A model generated the notes under the pieces. It was not told the DNA's origin, did no database searches, and saw nothing but the letters and a program-made list of their open reading frames with translations. Of a stretch of 64,000 bases of DNA, positions 1 to 64,000 are shown in pieces. Source of the DNA: Dolichospermum sp. DET69 (GTDB lineage: Bacteria > Cyanobacteriota > Cyanobacteriia > Cyanobacteriales > Nostocaceae); assembly GCA_017355425.1 (NCBI GenBank), contig CP070233.1, positions 412,501 to 476,500 on the forward strand, written 5' to 3'. The stretch's first letter is position 1. Each line of letters starts with the position of its first letter. Made by a program: the position numbers and the translations under genes.

Positions 1-342
1 GTCAAAGCTTATGATATTGCCTATTCAGTCAATTTAGGTAATGTCAAAAATATAGGAAAATTGACAGATACAAAAGTCGAAAATTTGGCTAGAGATATTC
101 AAAAAGCTCAAGTACCAACAATTTTTGCAGATACAAATACCAATTCTAATTTACTCGCACCTGTAGCGACAGCAGCGAAAGTAAAGGTTTCTCAAAGACC
201 ACTTTATATTAACGGACTAGGTGAACCAGGAAGTGACGGAGAAACCTATCAAAAAATGATGACTGCTAATACAAGGATAATTGTAGAAGGATTGGGAGGA
301 ACATATTTGAAATTTGAGCCGAAAAATCCTCGAAATAAATAG
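1..342 (+). CDS. Metal (Zn/Mn) ABC transporter substrate-binding protein, C-terminal part
   Basis: The reading frame is open from base 1 to the TAG at 340-342, so the start lies outside the window. The 113 visible residues look like the C-terminal lobe of the cluster 9 (ZnuA/MntC) periplasmic metal-binding proteins. Visible landmarks are the FADTNTNS stretch, where this family has its last metal-ligand acidic residue (FxE/D), then an alternating A/V segment, LYINGLGEPGSDGETY and a terminal helix ending in GLGG. The family delivers zinc or manganese to an ABC permease. The metal cannot be assigned from this fragment, and no permease or ATPase gene follows it. Confidence 0.8.
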   Translation, partial: VKAYDIAYSVNLGNVKNIGKLTDTKVENLARDIQKAQVPTIFADTNTNSNLLAPVATAAKVKVSQRPLYINGLGEPGSDGETYQKMMTANTRIIVEGLGGTYLKFEPKNPRNK

Positions 343-474
343 CTACTGGATTTCCATAGAAACAAAATATTTGCTACTTACGTCTAATCACTAAGCTGCT
401 GTCACAAGCAATGCTACGCTTGAAATATATACAGCATTGGATTGGGTGTAAAGTTACCAGGGAACACAACTAAT

Positions 475-1554
475 ATGAAGCATCTATCGTACCGATATGG
501 TATTTTAACGCTGTTTTCTATATGTACCCTCACGGGTGTGACTAGCAATAATCAGGTTTTAGCATTAACGGCTGAGGAAGAAGCGAATCGAACTTGCACC
601 AAAGGGAGTGCTGCTGTTGTCACAGTTAAAAATGGGAATGGACATGGTAGCGGATTTTTGGTCAGTCAGGATGGTTTAATTATTACCAACGCTCATGTGG
701 TTGATGGTGGTCCTAGCGTTGTCACTGTGGTGTTTCGGGATGGTAAGCAAGTACCCGCAGATGTGATAGGTTTTGCGAGGGGTGGCGTGGATTTAGCAGC
801 CTTAAAAATCCAAAATCGCAAAAATTTACCACATCTGAATTTAGCTCGTCCTGGGACAGCAAAAGTGGGTTATCGAGTATTTGCTATTGGTAGTCCACTT
901 GAGGCTGATAACCGTGATACCTGCACTCAAGGAAATATTAGCCGCATTCGTCCAGATGGAATTATTCAACATACTGCAACTTTGAATCCTGGAAACTCTG
1001 GAGGACCTTTATTAAACACTAAAGGAGAAGTTATTGGTGTGAATACCTGGGGAGGAAAATCTGAAGTTGTCGGTCCTGAAGGTAACTTTGTTGGTTATGT
1101 AAACGGTGGAACTGGTATTAACCTTTCTCAACCAGGAAAAAAAGTCGAATCTTTTTTAGCAGATATCCGAAAACAAAAAGTCTCTCCCGTATCAACTTTA
1201 GATAAACCAAAAGAAAAATCTGTAGAAACTATTGCACTTGATGGTCAGGTAATTAATGGTAGTTTAAATGGCAGTCCTGATGGTTATATATTTTCAGGTC
1301 AAGCAGGTCAAAAAGTTGTAATTGAGATGAATAGTCAGAAGATTAATCCATTTTTAACTTTGTCTCAAGTGATAGAATCTGCTAATGGAAAAGAGTTAGA
1401 AAAAATTGCTGAAAATGATGACAAAGGAGCAGGTAATTTTAATGCTGAAATTGTCACCACTTTACCAGCAGATGGCATTTATTTGATAGTTGCTAAATCT
1501 TCACAAAGGGGGGAAACTGGTAATTATAGCTTACGCGCAACTGTCCAACAGTAG
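475..1554 (+). CDS. Secreted HtrA-like trypsin family serine protease
   Basis: A 359-residue exported protein. The frame is open from a TTG at 442, but the ATG at 475 begins a clean signal peptide (basic MKHLSYRYG, then a hydrophobic core), so I prefer that start. The trypsin-like (S1C) domain follows. From the ATG the catalytic triad is His74 in TNAHVV, Asp106 in GVDLA and Ser175 in GNSGGP. The C-terminal third, with GDNYSL-like strands and a conserved IYLIVA core, resembles a PPC (bacterial pre-peptidase C-terminal) beta-sandwich. No PDZ domain is visible, unlike classical DegP/HtrA. The likely site is the periplasm or outside the cell, and the substrate is unknown. It lies next to a COP23 protein and another trypsin-like gene on the same strand. 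Confidence 0.85.
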   Translation: MKHLSYRYGILTLFSICTLTGVTSNNQVLALTAEEEANRTCTKGSAAVVTVKNGNGHGSGFLVSQDGLIITNAHVVDGGPSVVTVVFRDGKQVPADVIGFARGGVDLAALKIQNRKNLPHLNLARPGTAKVGYRVFAIGSPLEADNRDTCTQGNISRIRPDGIIQHTATLNPGNSGGPLLNTKGEVIGVNTWGGKSEVVGPEGNFVGYVNGGTGINLSQPGKKVESFLADIRKQKVSPVSTLDKPKEKSVETIALDGQVINGSLNGSPDGYIFSGQAGQKVVIEMNSQKINPFLTLSQVIESANGKELEKIAENDDKGAGNFNAEIVTTLPADGIYLIVAKSSQRGETGNYSLRATVQQ

Positions 1555-1683
1555 GTTGGGTTGACGAAGGAAACCCAACATTTGTAAACAACGCAGTTAG
1601 AACTTTGTTGGGTTTCGCTATCGCTCTACCCAACCTACATTTTGACAATCAATATCAATTTTTTAATCAAGGACTCAAAAATC

Positions 1684-2238
1684 ATGAAATTACAATCATT
1701 CTGCACCGCATTGGGATTAACAGCTTTAACATTGAGCGTCAGCACATTTCCTGGCTTTAGTCAAGATAATTCTTCTGCAAATCAACCGACTTTCTTCTGT
1801 CAGGAAGTATTTGATTCAGCCAGTGGTGAAAAAATTCCGGCTACAGTTGCTTGGATTCCCGAACGTCAAGCTCATGTCCGGTTTATTGGTTGGAAATCTG
1901 AAGCTTTTCCGCAATGGAGTCCTCAAAAACGTTGTCAAGTCGTCTCTGAGAAGTTTCAAAAATTTCATGAAGCAGGCCTTTTGAATTACCTAACAACTGG
2001 TAAAAACAAAGGTTTTCCTGTGATTTGTGTTGCGAAAACTAATCAAGAAACTTGCAATGGAAGCAATCAATTGTTTACCCTAAAAAATGGTAGTGATCCT
2101 GAATTAGTTTTAAAACAACTTGTTAATATAGCCGTGGGGACAAGTTCAAAAGAAATTCTACAAAGTACAGGAGGTAAAACCTATTTCAATGTGGGTAATT
2201 ATTTGCAGAATGCACCCGTTGTCAATGTTAGGAAATAG
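1684..2238 (+). CDS. COP23-domain protein
   Basis: A 184-residue exported protein from the ATG at 1684. An upstream TTG (1642) would add 14 unlikely residues before the signal peptide. After the signal peptide (cleavage near GFSQ) comes a single domain with four cysteines, including FFCQEVF, RCQVVSEKFQ, VICVA and ETCNGS, as in the cyanobacterial COP23 family (named after a 23-kDa circadian oscillating protein of Cyanothece). The biochemical role is unknown. COP23 genes often lie beside trypsin-like/TPR genes, as here: a protease gene precedes it and a protease-TPR gene follows it on the same strand. Confidence 0.8.
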   Translation: MKLQSFCTALGLTALTLSVSTFPGFSQDNSSANQPTFFCQEVFDSASGEKIPATVAWIPERQAHVRFIGWKSEAFPQWSPQKRCQVVSEKFQKFHEAGLLNYLTTGKNKGFPVICVAKTNQETCNGSNQLFTLKNGSDPELVLKQLVNIAVGTSSKEILQSTGGKTYFNVGNYLQNAPVVNVRK

Positions 2239-2644
2239 GCGAATAAAATAGCCCTGCTATTTCGTTTTCTACACATTTTTTTCTCTGGTTCTGCTTCTAC
2301 TATACTTGAGACAGAGCCTCAAAATTGCATTCCCAGCCGGAGTCTGGGAACGAGTCAATTAGTCATTTAGCCGGGGAATAAATTCCCCGTCTTATAGCTA
2401 AAGTCGGTTGAAACCGACTGGGAATTCAGGGGAGAGAATTGATTTATAACTGTTCGTATATAAACCTCCACCAATTCTCCAATTCATCACTAAAACCTGA
2501 TAAAATACCCAACCAACATCTTACAAATTAGTCGGTTTTAACCGACTTTAGCTATCAGACAGGGAATTTATTCCCTGGCTAAATGAACGGCTAAATAAAT
2601 GGCTAAATTAATAACTACAAATCATCTACCAATCAACAAATACC
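2239..2644. repeat. Intergenic region with two palindrome families
   Basis: No gene is seen here. Bases 2312-2353 carry a CAGAGCCTC ... CCCAGxxGGAGTCTGGGAACGAG block that recurs at 48555-48695. Bases 2367-2431 hold a paired hairpin (GGGGAATAAATTCCCC, then AAGTCGGTTGAAACCGACT). Bases 2530-2583 hold the same pair in inverted order (GTCGGTTTTAACCGAC, then AGGGAATTTATTCCCTGG). The same pair recurs at 6.8-7.05, 7.9, 21.0, 24.0 and 44.5-44.75 kb. Confidence 0.75.
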
Positions 2645-5600
2645 ATGAACCGTAAAGTTGCTATCATTTCCTCCTTATTATTCCTATCTTTCCCTTCATT
2701 GACATTAGCAAATCCTCCTCATTTTTTGGCTCAAACAATTACTCCAGCCACCTGCAACATAGAACCAGAAAACGGTGAGACTGGAGAATATTCACCACAA
2801 CAACTCCAAAATATTGCTAAACAAATTACAGTGAGAGTAATTGGTGATAATAACGGTGGTTCAGGAACAATGTTTGCTAAAAAGGGAAACTCTTATTTAG
2901 TTGTAACCAACTCTCATGTACTTCTGGGAGTTAATAAAATGCAAGTTAAAACACCTGACGGTAAAACCTATTCAGCCCAAATTCTTCCTAATACTAATTT
3001 TGGTAACTTAGATTTAGCCGTCTTGCAATTCACCTCTAATCAAATATATTGTCTACCTCCAGAAATTGCTAGTTTCGATATTAATAAAGATACAGAAGTT
3101 TTAGCCGCCGGATATTCTAGCAGCAAAGGTGAAATAGCTTTTAAAACTGGAAAAGTACAACGAATAATTTATCAACCAAGTTTAAAAGAAGGATATGAAA
3201 TTGGCTATAGCAGCGATATTGAACAGGGAATGAGTGGCGGTGCAATTATTGATAGTCGAGGCTATCTCCTGGGAATTAATGGTAAAAGTGCTTATCCTGT
3301 GTTAAATTCTGGCTATGTTTATGCAGACGGAAAACGCCCCACAGATACAGAAATTAAAGAACTGCGAAAACTGAGTTGGGGAATACCTATCACAACTGTT
3401 TTAGCTCAAGTAAAACCAGATATTCTTACTGCTTATGCTTTACCTTTCCCAGAAACTCCACCGATAGTACCAGACCCACCATTAACAGGATGGTTAGGAG
3501 ATTTAGAACAAAAAGCGAAACAAATTACTGTCAGAATTGATAGCAGTAGCGGGGCTAATGGTTCAGGGGTAATTATTGCTAAGGAAGGGGATATTTACAC
3601 TGTTTTAACTGCGGCTCATGTTCTCTGTGAAAGGGAAGATGCTACAAAACCCTGTGGAGGATTTAATTATCAAATCCTCGCCGCAAATGGTAAACAATAT
3701 GCTGTGGAGAAAAGCAGTATTAAATTAGAAGAAGGGGTAGATTTGGCGGTAGTTAAATTTAGAAGTCAGGAAAATTATCAAGTTGCAACTTTGGCAAAGT
3801 ATCCCACGAAAGATTTTGAATATATGTTTACGGCTGGGTATCCCAAATTAGGAGATAAATCACCTTGGCGGTTCACATTGGGACGGATTTATAGTAAAGA
3901 AACAGGACTATTAGTAACTACCCAATCAGACTTTAAAAATAATAGTTTTGGTACATCACAAAGCTCAATTTTCTTAACAGGAGGATATGAATTACTTTAT
4001 AGTAGTATCACCTTTGGGGGCATGAGTGGGGGACCAGTATTGGACTCCCAAGGGCGGGTAATTGGTATTCATGGCAGAACTGAGGGAGAAGCTGTTATTG
4101 ATAATAATAGTAGTAGTGGAGGGACAATCCAATTAGGTAATAGTTTAGGTATTCCTGTGAGTACCTTCTTAGCAATAGCAACCCGACTGAATACCCAAGC
4201 ACAAAAAGTAGAAACGACCCCACCACCAGAACTAAATAAACAAAAGGCTGATTCTATTCAAACAGCAATATTGTCAGTAGATGTTGACAAAAGAAATACT
4301 ACCGCCGGTCAATGGCTAGAAAGAGGAAATCAACTTTGGCGGTTACGTCGTTATTCAGAAGCAATACAGGCTTTTGAGGAAGCTATTAAGCAGAAACCAA
4401 AGTTTATTTACCTAGCTTATTATGGTAAGGGTTTAGCATTAGATAGGAGTAAAAAATATCCAGAGGCTATAGCTGCATTTGATCAAGCAGTGAAATATCA
4501 GCCTGATTTTGTTCCAGCTTGGGAATCTCTAGGTATAGCTTATATGAAAATTCAGCAATTCGATAAAGGATTAGTAGCAGTAAATAAAGCGTTTCAACTC
4601 CAACCAAAAAGACCTTCGCTATTTATGATGAGGGCGCTATTCTTAACAGTTCTAAAAAGGTATACAGAAGCAGAGGTAGTAATAAATGAACAGATTAAAT
4701 TCAGTCCTTATCATAGTTACGGTTACATTGTGAGGGGATTGATATACAGTGTCCAAGAAAAATGGGCTTTAGCAAGTAATGATTTGAATAAAGCGGTTGA
4801 AATTAACCCTGATAATTATTTAGCTTACAACTTTCGTGGGCTTGTTTACGTTTACCAGAAAAAATGGGAATTAGCCCTGGCTGATTACAACAAAGCTATT
4901 GCTATTAATCCTGATGATGCTTTAGGTTACAACTTTCGTGGTGCTGTTTATTATATCCAGAAAAAATGGGAATTAGCCATAGCTGATTACAACAAAGCTA
5001 TTGCTATTAATCCTGATGATGTTGATACTTACAACCGTCGTGGGCTTGTTTACTATAACCAGAAAAAAGAGGAATTAGCCCTGGCTGATTTCAACAAGGC
5101 GATCGCTATTAATCCTGATAATGCTGATGCTTACCTCAACCGTGGGAATATTTACGTTGACCAGAAAAAATGGGAATTAGCCCTGGCTGATTTTAACAAG
5201 GCGATCGCTATTAATCCTGATAATGCTGATGCTTACCTCAACCGTGGGCTTGTTTACGATAAGCAGAAAAAATGGGAATTAGCCCTAGCTGATTATAACA
5301 AGGCTATTGCTATTAATCCTGATTTTGCTCAAGCTTACTACAATCGCGGGATTCTTTACTATAACCAGAAAAAAGAGGAATTAGCCCTAGCTGATTGGAC
5401 TAAGGCTATTGCTATTAATCCTGATTTTGCTCAAGCTTACTACAATCGCGGGATTCTTTACTATAACCAGAAAAAAGAGGAATTAGCCCTAGCTGATTAT
5501 AACAAGGCTATTGCTATTAATCCTGATTTTGCTCAAGCTTACTACAATCGCGGGAATATTTACGTTGACCAGAAAAAATGGGAATTAGCCCTGGCTGATT

Positions 5601-6655
5601 TTAACAAGGCTATTGCTATTAATCCTAATTATGCTCAAGCTTATAACAGTCGTGCTGGTGTTTATGCTAACCAGAAAAAATGGGAATTAGCCCTAGCTGA
5701 TTACAACAAGGCTATTGCTATTAATCCTGATTTTGCTCAAGCTTACAACAATCGCGGGAATATTTACGTTGACCAGAAAAAATGGGAATTAGCCCTGGCT
5801 GATTTTAACAAGGCTATTGCTATTAATCCTAATTATGCTCAAGCTTATAACCGTCGTGCTGTTGTTTATGCTAACCAGAAAAAATGGGAATTAGCCCTAG
5901 CTGATTACAACAAGGCTATTGCTATTAATCCTGATTTTGCTCAAGCTTACAACAATCGCGGGATTGTTTATTATATCCAGAAAAAATGGGAATTAGCCCT
6001 GGCTGATTTTAACAAGGCTATTGCTATTAATCCTGATTATGCTTTAGCTTACAACTTTCGCGGGCTTGTTTATGCTAACCAGAAAAAATGGGAATTAGCC
6101 CTAGCTGATTACAACAAGGCTATTAATCCTAATTATGCTGAAGCTTACTACAATCGCGGGGTTGTTTACTATGAGCAGAAAAAATTCGATTTAGCATTGG
6201 CTGATTACACCAATGCTATCAAAATTAATCCTGATTATGCTGATGCTTACACCGGTCGTGGAGTTGTTTATCATCAAAAAGAAAACTACACAGCCGCAAT
6301 ATCTGATTACAATCAAGCAGTTGCTAAAGATGCCAACAGTGTTGCAGCTATTAACAATATAGGCTGCATAAAATATGAACAGGGAGACATAGAAACAGCG
6401 ATTAAACAATGGCAACAAGCTATAAAAATTAACAATCAATTTGCCGAACCTATGTTAGCACTTGCTGTTGCTTTATATAATAAAGGCGAACAACAACAGG
6501 CTTATCAGTTAGCTGAAACCGCATTAAAATCAGACAAAAACCTTGCCGATACCAACATTCTGAAAAAGAGTCTTTGGGGTAATAAAATGATTGCTGATAC
6601 TCAGAAATTGCTATCTACTCCCAAGATGAAAACCCTGTTATCACAGTTGCGTTAA
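2645..6655 (+). CDS. Exported protein with two trypsin-like protease domains and about 22 TPRs
   Basis: A 1336-residue protein with an N-terminal signal peptide (residues 1-22). It has two complete trypsin-like domains: the first with His91 (VTNSHV), Asp123 (NLDLAV) and Ser197 (GMSGGA), the second with His325 (LTAAHV), Asp366 (GVDLAV) and Ser461 (GMSGGP). From about residue 553 to the end there are about 22 TPR units of 34 residues. The central ones (about units 6-18) are nearly identical, with QKKWELALADYNKAIAINP as consensus, in DNA as well as protein. Unit 18 has lost two residues (6 nt), so frame is kept. TPRs bind protein partners; a protease on a long TPR solenoid suggests scaffolded proteolysis in the periplasm, which is inference. 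The near-identical 102-bp DNA units invite copy-number change. Confidence 0.85.
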   Translation: MNRKVAIISSLLFLSFPSLTLANPPHFLAQTITPATCNIEPENGETGEYSPQQLQNIAKQITVRVIGDNNGGSGTMFAKKGNSYLVVTNSHVLLGVNKMQVKTPDGKTYSAQILPNTNFGNLDLAVLQFTSNQIYCLPPEIASFDINKDTEVLAAGYSSSKGEIAFKTGKVQRIIYQPSLKEGYEIGYSSDIEQGMSGGAIIDSRGYLLGINGKSAYPVLNSGYVYADGKRPTDTEIKELRKLSWGIPITTVLAQVKPDILTAYALPFPETPPIVPDPPLTGWLGDLEQKAKQITVRIDSSSGANGSGVIIAKEGDIYTVLTAAHVLCEREDATKPCGGFNYQILAANGKQYAVEKSSIKLEEGVDLAVVKFRSQENYQVATLAKYPTKDFEYMFTAGYPKLGDKSPWRFTLGRIYSKETGLLVTTQSDFKNNSFGTSQSSIFLTGGYELLYSSITFGGMSGGPVLDSQGRVIGIHGRTEGEAVIDNNSSSGGTIQLGNSLGIPVSTFLAIATRLNTQAQKVETTPPPELNKQKADSIQTAILSVDVDKRNTTAGQWLERGNQLWRLRRYSEAIQAFEEAIKQKPKFIYLAYYGKGLALDRSKKYPEAIAAFDQAVKYQPDFVPAWESLGIAYMKIQQFDKGLVAVNKAFQLQPKRPSLFMMRALFLTVLKRYTEAEVVINEQIKFSPYHSYGYIVRGLIYSVQEKWALASNDLNKAVEINPDNYLAYNFRGLVYVYQKKWELALADYNKAIAINPDDALGYNFRGAVYYIQKKWELAIADYNKAIAINPDDVDTYNRRGLVYYNQKKEELALADFNKAIAINPDNADAYLNRGNIYVDQKKWELALADFNKAIAINPDNADAYLNRGLVYDKQKKWELALADYNKAIAINPDFAQAYYNRGILYYNQKKEELALADWTKAIAINPDFAQAYYNRGILYYNQKKEELALADYNKAIAINPDFAQAYYNRGNIYVDQKKWELALADFNKAIAINPNYAQAYNSRAGVYANQKKWELALADYNKAIAINPDFAQAYNNRGNIYVDQKKWELALADFNKAIAINPNYAQAYNRRAVVYANQKKWELALADYNKAIAINPDFAQAYNNRGIVYYIQKKWELALADFNKAIAINPDYALAYNFRGLVYANQKKWELALADYNKAINPNYAEAYYNRGVVYYEQKKFDLALADYTNAIKINPDYADAYTGRGVVYHQKENYTAAISDYNQAVAKDANSVAAINNIGCIKYEQGDIETAIKQWQQAIKINNQFAEPMLALAVALYNKGEQQQAYQLAETALKSDKNLADTNILKKSLWGNKMIADTQKLLSTPKMKTLLSQLR

Positions 6656-6789
6656 TACCAATAAACTTCTCAGATCCTAGCTTCTTTTAATTAGTCTAGG
6701 ATCTTATGGAGATATTTTATGAATCGTTTCTATCTATTCTGCATTTGTAGGGTTAAAGCCAGAACAGCCATTCATTTAGCCATTTATCC

Positions 6790-7048
6790 GGGGAATAAAT
6801 TCATCGTCTCATAGCGGAAGTCATTTATCCGAGGAATAAATTCCCCGTCTTATAGTTAAAGTCGGTTAAAACCGACTGGGAATTAAGACGAGGAAATTAA
6901 TTTATAACCCTTCGTAAATAAATCGCCACAAATTCCCCAATCCATCACCAAAACCTGATAAAATACCCAAACAACATCTTAAAAACTAGTCGGTTTCAAC
7001 CGACTTGAGCTATTAGACAGGGAATTTATTCCCTGGATAAATGAACTA
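6790..7048. repeat. Paired-palindrome intergenic repeats
   Basis: The 6656-7143 gap holds a partial GGGGAATAAATTCATCGTC copy (near 6796), then a full pair at 6838-6882 (GAGGAATAAATTCCCCGTC and AAGTCGGTTAAAACCGACT), and an inverted pair at 6989-7039 (GTCGGTTTCAACCGAC and AGGGAATTTATTCCCTGG). The spacer between the two pairs (ATAAATCGCCAC ... CCTGATAAAATACCC) is also shared with 2.46-2.51 kb and 7.81-7.86 kb, so a whole element of about 215 bp has been copied. Confidence 0.75.
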
Positions 7049-7143
7049 GCAATTAAGGGAGAAAATTGATTAACAACAAATAGTTGTCAACACAACCAAA
7101 TAATTGTACAATTTAGATAGAATTGTTTCACAATAGCGCAACC

Positions 7144-7365
7144 ATGGAACAACTAATCATTAAAGTCGCCGATAAAGAAAAAGCACAGATGCTATTAGCA
7201 ATTATTTCTGCCTTAGATTTTGTCAACTCTGTAGAAGTAATAAAAGATAAGACAACTATATCTGATAATGAGGAAGATTTCTTTTCTTTAGCAGGACTCT
7301 GGGAAACTAGAAATATTACTACTGAGTCCATTCGTAAAGAAGCATGGAGAAAAGAAGTTAAATGA
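7144..7365 (+). CDS. Antitoxin of a VapBC-like toxin-antitoxin pair
   Basis: A 73-residue acidic protein beginning at the ATG at 7144. The frame is open from a TTG at 7123, which is less likely. Its stop codon overlaps the start of the PIN-domain toxin by 4 nt (ATGA), the usual coupling in type II TA operons. The N-terminal half predicts a beta-alpha fold (EQLIIKVADKEKAQMLLAII) and the C-terminal half (FFSLAGLWETRNITTES) resembles the toxin-wrapping tail of small cyanobacterial antitoxins. By family logic it binds and neutralises the downstream PIN RNase and represses its own promoter. I do not recognise a specific DNA-binding fold. Confidence 0.7.
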   Translation: MEQLIIKVADKEKAQMLLAIISALDFVNSVEVIKDKTTISDNEEDFFSLAGLWETRNITTESIRKEAWRKEVK

Positions 7366-7754
7366 TTTTATGTGACACAAATATTCTCATAGAATTCTAT
7401 AAAAACAATTTTCAGATTATCTCTGAGCTTCGTTTTGTGGGACTAAATCAATTAGCAATTAGTACAATTACTCAAGCTGAATTATATTATGGTGCTATTA
7501 ATAATGTGGAATTGAAGAAAATTAAGAAACATTTACAATTAATTCATATTTTTCCTGTGGATATTACGGTATCTGATCAATTTATTGAATTAATGGAAAC
7601 ATACTCTTTCAGTCATAAACTCAGTATTCCTGATGCTTTCATTGCCTCAACCGCATTAGTTCATAAAATTGATTTATATACTTTAAATGTTAAAGATTTT
7701 CGCTTTATTGTCGGGTTAAATTTGCATCAGTCTTCTAGTAACTATTCATCATAA
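7362..7754 (+). CDS. PIN-domain ribonuclease toxin (VapC-like)
   Basis: A 130-residue PIN-domain protein. The acidic metal-binding residues are visible: Asp5 in ILCDTNILIE, a Glu in ITQAELYYGA and an Asp in LSIPDAFIASTAL, and the C-terminal YTLNVKDFRFI is where the family has its last Asp. PIN toxins are Mg-dependent endoribonucleases that cut tRNA or rRNA when not held by their antitoxin. The start codon overlaps the antitoxin stop by 4 nt. The length is normal for VapC, and the gene appears intact. Confidence 0.85.
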   Translation: MILCDTNILIEFYKNNFQIISELRFVGLNQLAISTITQAELYYGAINNVELKKIKKHLQLIHIFPVDITVSDQFIELMETYSFSHKLSIPDAFIASTALVHKIDLYTLNVKDFRFIVGLNLHQSSSNYSS

Positions 7755-7805
7755 TTAGTGATTGAAAAAAAAGTAATTAAGAGAGGAAATTGATTGAAAC
7801 CCGTT

Positions 7806-7948
7806 TCTAGATAAATCGCAATAAAGTCCCCAACCCATCACCAAAACCTGATAAAATACCCAAATAACATCTTACAAAATAGCCATTTATCCGGGGAATA
7901 AATTCCCCGTCTCATAGTTAAAGTCGGTTAAAACCGACTGGGAATTAA
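7806..7948. repeat. Paired-palindrome repeat copy downstream of the TA pair
   Basis: The spacer type ATAAATCGCAATA ... CCTGATAAAATACCC at 7811-7862 is followed by GGGGAATAAATTCCCCGTC and AAGTCGGTTAAAACCGACT (7884-7940). This matches the copies at 2.4 and 6.9 kb and lies between the convergent vapC-like and phosphomutase genes. Confidence 0.75.
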
Positions 7949-7964
7949 AGTTATCAATTGTCAA

Positions 7965-9407
7965 TTAATTGGATTCAGCCCAATTTTTTGCCCAATTTAG
8001 GGTTTTATGAACTTCTTCCACTGTTGCGGCTTCACAATAAAGACGTAAAACAGGTTCAGTGCCGCTAAATCTAATCATTAACCAACTTTGATCAGCCAAA
8101 CGGAATTTATAACCATCAATTGTTTGACAACCTATTACCGCTTTACCCGCAATTTCTGTCAAAGGTTGGGACTGTAACTGTTGTAATAGTCGCCCTCTGA
8201 CTTCCATATTCGCTAAAGGTAAATCAATCCGATCATAGGCTGATGAAAAACCAGTTTTTTGTTGTAAATAGCGATAATATTCACCTAAATCCAAACCCGA
8301 TTCAACCACAGCTTCTAATACGTAAAGTGCCGATAATAAAGCATCGCGTTCGGGAATATGGCTACCATAACCAATCCCACCGGATTCTTCTCCACCGAGT
8401 AATACCTGTGTAGTTAACATTCGGTCAGCAATGTATTTATAACCTACTGCCGTTTCATGGATAGAAAGGTTATGTAATGCGGCTACACGGGGCATTAAGT
8501 CCGAACCACTCACAGTTTTAACGATTTCGCCCTGAAAGTTCCGCCGGAGGGTGAGATGGTCAATTAAGATGGGAATCAAGATTTGAGAACTGAAGAAATT
8601 AGCATCTTGATCTACTGCCGCAATGCGATCGCAATCTCCATCAAATACTAAACCCACAGTTAAACCAGTTTTATTTGTTTCCCTGTGGTCTTTCATGACT
8701 GTAAATAGCCGGGAAAGATACTTTGGTAAAGGTTCAGGCGCACCACCTTCAAATAGAGGATCACGGTCGCTATTAATTTCCTTGACTTGTGACCCTAATA
8801 ATCGTGCTAATCCCCCAGCCGCAGCCCCGTGCATAACATCCACAAATATTGTTAACTTGCCAGAATTAATGACTTCTTTAATTTTGTCAATATCAACTTT
8901 AGCCGCTAATGCTTGACAATAACTTGGCCAAGGATCAAAAGTATTTTCCTTACCTGGAGCCGCTGCTGGGGCAACTTTTTCTGATAATAAGGCTTCTATC
9001 TCTTGTGTAACTTCTGACGGTACAGAACCACCAAAAGCACTTTTAACTTTTAATCCTAAATATGTACCAGGATTATGACTAGCTGTAACAACTAATGCCC
9101 CCAAAGCTTTGAGTTCTTTAGCTGCCCAACTAAAAGCTGGAGTGGGTGCAAAAGTTTCGCTAAACAGAACATCAAAACCCATTGCAGTCACGGCATTAGC
9201 AACTACACGGGCAAACTCTTCTGCCATAAATCGGCGGTCATAACCGACAATAATCGTCCGGCTACCCACTTCGGAAAAATAAGTGTTATGTAAGACTTTG
9301 GCTGCTACGGTTGCTACTAAGGCCAGGCGTTCAAAGGTAAACTCCTCACCTATTACACCCCTCCAGCCATCTGTACCAAACTTGATTGGATTAGTCACAA
9401 CTGGCAT
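7965..9407 (-). CDS. Phosphoglucomutase/phosphomannomutase family protein
   Basis: A 480-residue alpha-D-phosphohexomutase. It interconverts 1- and 6-phosphosugars through a phosphoserine enzyme and a bisphosphate intermediate. Visible motifs are KFGTDGWRG at the N-terminus, the active-site serine loop TASHNPG, the metal loop DGDCDR, the sugar-specificity loop GGEESGG, and the C-terminal phosphate-binding loop RFSGTEP. Both the GEESGG and FSGTEP loops fit the family. The substrate (glucose or mannose phosphates) cannot be fixed from these motifs. The gene lies upstream of the STRR that separates it from purN, on the same strand. Confidence 0.9.
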   Translation of the reverse strand: MPVVTNPIKFGTDGWRGVIGEEFTFERLALVATVAAKVLHNTYFSEVGSRTIIVGYDRRFMAEEFARVVANAVTAMGFDVLFSETFAPTPAFSWAAKELKALGALVVTASHNPGTYLGLKVKSAFGGSVPSEVTQEIEALLSEKVAPAAAPGKENTFDPWPSYCQALAAKVDIDKIKEVINSGKLTIFVDVMHGAAAGGLARLLGSQVKEINSDRDPLFEGGAPEPLPKYLSRLFTVMKDHRETNKTGLTVGLVFDGDCDRIAAVDQDANFFSSQILIPILIDHLTLRRNFQGEIVKTVSGSDLMPRVAALHNLSIHETAVGYKYIADRMLTTQVLLGGEESGGIGYGSHIPERDALLSALYVLEAVVESGLDLGEYYRYLQQKTGFSSAYDRIDLPLANMEVRGRLLQQLQSQPLTEIAGKAVIGCQTIDGYKFRLADQSWLMIRFSGTEPVLRLYCEAATVEEVHKTLNWAKNWAESN

Positions 9408-9449
9408 AAAAATATCCTAAATTTCTAAATCAGGATTCTAGCATTAGTC

Positions 9450-9477
9450 AGTTGTCAGTTGTCAGTTGTCAGTTGTC
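9450..9477. repeat. Short heptameric tandem repeat (STRR)
   Basis: Four copies of a 7-base unit (AGTTGTC), ending exactly at the purN stop codon. Heptameric STRRs are typical of heterocystous cyanobacteria. The same unit on the other strand forms the long array at 29.6-29.74 kb. Confidence 0.8.
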
Positions 9478-10127
9478 TATTTCCTTTGACTCAACAAAGA
9501 AATCGCCATTGGTAAAATCCGATGCTCTTGTACTTGAATTCTAGCGTGTAGTGTTTCTGATGTATCATCTGGTAGTACGGGAACAGCAGCTTGGATTAAA
9601 ATCTCGCCACTGTCAACTTCTAAAGAAACAAGATGTACAGTACAGCCAGTGATTTTGACTTTAGCAACTAAAGCCTGTTCTACAGCTTGCACTCCTTTAA
9701 AACTTGGTAATAAGCTGGGATGAATATTAATCATCCGATTAGGAAAAGCGTCAATTAAAACTTGTGTTACTAATCGCATCCATCCCGCCATAATCACGAA
9801 TTCCACATCATACTGCTGTAATATTTGGACAACCTGACTATCAAATTTTTCCCGATTTTTATAGTCACGATGATTTAACAATACAGCTTCTACACCCCAA
9901 TTTTCTGCCCTAACTGCTGCCTTAGCTCCAGGATTGTTGTAAATTAAAACTTGAATTTGGGCGTTAATTTTACCGTCGGCAATAGCTTGGGCAATTACTT
10001 CAAAATTACTACCATTTCCCGATGCCATAATCCCTAGTTTCAAAGGTTGATTAGATGAAACTTGATAATTATAAATATCAGGAGAAATGAGACTAGCTGG
10101 AGTATTTATTAAGGGATTCTGAATCAT
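9477..10127 (-). CDS. purN: Phosphoribosylglycinamide formyltransferase
   Basis: A 216-residue GAR transformylase, the third step of purine synthesis, which transfers a formyl group from 10-formyl-THF to GAR. The N-terminal glycine-rich phosphate loop (IMASGNGSNFE, near residue 35) and the catalytic segment NIHPSLLPSFKG with its His are present, as is the conserved Asp/Gly of EVDSGEI and the TGCTVH strand. The first 28 residues extend beyond the usual N-terminus, so translation might begin later at the internal Met of LGIMASG only with loss of the first strand; the ATG at 10127 is preferred. The last codons run into a heptamer repeat. Confidence 0.93.
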   Translation of the reverse strand: MIQNPLINTPASLISPDIYNYQVSSNQPLKLGIMASGNGSNFEVIAQAIADGKINAQIQVLIYNNPGAKAAVRAENWGVEAVLLNHRDYKNREKFDSQVVQILQQYDVEFVIMAGWMRLVTQVLIDAFPNRMINIHPSLLPSFKGVQAVEQALVAKVKITGCTVHLVSLEVDSGEILIQAAVPVLPDDTSETLHARIQVQEHRILPMAISLLSQRK

Positions 10128-10274
10128 AAATAATGATTATTTTAACAAAATTGAACCTGATGAACATTTAACTTGTTATAACAGAGGTCAGAAGTAAAAG
10201 TTCCTTAATCTAAGGCTTTTAAGATAAATTCTGTATTTCATTCAAACTAATACCACTATAAGATGATTAATCAT

Positions 10275-10783
10275 CTTCATCAAAAAAATCACCCAAATCA
10301 CAGTTCAGACATTTCATCTTCATCAAAAAAATCACCCAAATCATAGTTCAGACATTTCATCTTCATCAAAAAAATCACCCAAATCATAGTTCAGATATTT
10401 CATCTTCATCAAATAAATCACACAAATCACAGTTCAGACATTTCATCTTCATCAAAAAAATCACCCAAATCACAGTTCAGACATTTCATCTTCATCAAAT
10501 AAATCACACAAATCATAGTTCAGACATTTCATCTTCATCAAATAAATCACCCAAATCACAGTTCAGACATTTCATCTTCATCAAAAAAATCACCCAAATC
10601 ACAGTTCAGACATTTCATCCTCATCAAAAAAATCACCCAAATCATAGTTCAGACATTTCATCTTCATCAAATAAATCACCCAAATCATAGTTCAGACATT
10701 TCATCTTCATCAAATAAATCACCCAAATCATAGTTCAGACATTTCATCTTCATCAAATAAATCACCCAAATCATAGTTCAGAA
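10275..10783. repeat. Tandem array of a 43-bp unit, 12 copies
   Basis: Units begin with CTTCATCAAA at 10275, 10318, 10361 and so on every 43 bp to 10748, the last truncated at the fraE stop codon. Copies differ only at a few positions (AAAAAAATC or AAATAAATC; CACCC or CACAC; CACAG or CATAG; one CCTCATC). Because 43 is not a multiple of 3, no long frame survives. On the minus strand each unit offers a short acidic peptide frame of about 22 codons (starts MKMKCLNYDLGD) that ends in the next unit. The rest of the 10128-10274 gap shows nothing clear. Confidence 0.95.
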
Positions 10784-11563
10784 TTAAAATTCTCGTCGTA
10801 AGAAAATCAGAATAGCGATCGCTAACAACATAAAACTGTAAAGTAAACCATAACCTGCATTGGCAATTAATGTGATTGTATCGGGTAGTGCTTGTAAAGC
10901 ATAAACAGCATCATTTTTTAAATCTAATCTGGATAAATCGGGCAATATCAGATATAAACCTTGGGTAATGCGTTCCATACCAGGATTATGACTTAATCTA
11001 CCCAATGCAACTAAATCTTGAGTAATATTCCCCATTAAATACACAGCAAATGTTAGGGCTGTAGCGATGAGAGAACTGGTAAAAACTCCTAGAGTAATGG
11101 CTACGGCAGTAATTAAACATAATTGAAAAAATATGAATAGCGTAGCCAAAAAAATACTGATAACTGGATAGGATACTTTACCAAATTGCAAGAAGCCTAA
11201 ATAAATTATTGTCATTGCGCTAATTAGGACAGCTATAACTGCTGATAATCCTAAATATTTACTAGCAATAAATTCACTCCGACTGATGGGTTTGGCAATT
11301 AATACTAAGATAGTCCGTTTTTCAATTTCCTTGTTAACTAATCCTGTGCCGATAAATATAGCCACAATTAAACCAATGACGTTCATGGTTGCCAAACCAA
11401 AGTCTAAAAATATTTTATCAGATGTGGTACTGGCAAATTCAGGAATTGCGCGGAAAGCAATACCGAGGATGATTGCATAAAAACCGATAATGTAGAGGAT
11501 GCGATCGCGGATCACTTCCTGAAACACATTTTTCGCCATGACAAAAGTTCTAATTACATTCAT
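10784..11563 (-). CDS. fraE: ABC-2 type permease, FraE-type filament integrity protein
   Basis: A 259-residue membrane protein with about six hydrophobic segments, including IIGFYAIILGIAFRAIP near the N-terminus and a last one at LLYSFMLLAIAILIFL. The pattern, with a NKEIEKRTILVLIAKPISR loop, is that of ABC-2 transporter permeases. Length and position immediately after a FraD-type gene identify it as the third gene of fraCDE. In Anabaena FraE is needed for filament integrity and heterocyst maturation. The gap to fraD is only 20 nt, which supports an operon transcribed leftwards. The stop codon abuts the 43-bp repeat array. Confidence 0.88.
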   Translation of the reverse strand: MNVIRTFVMAKNVFQEVIRDRILYIIGFYAIILGIAFRAIPEFASTTSDKIFLDFGLATMNVIGLIVAIFIGTGLVNKEIEKRTILVLIAKPISRSEFIASKYLGLSAVIAVLISAMTIIYLGFLQFGKVSYPVISIFLATLFIFFQLCLITAVAITLGVFTSSLIATALTFAVYLMGNITQDLVALGRLSHNPGMERITQGLYLILPDLSRLDLKNDAVYALQALPDTITLIANAGYGLLYSFMLLAIAILIFLRREF

Positions 11564-11583
11564 GGTAATTCCTTATTCCTTCC

Positions 11584-12594
11584 TTATTGTTGTGGTGGTG
11601 GAGAACCAATGATGAATTTACTTGTGCGGTCGCAAGTAAGACGAGCAACAGTGTTTTTATTATCTGTTTGTTTACCAGAGTTAGATGGTTGAATTAGACA
11701 AGATTTTTGCCAGTAATATCCTCGAGAATTGGCACTTGGTCCGCCCCAAATTGTCAAAATATCCAGCTTATATCCAGACTTGATATTTACTACACGGGGT
11801 TCAACTCGCCATAATAGTCTTTCTTGAGATTTACCCAAATTACTATTAATCGTTTTTCTCCCCAAGTTGCCTAGTTGCTGATTAGCTTCTAGTAACCATT
11901 TTTCTACATCTGCCCAAGGTTTGTTGGCAATTTGTTGATTAACTAGGGGTTGCAATTTATTTAAGATCAAATCACCAGTTTTTGGCTTTTTTGTTGGTGG
12001 TTCTAATCTAATGACAAAAGCACTTTTATTAAAATTGTCTGCTCGTAAACTAGGATATTCTTTTAACCATTGATCTATAACGAAGTAAAACTGAAGCCAA
12101 CAACTAATTAGCATACACCAAGCTAATAAAACTACAACTTTTTGACGATCTTGTAATTTAGGAAGTTTTGCCTTTGCGGATCTTCCACCTGTGCCTTCAA
12201 AGAAGTTAGGTATGGCTGTAACGATAGCCGCTATAGTCGGCCAAATAACTATGGTATTAGATGTTAATCCACTTTCCTGATTTCCCAAGGCAAAGACGCT
12301 TACTAAAAAGCCCGTTATTACTGCCCCAACAGGCATAAAAGTTCCTGGAACTCTCAAAGGATCATCAGTAGTATACCAAGCTGTTCCTGCTAACAAAAAC
12401 AACCAACCGCAAAAGGCAATAATATCCCTGATATATCCTAGGGCAAAATATGATATTCCCCAAGAAAAAACACTCAAGTAAATTAATGTCTGCCATGAGT
12501 ATGCTTTGGCTGGGGTCAGAAATTTTTGAACTCCTGCAAATAAATCCTGAGTATATTTAAATATGCCAAATACTTCTTTAAATAATGAATTCAT
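11584..12594 (-). CDS. fraD: Septal junction / filament integrity protein FraD
   Basis: A 336-residue protein with about five hydrophobic segments in the first 190 residues (for example WQTLIYLSVFSWGISYFALG and VVVLLAWCMLISCWLQFYFV), followed by a soluble part of about 145 residues that should face the periplasm. The family (DUF5357) is FraD, a component of the septal junctions that connect neighbouring cells of heterocystous filaments. The length is close to the 343 residues I recall for Anabaena FraD. It lies between fraC and fraE in the expected order. The periplasmic part holds the conserved RLLWRVEPRVVNIKSGYKLD stretch. Confidence 0.88.
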   Translation of the reverse strand: MNSLFKEVFGIFKYTQDLFAGVQKFLTPAKAYSWQTLIYLSVFSWGISYFALGYIRDIIAFCGWLFLLAGTAWYTTDDPLRVPGTFMPVGAVITGFLVSVFALGNQESGLTSNTIVIWPTIAAIVTAIPNFFEGTGGRSAKAKLPKLQDRQKVVVLLAWCMLISCWLQFYFVIDQWLKEYPSLRADNFNKSAFVIRLEPPTKKPKTGDLILNKLQPLVNQQIANKPWADVEKWLLEANQQLGNLGRKTINSNLGKSQERLLWRVEPRVVNIKSGYKLDILTIWGGPSANSRGYYWQKSCLIQPSNSGKQTDNKNTVARLTCDRTSKFIIGSPPPQQ

Positions 12595-12635
12595 GGGATT
12601 ACCTCTAATTAATAAAGTGATGAATATTGATCATT

Positions 12636-13172
12636 TTACCGAGAGCGAATTATTATAATGAAAGTGATGGCACTGTAACTGAGTGAATTCGCTATTAACG
12701 TTGCAGTTATTAAATTAGTATTTTGCAACTTAGCCATATTCATGTAACTGGTTCTTTGTTGTGGAGAAACAATTTCTGTTTCTGATTTTTTTCCTCCTTC
12801 ATCCATAAAAATTATGAGGATCTTCAGTAATAAAAACTTGACTGAAAAAGTCGCTAGGAAAATAGCAAATGATAATCCAATTATCGTTGTGTTAATGCTG
12901 GGATCTTGCAGTTTATTAAAAAATACATAATTGATCAATTCTGCTTTGAGAGCAATAGGTAACTTAGGTTCGGCTGCGAAAAACACAATCCAGCCAATTA
13001 CACTAGAAAAAACGTTTAAAGCAATGGCGTAAAAAATACTGGTTCTTTTATCAAACTTCAGCCATTTATTGAGAACATAAGCTTCTACGGGAATAGCAGT
13101 GAGTAAGAATAATAGTTCAAAAAATATCGCCCCAATGGGCAAAATTATGGGTAGTGATAATTCATCAGACAT
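12636..13172 (-). CDS. fraC: Filament integrity protein FraC
   Basis: A 178-residue membrane protein starting at the ATG complement at 13170-13172 (MSDELSLPIILPIG). The frame extends further upstream to 13223, but those 17 residues are not needed, and 178 residues fits the FraC family (179 in Anabaena by recall). Three or four hydrophobic segments are visible: IGAIFFELLFLLTAIPVEAYV, SIFYAIALNVFSSVIGWIVFF, IIGLSFAIFLATFSVKFLLL and a last one near the C-terminus. With FraD it is required for septal connections and intercellular transfer. First gene of the leftward fraCDE operon; spacing to fraD is 41 nt. Confidence 0.88.
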   Translation of the reverse strand: MSDELSLPIILPIGAIFFELLFLLTAIPVEAYVLNKWLKFDKRTSIFYAIALNVFSSVIGWIVFFAAEPKLPIALKAELINYVFFNKLQDPSINTTIIGLSFAIFLATFSVKFLLLKILIIFMDEGGKKSETEIVSPQQRTSYMNMAKLQNTNLITATLIANSLSYSAITFIIIIRSR

Positions 13173-13304
13173 AATGGTTACAACAAGGAGATTAGTAATT
13201 CGTAATTTGTTGTTTATTTTCAACTACTGATTTTTGATAGCGAGGCGCTGCCGTAAGCAGTTCAGGTAGTCCGCTCAGGGGATACTGGGGATTAGGTTTT
13301 TTGA

Positions 13305-13436
13305 CTTAGAGACTTCCAAATAAAAAAATGTCCCAAAATTTCTTGTGGTGCAGGCATCTGGTCCTCTAATAATCTCAGGACGGGCAGGATGCCCATCCCA
13401 CAATATTGGGTAATTTATTTTTTGGAGTTCTCTTAG
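13305..13436. repeat. MITE-like interspersed repeat
   Basis: The 13173-13637 gap has a copy of an element containing CCCAAAATTTCTTGTGGTGC, a divergent inner stem (GGCATCTGG ... GGATGCCC) and CCCACAATATTGGG. The same blocks occur in the opposite orientation at 21157-21268 and in expanded form at 40715-40970. The rest of the gap, up to the CobO-like start, shows no gene. Confidence 0.65.
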
Positions 13437-13637
13437 TTGTACAGAGTATAACTGAAAAAATACGGATAATCGGCAATTATCTCATGCTTCTAGCATTTAT
13501 GATCTGTGTGCGCCAAGATATTTAAATTAATTTTATTAATACATCCATCAAGCTTTAATACGTAAAGATAAAACCGTACATCCTAGACTCTAGTTTCGTT
13601 AAGATAAAGAATTGCCACTTTATAGCTTTTCAATCTT

Positions 13638-14774
13638 ATGACAAGGAACGGTATCGGTATTCGCACAGCACAAGTGCGTTCTGAGCGGCTTACGGGTCAA
13701 ATTCACGTCTATGATGGTATTGGGAAAGGGAAATCCCAAGCGGCTTTAGGGGTGGTTTTGCGCTCGATTGGGTTGGGAATCAATACACCTAGTGATTCTA
13801 GCCGCGTTTTATTGCTGCGGTTTTTGAAAGGACCAGAACGGGATTATGATGAAGATGGAGCGATTACGGCTTTACAGCGCGGGTTTCCCCATTTGATTGA
13901 TCAGGTTCGCACAGGGAGAGCCGAATTTTTTGGCCATGATCAAATTACAGTTTTTGATAGAACAGAAGCTACACGGGGTTGGGATGTGGCTAAAGGTGCG
14001 ATCGCTTCGGGGTTATATTCAGTAGTTGTTCTAGATGAAATTAACCCGGTTTTGGATTTGGGTTTGCTATCAGTAGATGAAGTAGTAAACACTTTAAAAT
14101 CTAAACCCCAGGAATTGGAAATCATCACAACCGGACGCGCTGCACCGCCACAATTATTAGATATTGCGGATTTGCATTCAGAAATGAAACCCCACCACCA
14201 CCCGATGGCCGCAGAACTTTTTATTGAAGGGATTGAAATTTATACGGGTGCAGGTAAGGGTAAATCTACTAGTGCTTTAGGTAAGGCTTTGCAAGCTATT
14301 GGCAGAGGTATTAATCATCCTGGTTCTACCCGTGTATTAATTATGCAGTGGCTCAAAGGTGGTAGTGGTTATACTGAAGATGCAGCGATCGCCGCTTTGC
14401 AGCAATCCTATCCAGAAGTGGTTGATCATCAACGTTGTGGACGTGATGCTATTGTGTGGCGGAATTGTCGCCAAGATTTAGACTATATAGAAGCGGAGAG
14501 AGGTTGGGAAATTGCCAAAATTGCGATCGCTTCTGGTGTGTATAAAACGATTATTCTCGATGAACTCAATCCCACGGTTGATTTAGAATTGCTACCTGTT
14601 GATCCAATTGTTCAAGCCTTACTAAGGAAACCTCGTGATACGGAAGTTATTATCACAGGCCGCTGTCAAAACCAGCCCGCTTATTTTGATTTGGCTAGTA
14701 TTCACTCTGAGGTTTACTGTCATAAACACTATGCAAATCAAGGTGTAGAACTAAAACGAGGAGTAGATTTTTAA
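13638..14774 (+). CDS. Tandem-duplicated CobO/BtuR-like corrinoid adenosyltransferase (P-loop)
   Basis: A 378-residue protein made of two CobA/CobO/BtuR-type domains in tandem, each about 180 residues. Domain 1 has the P-loop GIGKGKSQ (about residue 30), the VVLDEINP switch strand and TTGRAAPPQLLDIADLHSEM. Domain 2 has GAGKGKST (about residue 203), IILDELNP and ITGRCQNQP. The family transfers the adenosyl group of ATP to cob(I)alamin or cob(I)yrinic acid diamide for coenzyme B12. Normal members are a single domain of about 180-200 residues that act as dimers, so this fusion would be an internal dimer. The end of domain 2 is divergent (DLASIHSEV in place of the ELADxxTEM type). The frame begins at the first ATG after a long gap with no obvious partner gene. 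Confidence 0.8.
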   Translation: MTRNGIGIRTAQVRSERLTGQIHVYDGIGKGKSQAALGVVLRSIGLGINTPSDSSRVLLLRFLKGPERDYDEDGAITALQRGFPHLIDQVRTGRAEFFGHDQITVFDRTEATRGWDVAKGAIASGLYSVVVLDEINPVLDLGLLSVDEVVNTLKSKPQELEIITTGRAAPPQLLDIADLHSEMKPHHHPMAAELFIEGIEIYTGAGKGKSTSALGKALQAIGRGINHPGSTRVLIMQWLKGGSGYTEDAAIAALQQSYPEVVDHQRCGRDAIVWRNCRQDLDYIEAERGWEIAKIAIASGVYKTIILDELNPTVDLELLPVDPIVQALLRKPRDTEVIITGRCQNQPAYFDLASIHSEVYCHKHYANQGVELKRGVDF

Positions 14775-14886
14775 ATTAATCCTATATTGCGATGGCTTTA
14801 CCTATAGAAAGCATCGCACTCCTCACTATAAGCGATATCTTCAATCAGCTTCGTTAATCTATTTAAGGTATCAATCAGAATTTTCA

Positions 14887-15114
14887 CTAAAGATACTTCT
14901 CTACTCGATGTTGTTCTAACATTGCATTTACTTGTTCATCAGTTGGTGCTGGTTGATTGGTTTTTAATAAACCTTTCATTTGTTTGATTATGCGAGTCCG
15001 CTCAGATTTTTGACTGGGTTGATTTTGTAATGATTCGATGATTGCACGAACCAGTTCTAAGCGATCGCTCTCAGGTAGTTGAAAGGCTTTCTCTTTAAGC
15101 TCTTGTAGGGACAT
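14887..15114 (-). CDS. Orphan addiction-module antitoxin-like protein
   Basis: A 75-residue helical protein. The N-terminal MSLQELKEKAFQLPESDRLE, then LVRAIIESLQ, is the pattern of small cyanobacterial addiction-module components (antitoxins paired with RelE/ParE or PIN toxins). No toxin frame follows within the 100 bp downstream; the next gene in that direction is the end of the CobO-like protein on the other strand. So it appears to be an orphan antitoxin or regulator. The C-terminal part (PTDEQVNAMLEQHRVEKYL) is the usual toxin-binding tail. Confidence 0.65.
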   Translation of the reverse strand: MSLQELKEKAFQLPESDRLELVRAIIESLQNQPSQKSERTRIIKQMKGLLKTNQPAPTDEQVNAMLEQHRVEKYL

Positions 15115-15264
15115 AGAAGTTATTTTAACAAACGCTATATTTACCTTTATTCTATTTTATCTGAAAGCGATACCTTTGGAGTGCTACGCGATTCCTAGGT
15201 CGCGCTTCGCTATCGCACCTCTCCAAAATCTCACAAGCACTAAATTATCAATTTGCTGCACAGA

Positions 15265-15610
15265 CTACTCATCATCATCTTGAACGTTTTTTTCGTCAAA
15301 TCCCAGCCAAAATAGTAGCACCTGTTCTAACTCCAGCATTTGTTCTGGTGTTATGTTTCCCAATTTGCGTAAAAGCTTTGCATGAGGAATTGTGATGATA
15401 TTTTGCACATCAAATACTCCTTACCGAAGAAAATTTGTTTTGACTTGCACCTCAAATCTACAAAGTGCGTGAATTTATTGTGTGTGGAACAAGAGTCGCT
15501 AATGCACGATCTCGATCTAGTGCAGGAATACTAATTACTAAACATGGTCTGACTTTTGCTACATAACCTAAATCTACTAGCCAAACTTCACTACGTTTAG
15601 GACTACTTAT
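15265..15610 (-). pseudogene. Decayed MazF/PemK-family toxin gene
   Basis: Translation in pieces recovers a PemK/MazF toxin. First piece: SSPKRSEVWLVDLGYVAKV, then RPCLVISIPALDRDRA up to LATLVPHT. After a frame change and a short loss come FEVQVKTNFLR, then an in-frame TAA, then GVFDVQNIITIPHAKLLRKL to the C-terminal LEQVLLFWLGFD at 15265. The start position (15608-15610) reads ATA where an ATG overlapping the antitoxin stop is expected. There are therefore three independent lesions (start, frameshift/deletion, nonsense). MazF toxins are mRNA interferases. Confidence 0.8.
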
Positions 15611-15794
15611 ATGTCGCTTCTTCCTCATCTAAATCAAGAAAAAGTCCCTCAGCATTCATGACTAAATCTTCATCAGATAAGGGCGAAAAATCTAAATCAA
15701 CTGTCCGCTTTAAAATCTCTAATACTAAATCTAACCGTTCTGAGTCTGTCAAGCGGTCGAATGTATTCAGAAGTTCTTGTACTAAAGCAGTCAT
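15603..15794 (-). CDS. Antitoxin of the decayed MazF module
   Basis: A 63-residue protein from the ATG complement at 15792-15794 (MTALVQELLNTFDRLTDSER). The longer frame to 15857 adds residues that look non-coding. It has the form of small cyanobacterial antitoxins: a helical N-terminal half with LTDSERLDLVLEILKR and an acidic C-terminal half (LFLDLDEEEATYK). It lies directly upstream of the MazF pseudogene, and its last codons overlap the former toxin start by 8 nt. It remains intact while the toxin is dead. Confidence 0.65.
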   Translation of the reverse strand: MTALVQELLNTFDRLTDSERLDLVLEILKRTVDLDFSPLSDEDLVMNAEGLFLDLDEEEATYK

Positions 15795-15861
15795 AGCTTT
15801 TTTCCTATATATGGAAATATCATAACATGAGCTTGATATGGCTCTCACAAAAATCACACTA

Positions 15862-15945
15862 TAAGCGATACCTTCGGTCAGCTTCGCTATCGCATTCCCA
15901 AAATTATCTACAAGCGATACCTTCGGTCAGCTTCGCTATCGCATT
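15862..15945. repeat. Duplicated short palindromic repeat
   Basis: Two copies of AAGCGATACCTTCGGTCAGC followed by TTCGCTATCGCAT, about 48 bp apart. Each forms an imperfect hairpin (GCGATA ... TATCGC). Related copies are at 14830-14856 and 15166-15214. The 15795-16101 gap holds nothing else that I recognise. Confidence 0.7.
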
Positions 15946-16101
15946 TATCATGAAGTGACTCGATATACACTATCAGGAATTAAGCAACTGGCACATTGGT
16001 AAGGTGCATCAGACCGCAAAAATCTAGCAAATAAACAGATTGTTGATATCTGATACACCCTACAATTTTTGGTGTGACACTTGCGTAAGTCCTATTACCC
16101 T

Positions 16102-16635
16102 TCAAAATTTCTCTTTGATCAAAGAATCTATTAAAACAGTTATTGTACATTTGTCATTGGGCTTTTCCTCACCAAATGGAACATTTTGCTTCAATATGAT
16201 CAGGGTTCCCTCGGTTTCAAACCCATCGCCCTCAGTTACATACACTCTGTTCTTATCGAAGTTTTCTGCCCATTCTTTAGCATATTTTGGTAGTTTTGCT
16301 TTAACAACAGCAACACGAGCGGGATTTGCTTCGTTAAGTTTAGCAATTAAGTTAGTCGCATATTTCTTCAAAGTCTTTTTAAAATCGTTTAGAGATGTAA
16401 TGGTAACAGGCTCTTCCAAACGAAAAGCTTTTAGGAGAGCATTCACAATAGGCTTATACTCAGTCACGTCTTCACCTTCAGCACTCTTGTTATCTCCGAA
16501 GAGGCTATCATCAAATTTTTGATCACTGAGTTCTTCATATTTCCCTTCAACAATCCAAACAAAATCATCTTCAATTTTGTGTGAGTAGGCATCTGAGAAT
16601 ACCTTTTTTCCCGTAAAAATACAGTTAAAATACAT
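16102..16635 (-). CDS. TCTP (translationally controlled tumour protein)-family homologue
   Basis: A 177-residue protein whose whole length follows the TCTP fold. The landmarks in order are an FSDAY segment near residue 13, VEGK near 30, [13 protein letters not shown] near 43-55 (the human protein has DDSLIGGNASAEG at the same place), and a helical hairpin with [20 protein letters not shown] and PARV (human YKKYIKDYMKSIKGKL ... PERV). Then come [18 protein letters not shown] with a following beta strand, and a C-terminal DSLIKEKF (human DGLEMEKC). TCTP is abundant in eukaryotes, where it acts in growth control, Ca binding and Mss4-like GTPase interactions; bacterial members are rare. The start at 16635 gives MYFNCIFTG, like the family's short N-terminal strand. 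Neighbours are TA remnants and an Rpn-type gene. An ORF on the opposite strand (16040-16522) is a shadow. Confidence 0.8.
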
Positions 16636-16718
16636 AGGCTTCGGTTTTCTATCTAGGTTTTCGGTGAATTCGGCTTATTATATCACACATTCCGCAGATA
16701 TACAGCCATACCTTAAAT

Positions 16719-17618
16719 TTATTGATCCTGTAATCTTTGCAACAATTCCTCACGGGATAAATTACCCAAAGAAAGAAGTAACTGAGTGCGTTCAGAAATA
16801 GGAATATTAGCAATCTTTGCCACCAAACCAGATAACTCAGCATCCAAACTACCAAAACGCGCTTCCAGAAGACAATTTATCAAAGAAAATCGTTCTTCTT
16901 CTTTTCCTTCTTGCTTCCAATCTTCTATTTGTTGTAAATAAGCCGGTGATAAGTTCATAATTACTTCCTCTTCTTCCCTACTTAAATTATCTCTCAATTC
17001 TAAATTCTTGCGCCAGTCCGCTAAAATTTCTAACAAATTCTCTCGAAAAGGGTTATTCTCTGGTAATTCAGTTAACTCCTCCACTGCTCTTTTTTGTGTT
17101 CCTCCTTTCCCCAAAACTCTCAACCATAAGGTATCCTCATTTACTGGTAATTGATGAATAGCGACTATTGCTGTTTTCAGAATATTTGGCAGAAAATAAA
17201 CACCTTGAACCCAATCTTCTGCAATTTCAGTTGCACCTAATCCGGTAATCATCCGAGATGAAAAAGTTGGTGTTAAAATCCATAAAATCGGTAAATCTGA
17301 TTCAGCAATATTTTTGTTTTCGCGTTTTGCTTTCCTGACTACATCACCATGAACAGCATATAGTTTAAGTAAACAACTACGAATTTCTATTTCAGAGGGT
17401 GGATTGCGAAAAGGCTCAAATAAACATTGAGTTTTTGCCATCTTCCCTAATAAACCCAAAGGGAGATTTTCCTGATTTTGATCAGAAAATGGTTCAAACC
17501 AAACATCAATTTCTTGAACTTCACTTTTAACCTTTTCGCTTTTTTTAATTGTTCCTAGAGGTGTTAATAATTCCTCTAGATATTCTTTGGCAAATTGATC
17601 ATGATATTGTCGAGTCAT
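16719..17618 (-). CDS. Rpn/PD-(D/E)XK-like family protein with DUF4351-type C-terminus
   Basis: A 299-residue protein of a large cyanobacterial family related to Rpn nucleases and DUF4351 proteins. The N-terminal part has HDQFAKEYLEELLTPLG and VQEIDVWFEP, a PD-like Asp with its strand. The C-terminal 60 residues (LINCLLEARFGSLDAEL, PISERTQLLLSLGNLSREEL) are the DUF4351-like helical tail. A linker rich in Glu/Lys (WKQEGKEEERFSL) separates them. Related proteins promote recombination or act as nucleases; activity here is not proven, since the second acidic/Lys motif is unclear. A smaller frame inside it on the same strand (16649-16855) is a shadow. Confidence 0.75.
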   Translation of the reverse strand: MTRQYHDQFAKEYLEELLTPLGTIKKSEKVKSEVQEIDVWFEPFSDQNQENLPLGLLGKMAKTQCLFEPFRNPPSEIEIRSCLLKLYAVHGDVVRKAKRENKNIAESDLPILWILTPTFSSRMITGLGATEIAEDWVQGVYFLPNILKTAIVAIHQLPVNEDTLWLRVLGKGGTQKRAVEELTELPENNPFRENLLEILADWRKNLELRDNLSREEEEVIMNLSPAYLQQIEDWKQEGKEEERFSLINCLLEARFGSLDAELSGLVAKIANIPISERTQLLLSLGNLSREELLQRLQDQ

Positions 17619-17675
17619 TTTATTATATCAAAAATTATGGTACAATATTCTTTATTCTAATCACTAATTAACTCA

Positions 17676-17900
17676 ATGAACGAATTATTAAATCGGATTA
17701 CGCAAATTCCTGGTCAATGTGGTGGTCGTCCTTGCATCCGCGGAATGAGAATTAGAGTCAGTGACATTTTAGAAATGTTAGCCGAAAATGTCAGCGTTAG
17801 CGAAATTTTAGAAGACTTTCCTGATTTAGAACCAGAAGATATCCAAGCTTGTCTTGTGTTTGCTGCACGACGGACTGATTTTGTGCGGTTGACAGCATGA
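17676..17900 (+). CDS. DUF433 antitoxin
   Basis: A 74-residue DUF433 protein. The family core is present: ITQIPGQCGGRPCIRGMRIR, then VSDILEMLAENVSVSEILED, and FPDLEPEDIQACLVFAARR. DUF433 is a winged-helix/homeodomain-like DNA-binding antitoxin. The last codon overlaps the next gene by 4 nt (ATGA), which together with the DUF5615 partner defines a common cyanobacterial TA-like pair. Confidence 0.9.
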   Translation: MNELLNRITQIPGQCGGRPCIRGMRIRVSDILEMLAENVSVSEILEDFPDLEPEDIQACLVFAARRTDFVRLTA

Positions 17901-18238
17901 AAATTTGGATTGATGCACAATTACCCCCGACATTAGCAAGTTGGATAACAGATACTTTTGCTATAGAAGCATTTTCATTAAGAGATATTGGGTTACGTGA
18001 CGCTAAAGATATAGAAATTTTTGAATCTGCAAAAATCGCTAATGTCATCATCATGACGAAAGACAGTGATTTTGTTGATTTGGTTTGTCGGTTAGGAATA
18101 CCTCCTCAAATTCTTTGGTTAACTTGTGGAAACGTGACGAATCGTAATTTACGTCAACTTCTGACAATTACTTTACCTGATGCTTTGGAACAATTACAGC
18201 AAGGAGAAATGATTATGGAAATTAGTAATAGTCGTTAA
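17897..18238 (+). CDS. DUF5615 (PIN-like) toxin
   Basis: A 113-residue DUF5615/Mut7-C-like protein. Visible are the N-terminal acidic residue of MKIWIDAQLPP, the DAKDIEIFESAKI helix, MTKDSDFVDLV with the two Asp residues expected in the PIN-like site, and the LWLTCGNVTNRNL strand-loop. It is the presumed RNase partner of the DUF433 gene immediately upstream. Length and motifs are complete. Confidence 0.88.
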   Translation: MKIWIDAQLPPTLASWITDTFAIEAFSLRDIGLRDAKDIEIFESAKIANVIIMTKDSDFVDLVCRLGIPPQILWLTCGNVTNRNLRQLLTITLPDALEQLQQGEMIMEISNSR

Positions 18239-18334
18239 ATAATTACTTTATCTCAAATAACTCTCTAATCGCCATAATCGCACTTCTTATACAAATTCAA
18301 TAAAATTCCAATACAGATTTTTTCGTAGAGGTTT

Positions 18335-18499
18335 AGAGGGTGTTTGAAAAGTATTAAATAAAACCAATAATCTCCAAAAACCTAACCCCCCTGCCCCCCT
18401 TCCCTTGTAGGGAAGGGGGGTTTCAAAGCCTCTCTCCGCTTCGGGGAGAGGTTTGGAGAGGGGTTAATTTATACCTTGAAAACTTTTAAAACATCCTCT
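18335..18499. mobile_element. MITE-like element with terminal inverted repeats
   Basis: A 165-bp element. The left end AGAGGGTGTTTGAAAAGT pairs with the right end ACTTTTAAAACATCCTCT. The outer bases read TTAGAGG and CCTCTTA, compatible with a TA target duplication as in IS630/Tc1-type MITEs. The core has CCCCCCTGCCCCCCTTCCC and its complement, then CTCTCCGCTTCGGGGAGAG, so it folds strongly. It encodes no protein. A nearly identical copy, truncated on the right, is at 45031-45186, and the same ends bound the 39.3-40.7 kb array. Confidence 0.8.
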
Positions 18500-18688
18500 T
18501 AGCACTGCTCATTGGTGTCAACTTAACGTAAAACTGATGTCCCGACTGGGAATTCATTCCCAGTCTCATAGCCAAAGTCATCTAAAGATGACTAAATATC
18601 CCGAAAATATTTAGTCTACTTCAGTAGACTTTGGTTATTAGCCCTGAACTGAAGTTCAGGGCGGGTGTGGAAACCAACAAATAAGCCA
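18500..18688. repeat. Composite palindromic element, copy 1
   Basis: Begins with TGCTCATTGGTGTCAACTTA, then CGTAAAAC. It contains three hairpins (CTGGGAATTCATTCCCAG, AGTCATCTAAAGATGACT, AGTCTACTTCAGTAGACT) and CCCTGAACTGAAGTTCAGGG, and ends in GTGTGGAAACCAACAAATAAG. The second copy, with the same ends but altered inner hairpins, lies at 23866-24052. It is non-coding. Confidence 0.7.
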
Positions 18689-18690
18689 TC

Positions 18691-18894
18691 TGTCGTTTTG
18701 TATTTGATAAAAATGTTGTTGTAAGTGCATTTTTATTTGCTCAAAGTAAACCACGTCAGGCATTAGATAAAGCTCAAGATATAGGTATTATCTTGTTAAG
18801 TGCTGCTGTTTTCTCAGAGTTACAAGAAGTTCTATCAAGACCAAAATCTTTTACTATATCAAAAATCATACTAAACATGAAAAATATTATATAA
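18691..18894 (+). pseudogene. Remnant of a PIN-domain toxin gene
   Basis: The frame reads RFVFDKNVVVSAFLFAQSKP, then RQALDKAQDIGIILLSAAVF, then SELQEVLSRPK, before it degenerates and stops at 18894. This is the first 55 or so residues of the family of putative toxin components with PIN domains (about 140 residues normally). The initiation codon is missing and the metal-site motif is FDKN instead of the usual IDTN. It is truncated by the composite repeat on its left. Confidence 0.7.
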
Positions 18895-18953
18895 TAATTA
18901 TGTTACTACCAAAAGCATAGTTTGAAAAGTAGTTTACCCCAAAAATTAAACTA

Positions 18954-19205
18954 ATGTTACAATCAATCGAAGGCATTTACAAAGACGGGAAAATTGAATT
19001 AACTGAAACGCCAACAGGCATAAATACAGCGCGAGTAATTGTAACTTTTCTTGATACTAATACTTCTGTAGATTTGTCATCGCGCGGAATTAATGAAGAA
19101 CAAGCTGCAAATTTAAGAGCTAGATTACAATGTTTTGCACAAGATTGGGATCAACCAGATTCTGCATCTTGTAAAAATGACGATCTAACAAATCATCTAA
19201 AATAA
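18954..19205 (+). CDS. Small antitoxin-like protein
   Basis: An 83-residue protein. The N-terminal 35 residues (MLQSIEGIYKDGKIELTETP, then ARVIVTFLDT) form a beta-rich module like the AF2212/DUF104 type of small antitoxins. The C-terminal part has INEEQAANLRARLQCFAQDW, a helix typical of cyanobacterial antitoxin-like proteins whose partner is a PIN toxin. No intact toxin follows. It is preceded by a PIN remnant on the same strand, which might be its former partner's relative. The exact family is not certain. Confidence 0.6.
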   Translation: MLQSIEGIYKDGKIELTETPTGINTARVIVTFLDTNTSVDLSSRGINEEQAANLRARLQCFAQDWDQPDSASCKNDDLTNHLK

Positions 19206-19218
19206 TGTTAATTAACTA

Positions 19219-19404
19219 TTATAATTCATTATAATTCTTATTAAATAGTTTTTTAGCCTGTTCATAAACTTCAAAAGTGATTAGAAATATACTATTCTCT
19301 TGAGCATAATTTTCAATCTTTTTACGAGCAAAAGGACGCACAAAAAAAGGAATATCTTTGAGTTTAACTTCAGCTTCAGCAGTCCATTTAATTTGTTCAC
19401 TCAT
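19219..19404 (-). CDS. Small PCP_red-domain protein
   Basis: A 61-residue protein consisting only of the module found at the C-terminus of protochlorophyllide reductase subunit B (PCP_red): IKWTAEAEVKLKDIPFFVRP, then FARKKIENYAQENSIFLITFE. The conserved W, IPFFVR and IE-YA are visible. Stand-alone copies exist in cyanobacteria and plastid-related genomes; their role is not established. It is transcribed leftwards and precedes thiC, with a hairpin between them. Confidence 0.75.
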   Translation of the reverse strand: MSEQIKWTAEAEVKLKDIPFFVRPFARKKIENYAQENSIFLITFEVYEQAKKLFNKNYNEL

Positions 19405-19434
19405 GGATTTTTAGGGTTTAATTTTGATGTTCTC

Positions 19435-19467
19435 AGATCCCCGACTTCTTGGAGAAGTCAGGGATCT
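19435..19467. repeat. Perfect-stem hairpin repeat upstream of the PCP_red gene
   Basis: AGATCCCCGACTTCT, TGG, AGAAGTCAGGGATCT: a 15-bp stem with one mismatch. The same hairpin, perfect, occurs at 61142-61174. It lies between the thiC stop codon and the PCP_red start codon; a terminator role is possible but no T-run follows on either strand. Confidence 0.7.
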
Positions 19468-19480
19468 TGTTATTTAGTGC

Positions 19481-20955
<1,475 letters not shown>

Positions 20956-21948
20956 TGTAGATTGTAGCATTTTGGTGATGGTTAGGAGAGGATTGTGAGG
21001 ATGGAGGGTAATAATCTTCAAGCCAGGGAATAAATTCCCTGTCTAAAAGCTCAAGTCGGTTAAAACCGACTATTTGAGATTTATTCTTTTTCTTGAATAG
21101 TTTTTTAAAGGACTCCACAAAAAAGATGAACCGCTTGCAGCAGTGCTAGTTCTACGCTATCCAATCTTGTGGGATGGGCATCTGGTTCCCTCCTAATATT
21201 ATTAGCAGGCAAGATGCCTGCACCACAAGAAATTTTGGGATATTTTTTTATTTGAAACTCTCTTATTTTTATTCAGAGTACGTTTTAACGTACTTTAGCT
21301 ATTAGCCCGGAAATTGATTTCCGGGCAGTTTGGTATTAAGCTGTGGCTTCGGGCGTAAAATCCAAACGTACCATATAAATTGGCAAGTAGGCTCTTGTCA
21401 ACATTTGACATAAGTAGATACACTTTATCCTCTGTGCTGATGTAGATAAAATAAATACTCCTGGGAAATAATAGATTATATCGACATATTCTAACAATTT
21501 GATGGTGTTAATGGATTTTGTTGAAAAAGCTAATTCTCCCTATTTATACAAACATATCCGTCAAAAATGTAGAGACATCCCATGTAACGTCTCTACAAGG
21601 ATTATTGATGACTGGCAACATTACCGCTTTAGCACACCGAAAATCAAGTATTTTTGTAAATGTGGCGAAAACCTCCGACAATATCGCTAAACAAAGATCA
21701 AAAACTGCAATAATTTAAAAACAGCTTTTGGATTAATCCATGTCCCGTGAGACAACCGGGAACTTATCCACTACTGGATAAAAGCTTGGGTAATTATTCG
21801 TAATCAATACGAGTAAGCACGAACTGTTAAACTTGTAATTAGATCAATCTAAAACAGGTCAGTTTAAACCAAGAATCCTTGCCCTGTGAAGGTTTGGGAA
21901 TGTCTGAAAAAATTTAAAAAAGCTTTTGTAAGTAATCTTAGGTGAACT
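20956..21948. repeat. Long intergenic region with palindromic and MITE-like repeats
   Basis: About 1 kb with no supported gene. Bases 21021-21073 hold CAGGGAATAAATTCCCTG and AAGTCGGTTAAAACCGACT. Bases 21110-21268 hold an inverted copy of the element seen at 13305-13436. Bases 21282-21326 hold AGTACGTTTTAACGTACT and CCCGGAAATTGATTTCCGGG. Bases 21570-21596 hold GTAGAGACATCCCATGTAAC, which pairs with GTCTCTAC. Short frames at 21499-21718 have no recognisable similarity and overlap that hairpin. The psbH promoter is presumably in the last 200 bp. Confidence 0.7.
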
Positions 21949-22152
21949 ATGGCACAACGGACTAGGTTAGGAGATGTTCTCAGACCCTTAAATGCTGAGT
22001 ATGGTAAGGTATCTCCAGGTTGGGGAACAACACCTTTAATGGGTGCGTTTATGGGTTTATTCTTGGTATTTCTGCTCATAATCCTCCAAGTTTATAACAA
22101 GTCTCTGTTAATTCAGGATGTGCTTGTTGATTGGCGCAGTTTCGGCGGCTAA
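21949..22152 (+). CDS. psbH: Photosystem II reaction centre protein H
   Basis: A 67-residue PsbH: hydrophilic N-terminus ([20 protein letters not shown]), the signature GWGTTPLMG, one transmembrane helix ([18 protein letters not shown]) and a short lumenal tail. It stabilises the QB side of photosystem II and the CP47 module in the thylakoid membrane. The length is normal for cyanobacteria, which lack the plant phosphorylated extension. It is followed by tatA and pth on the same strand. Confidence 0.97.
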
Positions 22153-22610
22153 CGGCTATTCAGCCATCAAGCTGATAGTTAGCATCTACCCGGGATCATT
22201 CTAAAAAGTAGTAATACGAATTAGATGTGAACCAAACCACCCACAAGCGTAGTCAAAGGGTAAACGTTATTTAAGTCATGACACCTTGGGATTCGCTAGT
22301 TCCATGCTCTGTCGGTACTGATTAAACATTCCGAAAGGAAAGTGTCTTTACCTTAACAAGCTTAGATAACTAGGTTGAAGCAAACTTTACTTAGAAATAA
22401 TGACTGGTCAAACCGACCGCAAACGTCAATAGCGGGGAAATATTTTCCTGCTATTGACTACGAAACACTACATTATTCTGGGATTAGGACTTATGGCTTG
22501 TCCGGGTTTTTTTATTATTGATAAAAACGCCGGAAAATAGCGATAAAATTAGTCTAAATCCCAAAGCTATGGAGTGGCTGTGGCGGTTTCTCAGTCTACA
22601 GGAGAGGAAA
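22153..22610. other. Intergenic region psbH-tatA, no gene recognised
   Basis: No coding frame or known RNA was recognised in 458 bp. A small hairpin-like stretch (ATTCCGAAAGGAAAG near 22328) and CAATAGCGGGGAAATATTTTC with a mirrored CCTGCTATTG (22427-22457) form a stem after psbH that could end its transcript. Confidence 0.4.
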
Positions 22611-22865
22611 ATGAATATATTTGGTATCGGTTTACCAGAAATGGGCGTAATCATGGTAGTCGCGTTATTAATCTTTGGTCCGAAGAAGTTACCAGAAATT
22701 GGGCGCAGTTTGGGGAAAACCATTCGCAGTTTTCAAGAAGCTTCTAATGAATTTCAAAGCGAGTTTAAACGAGAAACTGAACAATTGAAAGAAACTGTGC
22801 AAACAACCGCTGAACTAGAACATAAACACATTGAAGCTGGAAAATCCCAGCCAGAAAATATATAA
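22611..22865 (+). CDS. tatA: Sec-independent translocase protein TatA/E
   Basis: An 84-residue TatA-type protein from the ATG at 22611, which follows GAGAGGAAA; the frame is open from 22518, but the extra residues would bury the membrane anchor. The N-terminal FGIGLPEMGVIMVVALLIFG helix is followed by the FGPKKLPEIGRSLGK hinge and amphipathic helix, then a charged tail of Glu/Lys. TatA multimers form the pore of the twin-arginine export pathway. It lies 2 nt before pth, so the two are co-transcribed. Confidence 0.93.
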   Translation: MNIFGIGLPEMGVIMVVALLIFGPKKLPEIGRSLGKTIRSFQEASNEFQSEFKRETEQLKETVQTTAELEHKHIEAGKSQPENI

Positions 22866-22867
22866 GG

Positions 22868-23512
22868 ATGAAAGATGAAGAAATAAAACCAACGGCTTTG
22901 GTGATTCCCCAGCTAATCGTTGGACTGGGAAACCCAGAACCTAAGTATGATCAAACTCGTCATAATATTGGCTTTGCAGCTATAGATACCCTAGCTCGCG
23001 CTTGGCAAATTTCTCTGGCTGAAAATCGCAAGTTTCAAGGAGAGTTTGGGGAGGGGAATACAAGAGGTAAGGGTAAAATCCGCTTACTCAAACCCTTAAC
23101 CTATATGAATCTTTCTGGACAAGCTGTGCAAGCGGTAACTAATTGGTACAAATTACCGCCTGAATCAGTATTAGTTATTTATGACGATTTGGACTTACCC
23201 TTGGGCAAAACTCGCTTACGCTTATCTGGTTCTGCGGGTGGACATAACGGCATGAAAAGCATTATTTCTCACCTCAATACCCAAAATTTCCCCAGATTGC
23301 GGATTGGTATAGGTAAACCAAAAGGGGCAATAGATGGGGATAATTCTCATACTGTTTCTCATGTTTTAGGACGATTTTCCGCCACTGAAAATAAGGTCAT
23401 GTCTCAAGTTTTAAACTTTGTTGTTGAGTGCGGAGAATTTAGCTTCAAACAGGGAGTAGAAAAAGCCATGAATCTTTGCAATACTCAGAATTTTACAGGT
23501 GTTGATTCTTAA
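22868..23512 (+). CDS. pth: Peptidyl-tRNA hydrolase
   Basis: A 214-residue Pth. It frees tRNA from stalled peptidyl-tRNA. Visible motifs: VGLGNPEPKYDQTRHNIGF with the catalytic His, KPLTYMNLSGQAV, VIYDDLDLPLGKTRLR and SAGGHNGMKSI. The N-terminal 15 residues before IVGLGNP are extra compared with E. coli. It starts 2 nt after the tatA stop, as in the tatA-pth pair of other filamentous cyanobacteria. Confidence 0.95.
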   Translation: MKDEEIKPTALVIPQLIVGLGNPEPKYDQTRHNIGFAAIDTLARAWQISLAENRKFQGEFGEGNTRGKGKIRLLKPLTYMNLSGQAVQAVTNWYKLPPESVLVIYDDLDLPLGKTRLRLSGSAGGHNGMKSIISHLNTQNFPRLRIGIGKPKGAIDGDNSHTVSHVLGRFSATENKVMSQVLNFVVECGEFSFKQGVEKAMNLCNTQNFTGVDS

Positions 23513-23535
23513 CAGAACATACTAAATATGTATAG

Positions 23536-23858
23536 CGGAGAAAACCACAAGAGGAACACGGGAAGGTTGGGAGCTTCGTGTCTTCAGACCGAAGGGGAAA
23601 ACCGACAAATGCCGAATTTATCCGCCTTCAATATTGTGGTATGATTGAGTTGTCAGTACAAGACATAAAAACCTACCGGGGGACTCTCGGAAAGTATACG
23701 CTTGTCAGATATGATTTCGCCCTTTTGGGCAAACGAAATCAGGGCAAGAACCCAATATTAAGGAGCCCTGCCTGAAACTGGAATAACTGAGGGATATAGA
23801 CTGAAACTCTCTATAGAATCTGCGTCTCTTTAGAGCGCAGAGTGTCAAGCTTATTGTA
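23536..23858 (+). ncRNA. Structured RNA, HEARO/IscB omega-RNA-like, without iscB
   Basis: This stretch has strong local pairing and no coding sequence that looks real. Hairpins include GATTTCGCCCTTTTGGGC with CAAACGAAATC (about 23711-23738), TCTGCGTCTCTTTAGAGCGC with AGA (23819-23843) and TATAGACTGAAACTCTCTAT (23798-23818). The order ACCGAAGGGGAAAACCGA, CTCGGAAAGTATACG, GGCAAGAACCC and GGAGCCCTGCCTGAAACTGG resembles, by memory, the HEARO RNAs now known as omega-RNAs of IscB. No iscB ORF follows, so it would be one of the ORF-less copies. The ends are approximate. Confidence 0.5.
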
Positions 23859-23865
23859 GGGATTT

Positions 23866-24052
23866 AGCAATGCTCATTGGTGTCAATTTAATGTAAAACC
23901 TATATCTGGCAAAGTGTTCAAGTTCATTGCTAATAGTCAGAATTATCTAAAAATGACTAAACATTTGGAAAACTCCTTAGTCTACTTCAGTAGACTTGAG
24001 CTATTAGACAGGGAATTTATTCCCTGGCAGGTGTGGAAACTAACGGATAAGT
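23866..24052. repeat. Composite palindromic element, copy 2
   Basis: Starts with AATGCTCATTGGTGTCAATT and TAATGTAAAAC. It contains AGTCTACTTCAGTAGACT and CAGGGAATTTATTCCCTGG, and ends with GTGTGGAAACTAACGGATAAG. The ends match copy 1 at 18500-18688. It is followed by a small palindrome, AGGGGCGTATTGCAATACGC with CCCT (24053-24075), which might terminate a transcript. Confidence 0.7.
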
Positions 24053-24185
24053 AGGGGCGTATTGCAATACGCCCCTATTTGGCTAATAGTGAAGCCTAAG
24101 CTATAAAAGTTTTTTAGTGATTAATAATTAAGTTAAATTTTGTAATATTCTATAGATATGGCTTTCATAATATGTGTCTAAATTT

Positions 24186-24323
24186 ATGGACTTAGAACCC
24201 GCTACGATGCTTGGAATTACCTTTTGCGCGGCGTTAGTTGCTATTACTGGTATGGCAATTTACACATCTTTTGGACCTCCAAGTCAGCAATTAGATGATC
24301 CTTTCGATGATCACGAGGATTAA
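24186..24323 (+). CDS. psbN: PsbN protein
   Basis: A 45-residue PsbN from the ATG at 24186. The membrane helix (MLGITFCAALVAITGMAIYT) is followed by the signature YTSFGPPSQQLDDPFDDHED. PsbN is a thylakoid membrane protein needed for early photosystem II assembly and repair rather than a stable subunit. In cyanobacteria it often lies next to psbH in the opposite direction; here it is about 2 kb downstream on the same strand with pth, the structured RNA and a repeat between them. Confidence 0.93.
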   Translation: MDLEPATMLGITFCAALVAITGMAIYTSFGPPSQQLDDPFDDHED

Positions 24324-24366
24324 TAGGGTTATTAATTTAACATAATGGTGGGCATTGCCCACCCTA

Positions 24367-26433
24367 CTAATTATGAATTTGCAAATAATTTGATAGGACG
24401 CGGGTAATTTCTGCAATTACAATGGGCTTGGTGATAAAATCGTTCATGCCTACATCTAAACATATTTGACGGTCTGTTTCTAGGGCATTAGCTGTTAAAG
24501 CGATAATATAAGGTTGATTTTGAGGTGATTGACGAATTATTTTGGTGGCTGTGACACCATCCATTTCTGGCATTTGCATATCCATGAGAATGACATCATA
24601 GTATTTATTTTCTAACATGGCTAATACTTCTAAGCCGTTGTTAGCAATATCGGCAATATAACCAAGTTTTTTAAGTGTCAAAGCTGCTACTTTTTGATTA
24701 ACTTTATTATCTTCAGCTAAGAGAATTTTTAATTGTAATTGAGAGTTTGTATCTTCTGATTGAGATGGTTTTATTGCATCTTTGGGAATTAAGTCAATAG
24801 ATAAAATACCTTTAGCAATTAATGTAAAATTAAATATTGAGCCTTGATGATGGTCATTTTCATTTGCTATCCAATTATCAGGAGGAGTTCCGGCAATATT
24901 TCCTAAACTTTCTACCCAAATTCTTCCACTCATTAAATTAACTAAACTTTTACTAATTGCTAAACCTAAACCTGTACCACCATATCTGCGACTAATGGAA
25001 GCATCAGCTTGGGTAAATGGTTGAAATAGTTTTTGCAATTGATCGCTATTAATACCAATTCCTGTATCTTTAATGCTAATTATTACTTGATATTCTGGAC
25101 ATTTTTGATCATTAGCAATTAATTTACTATTGACTGACACATAAACGCTGCCAGAGTTGGTAAATTTAATGGCATTACCGATCAGATTGAGAAGTATTTG
25201 ACGTAAGCGTAAACTATCTCCTAAAAGATGAAGAGGAATATTGGGATCTATGAAATATTCAAGGTTAATATTTTTTATATCTGCTTGTGTAGCCAGAAGA
25301 CTACATACAGATTTGATGATATCTCTTAAAACAAAAGGTTGTTCTTCTAATTGCAAATTTCCTGACTCAATTTTTGAGACATCAAGAATATCGTTAATAA
25401 TGGTTAAAAGGGCATCACCACTATCTCGAATAGTATGAATAAAATCTATTTGTTCTTCTGTAAGATTTGTCATTGAGAAGAGTTGGGTGATCCCAATTAT
25501 ACCATTCATGGGTGTGCGAATTTCATGACTCATATTAGCTAGAAATTCACTTTTAGCATTAGTTGCAGAGGCAAGTTCCAGATTGGAAATAGAAAGTTGT
25601 GCGTTGCTTTCTGTAAGTTTGGTTTCTATAATCTCCCTTTTTATTAACTCCTGTTGCAGGATTCTAGTATTTTCTTGAATCTTATTTGCCATGTCATCAA
25701 AAGCAATGGAGATTTGAGCAAGTTCATCTGAACCTGATAATTTAGTTCTGATATTAAGGTTGCCTTCAGCTAAACTATTACTAGCTGCAACTAATTGAGA
25801 AACTCGCCGAGTGAGAGTTAATTCAAAGAAAAACCATAATCCTAAACAAAATATAGTTAATGAACCATTGAATATGAGAGATCGCTTTAAAGCATCATTA
25901 AAAGCTTGTTGTTTAGTCCGGGTAAGATCATATTCAAAAAACAAAATTCCCACTCTAGAAGGGCGGATTTCGTTGGGCAAAACCTGTAGAAAAACGGGAT
26001 AAATCGCAATTAGTTTTTTCTTATTTGGTGAGAGGATAATTTTTCCGGCTAGATTCTCTCGGACAGTAGTTAACTCAGCCGTATAATCTGCCGCAACTGT
26101 GTTACTTATGGGAGTATCTTCAAGTTCATAACGGTTGGATAAATGAATGATATTTTTATCATTAATTAGTATGACTAAATTGAGGTTGGGATCACTACCA
26201 AGTTGACTAATAATCGTAATTTCCGCATCTTCAATATCTGATCTGCGATACAAATATTCTAAGATTCTTGATGTTTGTCCTGCGGAAATCTGCAAATAGT
26301 CTTTAGTATTTAATTCTGTTTTTTTATAATTTTCGGCAACTTCTTGATTGAAAGAAGTTACTCCCAATAATCCACCACACAAGATTAAAACCGTCGGAAT
26401 AGAAAATCTTAGAGGTAGGGGAAAACTTTTCAT
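24367..26433 (-). CDS. Hybrid sensor histidine kinase with receiver domain
   Basis: A 688-residue hybrid kinase. Domains in order: TM1 (about 10-28), an extracytoplasmic sensor region (about 30-185), TM2 (about 187-207), HAMP (about 208-262), HisKA with phosphorylatable His303 in FLANMSHEIRTPMNGI, an HATPase with NLIGNAIKFT (N416/N420), DTGIGI and GGTGLGLAIS, and a C-terminal receiver whose acceptor is Asp618 in DVILMDMQMPEMDG, with KPI near 670. The sensor has no recognised family. The start codon lies 2 nt after the stop of an upstream gene for a periplasmic binding protein, so the two are very probably one signalling unit (see findings). Confidence 0.93.
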   Translation of the reverse strand: MKSFPLPLRFSIPTVLILCGGLLGVTSFNQEVAENYKKTELNTKDYLQISAGQTSRILEYLYRRSDIEDAEITIISQLGSDPNLNLVILINDKNIIHLSNRYELEDTPISNTVAADYTAELTTVRENLAGKIILSPNKKKLIAIYPVFLQVLPNEIRPSRVGILFFEYDLTRTKQQAFNDALKRSLIFNGSLTIFCLGLWFFFELTLTRRVSQLVAASNSLAEGNLNIRTKLSGSDELAQISIAFDDMANKIQENTRILQQELIKREIIETKLTESNAQLSISNLELASATNAKSEFLANMSHEIRTPMNGIIGITQLFSMTNLTEEQIDFIHTIRDSGDALLTIINDILDVSKIESGNLQLEEQPFVLRDIIKSVCSLLATQADIKNINLEYFIDPNIPLHLLGDSLRLRQILLNLIGNAIKFTNSGSVYVSVNSKLIANDQKCPEYQVIISIKDTGIGINSDQLQKLFQPFTQADASISRRYGGTGLGLAISKSLVNLMSGRIWVESLGNIAGTPPDNWIANENDHHQGSIFNFTLIAKGILSIDLIPKDAIKPSQSEDTNSQLQLKILLAEDNKVNQKVAALTLKKLGYIADIANNGLEVLAMLENKYYDVILMDMQMPEMDGVTATKIIRQSPQNQPYIIALTANALETDRQICLDVGMNDFITKPIVIAEITRVLSNYLQIHN

Positions 26434-26435
26434 TT

Positions 26436-27473
26436 TTATGAGTTTTTCTGACTGGATAATTTGGCATTTTTAATAAAACGATCATCAAGAATATTTACAG
26501 GATCAATTGCTTTTGATATTAATTTATTTTCCATCATAATCTGGATAAGTTTTTTCATCCCGTTCACCAGAGCAGGATCAGTTTGATCGAGTAATTTTTG
26601 ATTTTCTTGTAAGTTGGGTTGACTTAATCCTTTAAAAGCATCCAAAATTTGTTTAGAGGTTACTTTAGTGCGTTTTGCCATGCGATTCGCTGCATCTTGG
26701 GGATTTTTTTCTAAATAATCTAAAGCCCGAAATCGCCCATTGATTAATGCTTGAATGGTATCAGGAGAATTAGCGATCGCTTCTGTGCTAACAGCGATAA
26801 TATCTACAATTTCTCCAGGAATCTGGCTACTATCAAATAATAATTTTGCCCCGGCTGCTAATAGTTTAATTCTAGCAGGTCCAAAGGTAACAACGGCATC
26901 TACTTTTCCCTGTTTATAAGCTCGTTCGTGTTCGATTGGTTCTAAAGAAACTATCTGAATATCTTTCACAGACATTCCATTCTTTTCTAAGGCACGAGCC
27001 ATGAAAAATGCGCCTAAAGAGGTGGATTCTACACCAACCCGTTTGCCTTTTAAAGCTTTTATGTCTGTTATTTCTGGTTTTCCTAAAATCACATCTGCAC
27101 CATGAGAAACATCCACGATGGCAATAATTTTAATGTTTTCTTGATTTGCAGCTAAGACTAAAGCTTGATCAATTGATAATCCTGCACCTTCAATTTCATT
27201 ATTGCGATAAGCCCGTACTTCCTCTGTTCCTGAAGGATAATCTACCAATTTGATCGGGCTTTGATCATAATAACCCAAATCACGGGCTAGATATAAGGTT
27301 TCATATCCTGTCCAAAGGTTAGTACCGATGCGTAGTGGTGAGGAGGTTGAAGTGGTACAATTCGTTAAGGAGATGGCTAAAATCGCTGTAATCAAACTGA
27401 GAGGAAAATACTTGCGGAATTTGACGAAAAACACGCCTAATTGTTTTTTAATTAGGCTTGATAGATAATTCAT
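26436..27473 (-). CDS. ABC transporter substrate-binding protein (NMT1/TauA/SsuA-like), lipoprotein
   Basis: A 345-residue binding protein with a lipobox (LTNC, about residues 36-39) after a hydrophobic segment, so it should be membrane-anchored on the periplasmic side. The mature part begins LRIGTNLWTGYETLYLARDL, continues VDYPSGTEEVRAYRNNEIEG and has GKRVGVESTSLGAFFMARAL. This is the NMT1-like type II periplasmic fold used for nitrate, sulfonate, taurine or thiamine precursors. No permease or ATPase is encoded nearby. The stop lies 2 nt before the hybrid kinase start. Confidence 0.85.
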   Translation of the reverse strand: MNYLSSLIKKQLGVFFVKFRKYFPLSLITAILAISLTNCTTSTSSPLRIGTNLWTGYETLYLARDLGYYDQSPIKLVDYPSGTEEVRAYRNNEIEGAGLSIDQALVLAANQENIKIIAIVDVSHGADVILGKPEITDIKALKGKRVGVESTSLGAFFMARALEKNGMSVKDIQIVSLEPIEHERAYKQGKVDAVVTFGPARIKLLAAGAKLLFDSSQIPGEIVDIIAVSTEAIANSPDTIQALINGRFRALDYLEKNPQDAANRMAKRTKVTSKQILDAFKGLSQPNLQENQKLLDQTDPALVNGMKKLIQIMMENKLISKAIDPVNILDDRFIKNAKLSSQKNS

Positions 27474-27556
27474 AAGACCTCGCGGTAAATTAGAAACTCA
27501 GACACTTCAGTGTAAGATATAGAGGAGAATATATAAGATTTTTAAACATAGCTCAA

Positions 27557-27700
27557 GGGTCAGTTAATGAATTAAAAACTCATCTAATTTTATCTCACCG
27601 AGTAGGATTATGTTCATAAAAAGATGTAGAAATGATTCTTAATTTATTAAAAGAAGAAAGCAGAATGATTATTAGTCTTATTAAAAAACTAGAAAATTAA
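27557..27700 (+). pseudogene. Fragment of a four-helix bundle (23S rRNA IVP-like) protein gene
   Basis: The frame reads GSVNELKTHLILSHRVGLCS, a TAA stop, then KDVEMILNLLKEESRMIISL and IKKLEN to a final TAA. This is the last 45 or so residues of the four-helix bundle family related to 23S rRNA intervening-sequence proteins (pattern GS-NELxTxLxLAxxLG). The N-terminal half is gone and a stop interrupts it. The remainder of the 27474-28214 gap shows no other gene; a TTG-started frame at 27835-28044 has no similarity I recognise. Confidence 0.6.
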
Positions 27701-28205
27701 AATTTTTTCCCTGTTCCCTGTTCCCTTCTCTCAATTTCTCGGTTTAGCATAACAAGTACTGAAGAGCCGAAGTATTTTAAACTGAAATTCATTTTTCAAT
27801 GCTTTAGTCTCTATATCAGGATTGAGGACAAGACTTGGCAGACAAGGCAGACAAGGTGACAAGGGAGGAAAACCGGACAAAGGAATGTACGATTGGCAAT
27901 AAAACAAACTACAAACTGAGTATTTTGTGGATAAAATCCTCCTTGTCTACTATCCTTCCTCGTCATCAGTTGGTCTTGCCTTTACAGAGAATATTAAAAA
28001 CCTACACCTGTCAGATTTGGATCCCCCCAGCTTATGCAGCTTAAATGCTGATTAGCTTAGTCAATTCTGAAAGAATTAAAAGTTAGCGGTCAAAGTCATT
28101 CGCTATGTTATTTTTATCACTTGTAATTATTCACCATTTTTAATTTCTTGACAAGGACAAAGAAATCTGCTAATAATTGTAATTTGTGGAAACTTTACCC
28201 TTTAA

Positions 28206-29543
<1,338 letters not shown>

Positions 29544-29545
29544 TT

Positions 29546-29742
29546 ATTAGTTATTAGTCATTAGTTATTAGTCATTAGTCATTAGTTATTAGTCATTGAT
29601 AAAATAACTGACAACTGACAACTGACGACTGACAACTGACAACTGACAACTGACAACTGACAACTAACAACTGACAACTAACAACTAACAACTGACAACT
29701 AACAATTGACAACTGACAACTAACAACTAACAACTAACAACT
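29546..29742. repeat. Heptameric STRR array between purA and rplY
   Basis: Two heptamer tracts: TTATTAG/TCATTAG units at 29546-29597 and CAACTGA/CAACTAA units at 29608-29742. The array occupies nearly the whole intergenic space and stops 3 nt before the rplY start codon, so the leader of rplY is made of repeats. Confidence 0.9.
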
Positions 29743-29745
29743 TAT

Positions 29746-30045
29746 ATGGCAATTACACTCGAATCTAAAACACGCCCAGAAGGTAGCAAACCCAGAGCTT
29801 TGCGCCGTTCTGGCTTAATTCCCGCCAATTTGTATGGTCACAAAGGGATTGAAACAATTTGTCTAGTTCTTGACGCTAAAGTTGTAGAACGCTTGCTCAA
29901 ACAAGTTACTGCTAATAAAACCGAAATTGAACTCAGCATTCCTGAATTAGAATGGACTGGTACAACCGTACTTCGTGAAATTCAGATTCATCCAGCCAAA
30001 GGCACACCTTATCACCTAAGTTTTTTTGCTGGCACTAAAGGCTAG
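29746..30045 (+). CDS. rplY: 50S ribosomal protein L25 (short form)
   Basis: A 99-residue L25 family protein that binds 5S rRNA. It begins [20 protein letters not shown], then [15 protein letters not shown], as other cyanobacterial L25 proteins do, and lacks the C-terminal CTC extension. The ATG is directly preceded by repeat sequence (ACAACTTAT) with no purine-rich ribosome binding site. A rho-independent terminator follows at 30071. Confidence 0.93.
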
Positions 30046-30070
30046 AATTCAGGTAATAATAACTAAGAGA

Positions 30071-30094
30071 ACCAGGGTTAGCCCTGGTTTTTTT
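30071..30094 (+). terminator. Rho-independent terminator of rplY
   Basis: ACCAGGG, loop TTAG, CCCTGGT, then TTTTTT. A perfect 7-bp GC-rich stem with a T-run, 26 nt after the rplY stop. Confidence 0.9.
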
Positions 30095-30168
30095 GTTGAG
30101 AAATTACCTATAGTAGGGAACAGGGAATAGAAGCAACAATTTTCCCAATTACCAATTACCAATTACCA

Positions 30169-31707
30169 ATGACAGACACAAATCTTCCCACTTTCATTAC
30201 ACAAATGTTACAGCCAGGATTTTATCCTCATTCCGTAACAGAACCAATTCAACTGATTCAAACTCATATTTCTTATGTCCTCTTAACAGGGGATTATGCT
30301 TATAAGCTAAAAAAACCGGCCAACTTTGGTTTCTTAGACTTTTCCACCCTAGAAAAACGACAACATTTTTGTCAGGAAGAGTTGCGCTTAAATCAAAGGG
30401 GTGCAGGTGAATTATATTTGGAAGTTGTCCCTTTAACTTTAGTCGGTGAACAATACCATTTAAGCGGAACAGGAGAGGCTGTAGAATATGCAGTCAAGAT
30501 GCGACAATTTCCCCAATCATCACTTTTTAGTGAACTTTTTGCCAGTGGAAAATTAGAAGAAAGTCACTTGGAAGAATTGGGACGAGTGGTGGCGCAATAC
30601 CATGCTCAAGCCCAGACAAATGATTATATTCGCAGTTTTGGGGAAGTCTCACAAGTCCGATTAGCAATTGATGAGAATTATCAGCAAGCTCAAAACTATA
30701 TTGGTGGACCTCAGACAAAAGAGCAGTTTGAGGAAACAAAACAATATACAGATAACTTCTTTGTTCAATATCCAGAACTATTTAAAAGCAGAATTGACGG
30801 TAACTATATTTGCGAATGTCACGGCGATTTACACCTCAGAAATATTGCTCTTTGGCATAACAAAATCATGCTATTTGATTGCATAGAATTTAATGAGCCT
30901 TTTCGCTTCGTTGATGTTATGTATGATGTGGCTTTTACAGTTATGGATATTGAAGCCAGAGGACGTAAAGATTTAGGAAATGCTTTTTTAAATGCCTATG
31001 TAGAGCAAACTGGAGATTGGGAAGGTTTACAGGTATTACCTTTATATCTAAGCCGTCAAGCTTATGTAAGAGCCAAGGTAAATTCCTTTTTGTTAGATGA
31101 TCCTAATATCCCCGCTACGGTAAAGGAAGAGTCAGCAAAAACAGCTTCTGCATATTATCGTCAAGCTTGGGAATATACTAAACCTCAACAGGGAAAACTG
31201 ATTTTGATGTCGGGGTTATCTGGTGCTGGTAAAAGTACCACAGCGAAACATTTAGCACGGAAACTAAATGCAGTTCATCTCCGTTCTGATGCTGTGCGTA
31301 AGCATTTAGCAGGAATTCCTCTATTAGAAAGAGGTGGAGATGAAATATATACACCAGAAATGACTGAAAAAACCTATAGCCGATTGTTGGCATTAGGAAT
31401 TATACTGGCTAATCAAGGTTGGTCAGTGATTTTAGATGCCAAATATGACCGTCAGGATTTACGAGCAGAAGCTATTTCTCAAGCTACAAAGCATCAATTA
31501 CCTGTGCATATTATCAATTGCACTGCACCGTTAGAAGTCTTAAAAGAACGACTGCTTAACCGGACTGGTGATATTGCTGATGCAACTGCTGATTTATTAA
31601 CATCCCAAATCAATCAATCTGAACCATTTACAGATCAAGAACAACCTTATATAACAGTTGTGGATACAACTCAACCACTAGAAGCACAATTATCAGGATT
31701 GATTTAA
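30169..31707 (+). CDS. Two-domain protein: aminoglycoside-phosphotransferase-like kinase plus P-loop kinase
   Basis: A 512-residue protein of the COG2187/COG0645 pair type. The N-terminal 330 residues resemble an aminoglycoside phosphotransferase/choline kinase fold: TGDYAYKLKKPANFGFLDFS (nucleotide Lys), then the catalytic loop ICECHGDLHLRNIAL and FDCIEFNEPFRFVDVMYDVA. The C-terminal 170 residues form a P-loop domain with GLSGAGKSTTAKHLARKL (near residue 350) and LRSDAVRKHL, close to gluconate kinase/zeta-type kinases. Substrate is unknown; widespread in cyanobacteria and proteobacteria. Single gene after the rplY terminator. Confidence 0.8.
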   Translation: MTDTNLPTFITQMLQPGFYPHSVTEPIQLIQTHISYVLLTGDYAYKLKKPANFGFLDFSTLEKRQHFCQEELRLNQRGAGELYLEVVPLTLVGEQYHLSGTGEAVEYAVKMRQFPQSSLFSELFASGKLEESHLEELGRVVAQYHAQAQTNDYIRSFGEVSQVRLAIDENYQQAQNYIGGPQTKEQFEETKQYTDNFFVQYPELFKSRIDGNYICECHGDLHLRNIALWHNKIMLFDCIEFNEPFRFVDVMYDVAFTVMDIEARGRKDLGNAFLNAYVEQTGDWEGLQVLPLYLSRQAYVRAKVNSFLLDDPNIPATVKEESAKTASAYYRQAWEYTKPQQGKLILMSGLSGAGKSTTAKHLARKLNAVHLRSDAVRKHLAGIPLLERGGDEIYTPEMTEKTYSRLLALGIILANQGWSVILDAKYDRQDLRAEAISQATKHQLPVHIINCTAPLEVLKERLLNRTGDIADATADLLTSQINQSEPFTDQEQPYITVVDTTQPLEAQLSGLI

Positions 31708-32028
31708 TTTTTGCCTATAGGAATCATCAATGATGATTTAAGTATGTAGGGTAGGCATTGCCCACCCTACGTAACATTTCCACTATCAAATATTACTTCT
31801 ATAGTAACAATACCTTAGCCAAATCAAAAAATTCGTTGATTCGTAGGTTAGGTTGGGTCACGTGAACGTTCGCGGAGCAATGGGACCAAACCCAACAAAT
31901 ACGTCGGGTTTCTCTTCGCTCAACCCGACCTACACAAAAATGGCTAAGGTATTGTAGTAAGTTAGGGTTTAGCAATACACTGAATTTTTAGAGGCTGTTT
32001 TAATTCTAAATTCTAAATTCTTACTGTT
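31708..32028. other. Intergenic region with small palindromes
   Basis: No gene. GGGTAGGCATTGCCCACCCTAC (31749-31770) and GGTCGGGTTGAGC-type sequence with its mirror (about 31850-31933) are small palindromic repeats common in this window. Near 31989 TTAGAGGCTGTTTTAATTC resembles a MITE end. Confidence 0.4.
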
Positions 32029-32538
32029 ATGGCACCAAAAAACAATCTGCTAGGCAATATTTTCTCTTCTTCACCTAATTTCTTTTCTCAATTATTATTT
32101 GGGTTATTTATATTCATTATCTCCAGAACTGCTCAAGCTTCAGTTCCTTTAAGTCTATTTATAGCCATTATGGGGGGTGTCAGTTTGGGGTGGTTCACAG
32201 CCGCAAATGATAATAACCCTGAACCTAGCACAGTAGCCTCTAACGAGGGCATTGATGCTGGATTAAAATATTGGTTATTTTTTATGATGGGGTGTCTTTT
32301 TTTAGGTTATTCAGCACCTATGAGCATTGTGTTTGGCGCTATTGCTGGAGTTGGTGGTGGCTGGATTATTGGTTGGTGGCGTAGTGAGGAAGCATTACAA
32401 ACACAATTATCTGAGGATATTGTAGTAGAAGATATAGAACAACCTAGTGAAAGAAGTGCTAAAAGACGTAAAAGAAAACCTACCAAACGTTTCCGTCGCA
32501 TATCTACAACTTTCAATTTTCGATTTTGGGAAAAGTAA
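32029..32538 (+). CDS. Hypothetical membrane protein
   Basis: A 169-residue protein not matched to a family I recognise. Four hydrophobic segments fill residues 15-125 (QLLFGLFIFIISRTAQASVP, FIAIMGGVSLGWF, YWLFFMMGCLFLGYSAPM, GAIAGVGGGWIIGWW). A basic C-terminal tail follows (SERSAKRRKRKPTKRFRRIS) and is likely cytoplasmic. The next gene, a YdcF-like protein, begins 24 nt later, so they may be co-transcribed. Confidence 0.65.
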   Translation: MAPKNNLLGNIFSSSPNFFSQLLFGLFIFIISRTAQASVPLSLFIAIMGGVSLGWFTAANDNNPEPSTVASNEGIDAGLKYWLFFMMGCLFLGYSAPMSIVFGAIAGVGGGWIIGWWRSEEALQTQLSEDIVVEDIEQPSERSAKRRKRKPTKRFRRISTTFNFRFWEK

Positions 32539-32562
32539 TTAACAGTTGATAATTGACTAATT

Positions 32563-33354
32563 ATGTTTCTATACCTATCAAAATTACTCCCATTATTTTT
32601 CTACCCTTTGGGTTTGATAAGTGTTTGTTTAATTGTGGCTTTAGTGACTTTGCGAAAACGTCCCCGCATGGCCACAATTGCCATTTCTCTATCTTTAGCT
32701 GTCTTACTGCTTTCTAGTAATGCTTGGGTGGCAAAATACATGATCCGTAGCCTAGAATGGCAAAATATCCCTGGGACTCAAATTCCTAATGCAGAAGCTA
32801 TTGTTGTCTTAGGTGGTGCAACTAAATCAGCAACTTGGCCACGTCCGACGGTAGATTTAAGTGAAGCAGGCGATCGCGTTATTTATGCTGCTCAACTCTA
32901 TTTTCAGAAAAAAGCCCCTATAATTATCCTTAGTGGTGGTCGCATAGATTGGCGCGGAAGTGGTTCTCCAGAATCAGCAGATATGGCCACTATTCTCACA
33001 TCTATTGGTGTGCCAGCAGCAGCAATTATTCAAGAACCTGATTCTCTCAATACCTATCAAAACGCTGTCAATGTCCATAAAATACTTGAAGCTCGTGGTA
33101 TTAAAAAAGTATTATTAATCACTTCAGCAATACATACGCCGCGATCTTTGAAGATTTTCAAACGTCAAGGGATTGATGTCATCCCCACACCGACAGATTT
33201 CCTGGTTAGTCAGGGTGAACTTGAAGAACTTACCAATACTCCTAAAGCTGCCATTCTTAATTTACTACCTGATACTAACAATTTAAACCAATTCACAAGT
33301 GCATTAAAAGAATATTTTGGTACTTTTATTTATAGCCTCCGGGGTTGGTTATAA
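32563..33354 (+). CDS. YdcF/ElyC (DUF218) family membrane protein
   Basis: A 263-residue protein with two N-terminal hydrophobic segments (LLPLFFYPLGLISVCLIVAL and MATIAISLSLAVLLLSS) and a DUF218 domain. Domain landmarks: AEAIVVLGGATKS, YAAQLYFQKKAPIIILSGG, ESADMATIL, VLLITSAIHTPRSLKIFKRQ. DUF218 proteins (YdcF, SanA, ElyC) act at the envelope, with ElyC linked to peptidoglycan and lipid-carrier homeostasis in E. coli. The role in cyanobacteria is unknown. Confidence 0.85.
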   Translation: MFLYLSKLLPLFFYPLGLISVCLIVALVTLRKRPRMATIAISLSLAVLLLSSNAWVAKYMIRSLEWQNIPGTQIPNAEAIVVLGGATKSATWPRPTVDLSEAGDRVIYAAQLYFQKKAPIIILSGGRIDWRGSGSPESADMATILTSIGVPAAAIIQEPDSLNTYQNAVNVHKILEARGIKKVLLITSAIHTPRSLKIFKRQGIDVIPTPTDFLVSQGELEELTNTPKAAILNLLPDTNNLNQFTSALKEYFGTFIYSLRGWL

Positions 33355-34023
33355 AGGTGGGAATATTAAGTTGGATTATTAAAGAGAATAGACAACTAGC
33401 GATCGCAAATCTAATTTTGGCAACAATTCACTTTTACCTACAATACCTTAGCCATTTTTGTATAGGTCGGGTTGAGCGAAGAGAAACCCATAAAATACAA
33501 ATTTATTTATCTTTATCTGCGTTTATCTGCGTTTATTTGCGTTTATCTACGTTTAATTCTGGAGAATTACCTGGAATAGGGAAAATAAGTTAAAATGAGT
33601 TATGGACCAAAAAATAAAACAAAACGATAGCTAAACCCTACAAATTCAGGTACACAAAGAGGGAATTAAATTTCTAGCCTGGTCTGAGTTTTATAAAGTA
33701 GTATCAAAAAAAATTCAGGTTAAGCTAGAGAAGAGAATCGTGCGATTCAGGTTCATACCCTACCAGGTAAAAAGCCCAAATGGTTCTTATCAAACAGAAT
33801 TCAGGAGTCACAGAGTCAGAATTCAGTTGGGTATTCTGTGCGAGTGGCGGATGAATAACCGGCGTTTTTGCACCCCCACCAAATCGCAGATTTGGTGGTC
33901 TTTAATCAGTTGCAGGTCTGAATCTTCGACTGATTGATTCTGACTCGGTGGCTACTGACTCGGTGACTCGGTGACTCCTTCTGCAACTAAGATTATTGTA
34001 AAATTTGGTATTATCATTACTCC
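33355..34023. other. Intergenic region before hisD with degenerate repeats
   Basis: No supported gene. Frames at 33345-33593 and 33740-33937 have no similarity and overlap repeats: TTTATCTGCG heptamer-like tracts at 33505-33555 and GACTCGGTGACTCGGTGACTCC at 33947-33978 (STRR type). The hisD promoter is presumably in the last 50 bp. Confidence 0.5.
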
Positions 34024-35319
34024 ATGCTGCGAATTATTACTCAGCAGGCAGACGTTAGATCAGAAATTCAACGGATCTGCGATCGCACCCAAGATGATCA
34101 GGTAATTCACAAAGAAGCAACAGTGCGCGAAGTGTTGCAAGCGGTGAAGCGTCAAGGTGATAAAGCTGTATTACATTATACAGAAGAATTTGATCACCAA
34201 AGTCTCAAAGCAGACGAACTCAAGGTAACAGGATCAGAACTGGATGCAGCCTACCAACAGGTTTCTAAGGATTTGCTTCAGTCTATTCGTCTCGCTTGCC
34301 AAAAAATAGAAGCTTTTCACCGTCAACGAGTTCCCAAAAGCTGGGTACATTTTGACAATGATGAAGTAGTATTAGGCAAACGCTATACTCCCGTAGACCG
34401 CGCGGGTTTATATATACCAGGTGGTCGGGCTTGTTATCCCAGTACAGTATTAATGAACGCCATTCCCGCCAAAGTGGCAGGTGTCCCCCGTGTAGTCATG
34501 GTGACACCCGTCAGAAGTGGGAAAATGGTCAATCCGGCGGTTTTGGTAGCCGCCCAAGAAGCCGGAGTTCAGGAAATTTACCGCATTGGTGGCGCTCAAG
34601 CGATCGCTGCTTTAGCCTATGGTACAGAAACAATTCCCAAAGTCAATATCATTACTGGACCTGGTAATATTTATGTCACCTTGGCCAAAAAATTAGTTTA
34701 CGGAACTGTGGGGATTGATTCTTTAGCTGGTCCTAGCGAAGTACTGGTAATTGCTGATGAAACAGCCAATCCTGTGTATGTAGCGGCTGATTTATTAGCT
34801 CAAGCAGAACATGACCCCATGGCCGCAGCGATTTTGCTGACAACAGATGCTAATTTAGCCAAACAAGTGCAAATAGAAGTAGAAAGACAATTGGTAGATC
34901 ATCCCCGGCGGATAGATACAGAAAAAGCGATCGCCCATTATGGTTTAATCGTGGTGGTGGACTCCCTCGAAGCCGCAGCCGAACTTTCTAACGAGTTTGC
35001 ACCCGAACACCTAGAATTGGAAGTTGCCGATCCTTGGGCTTTAATTAATCATATTCGCCATGCTGGGGCAATCTTCCTAGGAAGTTCCACACCAGAAGCC
35101 GTAGGAGACTATTTAGCAGGGCCTAACCATACCTTACCTACTTCCGGTGCAGCCCGTTATGCTTCAGCTTTAGGGGTAGAAACATTTTTAAAACACTCAA
35201 GTATTATTCAATACTCACAAACTGCTTTGGAAAAAGTGGCATCTGCCATTGATATCTTAGCAACTACAGAGGGTTTACCTTCTCATGCTGATTCCGTTAA
35301 ACTCAGAGTAAAGGATTGA
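34024..35319 (+). CDS. hisD: Histidinol dehydrogenase
   Basis: A 431-residue HisD that oxidises L-histidinol to histidine in two NAD-dependent steps. It contains YTPVDRAGLYIPGGRACYPS, IYRIGGAQAIAALAYGT, ITGPGNIYVTLAKK and the zinc-site region NEFAPEHLELE (the Glu-His pair) followed by FLGSSTPEAVGDYLAGPNHT. The metal-binding Gln of GGAQA, Asp, His and Glu residues of the family appear intact. It is a single gene; other his genes are not in the window. Confidence 0.97.
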   Translation: MLRIITQQADVRSEIQRICDRTQDDQVIHKEATVREVLQAVKRQGDKAVLHYTEEFDHQSLKADELKVTGSELDAAYQQVSKDLLQSIRLACQKIEAFHRQRVPKSWVHFDNDEVVLGKRYTPVDRAGLYIPGGRACYPSTVLMNAIPAKVAGVPRVVMVTPVRSGKMVNPAVLVAAQEAGVQEIYRIGGAQAIAALAYGTETIPKVNIITGPGNIYVTLAKKLVYGTVGIDSLAGPSEVLVIADETANPVYVAADLLAQAEHDPMAAAILLTTDANLAKQVQIEVERQLVDHPRRIDTEKAIAHYGLIVVVDSLEAAAELSNEFAPEHLELEVADPWALINHIRHAGAIFLGSSTPEAVGDYLAGPNHTLPTSGAARYASALGVETFLKHSSIIQYSQTALEKVASAIDILATTEGLPSHADSVKLRVKD

Positions 35320-35330
35320 CAATCTTAGAT

Positions 35331-35552
35331 TTACTGGGCTTGATGCTTACCAAGTTGTTTTGTAAATAAGTCTTTAAAAATGACTCCTCCGTGGTCATGT
35401 AGGCTATCGTCAACTCCCCCAGGGTAACGATAGTCTCTTACAGAATATTGTGCTGAGGACGTAAAAGCGCTGCTAAATACTGTTTTTGTAGCATAAGAAA
35501 TAGCATGACTAACGCCATGCTTCGCTATCAGATGAGTTAAAAATGCGAACAA
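35331..35552 (-). CDS. Small hypothetical protein, convergent with hisD
   Basis: A 73-residue frame ending 11 nt from the hisD stop on the opposite strand. It begins MFAFLTHLIAKHGVSHAISY and contains YRYPGGVDDSLHDHGGVIFK. I do not recognise a family, but it fills an otherwise empty interval and its composition looks protein-like (ordered D/H/G-rich motif, helical N-terminus). Its first 10 nt overlap the divergent DUF39 gene's first codons. Confidence is modest. Confidence 0.45.
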   Translation of the reverse strand: MFAFLTHLIAKHGVSHAISYATKTVFSSAFTSSAQYSVRDYRYPGGVDDSLHDHGGVIFKDLFTKQLGKHQAQ

Positions 35553-36712
35553 TTGCGGAGATTAATGAGAAAATCAGCCAGAAACGGGCGGTAGTTTGGA
35601 CTGCTGAAGAGTTAAAAGCGCGAGTTGCGGAAATTGGTGTTAGTAAAGCTGCCAAAGAAGTAGATGTAATTACCACTGGCACATTTGAACCAATGGAATC
35701 AAGTGGTGCAATTATTAACTTAGGACATACTGACCCACCGATTAAAATTCGCCGTTGCTGGTTGGATGGAGTTCCTGCTTATGCTGGTTTTGGGGCGGTA
35801 GATTTATATTTGGGTGCTAGTTGTCCAGTTGACTCCGTAGATGGGGAAGACGTGCGAGAACGGGGTGGTGGTCATGTGATTGAGGAATTAATTGCCGGGA
35901 AATCTATCCAAGTCCGCGCTGTTGGCCAAGTTACCGATTGCTACCCTAGAGCCACATTTGAAACCACTATCACCCGTGACACTATCAATCAGTTTTATTT
36001 ATTTAATCCGCGCAATCTTTATCAAAATTTTATTGTCGGTGTGAATGGAGGCGATCGCCCACTACATACCTATTTAGGACCATTGCAGCCACGCTTAGGG
36101 AATGCGGTTTATTCTAACCCTGGTTCGCTTTCACCCCTACTGAATGACCCTGATTTACAACTTGTGGGGATTGGGACAAAGATTTTTTTAGCTGGGGGTA
36201 TTGGTTATGTAGCTTGGGAAGGGACACAACATTTTCCCTTACAAAAGCGGTTAGAAAATCGCACACCTATTGGACCATCGGCAACTTTAGCTTTAATTGG
36301 TGATGCTAAACAAATGGATGCCCGATGGATCCGAGGCTGTTATTTTAAAAGCTATGGACCATCCTTGATGATGGGTGTAGGTGTGCCATTGCCAGTATTA
36401 AATGCTGGTGTGGTAGCACACTGTGCTGTCCAAGATAAAGACCTAGTAGCGCCAATAGTAGATTTTTCTATTCCTCGTCGTGTCCGTCCTACCTTCGGTT
36501 TAGTGAGTTACGCCCAACTTAAATCTGGACGCATCACTATCGAAGGCAGAACGGTACGAGTAGCATCCTTAGCTAGTTTATTTCTATCCCGAAAAGTAGC
36601 TCAGGAATTGAAACAATGGATTACAGAAGGGATATTCACCCTCACTGAACCAGTAGCCCCAATTCCCATGGAACGTTCTTTTTTACCCCAAGACCGTTGG
36701 ACGGAGTTTTAG
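35543..36712 (+). CDS. DUF39 / homocysteine biosynthesis-type protein
   Basis: A 389-residue protein of the HcyBio (DUF39) family. It begins MRTIAEINEKISQKRAVVWT, and has VDVITTGTFEPMESSGAIIN, then GHTDPPIKIRRCWLDGVPAY, and GASCPVDSVDGEDVRERGGG. Archaeal and deltaproteobacterial members, with a ferredoxin partner, form homocysteine from aspartate semialdehyde and sulfide. The conserved Cys of GASCP and RRCWLDG fits this group. Cyanobacterial members usually lack the ferredoxin domain, as here. Length is normal. Confidence 0.85.
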   Translation: MRTIAEINEKISQKRAVVWTAEELKARVAEIGVSKAAKEVDVITTGTFEPMESSGAIINLGHTDPPIKIRRCWLDGVPAYAGFGAVDLYLGASCPVDSVDGEDVRERGGGHVIEELIAGKSIQVRAVGQVTDCYPRATFETTITRDTINQFYLFNPRNLYQNFIVGVNGGDRPLHTYLGPLQPRLGNAVYSNPGSLSPLLNDPDLQLVGIGTKIFLAGGIGYVAWEGTQHFPLQKRLENRTPIGPSATLALIGDAKQMDARWIRGCYFKSYGPSLMMGVGVPLPVLNAGVVAHCAVQDKDLVAPIVDFSIPRRVRPTFGLVSYAQLKSGRITIEGRTVRVASLASLFLSRKVAQELKQWITEGIFTLTEPVAPIPMERSFLPQDRWTEF

Positions 36713-36715
36713 AAT

Positions 36716-36863
<148 letters not shown>

Positions 36864-36866
<3 letters not shown>

Positions 36867-37865
36867 ATTTCCAGTTGCTTTTGGCTTGATAACTGGCTTA
36901 GGAGTGGGGGTTTTGGGGATGGGTTTGGTGATGACAGTTGAATCACCCCCTGTCTTTTTAATGGGACGTGGGGCTTCTCCATTGCGTCTGGGAAGGAATG
37001 GTTTTCTGTCACCACCACCACCGGCACCACGAGGCGCTCCTTTGAAGGGTGGTTTGCGTTTTTTGGGTAAATCGGCGATCGCTTCGGCATTAACTACTAC
37101 TAATGCGTCATCTTCCCGTTTAACATTGAAGTCCCAGAATTTACCCACAGCTTTTGTGGTTAATATTCCCTTGAGTTTCAACTTAAAATATTTAGCTTTA
37201 TCAGTAGGTTTACGGGGAGCTTGTTTGATTTTCACCACCAAACTCCTTTCGTCAAAAGACTGGTAAACTACCTCACCACGCACAGAAAAGCCACCATCAG
37301 GGACTGCTGAGGAGGGTTTCGGGTGAATAGCTAACGCCACACTACCACTATCAGAAACTACTGTGGAATCTGGGTTGTCTTCATCTAGGTCATATTTTGC
37401 TAGATTTTCAGGTTCCCAAACGCCGACAATTTGCAGGTGCAATGCGTCGTTTTCTTGTCTAGTGCGGGGATAAACTACCCATAGATGTTCTTTTTCTAGG
37501 TCTAAGTGATTTTTGACTAAACTCATAATCCGACCTAAGAGGACGGCATTAAGTTCAACCCCATCTTTTGTGATTAGTGTTCCTTGGGTGAACTGTTCAT
37601 CACTGGCATGGTAACATCCCCGAATTAACCCAATAGCTCGGTATTGAGTCGGTTCGCTCGGAGGTGGAATTGGTTGTTCTCGATTAGCAAAATGCCCATT
37701 AGATTCAGGCTTGCTAGAGTCAGTAGAGTGAGTGAGAGAATTTTCCAGTTTAGAGGATTGGTCTGCTAATGTATTAGCATTAACAGCGGGTTCAATCTCT
37801 TTTATGCCTTGGTTAGAGGCTGTGAAATTTGCAGATTCAGAAGACGGCATCAGGTCGGAATTCAT
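36864..37865 (-). CDS. Hypothetical protein, proline-rich basic C-terminus
   Basis: A 333-residue protein from the ATG complement at 37863-37865 (MNSDLMPSSESANFTASNQG). A frame extends upstream to 37931, but those residues look non-coding. A low-complexity acidic/Ser N-terminus is followed by a folded central part (YRAIGLIRGCYHASDEQFTQ, NAVLLGRIMSLVKNHLDLEK, HLWVVYPRTRQENDALHLQI). A basic Pro/Gly-rich tail (KRKPPFKGAPRGAGGG) ends the protein. It is a recurring cyanobacterial hypothetical. The tail suggests nucleic-acid binding, an inference only. Confidence 0.65.
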
Positions 37866-38257
37866 AAAAACTCCTTGCGGCACAAGACATACCCCATGGT
37901 GGGATTTAATAAAGACAAAGGAAAAGAGCAACTAGGTAGCTGAATAAAAGGATATTTCCTTTTAATCTGGCCACTCGTTTGATGCTCTGTACAAAAATGA
38001 AGACGCTAAATCTGACATTTACACACTAAATGCGTAATTTAGCGTCTTTAATCCAGTTATGGCATTTGCCACGCTTCGCTATCGGAAGCATAGCATAGCG
38101 ATAATTCTGACGGATCTTCCTAAAGTCATCACTTACTTTAGCAGGATAGATATTTATTTGTTATAAAATTCACAGACAAATGACCGTATTCCGCAAAGTT
38201 TTGGAAATTTTTAACTTTGCAATTAATTTCATTACCTTTTAGGAGCAAAATAATATT
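37866..38257. other. Intergenic region, divergent promoters
   Basis: No gene. It separates two divergent genes, so both promoters should be here. A dyad, ATTTAGCGTCTTTAAT with GACGCTAAAT (about 38001-38050), and a short CGCTTCGCTATCGGAAGCAT repeat are visible. Confidence 0.4.
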
Positions 38258-39151
38258 GTGTCTGAATCGCGTAATCGCTGGATAGTCCGAGTAGTGTTAG
38301 CTTTTGCTGTTGTGGCTTTTGTAGGGGTTTCTATTATACCCATCCTGACAGCGATTAATAAACCAGAATCATCTCCACAAAATCAGCCCGCTGGTGATAA
38401 TAAATTACCTTCATCTGCACAAAAGTCAAAACTGGAAGATCAAGTTCGGGGTTATGAATTAGTTTTACAAAAAGATGCAGAAAATCAAACTGCACTCAAG
38501 GGGCTTTTGCAAGCGCGTCTGGAGTTGTTAAGTCAAAAAAGCCAAGGGGAAGTTAAACCAGCGGATATTCAAGCCATAATTGAACCTTTGGAAAAACTTG
38601 CTAAACTCAATCCCCAAAAGTCAGAATATGGGGTTTTACTGGCACAAGCTAAACAACAAATTGGCGATAAGGAGGGGGCTGCTCAAACTTACCGGACTAT
38701 TTTAACTACAAAACCTGGTGATTTAAAAGCTTTACAGGGGATGGTGAATTTGCAATTAAGCGAAAAGCGTCCAGAAGCAGCTATTGGCTTATTACAAGAA
38801 AGTCTAGCTGCTGCTACCCAGGCTAATACTATTCAGCCAGGAAGTGTGGATGTAGTCGCTGTCCAAGTGCTTTTGGGTAGTGTCTACGCTTTAACGAAAA
38901 ACGATACTCAAGCTATTTATGCTTATGATCAAGCGATCAAGAAAGATGCTCAAGATTTTCGTCCCGTTTTAGCAAAGGCAATGCTGTTTAAGCAACAGGG
39001 GAAGGTTGATGAAGCAAAACCTTTATTTGATAGTGCCATAGCTTTAGCACCGGCTAAGTATAAGGACGAAATCAATAAAGCCGCAGCAGTTTCTCAGCCT
39101 ACTCCTATATCTTCGCCTACCGAATCATCTACACCTTCACCTACTCCGTAA
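38258..39151 (+). CDS. Membrane-anchored TPR protein
   Basis: A 297-residue protein starting with GTG at 38258 (MSESRNRWIVRVV), preceded by AGGAGCAAAA about 9 nt upstream. One N-terminal membrane segment (VVLAFAVVAFVGVSIIPILT) is followed by a Pro/Gln linker and about five TPR units (residues 60-270: YELVLQKDAENQTALKGLLQ, YRTILTTKPGDLKALQGMVN, YDQAIKKDAQDFRPVLAKAM). The C-terminus is PTP-rich. It is a common cyanobacterial protein that probably binds partners at the membrane surface. Confidence 0.8.
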   Translation: MSESRNRWIVRVVLAFAVVAFVGVSIIPILTAINKPESSPQNQPAGDNKLPSSAQKSKLEDQVRGYELVLQKDAENQTALKGLLQARLELLSQKSQGEVKPADIQAIIEPLEKLAKLNPQKSEYGVLLAQAKQQIGDKEGAAQTYRTILTTKPGDLKALQGMVNLQLSEKRPEAAIGLLQESLAAATQANTIQPGSVDVVAVQVLLGSVYALTKNDTQAIYAYDQAIKKDAQDFRPVLAKAMLFKQQGKVDEAKPLFDSAIALAPAKYKDEINKAAAVSQPTPISSPTESSTPSPTP

Positions 39152-39292
39152 GAGGTTGTTTCTACTCAAACCGACGTAGGGTGGGTTAGCGCAGCGTAAC
39201 CCACCATTATCCCCTAAATTTATGGTGAGTTAGGACAGTAATCCGTAACCCACCCTACCCGAGTATTTTTGGGTAATTTGTTTTTTGTTGTC

Positions 39293-40673
39293 TAAGAGGA
39301 TGTTTGAAAAGTATCAGAATTAATCGAGATCCCCCCAACCCCCCTTAAAAAGCTACAGTGTACACACAAGTCTTCTAGAGTTGCCCCACAACGTTTAGAT
39401 CCCCCCAACCCCCCTTAAAAAGGGGGGCTAAATTCTTCAAAGTCCCCCTTTTTAAGGGGGATTTAGGGGGATCGGATCACGTTTAGCATCCTGTCTAGAG
39501 ATGTGTGTACACCGTAGCCTTAAAAAGGGGGGCTAAATTCTTCAAAGTCCCCCTTTTTAAGGGGGATTTAGGGGGATCGGATCACGTTTAGCATCCTGTC
39601 TAGAGATGTGTGTACACCGTAGCCTTAAAAAGGGGGGCTAAATTCTTCAAAGTCCCCCTTTTTAAGGGGGATTTAGGGGGATCGGATCACGTTTAGCATC
39701 CTGTCTAGAGATGTGTGTACACCGTAGCCTTAAAAAGGGGGGCTAAATTCTTCAAAGTCCCCCTTTTTAAGGGGGATTTAGGGGGATCGGATCACGTTTA
39801 GCATCCTGTCTAGAGATGTGTGTACACCGTAGCCTTAAAAAGGGGGGCTAAATTTTTCAAAGTCCCCCTTTTTAAGGGGGATTTAGGGGGATCGGATCAC
39901 GTTTAGCATCCTGTCTAGAGATGTGTGTACACCGTAGCCTTAAAAAGGGGGGCTAAATTCTTCAAAGTCCCCCTTTTTAAGGGGGATTTAGGGGGATCGG
40001 ATCACGTTTAGCATCCTGTCTAGAGATGTGTGTACACCGTAGCCTTAAAAAGGGGGGCTAAATTCTTCAAAGTCCCCCTTTTTAAGGGGGATTTAGGGGG
40101 ATCGGATCACGTTTAGCATCCTGTCTAGAGATGTGTGTACACCGTAGCCTTAAAAAGGGGGGCTAAATTCCTCAAAGTCCCCCTTTTTAAGGGGGATTTA
40201 GGGGGATCGGATCACGTTTAGCATCCTGTCTAGAGATGTGTGTACACCGTAGCCTTAAAAAGGGGGGCTAAATTCCTCAAAGTCCCCCTTTTTAAGGGGG
40301 ATTTAGGGGGATCGGATCACGTTTAGCATCCTGTCTAGAGATGTGTGTACACCGTAGCCTTAAAAAGGGGGGCTAAATTCCTCAAAGTCCCCCTTTTTAA
40401 GGGGGATTTAGGGGGATCGGATCACGTTTAGCATCCTGTCTAGAGATGTGTGTACACCGTAGCCTTAAAAAGGGGGGCTAAATTCCTCAAAGTCCCCCTT
40501 TTTAAGGGGGATTTAGGGGGATCGGATCACGTTTAGCATCCTGTCTAGAGATGTGTGTACACCGTAGCCTTAAAAAGGGGGGCTAAATTCCTCAAAGTCC
40601 CCCTTTTTAAGGGGGATTTAGGGGGATCTGCGGGTGTTAGATACCACACGAAAAAGTTTTCAAACAACCTCTA
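39293..40673. mobile_element. Expanded MITE-like element bounded by terminal inverted repeats
   Basis: The left end TAAGAGGATGTTTGAAAAGTAT (39293) pairs with the right end AAAAGTTTTCAAACAACCTC and TAA near 40673. These are the ends of the 165-bp MITE at 18335. Here the interior holds 12 tandem copies of a 105-bp unit. Non-coding. Confidence 0.75.
39416..40627. repeat. Tandem array of a 105-bp unit, 12 copies
   Basis: Units start every 105 bp from 39416 to 40571 and the last is truncated. Each contains a hairpin (AAAAAGGGGGG ... AAAGTCCCCCTTTTT), GGGGGATTTAGGGGGATCGG, ATCACGTTTAGCATCC and GTGTGTACACCGTAGC. Copies are almost identical. A T or C at the base in AATTCTTC/AATTCCTC separates units 1-7 from 8-12, with a further variant in unit 5. 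A half-copy in inverse orientation lies just before (39350-39376, GCTACAGTGTACACAC). Intergenic between the TPR gene and the RTX gene. Confidence 0.95.
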
Positions 40674-40714
40674 AGCGACAGCGCAACCAAAGCCAAAAAT
40701 CAAGGCTTTTTTCA

Positions 40715-40970
40715 ATTTGAGAACTCCACAAAAAAAATGAACTGCTTGCAGCAGCGCTTCGCTATCCAATGGTATCTTGCCCGTCCTTGTATTATTAGGA
40801 ATGTGAATTAAATAAAGTGCAAAAGTAGGGTGTGTTAGCGACAGCGTAACGCACCATTTCAGGTTAAGTCAGAATTGCAGGTTATTAAATTTGCGTTCCT
40901 TGACGGGCAAGATGCCCGCACTACAAGAAATTTTGGAATATTTTTTAAATTGGAAGTCTCTTTGGAGATG
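40715..40970. repeat. Expanded copy of the MITE-like interspersed repeat
   Basis: Bases 40720-40775 (GAACTCCACAAAAAAAATGA, CTTGCAGCAGCGCTTCGCTA) and 40885-40945 (ACGGGCAAGATGCCCGC, CTACAAGAAATTTTGGAATA) match the elements at 13.3 and 21.1-21.27 kb. A GTGTGTTAGCGACAGCGTAA insert interrupts this copy. Confidence 0.65.
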
Positions 40971-40975
40971 TCTAT

Positions 40976-43900
40976 TTAATTGAATAGGAAAGCACCACCA
41001 AAGAGGTTGATATTCGCATTGGCGCTGGTAAATCCTGATGTCCCTGATAAGGTAACTAATAACTGACCGTTACCAAAACCAGTATTACCACCAATACCAT
41101 CACCAATGCGTATTTCCGTATTTGCACCCAATTTCCTAACATCAAAATTGGCAATACCTGTAAAGTTCAGTTTATCACCACCGACACCGCGCACAAATTG
41201 ATAAACTGTATCTGTACCATCACCAAGAACGTAATTAACGTTATCGACAACATTATCGTTGAAACCCAAATACAGGCTATCATTACCCAAACCACCAATT
41301 AAAGTATCTGAACCTGCATTACCAGTGAGGGTATCATTTCCTAAACCACCTGTAAGAACGTTATTACCAGTATTACCTGTAATGCTGTTATTGAGGTCAT
41401 TACCTATGCCATTAATCGCAGTTGTTCCTTGTAAAGTCAGGTTTTCTAGGTTGGTGGTGAGGGTGTAAGTTACACTGCTGAAAACAATATCAGTTCCTTC
41501 ATTCAGATTTTCTGTAATGCTATCTGCTGTATTATCCACATAGTAGGAATCATTACCAGCGCCACCAATGAGGGTATCATTTCCTAAACCACCAGTGAGA
41601 ACGTTATTACCAGTATTACCTGTAATGATATTATTCAGGTTATTGCCTGTACCGTTAATAGCGGTTGTTCCTTGTAAAGTCAGGTTTTCGATATTGGTGG
41701 TGAGGGTGTAAGTTACACTGCTGAAAACGATATCAGTTCCTTCATTAGCATTTTCTGTAATGCTATCTGCTGTATTGTCCACATAATAGGAGTCATTACC
41801 AGCGCCACCAATTAAAGTATCAGCACCCGTACCACCTGTGAGAACGTTATCGGCTGCGTTACCTGTAATGATATTATTCAGGTTATTACCTGTACCATTA
41901 ATAGCGGTTGTTCCCTGTAACGTTAGGTTTTCGGTGTAGGTTGTTAGAGTGTAAGTTATAGTGCTGTAAACGCTATCTATTCCTTGTCCTACTAATTCTG
42001 TAATGATATTTGCTGTACTGTCAACATAGTAGGAATCGTTACCAACACCACCAATGAGGGTATCATTTCCTAAACCACCAATGAGGGTATCATTTCCTAA
42101 ACCACCATCAAGAGTGTTATTACCAGTGTTACCTGTAATGATATTATTCAGATTATTACCTGTACCATTAATAGCGGTTGTTCCGGTTAAAGTCAGGTTT
42201 TCTAAGTGGTTTTTTAATGTCCAGGTGATAGAAGATTCAACGGTATCTATTCCATCATTTAAACCTTCAGCAATGATATCACCAATATCGTCTACGACAA
42301 AGGTATCATTTCCTTTACCACCGATTAAAAAGTCTATACCTGTTCCCCCGTTCAAGTAGTCATTACCGTTTCCACCGGTTAAATCATCGTTTCCTGTACC
42401 ACCTTTAACCCAATCATTACCAGTAGTACCGTTAAAGCTGATAGTACCTGTAAAGCCACTTAAATCAAAGCGTTCAAATCCGAATACTGTTGTCCCAGGA
42501 ATATCTAATTGATTGGTGGTGTTACTGGTATCTATGGAGATAAGATCATTAACTGTCCCTCCGCTGATAATTAAGGTGTCTGTGCCATTACCACCTTTGA
42601 TGGTGTCGTTTTGTTGTAAATTGCCCCATGTGCTGGTGATGGTGTCGTCTCCATAGTCAGCATCTATGATATCTTGTTGGGCTGTGGTGGTGAAGCTTTC
42701 GTTATCGTTAAGATCAGTTACACTGATGTTTAATTGTTTCTCAAAAAATAACCCCCCTTGGTCTGTTGTCCTGAGTCGAACGCTATAACTGTTTTTGGTT
42801 TCGTAGTCAAATATAGCGTTGGTTTTGAGTTGATTATTGGTAATGGTGAAGAAACTATTATCTGTTGCACCGTTCCCAGTGACTAAACTATAGGTAAAGG
42901 AGTTTGCTGTATCTGGGTCTGTGGTGGTGAGATTACCAATTACTGTACCACTAACTTGGTTTTCGGCAATTGTGCTGGTGGAGAGTGTGAGGTTGGTGGG
43001 TGCTTTGTTAGTAAACTCACTCACGTCAATGATTTGTAGTCCTGAATCAGAATCAGCAACATAAGCGTAGTTACCGACTACTTGCACACCATAAGCATAG
43101 CCAGAAGTATCATAATTGCCCTTGAGGGTGGGGGTAGTGGGGTTGCTTATGTCTATTATTTGTAGTCCTCCATCATACCCATCACCTACATAAGCATAGT
43201 TACCGACTACTTGCACACCATAAGCATTGCCAGAAGTATCATAATTGCCCTTGAGGGTGGGGGTAGTGGGGTTGCTTATGTCTATTATTTGTAGTCCTGA
43301 ATCAGAATCAGCTACGTAAGCGTAGTTACCGACTACTTGCACACCTAAAGCAGCACCAGATGTATTATAATTGCCCTTGAGGGTGGGGGTAGTGGGGTTA
43401 CTTATGTCTATTATTTGTAGTCCTGAATAATAATCAGCTACGTAAGCGTAGTTACCGACTACTTGCACACCATAAGCATAGCCAGAAGTATCATAATTGC
43501 CCTTAAGGGTGGGGGTTGTGGGATTGCTTATATCAATGATTTGTAGTCCTGAATCAGAATCAGCTACGTAAGCATAGTTACCGACTACTTGCACACCATA
43601 AGCATAGCCAGAAGTAGCATAATTGCCCTTGAAGGTGGGGTTAGTGGGGTTGCTTATGTCTATTATTTGTAGTCCTGATTCACTATAAGCTACGTAAGCA
43701 TAGTTACCGACTACTTGCACACCATAAGCAGGGTCAAAATTGTAAGATGTATCATAATTGCCCTTGAGGGTGGGGGTTGTGGGGTTGCTTATATCAATGA
43801 TTTGTAGTCCTGACCAATAATCAGCTACGTAAGCATAGTTACCGACTACTTGCACACCATAAGCATTGCCAGAAGTATTATAATTGCCCACTAATGTGGG

Positions 43901-44440
43901 TGCAAATACTCCCTGGTAGGTGTTGAGGGTGTCTGCAACAATATCTGACAAATGTAGAGACGTTCCATGGAAGGTCTCTGTAACGGGAATATTCACCTCT
44001 AATTCCCAATTTCCCCCTAATGCTGCATTACCGGTTTTTGTTGTGGAGGCGCTAATGGTTGCGGTTGTAATTTGATGTAATTTGTGAATAAATTCTTCCC
44101 CAGCATCCCCGGCGGCGACGTTACAGCCATATAGTAAAATATTCTGACGTTGCCAGTGTTGTAACTGTTGGGTGTAATTGTGAATATTGGTTAAGTTTAA
44201 TTGACTATTTCCTAAATACAAGCATCCAGGAGAACCGTGGGAAAGGATGTGAATGGTGGTAATGTGGGGATGTTGTTGTAAAACTTGGCTAATTTGCTCA
44301 ATCCCGTCTTGATTTGGGGAAAGAATCACCGTTTCTACACCCTCTACAACTCCTGCTTGGAGGGTCTGATAGTCAGAAAGGGAAGAATCAATAAAAACAA
44401 TAGTTGTCGCGGTTTGACGCAGGGAAGAGTTGTTGAACAT
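40976..44440 (-). CDS. Secreted RTX protein with DUF4347, LVIVD propeller and cadherin-like domain
   Basis: An 1154-residue surface or secreted protein. The N-terminus (about 15-180) is DUF4347: IHILSHGSPGCLYLG and ILLYGCNVAAGDAGEEF are hallmarks. Next come seven LVIVD units of about 42 residues (each AYGVQVVGNYAYVADxxSGL, then QIIDISNPTTPTLKG), which should close one seven-bladed propeller. A cadherin-like domain (SFTYSLVTGNGATDNSFFTI) and hemolysin-type calcium repeats (GNDTLIGGAGNDSYYV) fill the rest to the C-terminus, which has no signal peptide partner; RTX repeats indicate type I secretion. No secretion genes are nearby. Repeat DNA is near identical and prone to unequal crossing-over. 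Confidence 0.88.
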   Translation of the reverse strand: MFNNSSLRQTATTIVFIDSSLSDYQTLQAGVVEGVETVILSPNQDGIEQISQVLQQHPHITTIHILSHGSPGCLYLGNSQLNLTNIHNYTQQLQHWQRQNILLYGCNVAAGDAGEEFIHKLHQITTATISASTTKTGNAALGGNWELEVNIPVTETFHGTSLHLSDIVADTLNTYQGVFAPTLVGNYNTSGNAYGVQVVGNYAYVADYWSGLQIIDISNPTTPTLKGNYDTSYNFDPAYGVQVVGNYAYVAYSESGLQIIDISNPTNPTFKGNYATSGYAYGVQVVGNYAYVADSDSGLQIIDISNPTTPTLKGNYDTSGYAYGVQVVGNYAYVADYYSGLQIIDISNPTTPTLKGNYNTSGAALGVQVVGNYAYVADSDSGLQIIDISNPTTPTLKGNYDTSGNAYGVQVVGNYAYVGDGYDGGLQIIDISNPTTPTLKGNYDTSGYAYGVQVVGNYAYVADSDSGLQIIDVSEFTNKAPTNLTLSTSTIAENQVSGTVIGNLTTTDPDTANSFTYSLVTGNGATDNSFFTITNNQLKTNAIFDYETKNSYSVRLRTTDQGGLFFEKQLNISVTDLNDNESFTTTAQQDIIDADYGDDTITSTWGNLQQNDTIKGGNGTDTLIISGGTVNDLISIDTSNTTNQLDIPGTTVFGFERFDLSGFTGTISFNGTTGNDWVKGGTGNDDLTGGNGNDYLNGGTGIDFLIGGKGNDTFVVDDIGDIIAEGLNDGIDTVESSITWTLKNHLENLTLTGTTAINGTGNNLNNIITGNTGNNTLDGGLGNDTLIGGLGNDTLIGGVGNDSYYVDSTANIITELVGQGIDSVYSTITYTLTTYTENLTLQGTTAINGTGNNLNNIITGNAADNVLTGGTGADTLIGGAGNDSYYVDNTADSITENANEGTDIVFSSVTYTLTTNIENLTLQGTTAINGTGNNLNNIITGNTGNNVLTGGLGNDTLIGGAGNDSYYVDNTADSITENLNEGTDIVFSSVTYTLTTNLENLTLQGTTAINGIGNDLNNSITGNTGNNVLTGGLGNDTLTGNAGSDTLIGGLGNDSLYLGFNDNVVDNVNYVLGDGTDTVYQFVRGVGGDKLNFTGIANFDVRKLGANTEIRIGDGIGGNTGFGNGQLLVTLSGTSGFTSANANINLFGGAFLFN

Positions 44441-44760
44441 ATTTTTTTCCTTTGTACTTGCTAACTAAGCTTTTATACCCGCCCGGAACTGAAGTTCCGG
44501 TCTAATAGCTAAAGTGCGTTAAAACGCACTGTGATGACATCGAAATCAGAAATTATCCTATTTCTCGAACAAATACCGCCAAAATAGTCGGTTAAAACCG
44601 ACTTGAGCTATTAGACAGGGAATTTATTCCCTGGCTCAAGTCTCTGATGACATCGAAATCAGAAATTATCCTATTTCTCGAATAAATACCGCCAAAATAG
44701 TCGGTTTTAACCGACTTGAGCGTTTAGACAGGGAATTTATTCCCTGGCTTGAAGGTACTT
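44441..44760. repeat. Paired-palindrome repeats, tandemly duplicated
   Basis: Bases 44479-44531 contain CCCGGAACTGAAGTTCCGG and AGTGCGTTAAAACGCACT. Two near-identical 110-bp units follow (44532-44640 and 44643-44755), each GATGACATCGAAATCAGAAA, a spacer, AGTCGGTTxxAACCGACT and CAGGGAATTTATTCCCTGGC. The 44761-45030 stretch has no supported gene; a 65-residue frame at 44866-45063 runs into the neighbouring MITE. Confidence 0.75.
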
Positions 44761-45030
44761 GACACTGTTGAGCAGTGCTAAACCTCTACAAAATCTTATC
44801 CAAACAGGGTTAATCTGTGTATAATAATAAAAGATTTTTTTTCTAAACAAAACCGTAATTTTTATCTAATAAATGTTTTTTTTGTGACGTATACCTAGAG
44901 TCACGCGAGTGACATAACTAAAATGAAAGTTAAATAATTCATAAGTATAAGCTGTTACGCAGCTAAATTTAATATTTTCTAGCTTAGAGTCCTTGCAGTA
45001 AGGCTTTTGGGTAAAAAAGTGAACAGCCAA

Positions 45031-45186
45031 AGAGGGTGTTTGAAAAGTATTAAATAAAACCAATAATTTCCAAAAACCTAACCCCCCTGCCCCCCTTCCC
45101 TACGTTAGCGCAGCGTGCCGAAGGCTGGGAAGGGGGGTTTCAAAGCCTCTCTCCGCTTCGGGGAGAGGTTTACAAGAGGGGTTAAT
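45031..45186. mobile_element. MITE-like element, right end truncated at the GDT1 gene
   Basis: AGAGGGTGTTTGAAAAGT, then the same core as the element at 18335 (CCCCCCTGCCCCCCTTCCC ... GGAAGGGGGGTTTC, CTCTCCGCTTCGGGGAGAGG). A 25-bp insertion, TACGTTAGCGCAGCGTGCCG, sits in its hairpin loop. The element ends at the stop codon of the GDT1-family gene, so the right repeat is missing. Confidence 0.75.
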
Positions 45187-45804
45187 TTATTTTCCTTCTA
45201 TGGCTGCGACTATCCCAAAGATGATAAACAGAAAGCCACCTACAAAGGTAATTTGCCGTTCGGATATCCTACCTGCTATTAATCTACCACCAATGACGGC
45301 GATCGCCGCACAAATAGAATGTCCTAATATTGCTCCCAGTGTCACACCAATGGGGTTATTTCCGGCTGCTAGGGCAATCGTGGCTATTTGTGTGCGATCG
45401 CCCCATTCTGCTATAAATGTTAATACGAAGGATTTCAGTAAAATTGACCAAACTGTTTTTTGCTGGGAATTATCTAAATCTGCTTTTTCTACTGCCTCTT
45501 GTGCCTCTTCTACTACTTCTTCAGTAGCGGATACAGCCATTTTATTGGCATCATAAATTAACTTTAAACCAAAGGCAATAAACAAAACTATTTCCGCATA
45601 ATGAATATAACTTTTTGGTAATAAAGATACTACCTGTCCAAACATTACAGATAAAATAGTCATAGCCGCTAAAGCAGCTACCACACCAGTAAATACCAAG
45701 CGCCGTGGGTGGTGCATGGACAAAATTACAGCAATAAAAAAGGTTTTATCACCTAGTTCGGAAATGGTAATTAGTAATAAACCTGCGGTAAAAGCTGTTA
45801 ACAT
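45187..45804 (-). CDS. GDT1/TMEM165 (UPF0016) family cation transporter, probable Mn exporter
   Basis: A 205-residue membrane protein with six hydrophobic segments and the two family signatures ELGDKTFF (residues 16-23) and EWGDRTQIATIALA. The acidic ExGD(K/R)(T/S) motifs bind cation. The cyanobacterial member Mnx exports manganese from the cytoplasm or into the thylakoid lumen, protecting against Mn excess. Synechocystis Mnx and plant PAM71 are examples. A yybP-ykoY-type riboswitch lies directly upstream, which supports Mn as substrate. Between the two halves is an acidic linker (EEVVEEAQEAVEKADLD). Confidence 0.9.
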   Translation of the reverse strand: MLTAFTAGLLLITISELGDKTFFIAVILSMHHPRRLVFTGVVAALAAMTILSVMFGQVVSLLPKSYIHYAEIVLFIAFGLKLIYDANKMAVSATEEVVEEAQEAVEKADLDNSQQKTVWSILLKSFVLTFIAEWGDRTQIATIALAAGNNPIGVTLGAILGHSICAAIAVIGGRLIAGRISERQITFVGGFLFIIFGIVAAIEGK

Positions 45805-45835
45805 TCTCTCAAACTCCTAAAGGATTTTTTTCCCG

Positions 45836-46024
45836 GTGTGGAGTATCAATGAGAGTCATCACAACTTCACTGAACTCCACACGTTTAAATGTGTAGTCAG
45901 TGAAGGTCTCGCTTTCAAATACTTTATTTATTCGCTATCTAAACCAGGCTCATCACCAGTATGTTGACTTAGATATACTGAACAGAAAATATTGATTTAC
46001 TGCCAGCAGCTACTCCCCTTCTAT
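45836..46024 (-). promoter_or_regulatory. yybP-ykoY manganese riboswitch upstream of the GDT1 gene
   Basis: On the minus strand the leader runs AAGGGGAGTAGCTGCTGGCA, then AGTCAACATACTGGTGATGA, GCCTGG, GCGAGACCTTCACTGA and CTACACA. GGGGAGTAG and CGAGACCTTCACTGA match the conserved parts of the Mn-sensing yybP-ykoY class as I recall it. A hairpin (GTGTGGAGT ... ACTCCACAC, 45836-45882) lies between the aptamer and the start codon. Its inner TCAGTGAAG is complementary to the aptamer's CTTCACTGA, giving a clear alternative pairing. Expression should rise when Mn is bound. Confidence 0.78.
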
Positions 46025-46227
46025 ATAGTTATGTATAATACTCTTTCTGGGGGGAGAAGTCAAGTCTTAGTAATAAAAAAATGAACCACGTTCGCGGAGC
46101 GTCCCGAAGGGATAGACACGAAGGACACGAAGAAAGAAGATTTTAAGAGAAATTTTGCGATCTAAAAATTACAATAACTTTAATATAATCGGTTCTTACG
46201 TTGTTTTTATGCAGAATTAATACTAAG

Positions 46228-46358
46228 ATGCCAGTATTCGGCGATTAGAAATCGCTACTACACAAACGAAGTCCACCTTCGTGGACTAATCATTAAGTGT
46301 TTCAAACCCACGTAGGTGGGTTTTGTCTGTGTAGCCGCGATTTCTAATCGCTTGGGTT
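46228..46358. repeat. Nested palindrome repeat upstream of arsM
   Basis: Outer arms GCGATTAGAAATCGC and GCGATTTCTAATCGC enclose two inner palindromes, AGTCCACCTTCGTGGACT and ACCCACGTAGGTGGGT. A decayed copy is at 55927-55975 (GCGATTATAAATCAC, CAAAGTCCACCTCCGTGAAC). The rest of 45805-46383 holds the riboswitch (45836-46024) and a CGTTCGCGGAGCGTCCCGAA short repeat. Confidence 0.7.
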
Positions 46359-46383
46359 TATTATTAATTCCTAATTTGCGATT

Positions 46384-47352
46384 ATGACCTATTTAGAAAC
46401 CGCAGCCAAATTTTACAGCCAAGTTGCTCAAACACCAGAAATAGGATTGTGCTGTGTTCAAAGTACGCCTTTACAATTACCAGGGTTGAAAATTCCTTTA
46501 GCTATGCAGGAGATGAACTATGGTTGTGGAACTACAGTACATCACAATGAACTCACTAATGAACCTACAGTTTTATATGTTGGTGTTGGCGGTGGCTTAG
46601 AAGCTTTGCAATTTGCTTATTTTTCTCGTCGTCCTGGTGCAGTAATTGCTGTTGAACCAGTGGAAGCCATGCGAGAAGCTGCAACGCGTAATTTGCAAAT
46701 TGCAGCAAAAGAAAACCCTTGGTTTGATCCTAGTTTTGTGGAAATTCGTCCGGGAGACGCTTTTAATTTACCTATTGCTGATGCTTCAGTTGATATAGTC
46801 GCGCAAAATTGCCTGTTCAATATTTTTGAACCGACAGATTTAACTCTGGCTTTAAAAGAAGCATATCGGGTATTGAAACCAGGTGGACGTTTGCAGATGA
46901 GTGACCCAATTGCTACGAGTCCTGTTCCTGGACATTTACAACAAAATGAACATTTACGCGCCCTTTGTTTGTCCGGTGCTATTACATATCAAGAATATAC
47001 TCAACTGATTATTAATGCTGGTTTTGGACAAATTGAAATTCGCGCTCGTCGTCCTTATCGCTTATTAGATAAACATACTTATAAACTCACAGAAAATCTG
47101 CTTTTAGAAAGTCTAGATTCTGTGGCTTTTAAAGTAGAAATTCCCGCAGATGGTGCTTGTATTTTTACTGGTAAAACCGCGATTTATGCAGGTAAGAAAG
47201 AATTTTTTGATGATCAAGCTGGACATATTTTGCAACGTGGTATTCCTGCGGCAGTTTGTGATAAGACTGCCAAAAATTTAGCAATTGCCAATCCTGAAGA
47301 AATCATAATTACTGATTCCACATGGTATTATGATGGTGGAGGCTGTTGTTAA
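46384..47352 (+). CDS. arsM: Arsenosugar-pathway arsenite methyltransferase ArsM
   Basis: A 322-residue SAM-dependent methyltransferase. The SAM site is VLYVGVGGGLEALQFAYFSR, with DAFNLPIADASVDIVAQNC and LKPGGRLQMSDP further on. The N-terminal block (YFSQ-like FYSQVAQTPEIGLCCVQSTP and MNYGCGTTVHHNEL) and the C-terminal GGGCC are characteristic of the cyanobacterial ArsM that works with ArsS in making arsenosugars. Cys residues that bind As(III) are present (GLCC, YGCG, GACIF, GGGCC). Its usual partner arsS lies 3.5 kb downstream with other genes in between. Confidence 0.9.
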   Translation: MTYLETAAKFYSQVAQTPEIGLCCVQSTPLQLPGLKIPLAMQEMNYGCGTTVHHNELTNEPTVLYVGVGGGLEALQFAYFSRRPGAVIAVEPVEAMREAATRNLQIAAKENPWFDPSFVEIRPGDAFNLPIADASVDIVAQNCLFNIFEPTDLTLALKEAYRVLKPGGRLQMSDPIATSPVPGHLQQNEHLRALCLSGAITYQEYTQLIINAGFGQIEIRARRPYRLLDKHTYKLTENLLLESLDSVAFKVEIPADGACIFTGKTAIYAGKKEFFDDQAGHILQRGIPAAVCDKTAKNLAIANPEEIIITDSTWYYDGGGCC

Positions 47353-47647
47353 TTTTATATAGTTATAGCTTGCGTGACAATGCAAGAATCATCCGCCACG
47401 CTACGCTATTAACAAGTCCTAATTAGGGCTTACTGAATAAAGCTAGAACCGTCTATTAATAAGGGTTTCGCGGATTTTAATAACAAGCAAGTGCAAGGTT
47501 TTGGCTTAGGGTGTCTCAAAACAGTTGCATTTTTCCTTGTCGGATATGGGAAATTGAGGATATCCAGATAGTTGAAACTGTTCCCTGTTCCCTGTTCCCA
47601 GTTAAGAGTTCCCTCTCCTCACAGACAACTTTTTCAGCAAGCCCTAA

Positions 47648-48472
47648 TTAAAACTGCGATTCTCGAATTTCCTTTTGTAAAGCCTGAATTTGTGCAAGAG
47701 ATAATTCAGTAACTTCAGAAATTTGTTGTAAATTCATGCCAGTTCGTAACAATTTTAAAGTAAACTTTCTGGTTGCTTCAGCTTCACCTTCTTGTTTACC
47801 TTCAGCTTTACCTTCAGCTTTACCTTCTTCCAAAGCTTCTTGATAAACTCTGGTTTGTTTCAACTCACTTAAACCTAGCATAGCTTCAATCTCCTCTCTG
47901 CTTTTTTTGGGTAATTTGTAAACGATAATTGTCTCAATCAGATTAATTAAATCCCGTTTGATTTTGGTATCAGTTAGTTGTTGGTTTGCTTGTGCAATTA
48001 AACGTTTTGCTAATGCTGGTGCAGCCTTCTCTGTTTCTACTACCAGTTTAACAACTCCCACCCCTAAAGAACTCACTCCCAACTCATCTAAGTAAATGCG
48101 TGTAACTCGCTCAAGTAGCAAGATTTCCCCAAATTGTAAATTCTGTTCTCTTTCTATATTACGACTAGGATAGATGATTACAGCTTGCCAAGGGTGAGGA
48201 GTTTTGTATTGTCGCAGGTAGAGAAAAAGCTCTGCAAAGAGACGATAATATAAATTATCATCGGGTTGAAATTGAACCTCGACAATGTAAAACGGCTTTT
48301 TGGGATCTTTGGTGGTTGGTAAAAATAAACCGTCTAAACGAAAAGCTAGTTGTTTAACTTCACGAGAGGTAAATTCATAAACATCTGCTTCTGTGGGAGA
48401 ATTATTAATTAATTCAAAGAAAATGCTCGGAAATGCTTGAAATAAGCTATAGAAAATAGTATCTGTTTTCAC
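47648..48472 (-). CDS. Rpn-family (DUF2887) nuclease-like protein
   Basis: A 274-residue protein of the DUF2887/Rpn PD-(D/E)XK group. It begins FYSLFQAFPSIFFELINNSP, then LAFRLDGLFLPTT (Asp) and PFYIVEVQFQPDDNLYYRL (the E-x-Q strand), the likely nuclease core. A run EGKAEGKAEGKQEGEAEATR precedes a helical end with RTGMNLQQISEVTELSLAQI. Such proteins are abundant in cyanobacteria and are associated with recombination or mobile DNA. It lies on the opposite strand between arsM and the TIR pair. Confidence 0.8.
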   Translation of the reverse strand: MKTDTIFYSLFQAFPSIFFELINNSPTEADVYEFTSREVKQLAFRLDGLFLPTTKDPKKPFYIVEVQFQPDDNLYYRLFAELFLYLRQYKTPHPWQAVIIYPSRNIEREQNLQFGEILLLERVTRIYLDELGVSSLGVGVVKLVVETEKAAPALAKRLIAQANQQLTDTKIKRDLINLIETIIVYKLPKKSREEIEAMLGLSELKQTRVYQEALEEGKAEGKAEGKQEGEAEATRKFTLKLLRTGMNLQQISEVTELSLAQIQALQKEIRESQF

Positions 48473-48554
48473 GATAATTGAGTAATTCTTATATCTAATC
48501 TAGCTGAGTTTTCGCGCAAACATACAAAGGAGCAAAGACGCAAAGAAAGAAAAT

Positions 48555-48695
48555 TTTCCTCGTTCCCAGTCTCCAGATTTACGGTTTCCTCGTTCCCAGT
48601 CTCTGACTGGGAATGTTATCTTTGAGGTTCTACCTCCAGGTATAATAGAGGCAGAGCCTCTTAACTACATTCCCACGCAGAGCATGGGAACGAGA
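48555..48695. repeat. Palindrome repeat upstream of the TIR locus
   Basis: TTCCCAGTCTCTGACTGGGAA (48594-48614), GAGGTTCTACCTC (48622-48634), GAGGCAGAGCCTC (48649-48661) and ATTCCCACGCAGAGCATGGGAACG (48669-48692) follow one another. The same set occurs at 2312-2353. The 48473-48796 gap has no gene. Confidence 0.7.
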
Positions 48696-48796
48696 AAATG
48701 GGGTAAAATCCTCAGATTTCTAATCTTTGCTTTTATTTCTAAACTAAGTATGGTTTAATTTAGATGGAATAAATAATTTTATAAAAATGGCTGTTT

Positions 48797-49294
48797 ATGC
48801 CTAAACAAGATCCCGCAAAATTAAAAAAGGTATCCATTAGTCTTCCTTTTGGTATTGGTGCTGCGGAATGGGAATCTGACACAACAGAAAGGAAAGCCGC
48901 TTGGTCGTTGTATGTAGAACTGGTGACACGCATTGCTGTCCAGTCGTTAGAAGTTGACCAGGGGTTGGTGCGGGAAGCGTTGAATTCTTTGTATAGTTTA
49001 TTCGGAACTACCCGCGAAATTCTCAAAGTGGCTGGACCTGATGTGGGTGCTTCTAAGAACTCAGTCGGGGGTATTGCTATTGCGGTGTTGAATAATGGGT
49101 TGCGACCATTTTTAGCTAAATGGCATCCTATTTTACAGGCTTGGGAAGCAAAACGACCTGTAGGGGTGAGTGTTAAAGAACATGAGATGGGTTGGTCAGA
49201 AGAATCAAAGTTGCGAACTGAGTTGGCTGCTTTGCGAGGTGATTTAGAAGAGTATGCGAAGGCTTTGGCGATTATTTCAGGTGTGGAGGAGTAA
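48797..49294 (+). CDS. Unknown protein coupled to the TIR-lectin gene
   Basis: A 165-residue protein that I cannot assign to a named family. It is almost wholly helical: SISLPFGIGAAEWESDTTER, then AAWSLYVELVTRIAVQSLEV, LVREALNSLYSLFGTTREIL, VGGIAIAVLNNGLRPFLAKW and a C-terminal helix with coiled-coil character (EESKLRTELAALRGDLEEYA). No catalytic motif or membrane segment is seen. Its stop is 1 nt before the ATG of the TIR gene, and its last codons supply the Shine-Dalgarno (GGAGGAG), so translation is coupled. By context it is a regulator, adaptor or antitoxin-like partner of the TIR protein, which is inference. Confidence 0.75.
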   Translation: MPKQDPAKLKKVSISLPFGIGAAEWESDTTERKAAWSLYVELVTRIAVQSLEVDQGLVREALNSLYSLFGTTREILKVAGPDVGASKNSVGGIAIAVLNNGLRPFLAKWHPILQAWEAKRPVGVSVKEHEMGWSEESKLRTELAALRGDLEEYAKALAIISGVEE

Positions 49295-49295
49295 A

Positions 49296-50630
49296 ATGTC
49301 TGATAACCAACTACAATTTGATGTTTTTCTTGCTCACAATAGTAAAGATAAACCCGAAGTTATAAAAATTGCCAACAAACTACGAGAAAGTGGTTTAAAT
49401 CCTTGGTTAGATAAGGAGCAAATTTTTGGTGGAGACAATATTCACGAAGTTGTTTTTCAAGGAATTTCGCAGTCTAAAGTAGGTGCTTTTTTTATTGGAC
49501 AAAATAGCTTGGGATCTTTTCAGAAGAATTTAGAACTTGGTGCAATAATACAATTTTTTTTGGAGAAAAAAGAAAAAGGTTTTCGGGTGATTCCCGTTTT
49601 ACTTCCTGGTATCAGCGATATTCCAAATGAATTATTTCATTTAAAACAGTGGGCTTGGATTAAATTTACTAATTCAAATATTGAAGAAGATGAAGAAGCA
49701 CTACAGGATTTGATCCGTGGTATTAGAGGACGAGAAAAAGTTATTCTAACGCCGCCATTAGTAACAACTACAAAATTATATAACTTAAGAAGTTTCCAAT
49801 TTGAAACTTTTCAGATAAATAAGAGTGGGAAAGAAATTAACCGCATTACCAAAAACGCAGATTATTTTGACCAAAACTTGGGAAATGGTGTAAATTTAGA
49901 AATGGTAGCTATTCCTGGAGGGACTTTTATCATGGGTTCTCCAGAAAATGAGGAAGGTTATGATTCTTCTCAAAGTCCACAACATCAAGTTACTGTTCCC
50001 CCGTTTTTCATGGGTAAATATCCAGTTACTCAAAAACAATGGCAAGCTGTAGCTGTACTGGAAAAGGTTAAGATTGATTTAGAATCTGATCCATCTAAAT
50101 TTAAAGGTGATAATCAACCTGTTGAGCGTGTATCATGGGATGATGCTCAAGAGTTTTGTGCCAGACTCTCCCAAAAGGCAAATAAAATTTACCGCTTGCC
50201 TAGTGAAGCAGAATGGGAATATGCTTGTCGTGCAGGAACTACTACCCCGTTTTATTGTGGGGAAACAATTTCTACAGATTTGGCTAATTATAATGGTAAC
50301 TACACCTATGGACAGGGACAAAAAGGAGAATATCGAAAAAAAACCACAGTGGTAGGAATTTTTCCGGCCAATCCTTTTGGTTTATATGATATGTGTGGTA
50401 ATGTGTGGGAATGGTGCGAAGATGAGTGGCATGAAAATTATATAAATGCGCCTATAGATGGCAGTGCTTTGACAAGTCTAATTGTTAACAGCAAGCTGCT
50501 GCGCGGTGGTTCGTGGATCAACGGTCCTGGGAGTTGCCGGTCTGCTTGTCGCTACTACTACGACCTCGACTACTACATCAACGATATTGGTTTTCGGGTT
50601 GTATGTAGTGGTGCGGCGAGGACTTATTAG
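49296..50630 (+). CDS. TIR domain plus SUMF1/C-type lectin protein, candidate DGR target
   Basis: A 444-residue protein from the ATG at 49296, with GGAGGAG 8 nt before it. The N-terminal TIR domain (about 8-140) has FDVFLAHNSKDKPEV (alphaA start) and an ELGAIIQFF helix where catalytic TIRs carry their Glu. TIR domains cleave NAD+ or make signal nucleotides. The C-terminal domain (about 205-440) is SUMF1/FGE-like (C-type lectin fold): LEMVAIPGGTFIMGS, MGKYPVTQKQWQA, VERVSWDDAQEFC, YRLPSEAEWEYACR, GNVWEWCEDEW, RGGSW, GFRVVC. The first FGE catalytic Cys is replaced by Asn409; the second is at Cys414. The last 40 codons have DGR variable-region character. Site: cytoplasm, no signal peptide. Confidence 0.88.
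   Translation: MSDNQLQFDVFLAHNSKDKPEVIKIANKLRESGLNPWLDKEQIFGGDNIHEVVFQGISQSKVGAFFIGQNSLGSFQKNLELGAIIQFFLEKKEKGFRVIPVLLPGISDIPNELFHLKQWAWIKFTNSNIEEDEEALQDLIRGIRGREKVILTPPLVTTTKLYNLRSFQFETFQINKSGKEINRITKNADYFDQNLGNGVNLEMVAIPGGTFIMGSPENEEGYDSSQSPQHQVTVPPFFMGKYPVTQKQWQAVAVLEKVKIDLESDPSKFKGDNQPVERVSWDDAQEFCARLSQKANKIYRLPSEAEWEYACRAGTTTPFYCGETISTDLANYNGNYTYGQGQKGEYRKKTTVVGIFPANPFGLYDMCGNVWEWCEDEWHENYINAPIDGSALTSLIVNSKLLRGGSWINGPGSCRSACRYYYDLDYYINDIGFRVVCSGAARTY
50502..50618 (+). other. Candidate DGR variable region (VR) at the 3' end of the TIR-lectin gene
   Basis: Codons 403-441. Codons 420-430 read TACTACTACGACCTCGAC, TACTACATCAACGAT. All five Tyr codons here are TAC, while 11 of 13 Tyr codons before the region are TAT. 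Such NAC/NTC runs are what adenine-directed mutagenesis of AAC-rich template repeats yields. The position after GGSW and before GFRVVC is where DGR-diversified lectin folds carry their variable loop. A GC-richer tail (GGTGCGGCGAGGACT) follows, as in many cyanobacterial DGR targets. No template repeat or reverse transcriptase is in the window. Confidence 0.65.
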
Positions 50631-50841
50631 CACTCTACACTCTTGCTCTTTTGCGCTCTGCGCTCTTGATTCTTTTCACTTCTCTAGCGTAACGGAGTGG
50701 AGCGATCAAAAATATTTTATTTAGATTTCGGGAATAACTGATGAGTTGTTCCTCCATGATATAGGAAACTTTCGATTTAGTCAAGTGGTATGTCCCAATT
50801 ATCAATAGTTTGCCACTTCCCGCTGTCTCTTCGGTTGAATG

Positions 50842-50860
50842 ACTTTTAAAACATCCTCTT
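50842..50860. repeat. MITE right-end fragment adjoining arsS
   Basis: ACTTTTAAAACATCCTCTT matches the right terminal repeat of the MITE at 18335-18499 exactly. It ends just before the first possible arsS start (ATG at 50861), so the arsS leader was formed or altered by an insertion. No left end is visible in 50631-50841. Confidence 0.7.
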
Positions 50861-50887
50861 ATGGAAATTCGTGCTAGAGATGCTTCT

Positions 50888-51868
50888 ATGATTACACCTT
50901 TTTTTCAGCAGCTAAATTCACCTTTGACAAAAAAGCAAATCAATGTTTTACAAATTAATTTAGGAAAGCGTTGTAACCTAGCTTGTAACCATTGCCATGT
51001 AGAAGCTAGTCCCAAAAGAACTGAGGAATTAACACCGGAAATTTGTCAACAATTAATCACTTTAATTGAAAGATTTCCACAAATCAAAATTGTTGATTTA
51101 ACTGGTGGCGCTCCAGAAATGAATTATGGTTTTAAGTTTCTGGTACAAGCTGCTAGAAAATCAGGTAAACAGGTAATTGTCAGATCAAATTTAACAATTT
51201 ATTTTGTTGATGGATTTGAAGATTTACCAGATTTTTTGGCTCAACATCAAGTAAAGATTGTTGCTTCTCTACCCTGTTATTTAGCCGATAATGTGGATAA
51301 AATGCGGGGAGATGGTGTTTTTGATCAATCAATCAAAGCTTTGCAATGGTTGAATAAGTTAGGTTATGGTCAAAACCCGAATTTAATTTTAGATTTGGTG
51401 TATAATCCGCAATTACCAAATAGTGCAGATTTTTCTCTAACTCCTGAACAGCAAAATTTAGAAAGGGCTTATAAAACCTTTTTGATAGAGAAATTTGATA
51501 TTCGATTTAATCATCTTTTCACAATTACTAATATCCCTGTGGGGAGAACAAAGTTTCATTTAGAAAGAAAACAGCTTTATTTTAGCTATTTGCATTTTTT
51601 AGAGTCTCATTTTAATGCAAAAACAATTGATGGTTTAATGTGTCTTGAACAACTTTCTATTGATTATTTGGGGAATATTTATGATTGTGACTTTAATCAA
51701 ATGATGAATTTATCTGCAAAAACTAGCAATGGTGAAAAGTTGACAGTCAGTAAATTGTTGGAAATTGGTAGTTTAGATATAATCAAGGAAATCCAAACTG
51801 CTGAATATTGCTATGGTTGTACTGCGGGGGCTGGTTCTAGTTGCGGTGGTGCTATTAGTATAAATTGA
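50888..51868 (+). CDS. arsS: Arsenosugar biosynthesis radical SAM protein ArsS
   Basis: A radical SAM enzyme of 326 residues from the ATG at 50888 (MITPFFQQLNSPL). An upstream in-frame ATG at 50861 directly abuts a MITE end and is less likely. The radical SAM CxxxCxxC motif is RCNLACNHCHVEA, then TGGAPEMN; the C-terminal auxiliary Cys cluster is CYGCTAGAGSSCGG, preceded by DCDFN. ArsS acts after ArsM to join the 5'-deoxyadenosyl group to dimethylarsinous acid, giving an arsenosugar precursor. In most cyanobacteria it follows arsM; here it is separated. Confidence 0.93.
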   Translation: MITPFFQQLNSPLTKKQINVLQINLGKRCNLACNHCHVEASPKRTEELTPEICQQLITLIERFPQIKIVDLTGGAPEMNYGFKFLVQAARKSGKQVIVRSNLTIYFVDGFEDLPDFLAQHQVKIVASLPCYLADNVDKMRGDGVFDQSIKALQWLNKLGYGQNPNLILDLVYNPQLPNSADFSLTPEQQNLERAYKTFLIEKFDIRFNHLFTITNIPVGRTKFHLERKQLYFSYLHFLESHFNAKTIDGLMCLEQLSIDYLGNIYDCDFNQMMNLSAKTSNGEKLTVSKLLEIGSLDIIKEIQTAEYCYGCTAGAGSSCGGAISIN

Positions 51869-52001
51869 CAAAAGTTAAAAAAATATATATGTCATCAAAA
51901 AATTATTTTGTAAAGAAATTTGGGGTAGTTCAACTTATAATTTTCAGGTGAAGTATGATATAGGGGAGTTAAGTCTCCTCACACCACATTTTTTATTAAA
52001 G

Positions 52002-52037
52002 CCGTGAATTTATTTTTTTCACGGTTTTTATTTTTTA
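52002..52037 (+). terminator. Terminator-like hairpin between arsS and the EVE gene
   Basis: CCGTGAA, a T-rich loop, TTCACGG, then TTTTTATTTTTT. It lies about 130 nt after the arsS stop, on the plus strand, and would separate arsS from the EVE gene. Confidence 0.75.
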
Positions 52038-52114
52038 TGACAATTAATTACCGGAGTCAGATCCAGAATCCCAAAAATGGTATGATCCGGGCAGATGACT
52101 GTTAGTAAAATTAT

Positions 52115-52543
52115 ATGGCTTATTGGCTATTTCAAGGTAATCCCGAATATTATCGAGTTTTAGATGCTATTAAGGAGTTAGAACAACTACCTTGGTTAGT
52201 AACTCGCTATGCTAAAGATATCGTTCCCGGTGATGGTGTTATTATTTGGATATCTGGTAAACAAGCAGGAATTTATGCAATTGCAGAAGTTATTGAACCT
52301 GCTCAATTTTTGACTCAAGTACCGGATAAAAAATATTGGTTAGATTCGACAAGGGCTTTAGGAAAACAACAAGCAATGATTAAATTTACGCATAAACTGG
52401 TAGAATCTGCTGTGTTGAAAAATAGGTTACAGGAAGATTCTCTACTGAAAAATTTATTGATACTTCGCGCTCCCAATTCCACTAATTTTAAGGTAAGTTA
52501 CCAGGAGTGGGAAGGGGTGCAAAAATTAATTCAGGAAATATAG
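52115..52543 (+). CDS. EVE domain-containing protein
   Basis: A 142-residue EVE domain, a PUA-like fold that binds modified bases in DNA or RNA. The sequence begins AYWLFQGNPEYYRVLDAI, then DIVPGDGVIIWISGKQAGIY and AIAEVIEPAQF; the pocket-forming Trp of YWLFQG and the WISG strand are visible. The last strand (ILRAPNSTNFKVSYQEWEGV) completes the fold. EVE proteins often accompany modification-dependent restriction, but no nuclease is attached or adjacent here. It starts about 78 nt after the terminator-like hairpin. Confidence 0.88.
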   Translation: MAYWLFQGNPEYYRVLDAIKELEQLPWLVTRYAKDIVPGDGVIIWISGKQAGIYAIAEVIEPAQFLTQVPDKKYWLDSTRALGKQQAMIKFTHKLVESAVLKNRLQEDSLLKNLLILRAPNSTNFKVSYQEWEGVQKLIQEI

Positions 52544-52878
52544 GAAATAATAAAATTTAAACCTATGTTATATTTAATTAGGTCTGCCTACTAATAATGT
52601 TTATTTCTAATTTTAATAAATTCCCTGACTTTATAGGACAATAGGGAATCTTATTGTGAGCATCTGAAAAAAAATATTACTTTTCAATCCCTAGAATCTC
52701 ATACTCCCTATAATAATTAAAGTAGCTGCACAAAATCAAACATCAAGTACAACACTGGAATTGCTATTTTTGCTGCAACCAAAGCTTGTAGGATCATCTC
52801 AAAATTGTGCCTACACGCTTGATATTATCATCTTAGCAGGTCAATTTACAACATCCATCACGGGAGAATAGCAAATCT
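52544..52878. other. Intergenic region before ndhH, nothing recognised
   Basis: 335 bp with no coding frame, RNA or repeat that I recognise. It should hold the ndhH promoter. GGGAGAATAGCAAATCTATG at its end gives ndhH a plausible ribosome site. Confidence 0.4.
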
Positions 52879-54063
52879 ATGAGTAGAATAGAAACCCGCA
52901 CTGAACCAATGGTGCTAAATATGGGACCTCACCACCCATCAATGCACGGGGTTTTACGGTTAATTATGACACTAGATGGTGAAGATGTGGTTGACTGTGA
53001 ACCAGTCATTGGCTATCTGCACCGAGGAATGGAGAAAATTGCTGAAAACCGGACTACAATCATGTACGTCCCCTACGTCAGCCGTTGGGACTACGCTGCG
53101 GGGATGTTTAATGAAGCTGTGACAGTGAACGCACCGGAAAAATTAGCGGGTATCACTGTTCCCAAACGCGCCAGCTATATCCGCGTGATTATGCTGGAAT
53201 TAAATCGGATTGCTAACCACTTATTATGGTTTGGTCCGTTCCTCGCTGACGTGGGCGCACAAACACCATTTTTCTACCAATTCCGGGAACGGGAAATGAT
53301 TTATGATCTGTGGGAAGCTGCAACTGGCTACCGCATGGTTAATCATAACTATTTCCGCGTTGGTGGTGTGGCTGCTGATTTACCCTATGGTTGGGTAGAT
53401 AAGTGCTTAGATTTCTGTGAATACTTTATCCCTAAAGTTGATGAGTACGAGCGCTTAGTTACCAATAACCCCATTTTCCGTCGTCGGATTGAAGGTTTGG
53501 GAACTATTACCCGTGACGAAGCGATTAACTGGGGACTTTCTGGACCAATGTTACGCGCTTCTGGGGTAAAATGGGATTTACGGAAAGTTGACCACTACGA
53601 ATGTTACGATGATTTCGATTGGGATGTGCAGTGGGAAACTGTGGGTGATTGTCTTGCTAGGTATATGGTACGGATGCGAGAAATGCGCGAATCCGTGAAA
53701 ATCATTAAGCAAGCGATCGCCGGATTACCCGGTGGCCCCTACGAAAACCTGGAAGCCAAGCGGATCATGGCTGGGAAAAAATCCGAATGGGATGCTTTTG
53801 ATTATCAGTTTGTTGCGAAAAAAGTTTCTCCTACTTTTAAAGTTCCTAAAGGTGAAATTTACTCCCGTGTCGAAAGTGGTAAGGGAGAATTGGGAATTTA
53901 TTTAGTTGGTGATAATAATGTTTTCCCTTGGCGCTGGAAAATTCGCGCTGCTGATTTTAACAACTTGCAAATTCTCCCTCATTTACTCCGGGGAATGAAG
54001 GTTGCAGATATCGTCGTTATTCTTGGTAGTATTGACGTGATCATGGGTTCTGTTGATAGATAA
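52879..54063 (+). CDS. ndhH: NAD(P)H-quinone oxidoreductase (NDH-1) subunit H
   Basis: A 394-residue 49-kDa-type subunit of NDH-1. It forms the peripheral arm and the quinone pocket of the thylakoid complex used for respiration, cyclic electron flow and CO2 uptake. Signatures: [30 protein letters not shown], and the C-terminal [16 protein letters not shown]. The start, [20 protein letters not shown], agrees with other cyanobacteria. It is a single gene here, as in many cyanobacteria. Confidence 0.97.
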
Positions 54064-54086
54064 TAGACATCTTCAACAAATATTTG

Positions 54087-54114
54087 GAGACGTTCCATGG
54101 AACGTCTCTACAAA
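54087..54114. repeat. Palindromic repeat
   Basis: GAGACGTTCCATGGAACGTCTC, an 11-bp perfect palindromic stem. Relatives are at 21570-21596 and within the coding sequence of the RTX protein gene (43952-43982). After ndhH it could also act as a transcript end. Confidence 0.7.
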
Positions 54115-54147
54115 AGTTATTTAGGAATTTTATTTAATTCTTAATTC

Positions 54148-54807
54148 TTAATTTTTAATTGTTTCCAGTTGGGTTTGATGTTGGAATAAAGGACGGACAA
54201 TTAAATACCCAGCCGCAAAACCAGTCACCATAATTAATAAAATAGTAATTACTAGCCACCAACCGTTTAATCCTTTTATCTGAGAATGAGGATTAGGAGA
54301 ATAACGGACTTTTTCTTCTTCTATAAATACTGTTTCTGACACCGGAGAATTTATATTCTTGATATGTACAGCAGACTCCTGACGACGTTTTTGAGGGGGT
54401 GTAGCTTTTATTACTGGTTTTGTCCGGGGGACAGCAGCTTGTTGACGGGGAGTTGCTGTCTTAACAGTTGGCTTATTTGTATATTTAACCTCGTTATTGT
54501 TACGGGGTACAGGCTGCGGTTGAGGTTGATATTTTACTTCGTTATCAAGTTGAGACGGTGCGGGAGAACTGGGTGATGGTATACTAATGAACTTTTGCAG
54601 TTCTAAGCAAGACTGAATTACCTGACTAATTTCTTGACGCAGTTGTTGATTTTCTTGGACTAATTTCTGATTATGATTTGTAACTACATCCAACTTGGAT
54701 TGGACTGCTTGTAACTCCGCTGTTAATTCTCGATAAACACAAAGGGGAACAGAGGGTGGGTAGTTGGTAGGTGGTTGACTATAGTTAGATCCTGTAGTTG
54801 TTTTCAT
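54148..54807 (-). CDS. Hypothetical protein with coiled coil and C-terminal membrane anchor
   Basis: A 219-residue protein that I cannot name. The N-terminal part forms a coiled coil (LTAELQAVQSKLDVVTNHNQ, KLVQENQQLRQEISQVIQSC), the middle is a basic Pro/Gln-rich linker (PRQQAAVPRTKPVIKATPPQ), and one hydrophobic segment near the end (GWWLVITILLIMVTGFAAGY) should be a membrane anchor. The protein is probably on the cytoplasmic face. It is convergent with ndhH. Confidence 0.7.
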   Translation of the reverse strand: MKTTTGSNYSQPPTNYPPSVPLCVYRELTAELQAVQSKLDVVTNHNQKLVQENQQLRQEISQVIQSCLELQKFISIPSPSSPAPSQLDNEVKYQPQPQPVPRNNNEVKYTNKPTVKTATPRQQAAVPRTKPVIKATPPQKRRQESAVHIKNINSPVSETVFIEEEKVRYSPNPHSQIKGLNGWWLVITILLIMVTGFAAGYLIVRPLFQHQTQLETIKN

Positions 54808-54880
54808 GGATATTTGAGTATCAAAATACAGTAATTAGAGTAAGGATAAGCAGGAACTGAATATAGTTATTTGTGAGATT

Positions 54881-54982
54881 ATGCCCAAGAATAATAGAAA
54901 AATGCAAAAAAGGCAAAGATTGGGAATTAGTAGGGGTAAAGCAAGAGCTAAACCCCGACAATGGTATAAGTATAGTAGCTAA
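54881..54982 (+). CDS. Possible very small basic protein
   Basis: A 33-residue ATG frame: MPKNNRKMQKRQRLGISRGK, then ARAKPRQWYKYSS. It is highly basic, with 13 Lys/Arg, and lies between two genes pointing left. The ribosome site is weak (TTGTGAGATT before ATG). There is no family I recognise; it could be chance. Confidence 0.25.
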   Translation: MPKNNRKMQKRQRLGISRGKARAKPRQWYKYSS

Positions 54983-55018
54983 TTATATGTTATTAATGCG
55001 ACTTATATAAAAACGGGT

Positions 55019-55837
55019 CTATTTTGTCAATAATGGGAAAAAGTGTCCTACAGGTCCTTGTCCTTTACCAATATCTAGGGAATAGGTAAGAGCATTTGTA
55101 ACATATTCTTTTGCTGCTTGCGCTGCTGTCCATAAGTCTTTACCTAAAGCTAGGTTAGCAGCAATGGCCGCTGATAAAGTGCAACCTGTACCATGAGTAT
55201 TTTTTGTCTCTACCTGTTTCGTTGTTAAAATCTCCAATTTCTCCCCATTAAACCAAACATCAACACCCCGCAAATTTCCAGACATTCCTCCTCCTTTGAC
55301 TAAAACAGCCTTTACTCCTAATTCCCTGTGCATAATTTCCGCTGCTGCTTGCATATCTACTAAAGAAGTAATTTCCAACCCGCTTAAAATTTGTGCCTCA
55401 TAGCGATTTGGTGTAATAATAACAGCTTGGGGAATCAGCGTATTCCGTAGGGTTTGCACTGCATTATCATCAATTAATTGCGCTCCTGTGCGTGATACCA
55501 TGACGGGATCAACTACTAAATTATCAATTTTATAAGCTGCTATTTGCTGGGCTACAGCGGCGATAATTTCTTGGTTGAGTAACATTCCTGTTTTGGCTGC
55601 TTGCACTCCAATATCCTCTACAACCGCCTGAATTTGGGCTACAACCGATTCTGCCGCCATAGCATCAACCCTTGTAACTCCTACGGTGTTTTGGGCTGTA
55701 ACACAGGTAATAGCACTTGTTCCATGCACACAGTGAAAGGCAAATGTCCGTAAATCGGTTTGAATTCCTGCACCCCCACCACTATCAGAACCAGCAATAG
55801 TTAAAGCAACGGGAACTAAATTTTTGTTTGTGGTCAT
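55019..55837 (-). CDS. thiD: Hydroxymethylpyrimidine/phosphomethylpyrimidine kinase
   Basis: A 272-residue ThiD that phosphorylates HMP to HMP-P and then to HMP-PP, downstream of ThiC in thiamine synthesis. Motifs: ALTIAGSDSGGGAGIQTDLR at the N-terminus, the substrate loop TCVTAQNTVGV, DPVMVSRTGAQLI, and the ATP/anion hole NTHGTGCTLSAAIA. It is a separate single gene with no TPP riboswitch seen. Confidence 0.95.
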   Translation of the reverse strand: MTTNKNLVPVALTIAGSDSGGGAGIQTDLRTFAFHCVHGTSAITCVTAQNTVGVTRVDAMAAESVVAQIQAVVEDIGVQAAKTGMLLNQEIIAAVAQQIAAYKIDNLVVDPVMVSRTGAQLIDDNAVQTLRNTLIPQAVIITPNRYEAQILSGLEITSLVDMQAAAEIMHRELGVKAVLVKGGGMSGNLRGVDVWFNGEKLEILTTKQVETKNTHGTGCTLSAAIAANLALGKDLWTAAQAAKEYVTNALTYSLDIGKGQGPVGHFFPLLTK

Positions 55838-56009
55838 GATAGAGTTTAATTATTTAAAATACATATACAGCAGATTATAGGTAAATGAGGGACAAAATTT
55901 AACTAAAAAATCAAGACAAGCTCTGGCGATTATAAATCACGGAACCACACAAACAAAGTCCACCTCCGTGAACCAAGAAAAAATACTTATATTTTACAGT
56001 ATTTACTCA

Positions 56010-56663
56010 ATGAAATACGATACCGATACTCAATTAAACTTAAATTTCTCCCAGCAATCTGAAATTATCTCAAATTTGCAGGTAAAGCAATTCTCTGTTG
56101 CTGACGCGGAACTTATCCTTTATTCTCGCTATTTTTCAGAGACAGAAAGTGATGTAATGTTTCAGAATTTATTGACGGAAGTTAATTGGCGACAAGATCA
56201 GATAAAGTTCTATGGTAAGGAGATCAATATACCCAGACTGACGGCATGGTATGGGGATTCTGGTAAATCCTATACATATTCAAATATTACCATGAGTCCA
56301 ACTCCTTGGACACCTGTTTTATTGACTATTAAACAGAGGATTGAAGAAGTAGAGAAAATATCTTTTAATAGTGTGTTGATTAATCTTTATCGTGATGGTA
56401 AAGACAGTGTTGCATGGCATTCTGATGATGAACCAGAATTAGGGAAAGATCCAATTATTGCTTCTGTGAGTTTTGGGGGTGTCAGAAAATTCCAGCTTCG
56501 ACATAGATTTGATAAAACATTAGATAAAGTGGAATTTAATTTAACTCATGGTAGCTTGTTAATGATGAAAGGGAAAACACAGGAATTTTGGCAACATCAA
56601 ATCCCGAAAACTGCTAAGTCTGTAATGCCGAGAATAAATCTTACTTTTAGAATCATCAAATGA
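56010..56663 (+). CDS. AlkB-like 2-oxoglutarate/Fe(II) dioxygenase
   Basis: A 217-residue AlkB family protein from the ATG at 56010 (MKYDTDTQLNLNFS). A GTG-started frame from 55968 overlaps a decayed palindrome repeat, so it is not used. The catalytic core is present: RLTAWYGDSGKSYTYSN, then FNSVLINLYRDGKDSVAWHS, DDEPELG (HxD iron ligands) and the final His plus RINLTFR of the 2-oxoglutarate site. AlkB proteins demethylate 1-methyladenine and 3-methylcytosine in DNA or RNA. Length is usual for the AlkB/ALKBH2-type group. Confidence 0.9.
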   Translation: MKYDTDTQLNLNFSQQSEIISNLQVKQFSVADAELILYSRYFSETESDVMFQNLLTEVNWRQDQIKFYGKEINIPRLTAWYGDSGKSYTYSNITMSPTPWTPVLLTIKQRIEEVEKISFNSVLINLYRDGKDSVAWHSDDEPELGKDPIIASVSFGGVRKFQLRHRFDKTLDKVEFNLTHGSLLMMKGKTQEFWQHQIPKTAKSVMPRINLTFRIIK

Positions 56664-56705
56664 ATTTGTTTACAGCTATAGATATTAGGGAGAATTTTAA
56701 AACAG

Positions 56706-57572
56706 TTATCCATCATTTTGTAAAACTTTAAATGGTTTATTGTTGATTTCCCATAGAGTAATTTCTAAATATAGTTGAGTTTTGCAGAAGTAAGCTACTT
56801 CATAAGCAAGTCGTAAACTTCTCTCAAGACTATTTGGTTCAACATCAACTGCTTTATTAGTTCCAATAGCTTTGCGTAAACCAATTGATAAAATTTCTAC
56901 CAAATCATGACCACAACAGACTTGCCAATGATCATGATTATTGATTTTTTTGCTATTTAACCCTTGTTGTAAATCTTCATCTTTTAATGCGAAAGCTTGA
57001 GATTTATTTTTGACTTCTTGAATTAGTTTTAGTTCATTAAATTGCCAGTTTTTTTCATCAATAAATTTGCTAAATGTAATACCATTAAAAGTTAGATTTA
57101 ATTTATCAACCTGAGAAATATAACGCAAATAACCAATTGAAATAGCAATTTTCAGTAATACTTCCCTAACATCTTGATTTAAGTGGGAAATTTTTTCTTC
57201 AGAACCAAATTCAGCAACTACTTTTTCCAAAGCAGGAGACTTGATTAACATAGTTTCAAGATCATGAGTATCTGTAGGTAATAAATTAGGACGTTTGTTT
57301 GCTAAATTTTCAAGACGATCAAAATCTGCATCAATAATTGCTAGAACTCCCTGAAAATTTGATTTTTCCAAGATTTCTAAAATTTCAATAGCACACTGCT
57401 TACTAGATGGTTTTCCCGCAGTAATTTCTAAGTGACAAGCTAATTTATTCACAAATCTTTCATAAAAAACTTTGTCGGAACTTCCTTCTACTAATAAGAA
57501 AGATCCTGAATAAGTCTCTCTCAATTGTCTAATTTTGTTAGCAACACGGTCAACTGTTATAAATTCTCTCAC
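56706..57572 (-). CDS. DUF4435 TOPRIM-like effector of a PARIS-like system (AriB-like)
   Basis: A 288-residue DUF4435 protein. The TOPRIM-like acidic sites are visible: FLLVEGSSDKVFYERFV (Glu near residue 29) and GVLAIIDADFDRLENL (the DxD pair, near 79-83), then DTHDLETMLIKSPAL. In PARIS anti-phage defence AriB is a DUF4435 effector nuclease released by AriA when a viral anti-restriction protein is sensed; it cleaves host tRNA. Its first codons overlap the ATPase stop by 4 nt. A lone overlapping TOPRIM/ATPase pair also resembles other OLD-like systems, so 'PARIS-like' is my best reading. Confidence 0.75.
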   Translation of the reverse strand: MREFITVDRVANKIRQLRETYSGSFLLVEGSSDKVFYERFVNKLACHLEITAGKPSSKQCAIEILEILEKSNFQGVLAIIDADFDRLENLANKRPNLLPTDTHDLETMLIKSPALEKVVAEFGSEEKISHLNQDVREVLLKIAISIGYLRYISQVDKLNLTFNGITFSKFIDEKNWQFNELKLIQEVKNKSQAFALKDEDLQQGLNSKKINNHDHWQVCCGHDLVEILSIGLRKAIGTNKAVDVEPNSLERSLRLAYEVAYFCKTQLYLEITLWEINNKPFKVLQNDG

Positions 57573-58900
57573 TTTCCTGTACCTTTCAATTCAACCGTTA
57601 AATCCCAGCGATCTTGTATAATATCTGGTGAATGAGTAGCTATGAGAATATCTACATTAGCAAGCTTTGTAATTTCTTGTAAGTCTTTTAAAAACTGTAT
57701 TTGCCAACCTACATGAAGCGATAATTCAGGTTCATCAATCAAAACTAAGGAATTAGGTTGAACTTTAAATAGTAGTTCATATAAAAGCACTAATTCATGT
57801 TGTTCACCTGATGATAAATCATTTGGTGAAAGTATTTTTGAATCAGACAATGAAGAATTGTAAAGTGTTGTGAAAATGAACCCCTTTTCTTTGCTAAAAT
57901 TTATTTCTTTATAAGAAAATTTATTATTAATAATTCTCTTCAATAAATTAATTTTGATCGCTATTTCATTAAATACATTCAACTTCTTTTCTACATCTTC
58001 AACATATACAGATAAAGCATTTTTTGTACTTTCATCTATGTCTTGTGGTTGAATTTGAAACTCCGAATCTTCATCTTGATCTAAAAGACCTACTTCTATA
58101 AGACGAGAACGAGTTTCTTCAAGTTCTTTAAGTTGATTCCGAAGGTGTTCATCTGTTAAATCTGGTGATGATTGTTGTTTTACAACTCTCATAGGAAAAC
58201 TTCTATCAAGAGATTGAGATATTGTTCCATATTCCTTAAATTTATCTTGCATTAACTTGGCAAGTTCATTAGAATATGCAGATACAGTTGATTCAATTGT
58301 AGGTGTTCTATCATCGAATTTTAAACGGAGATTAGGAACTAAGTTTAGTAACCGTTGCGATTCTATAAGACGAATATGAATATTATTCTTTAATTTTTCA
58401 AGCCATTCTGCTTCTGATTGAAATTTCACGGGTAATAAATCACTAAAACGCTCTAAAACTTCTTCTAAAGAAAGATTTTCTTGAGTAGGAGTATAAAGCC
58501 ATTTTCTAGATGATATTCGTTCTAATCCTGGTATAAGGTCATCCAAAATACGTAAAAGATTTTCTGTATCAGAACGACGTTTTGGCTTAAAATTAATTAT
58601 ATCTACATTGTTATCATGAAAATTAAAAACAAAATTGTTCTCTATCTCTTTTGAGTTATCAGTATTTTTGATAATCTCAATATTACTATCATCATCAAAT
58701 TCAACACAAAATTTACTAAAAGGAATAGTTCGTAACTCCGAGTATCGGGAGTTAAACAATCCATTTAAAATTCTCAACATTGCTGTTTTGCCAAACCCAT
58801 TAGGTCCATGAATGACCGTGATTCTATCATCCATATTTAATGGAATTACATGATCAAAAATTCCAAATAAGCCACTAACTGAAATTTGCTTAATTCGCAT
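57569..58900 (-). CDS. ABC-type AAA ATPase of a PARIS-like system (AriA-like)
   Basis: A 443-residue SMC/ABC-type ATPase (AAA_15/21). Motifs: IKQISVSGLFGIFDHV at the N-terminus, Walker A GPNGFGKTAM near residue 32, the signature LSSGEQHELVLLYELL, Walker B SLVLIDEPELSLHVGWQ and the IATHSPDIIQ His switch. The middle is a helical/coiled arm (about 180-330). The downstream DUF4435 partner with 4-nt overlap gives the AriA-AriB architecture. It would act as the sensor/scaffold ATPase in the cytoplasm. Confidence 0.8.
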   Translation of the reverse strand: MRIKQISVSGLFGIFDHVIPLNMDDRITVIHGPNGFGKTAMLRILNGLFNSRYSELRTIPFSKFCVEFDDDSNIEIIKNTDNSKEIENNFVFNFHDNNVDIINFKPKRRSDTENLLRILDDLIPGLERISSRKWLYTPTQENLSLEEVLERFSDLLPVKFQSEAEWLEKLKNNIHIRLIESQRLLNLVPNLRLKFDDRTPTIESTVSAYSNELAKLMQDKFKEYGTISQSLDRSFPMRVVKQQSSPDLTDEHLRNQLKELEETRSRLIEVGLLDQDEDSEFQIQPQDIDESTKNALSVYVEDVEKKLNVFNEIAIKINLLKRIINNKFSYKEINFSKEKGFIFTTLYNSSLSDSKILSPNDLSSGEQHELVLLYELLFKVQPNSLVLIDEPELSLHVGWQIQFLKDLQEITKLANVDILIATHSPDIIQDRWDLTVELKGTGK

Positions 58901-58938
58901 AATAATTAACTCCTATATTCATAGCGTTACAGTAAACG

Positions 58939-59367
58939 TTAACAGTTTTCTGATTGCAAATTCTTTAATGTTCTTTGCAAAAACTTACCCCATTCTGCTG
59001 CAAGGGGAACTTCTGTAAAAGGAACACAAATTGATTTAGAAGTAGTTAATAAAAACTCTATTTCAATTTTCCGACCTTTTGAAGGGGGATTTTCGATATC
59101 TACAGCATTACCATTTACCAGAAAGCGGATTTCTTGAACATCTAATAAAGAAAAAGTTTCTAGTTCAATAGGTCCTTTAGTTGTGGGTTTTCCCCAAGTA
59201 ATATCATCACCTTTTTGCGCTAATACTGCATAAATATCATATTTAGCTCGTTCAAATTGTTTTGCCCAAATTTGATAAGCTTGGAGTTTCTTAAATTCCT
59301 GTGAACCTTGCCACGCTAACCAGAAAAATGCTACTAACAAAGGCAACCATAAAAGACCACGTTCCAT
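58939..59367 (-). CDS. Hypothetical membrane-anchored protein
   Basis: A 142-residue protein that I cannot name. An N-terminal hydrophobic segment (LLWLPLLVAFFWLAWQGS) is followed by a soluble part with ERAKYDIYAVLAQKGDDITW and GPIELETFSLLDVQEIRFLV. It resembles hypotheticals widespread in cyanobacteria. It lies 38 nt upstream of the AriA-like gene on the same strand, so it could share the transcript. Confidence 0.6.
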   Translation of the reverse strand: MERGLLWLPLLVAFFWLAWQGSQEFKKLQAYQIWAKQFERAKYDIYAVLAQKGDDITWGKPTTKGPIELETFSLLDVQEIRFLVNGNAVDIENPPSKGRKIEIEFLLTTSKSICVPFTEVPLAAEWGKFLQRTLKNLQSENC

Positions 59368-59915
59368 AATAATTCGTAATGCCTCTTTGAGAGGAACTTT
59401 GTTAAGGTATGTCCAAAAATCAACAAGAAGATAGAATTTGCTCTAAAATCTCCCAAATACTATTTTACAATATCTAATATAAATAGGGTTTGCTGAAAAA
59501 GTCTTCTCGTGAAGGCTAGGAGTCAGGAGTCACCGAGTCAGGAGTCACCGAGTCAGGAGGAATAAAGAGGAGGAAGAAGAAGGAAGAAGAAGGAAGAAGA
59601 AGGAAGAGAAGGTTGGACAATTAGTCCTCAAATTTACGCGATTATTTTTGATGAAAATGCAAGGGTTTTAAACATCTATTGTCAATAATCTTGCACTTGT
59701 TTGGTTATAAAACCCTGCAAACCTTTATCTATCAACCCTTTTGCTTTCTTTTTTGCAAACCCTAAATATAGCGATAGCGAAGCACTCCGCAGGAATCCCT
59801 TGAGCAAAGCTACAAAATTCAATTCTCTAACTTCTCGTGAGTATTGTTTGGCTCAACCTTTACGAGTGAAAATCTCTTAAGAATCTCAGTGTCTAAAGAC
59901 GGTGAGATTGTCAAT
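59368..59915. repeat. Intergenic region with STRR and purine-rich repeats
   Basis: GGAGTCAGGAGTCACCGAGT with GAGTCAC-type heptamers at 59519-59560, and AGGAAGAAGAAGGAAGAAGA at 59569-59610. An imperfect dyad, TGCAAGGGTTTTAAACATC, and a CAAGTGCAAG-type complement lie at 59660-59730. No gene is supported. Confidence 0.55.
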
Positions 59916-60611
59916 TTAAACATTGCCGTAAACAGGAATTGCAGCACCACGGACATCAATAGCTGCTTTTGAGGCTAAAAAGCAGATAACTTGGGCGATA
60001 GATTCCGGTTTTACCCATTTATCAGCGTTTTCTGCACCCGCAGTTTCTCTATTTGTGGGGGTATCAATGATACTGGGCAGGATAGTATTAGCAGTAATAT
60101 TAGTATTTTTGGTTTCATCAGCTATCGCTTTTGTTAAGGCTATCACACCAGCCTTAGCCGCAGAATAAGCTGCTAATTTCCCCACAGGTTCTGCACCAGC
60201 GCGAGAACTGACGGTAACAATTCGCCCATAGCCATTTTCTAACATACTTTTGAGGCTATATTTGCAAGTTAAAAAAGTTGTATTTAAGTTTGAATCTATT
60301 TGTTGTTTCCAATCATAAAAGCTGTATTCATGGGTTTTTCCCATAGAAAAACCGCCGACTAAATGAATTAAAACATCCACTTTTGTCATCCGGCTGATCA
60401 GTTTTTCTACTGATGCTTCATCTTCTAAATTAGCAGGAATAAAATTAATTCTGGCAAAATCCGCAGGTGAGATAATTCCCTTGAGACGTTCTACATCTTT
60501 GGGATTGCGATAAGGAATAGTCACCTCTGCACCTTGGGCTATAACTGCTGGTGTTACACCTAAACCCAGTCCCCCTGTGCCACCTGTAAGTAAAACTTGT
60601 TGACCTTTCAT
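59916..60611 (-). CDS. SDR family oxidoreductase
   Basis: A 231-residue short-chain dehydrogenase from the ATG complement at 60609-60611 (MKGQQVLLTGGTGGLG); the longer frame to 60623 adds four residues. The NAD(P) loop is TGGTGGLGLG, and the catalytic Ser/Tyr/Lys are in VTVSSRAGAEPVGKLAAYSA and AKAG (Tyr-x-x-x-Lys). It also has DVLIHLVGGFSMGKTHEY and the C-terminal ITANTILPSIIDTP. Substrate is unknown. Confidence 0.88.
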   Translation of the reverse strand: MKGQQVLLTGGTGGLGLGVTPAVIAQGAEVTIPYRNPKDVERLKGIISPADFARINFIPANLEDEASVEKLISRMTKVDVLIHLVGGFSMGKTHEYSFYDWKQQIDSNLNTTFLTCKYSLKSMLENGYGRIVTVSSRAGAEPVGKLAAYSAAKAGVIALTKAIADETKNTNITANTILPSIIDTPTNRETAGAENADKWVKPESIAQVICFLASKAAIDVRGAAIPVYGNV

Positions 60612-60743
60612 AAAAAGACGCACTCCTTGGATCTTCTTCCTTCAAGATAGCGCGGATTTTTCAGAATCAATTTAATTATTTACTTTCCTGTTGTCTTCCG
60701 TAATAGAGACGCGGAATTTCGCATCTCTAATTGGAGAAACTAT

Positions 60744-61061
60744 TTAAAGCTGTGGTTGTAGATGTTGTACTAACTGTGCGGCTTGCATGACACCTTCAAT
60801 TTTATCGATGGGCTTTCCTTGTTTAAATAGTACCAGAGTTGGTAAGGCGGAAATCCCATATTGACTTGCCAATTCTGTATACTTTTCTGTATCAATCTTG
60901 ACAATCCGTAAACGGTCTTTTAATTGAAGATTAACCTGTTCTAAAATAGGTGTCATCATTTGACAAGGACCACACCAGTCAGCATAAAAATCTACTAACA
61001 CAGGTACATCTGAGCCGGAAAGCATTTCTTCAAAGCTGTTGAATTGTTTTTTGGTTGTCAT
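60744..61061 (-). CDS. trxA: Thioredoxin
   Basis: A 105-residue thioredoxin with the active site DWCGPCQMMTP and cis-Pro in SALPTLVLFKQG. The family reduces protein disulfides, supplied by FTR or NTR. The start codon is followed by MTTKKQFNSFEEMLSG. It follows the odhB-type gene on the same strand with a hairpin repeat between them. Which thioredoxin type it is (m, x, y) is not clear from the sequence alone. Confidence 0.93.
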   Translation of the reverse strand: MTTKKQFNSFEEMLSGSDVPVLVDFYADWCGPCQMMTPILEQVNLQLKDRLRIVKIDTEKYTELASQYGISALPTLVLFKQGKPIDKIEGVMQAAQLVQHLQPQL

Positions 61062-61141
61062 AACACACCAATTTTTAATTAATTGTTTGTTTTAATGTTA
61101 CTTCTTAGAATCTGGAATTTGTATATGTTTATATTTTTTAT

Positions 61142-61174
61142 AGATCCCCGACTTCTCGAAGAAGTCGGGGATCT
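61142..61174. repeat. Perfect hairpin repeat between odhB and trxA
   Basis: AGATCCCCGACTTCT, CGA, AGAAGTCGGGGATCT: a 15-bp perfect stem. The same hairpin with one mismatch is at 19435-19467. No T-run follows in the direction of transcription, so a terminator role is uncertain. Confidence 0.7.
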
Positions 61175-61186
61175 GGGTATTAGTCC

Positions 61187-62479
61187 TTACATAGTCAAAG
61201 AATGAGGATTGGTTTCAATCAACTTAGCAAAGTCTTGCAAGAATCCGGCGGCATCAGCACCGTAAATAATGCGATGATCACAGGTAATAGTAACTTGCAT
61301 TTGTTGACACACACCAAATAATCCGTCGGCTGTGGCTACTACTTGGGGACGAGATGCACCAATGGCTAAAATAGAACCTTGTCCAGGAGGTAAAATGGCA
61401 TCAAAGGTATCTACACCAAACATTCCTAAGTTGGAAAGGGTAAAAGTACCGCTGTTGTATTCTACTGGTTGTAGTTGTTTAGCTCTAGCGCGTTCTACTA
61501 AAGATTTCCAGTTGCGAGATAAAGAGTAGATATCAACTGCATCTGCATTCTGTAAAACTGGTGTAATTAAACCACCATCACCCATGGCTACGGCTACAGC
61601 TACGTTGATGTTAGCGTGATTAACAACTCCCTGATCTGAGTAGCTGGCATTGAGAATGGGGTGTTTTTGTAATGTTACGGCTACTGCTTTGGCTAGTAGC
61701 GCGGTCATTGTTACACCTTTGGACTTAATTTGTTTGTAAAGTTTATCGAGTCCATCTGTGCTAATTGTGTAACTGACACGGAATACAGGTACAGATAGAC
61801 TGGCTACCATGCCCCGGACTACAGCATTTTGTAAGGTCGTGAATGGTACTACTTGACCAGGAACAGCGGTACTAACTACTGGTGCAGGTGCTGGTGCAGT
61901 TACTGGTGCAGCTACTGCTGTAGCTACTGCTGTAGCTACTGGTACAGAGGTAGTAACGGGCTGAACTTTACCGACTGCAACTTCTACATCTTCAGCGACA
62001 ATGCGACCGTAGGGACCACTACCTTGCAGGGTATTTAAATCAACTTTGAGTTCTTTGGCTAATTTGCGGGCGCGGGGTGAAACTACGACTCTGCCGGGTT
62101 GATGGTTAGAACCATTTTGAGATGCGGTGACAGGAGTAGCAACTGCGGCAGCAGCGGTAACTGGTATGGGTGCAGGTGTGGAGGGAGCAGCAGCGCCACC
62201 TGCGTTGGCTAAGGACTTGGCTGTGGCTATTTCTGCTTCTGTTTCGGCGATATAAGCGATCGCTGCACCGACTGGGGCAGTTTCACCAGCGGGAACAATA
62301 ATATAGGCTAGATATCCTTCATAGAAGGTTTCTACATCCATATCAGCCTTATCTGATTCGACAACCACCACCGTTTCGCCTTTCTCCACTTTATCTCCAG
62401 GTGACTTGACCCAGGAGACAATTTTGCCTTCGGTCATGGTGGAACTCAGCGCCGGCATAAATACTTCGTTAATGCTCAT
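61187..62479 (-). CDS. odhB: Dihydrolipoamide acetyltransferase, E2 of pyruvate dehydrogenase
   Basis: A 430-residue E2. The lipoyl domain (residues 1-80) has its lysine in VVVESDKADMDVE. A subunit-binding domain (about 135-172: VVSPRARKLAKELKV, GPYGRIVAEDVE) follows an Ala/Pro/Thr-rich linker. Next, a second flexible linker made of AVATAVAAPVTAPAPAP-type repeats leads to the catalytic domain (about 215-430), with CDHRIIYGADAAGFL, His and Asp near the C-terminus. It transfers acetyl from lipoamide to CoA. E1 and E3 genes are not in the window. In many cyanobacteria this gene is annotated odhB or pdhC. Confidence 0.93.
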   Translation of the reverse strand: MSINEVFMPALSSTMTEGKIVSWVKSPGDKVEKGETVVVVESDKADMDVETFYEGYLAYIIVPAGETAPVGAAIAYIAETEAEIATAKSLANAGGAAAPSTPAPIPVTAAAAVATPVTASQNGSNHQPGRVVVSPRARKLAKELKVDLNTLQGSGPYGRIVAEDVEVAVGKVQPVTTSVPVATAVATAVAAPVTAPAPAPVVSTAVPGQVVPFTTLQNAVVRGMVASLSVPVFRVSYTISTDGLDKLYKQIKSKGVTMTALLAKAVAVTLQKHPILNASYSDQGVVNHANINVAVAVAMGDGGLITPVLQNADAVDIYSLSRNWKSLVERARAKQLQPVEYNSGTFTLSNLGMFGVDTFDAILPPGQGSILAIGASRPQVVATADGLFGVCQQMQVTITCDHRIIYGADAAGFLQDFAKLIETNPHSLTM

Positions 62480-62871
62480 GATATGGTGGTTTCAGAATCA
62501 ATAATATATGGACTTTAATCTATAGAATTTTAACAGTTTTGTCATCAAGTGGGTGATTTTTTAGAAAAATCAGGTCTTATGAGAACTATCTGTTTTTTTT
62601 CCAGAAAACACAACCGCTTACTTCATTGTCGGCGGTTTTGGGGAATTGAATATATTTCTGTGGGAAGATAGTTCTTCCTTGTCAAGTTTACGATAACAAA
62701 TTTAAAATAATTTGTCAACCCTCTTAATTATTAATTTCCCCCCCCCCCCCCAAAGTCAGAGTAGAGGTCAAGCGCAATGCTGATTAGTGTCAACTTACTG
62801 CTTATAGGATAGCTTGGTAAGCGTAAAACTCAGTGGCTAAAGCCGGAGAGATATAAGCGACACGGGCGAAT
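62480..62871. other. Intergenic region with poly-C tract, possible left end of the tnpB element
   Basis: CCCCCCCCCCCC at 62740-62751 on an AT-rich background. A GCAATGCTGATTAGTGTCAA motif at 62775 resembles the beginning of the composite repeats at 18500 and 23866. CGGGCGAATTTATTCGCC (62863-62880) is a dyad that includes the 3' end of the 60-residue gene. No other gene. Confidence 0.4.
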
Positions 62872-63054
62872 TTATTCGCCTTCAATCTTCATTTCTTCTA
62901 TAAGCTTATCAGTAAATTCTCTTAATCGTTCTTGCCAGTTTGGGACGGCCTTTAACTTTGCCTTGACTCCAGGTAACACTTTAAAGCAAACAGGGTCTTT
63001 GTCAAACGGCTGTTTACTTGCGAAACCTAATTTGTTATTTTTTTGAAATGGCAT
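62872..63054 (-). CDS. Small protein divergent from tnpB
   Basis: A 60-residue protein: MPFQKNNKLGFASKQPFDKD, then PVCFKVLPGVKAKLKAVPNW, then QERLREFTDKLIEEMK. The pattern is common as a small hypothetical protein in cyanobacteria, sometimes next to transposon genes. It is transcribed away from tnpB, with start codons 58 nt apart, so the two share a promoter region. Function is unknown. Confidence 0.65.
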   Translation of the reverse strand: MPFQKNNKLGFASKQPFDKDPVCFKVLPGVKAKLKAVPNWQERLREFTDKLIEEMKIEGE

Positions 63055-63112
63055 CGCTATTTACTAAATATGTTGATATACTAACAATATCACAGCATTG
63101 CAGGTCGAAACA

Positions 63113-64000
63113 ATGTCTAAGGCTAAAAAGTTAATGGGGGTCCAACAAGTTTTATTATCCCCAGATAACGAAACAAAAACGGTATTAGAGTATCTTTGTC
63201 AACAATCAGGCAAGATTTATAATAGTGGTGTTTACTTTGCTCGACAGACATTTTTCAAAACTGGAAAGTTGCTAACTAACAAGTTTGATTTGATTTACGA
63301 AAAATCTATCAGTAAATCACTTGTAGCTCAATCAATGCCGTCAGTCCCGATGCAACAAACTTTGATGTCAGTAGCTGAAAGTTTTAAATCTTTTAAAGAA
63401 TTACGCTCTTTGTTTCTCAAAGGTCAATTACATTTTAAACCTAAAGTACCAGATTACTTAACAGGTTCTAAACTTTTCAAGGTCGCTTATCCAAATTCAG
63501 GAGGACAACCCCCAACATTAATTAACGGGCAACTTAGATTTTCTCTAGGATTAACTGTTAGACGATGGTTTGGTATTTCTGATTTTTTCCTAACAATGCC
63601 TTCAAACATTGATTACTCAAAGGTTAAAGAGTTTACTATCCTCCCTAAGAATGAGGCTTTTTATCTGGAAATTTCTTATGAAGTCGAGAGACAAAAGCAT
63701 GATTTAGATATTAGCCAAGCTCTGTCAATTGACTTAGGAACTGCCGATAATTTAGCTGCTTGTGTTGATACTTTGGGTAATTCTTTATTGATTGATGCTC
63801 GTTCGATGAAAGCAATGAATCAGTTATGGAATAAGAAAGTATCAACCCGTAAAGAAAATAAACCAGAAGCTTACTGGGATAATTGGTTAGACAGAGTAAC
63901 CCGTAAACGCAACCATCAAATGAAAGATGGCATTAATAAAGCTGCAAAACTAATTATTGACCATTGCCTAAAGTACAGCATTGGTACATTAGTAATTGGC
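63113..64000 (+). CDS. tnpB: TnpB-family RNA-guided nuclease (IS200/IS605 OrfB), 3' end beyond window
   Basis: The frame is open from ATG 63113 to the last base, 296 codons without a stop. The N-terminal part has KLMGVQQVLLSPDNETKTVL, CQQSGKIYNSGVYFARQTFF and the helical region typical of OrfB. The RuvC-I motif is ALSIDLGTADNLAACVDT with its catalytic Asp. The remaining RuvC and zinc-ribbon parts lie outside the window. TnpB uses an omega-RNA from the element's right end to cut DNA and keep the transposon in place. No tnpA is seen on the left, so the element may be tnpA-less. Confidence 0.88.
   Translation, partial: MSKAKKLMGVQQVLLSPDNETKTVLEYLCQQSGKIYNSGVYFARQTFFKTGKLLTNKFDLIYEKSISKSLVAQSMPSVPMQQTLMSVAESFKSFKELRSLFLKGQLHFKPKVPDYLTGSKLFKVAYPNSGGQPPTLINGQLRFSLGLTVRRWFGISDFFLTMPSNIDYSKVKEFTILPKNEAFYLEISYEVERQKHDLDISQALSIDLGTADNLAACVDTLGNSLLIDARSMKAMNQLWNKKVSTRKENKPEAYWDNWLDRVTRKRNHQMKDGINKAAKLIIDHCLKYSIGTLVIG

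Follow-up and report, generated by a model that had tools for sequence, protein, structure and literature searches.

The TIR-FGE gene at 49296-50630 ends in the variable region (VR) of a diversity-generating retroelement (DGR), whose differences from the template repeat (TR) of a same-genus genome lie mostly at template adenines. The chromosome holds three such type-A VRs together with a degraded remnant; the matching cassette occurs in a sister genome and on a plasmid, and none was found in this assembly. We consider it probable that this gene serves a cyanobacterial DGR as a remote target, under a scheme in which a visiting mutator would rewrite tagged recipients and in which the FGE domain would bind ligand, with the TIR domain as output. 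Here, the window is the whole 64,000-nucleotide stretch that was analysed (C1:412501-476500 of Dolichospermum sp. DET69, genome G000), and statements on cited papers refer to excerpts of their text.

Excerpts of Vallota-Eastman 2020 (PMC7517822) describe cyanobacterial DGRs with remote C-type-lectin-like (CLec) targets, a CLec C-terminus fused to kinase, TIR, caspase-like and other domains, and plasmid-carried DGRs in Anabaena sp. 90 and Fischerella NIES-4106. Published work thus already covers cyanobacterial remote targets, their fusion to TIR and caspase-like domains and carriage on plasmids, and also a conflict-system role (PMC10907252). Our case resembles those of PMC7517822 in its remote VRs, its TIR, caspase-like and kinase fusions and its plasmid carriage; however, each remote target there was attributed to a DGR within its own genome, whereas here the template was found in relatives and none in the own genome. 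The recipient tag and the exchange of effectors and VRs within a single slot, both described below, go beyond the excerpts of that paper.

Adenine-specific differences at the end of a TIR-FGE gene

Pfam places a TIR_2 domain at residues 10-140 (E 1.4e-19) and an FGE-sulfatase domain at residues 202-436 (E 6.8e-59) of the 444-aa protein (Table 1). In an alignment with the NAD hydrolase AbTIR, Glu80 of the TIR domain falls on a Glu that we take to be the catalytic residue, and the domain may be an NADase. In the FGE domain, Cys414 (codon 414, TGC) is retained, while the position of the other active-site Cys, which we assume from human FGE numbering, falls within the variable codons 408-410. The loss of the first catalytic Cys that the initial annotation had named depends on this numbering. 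The solved DGR target TvpA of Treponema denticola (PDB 2y3c), likewise FGE-like, matches the protein with E 5.4e-20; the best stretch of this match spans residues 296-437, and only FGE sequence is covered, with no match on the TIR. A structure prediction of the protein was discarded at a mean pLDDT of 67.8, with values of 31-38 over residues 401-430.

Table 1. Features in and around the TIR-FGE gene, in window positions.
Feature	Position	Strand	Basis
Left slot flank, presumed methyltransferase	46384..47352	+	Sequence and synteny
165-aa ORF, ends 1 base upstream of the TIR gene	48797..49294	+	Sequence
TIR-FGE (C-type-lectin-like) variable protein, probable remote DGR target	49296..50630	+	444 aa; Pfam and TvpA match
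TIR effector domain	49296..49730	+	TIR_2; Glu80 aligned with AbTIR Glu
FGE/C-type-lectin-like domain, putative ligand binder	49899..50603	+	Residues 202-436
DGR variable region (VR), homologous to type-A template	50496..50620	+	Adenine test
Variable core, codons 408-430	50518..50583	+	First and last adenine-site difference
GGACT at end of VR/TR homology; GCATT in type-A template, first differing base 50621	50620..50624	+	Sequence comparison
Conserved pyrimidine-rich tag, from the TAG stop codon; tract extends to about 50678	50628..50654	+	Pattern search
Right slot flank, presumed radical SAM	50861..51868	+	Sequence and synteny

The initial annotation had read the 3' end as the DGR variable region of a TIR-lectin protein, owing to an abrupt codon switch between the motifs RGGSW and GFRVVC. 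The switch is real and is located where it was placed: codons ending in AC or TC number 20 of the 400 before codon 401 and 12 of the 25 in codons 407-431 (Fisher p 1e-8), and Tyr changes from 11 TAT and 2 TAC before the VR to 1 TAT and 5 TAC in codons 401-445 (p 0.0095). The reading itself was borne out by comparison with the TR of the same-genus genome G002: in the window VR, which belongs to the C-terminal part of this CLec/FGE-like protein, 15 of 33 adenine sites and 2 of 91 other sites depart from that TR (50496-50619; Fisher p 1.3e-8). All 15 adenine-site differences fall within codons 408-430, exactly the span that had been predicted, and they include a third codon position, 50531. Both non-adenine differences, 50540 T->G and 50603 T->A, are at third codon positions; the change at 50603 agrees with the template of plasmid pANA02, leaving 50540 as the single unexplained non-adenine change.

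Searching the genome with the 3' end returned three strong copies, namely the window itself, C1:800270 (-) and C1:5073663 (+). The latter two are the ends of FGE genes that, from their sequence, we presume to be kinase-like. They differ from the G002 template at 18/31 adenine and 3/90 other sites in one case and at 18/33 and 1/91 in the other, with Fisher p values of 1e-8 to 1e-11 across the three VRs. A fourth copy, C1:5068392, is degraded, and its nearest template is of type C (0.89 at non-adenine sites). When 40 type-A VRs were pooled, 633 of 1311 adenine sites differed as against 104 of 3624 others, the second figure being low partly by construction because rows were selected at >=0.90 non-adenine identity, with templates removed.

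Comparison between strains had been expected to show differences confined to the VR codons. The orthologue in G005 displays the predicted codon-position pattern, with differences at first, second and third positions of 10/6/3 in the VR as against 23/23/44 in the linker and FGE domain; the differences are, however, not limited to the VR (0.154 per nucleotide, compared with 0.132 in linker and FGE and 0.060 in the TIR), because the genomes compared belong to different species. In the G002 and G006 counterparts, the TIR part is another TIR.

We further compared 741 pairs drawn from 39 of the 40 type-A VR genes. In pairs at 0.40-0.70 upstream amino-acid identity, fourfold sites are 0.43-0.46 identical and the adenine sites of the VR 0.38, with values of 0.947-0.959 for its non-adenine sites; adenine-site identity remains 0.38 in the closest 24 pairs. 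With VR non-adenine identity near 0.95 as against 0.43-0.46 at fourfold sites, a common template has overwritten the ends long after the genes diverged.

A missing writer and its relatives

As the initial annotation had stated, the window contains neither a template nor a reverse transcriptase (RT), none of the genome's 30 RVT_1 matches lying within it. The genome-wide check proposed there, for an AAC-rich template beside a DGR RT and Avd, came back empty in the two-contig assembly (completeness 99.99%, second contig 200.8 kb): no template repeat appeared among all 28 scored candidates in the genome, and no DGR-type RT among the 30 RVT_1 matches. Of these, 28 are group-II-intron-like (24 called from ORF sequences, four from their scores and frame lengths), and the remaining pair consists of a 1160-aa protein and a 275-aa fragment; the best genome match to a DGR RT has 27% identity (E 3.1e-13). 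No Avd exceeded the 80-bit cut-off in the genome, where the best match, at C1:5660473, reaches 30.6 bits (E 1.6e-6), and matches below the cut-off also occur in 8 of 14 control genomes.

The gene ends in a DGR variable region far from any RT, as had been proposed, but it is not an ordinary remote target served from within its genome, since no writer was found. The initial annotation had named this very outcome as grounds for rejecting its idea; the DGR reading nevertheless survives, because a same-genus genome and pANA02 both carry the matching template, with the differences falling at its adenines. It follows that the writer was lost, was omitted from the assembly or visits on a plasmid. With no writer found, VR change in this strain today is no more than a possibility.

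Several of the genome's RT-related frames merit description on their own. The 1160-aa protein (G000:C1:3895186; L053:8005-11487, -) combines a core resembling that of RTs (YVDD) with extensive additional regions, in contrast to the group II introns, and might be a defence-type RT. The 275-aa frame (G000:C1:1005836; L054:8441-9268, -) covers the first 85 positions of RVT_1 alone and appears truncated. Several of the roughly 28 group-II-intron-like RTs share equal scores and lengths at separate places. The weak Avd match at C1:5660473 is a 213-aa frame that may be a distant four-helix relative.

Using a template inferred from the three own VRs, we searched 100 genomes, the own one included, scoring up to eight candidates in each. 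Matches at E 1e-8 or better were present in 56, and the match at G002:C66:20040, in the same genus, reached 97%, with the others among the matches listed at no more than 89%. This 38.8-kb contig carries two FGE targets, Avd (NF033474, 144.6 bits), a 352-aa RT and the template. The 56-kb plasmid pANA02 of Anabaena sp. 90 (NC_019429.1, 8918-12726) has the same components, with two VRs in its targets, Avd, template and an RT that is 95.7% identical to that of G002. The excerpts of PMC7517822 mention, for the genome of Anabaena sp. 90, a remnant that consists of an RT alone; this may be a locus other than the pANA02 cassette. Five more cyanobacterial plasmids carry related RTs (65-73% identity), of which one is partial. 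Among phages, the DGR RT matched 92 records, all below 60% identity, with no cyanobacterial phage among the best 10 of the 92.

Within the genus, a DGR RT is present in 5 of 16 genomes (E 1e-150 or better), and four template types were distinguished, namely A (G002), B (G005), C (G012) and D (G004); behind the DGR RT of G011, none was seen. Type-A VRs (>=0.90) occur in at least 13 of the 16 genomes (G000, G002, G003, G005-G013 and G015), while the type-A template was found in one of these 13 and a DGR RT is absent from nine, among which G000, G008 and G010 are assembled in one or two contigs. Because the G005 DGR is chromosomal and of another template type, the evidence for plasmid carriage of type A comes from pANA02.

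Beyond the genus, the loci L334 and L336 of a Trichodesmium MAG contain DGR RT matches with one and four in-frame stops, respectively, and VRs persist alongside. No DGR RT was detected at E 1e-40 in 15 of 19 cyanobacterial genomes and MAGs that contain tagged FGE genes, a count that is only suggestive given that many are drafts.

Recipient-specific sequences past the variable region

A pyrimidine-rich tag lies directly downstream of the VRs. A 27-base pattern, built from VR flanks and matched at <=3 mismatches with its reversed form as the control, gave four matches in the own genome, corresponding to the three VRs and the remnant (control, 0), and 84 matches in the 16 genus genomes (control, 1). 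Downstream of FGE-gene ends there are 83 of these 84, of which 81 are located 1-135 bases past FGE genes and two more past VRs (G012:C6, G002:C482); the remaining one, at G010:C1:1315065, follows a truncated VR end. Upstream of the tags, non-adenine identity to the nearest of five templates is >=0.90 in 49 cases, 0.80-0.90 in 23 and lower in 12, and a significant adenine excess (p<1e-3) precedes 76 of the 84, with the truncated end among the eight exceptions. The tag is absent from all 18 template repeats (17 compared by script, all at >=10 mismatches, and the eighteenth, of G004, by eye).

In 47 VRs whose selection did not involve the tag, identity over its 24 bases is 0.76-0.80 between genes at a fourfold identity of 0.44-0.46; identity at +70 to +100 is 0.31-0.33 in 53 tag-selected flanks. 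A looser form of the tag, sought in 80 named FGE loci (717,575 bases), matched 42 times as against twice for the reversed form, and 36 of the 42 matches have a GFR-like FGE end no more than 220 bases away; the genera concerned include Trichodesmium, Calothrix, Scytonema, Planktothrix and Microcystis. The tag varies by template type, reading mostly TTGC...TTGC past type A and C VRs, and TTAC or TTAT...TTAC or TCAC past the type B VRs listed. Searches of the published papers for the tag and for Dolichospermum DGRs gave no report of it. Such a tag could locate DGR targets in the absence of a template or reverse transcriptase.

The homology between VR and TR itself ends in a second difference between recipient and template, as at a BPP-1-like site. 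Recipients at tagged sites read GGACT in 83 of 112 cases, a wobble form in 13 and something else in 16 (background window, 4/111), and in 18 of 18 TRs, inspected by eye, C, T or A replaces the second G. Some tens of bases past the template stands GAGTCC, complementary to GGACTC and kept in 17 of 18 templates. Perhaps the template RNA pairs through GAGUCC with the GGACT of the recipient, leaving the template itself mismatched; the wobble recipients GGATT and GGGTT would fit such pairing. A look for covariation drew on the DGR RT matches of just 4 of 19 genomes, where the readable templates L332, L334 and L336 keep GAGTCC; the L073 template has GAGTTC. The 16 sites that are neither GGACT nor wobble include L195 (TAACT) and L177 (GAACT) of Trichodesmium, as well as L160 (the template-like GCGCT).

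In BPP-1, a GC-rich hairpin/cruciform directly past the VR is needed according to excerpts of Guo 2011 (PMC3240598), and is important but not strictly required according to those of PMC12875486. Our recipients are alike in having a short recipient-specific sequence just past the VR and outside the TR homology, but differ from BPP-1 in that no stem-loop stands directly past the VR, its place being taken by a conserved sequence of 70-88% pyrimidine. None of 52 flanks contains a perfect stem of >=6 bp in -9..+50, the mean longest stem being 3.2 as against 3.0 in shuffled sequence, and folding energy averages -4.1 in the tag region, slightly below the -3.2 of shuffled sequence. At +50..+105, stems of >=6 bp occur at 0.31 as against 0.07 by chance, many of them A/T-only, and a hairpin may thus lie further from the VR than the tag region. 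Target choice could rely on the tag here, in place of the stem-loop used by BPP-1.

Mechanism, alternatives and a slot with exchanged effectors

In the mechanism that we favour, a type-A DGR (Avd, RT and template) would reverse-transcribe its template RNA, placing random bases opposite the adenines, and the resulting cDNA would replace the 3' ends of several FGE genes in the chromosome, in this case at codons 408-430 of the TIR-FGE gene; DGR adenine mutation has been observed in N. punctiforme (excerpts of PMC12691664). The cassette would be a visiting and at least sometimes plasmid-borne mutator that was responsible for recent writing of the VRs and has since been lost or is missing from the assembly. 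Pyrimidine-rich tag and boundary GGACT would mark recipients and help to separate recipient from template, and the FGE domain would bind a variable ligand, upon which the TIR would signal or degrade NAD. The receptors would then stay in the chromosomes while the writer can be absent, so that mutator and receptors are separated. More tentatively, and with somewhat less than even confidence, we picture cyanobacterial chromosomes as a standing library of swappable effector-lectin receptors, each tagged by a pyrimidine-rich site that lacks a hairpin and rewritten in bursts by itinerant plasmid cassettes that could leave the genome again, with the tag and perhaps the GAGUCC:GGACT pairing selecting recipients.

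That the VRs are instead a frozen relic, fixed since the lineage lost its DGR and with diversification over, is a serious possibility that we nonetheless find doubtful. The genome lacks a template, a DGR RT and an Avd over the cut-off, as 9 of 13 type-A-VR genomes lack a DGR RT, and excerpts of PMC7517822 describe a PCC 7120 paralogue with remnant TR-VR homology and no RT genes nearby; yet the loss would have to be recent given the near-95% VR non-adenine identity at fourfold identities of 0.43-0.46, and a mobile writer is simpler than independent recent losses across many lineages. Decay is also not apparent in the VRs, as none of 62 at >=0.85 has a stop codon before GFR, although the collecting pattern demands intact ends and one of the two pANA02 VRs has a one-base gap relative to its template. 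Alternatively, the strain might carry the writer on a plasmid that the deposited assembly does not include, as the cassette of pANA02, the related RTs of the five other plasmids and the single second contig allow; we regard this as rather unlikely in view of the completeness of 99.99% in two contigs and the lack of a type-A template in G005, G008 and G010, each of one or two contigs (best eight candidates each).

Two further explanations would dispense with parts of the mechanism. Ordinary diversifying selection or gene conversion, with no RT involved, would account for the high amino-acid change in the VR, but is very improbable because the changes fall at template adenines (p 1e-8), including the third position 50531, and because the template exists in relatives. 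The tag, for its part, might be a 3'-UTR or termination signal of FGE genes with no homing role: it starts with the stop codon, many flanks have T-runs behind it, stems become more frequent than chance further downstream, and eight of the 84 tags lack a significant adenine excess upstream. This we think unlikely, since 60 of the 141 genus FGE genes have no tag within 400 bases, whereas 45 of the 49 VRs at >=0.90 carry it at <=3 mismatches, three at 4-6 and one at more; moreover, the truncated VR end has retained its tag, and all 84 matches are at FGE or VR ends.

The favoured mechanism has a close counterpart in the DGRs of Thiohalocapsa PB-PSB1 (Dore 2024, PMC10907252), which according to the excerpts of that paper combine TIR and other conflict-system effectors with diversified sensors, act in trans and shuffle domains; unlike here, the acting components there are in the same genome or its variants.

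Domain exchange is directly visible at the chromosomal position of the TIR-FGE gene, a slot whose two flanking genes are syntenic in relatives. We take the left flank to be an arsM-like methyltransferase and the right flank to be an arsS-like radical SAM gene. G005 carries the same TIR as the window with a type-A VR, while G002, between flanks of 94-98% identical DNA, has a different TIR (74% different in protein), also with a type-A VR. A third TIR (59% different) is joined to a type-B VR in G006 (match 0.87), and domains that from their sequence are presumably caspase-like are joined to a type-C VR in G007 and to a type-B VR in G015 (match 0.87). In one slot, TIR or caspase-like effectors thus occur with VRs from three template types, which directly exemplifies domain shuffling combined with hypermutation in bacteria.

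In the remaining genomes, the slot of G008 holds a shortened FGE stretch with no VR match, and no FGE match lies between the flank genes in G001, G003, G009, G012, G013 and G014. For G010 the right flank alone is within the piece examined, and this gene has only a 72% relative in G004 and none in G011. The 165-aa ORF preceding the TIR gene, for which Pfam, NCBIfam and PADLOC gave no family, is found in four of four TIR alleles and is unmatched in two of two caspase-like alleles; it moves with the TIR alleles of the slot and is a candidate TIR partner. The slot also contains a DUF2887 gene (window 47648-48472, -), present in two copies in G015 and G009.
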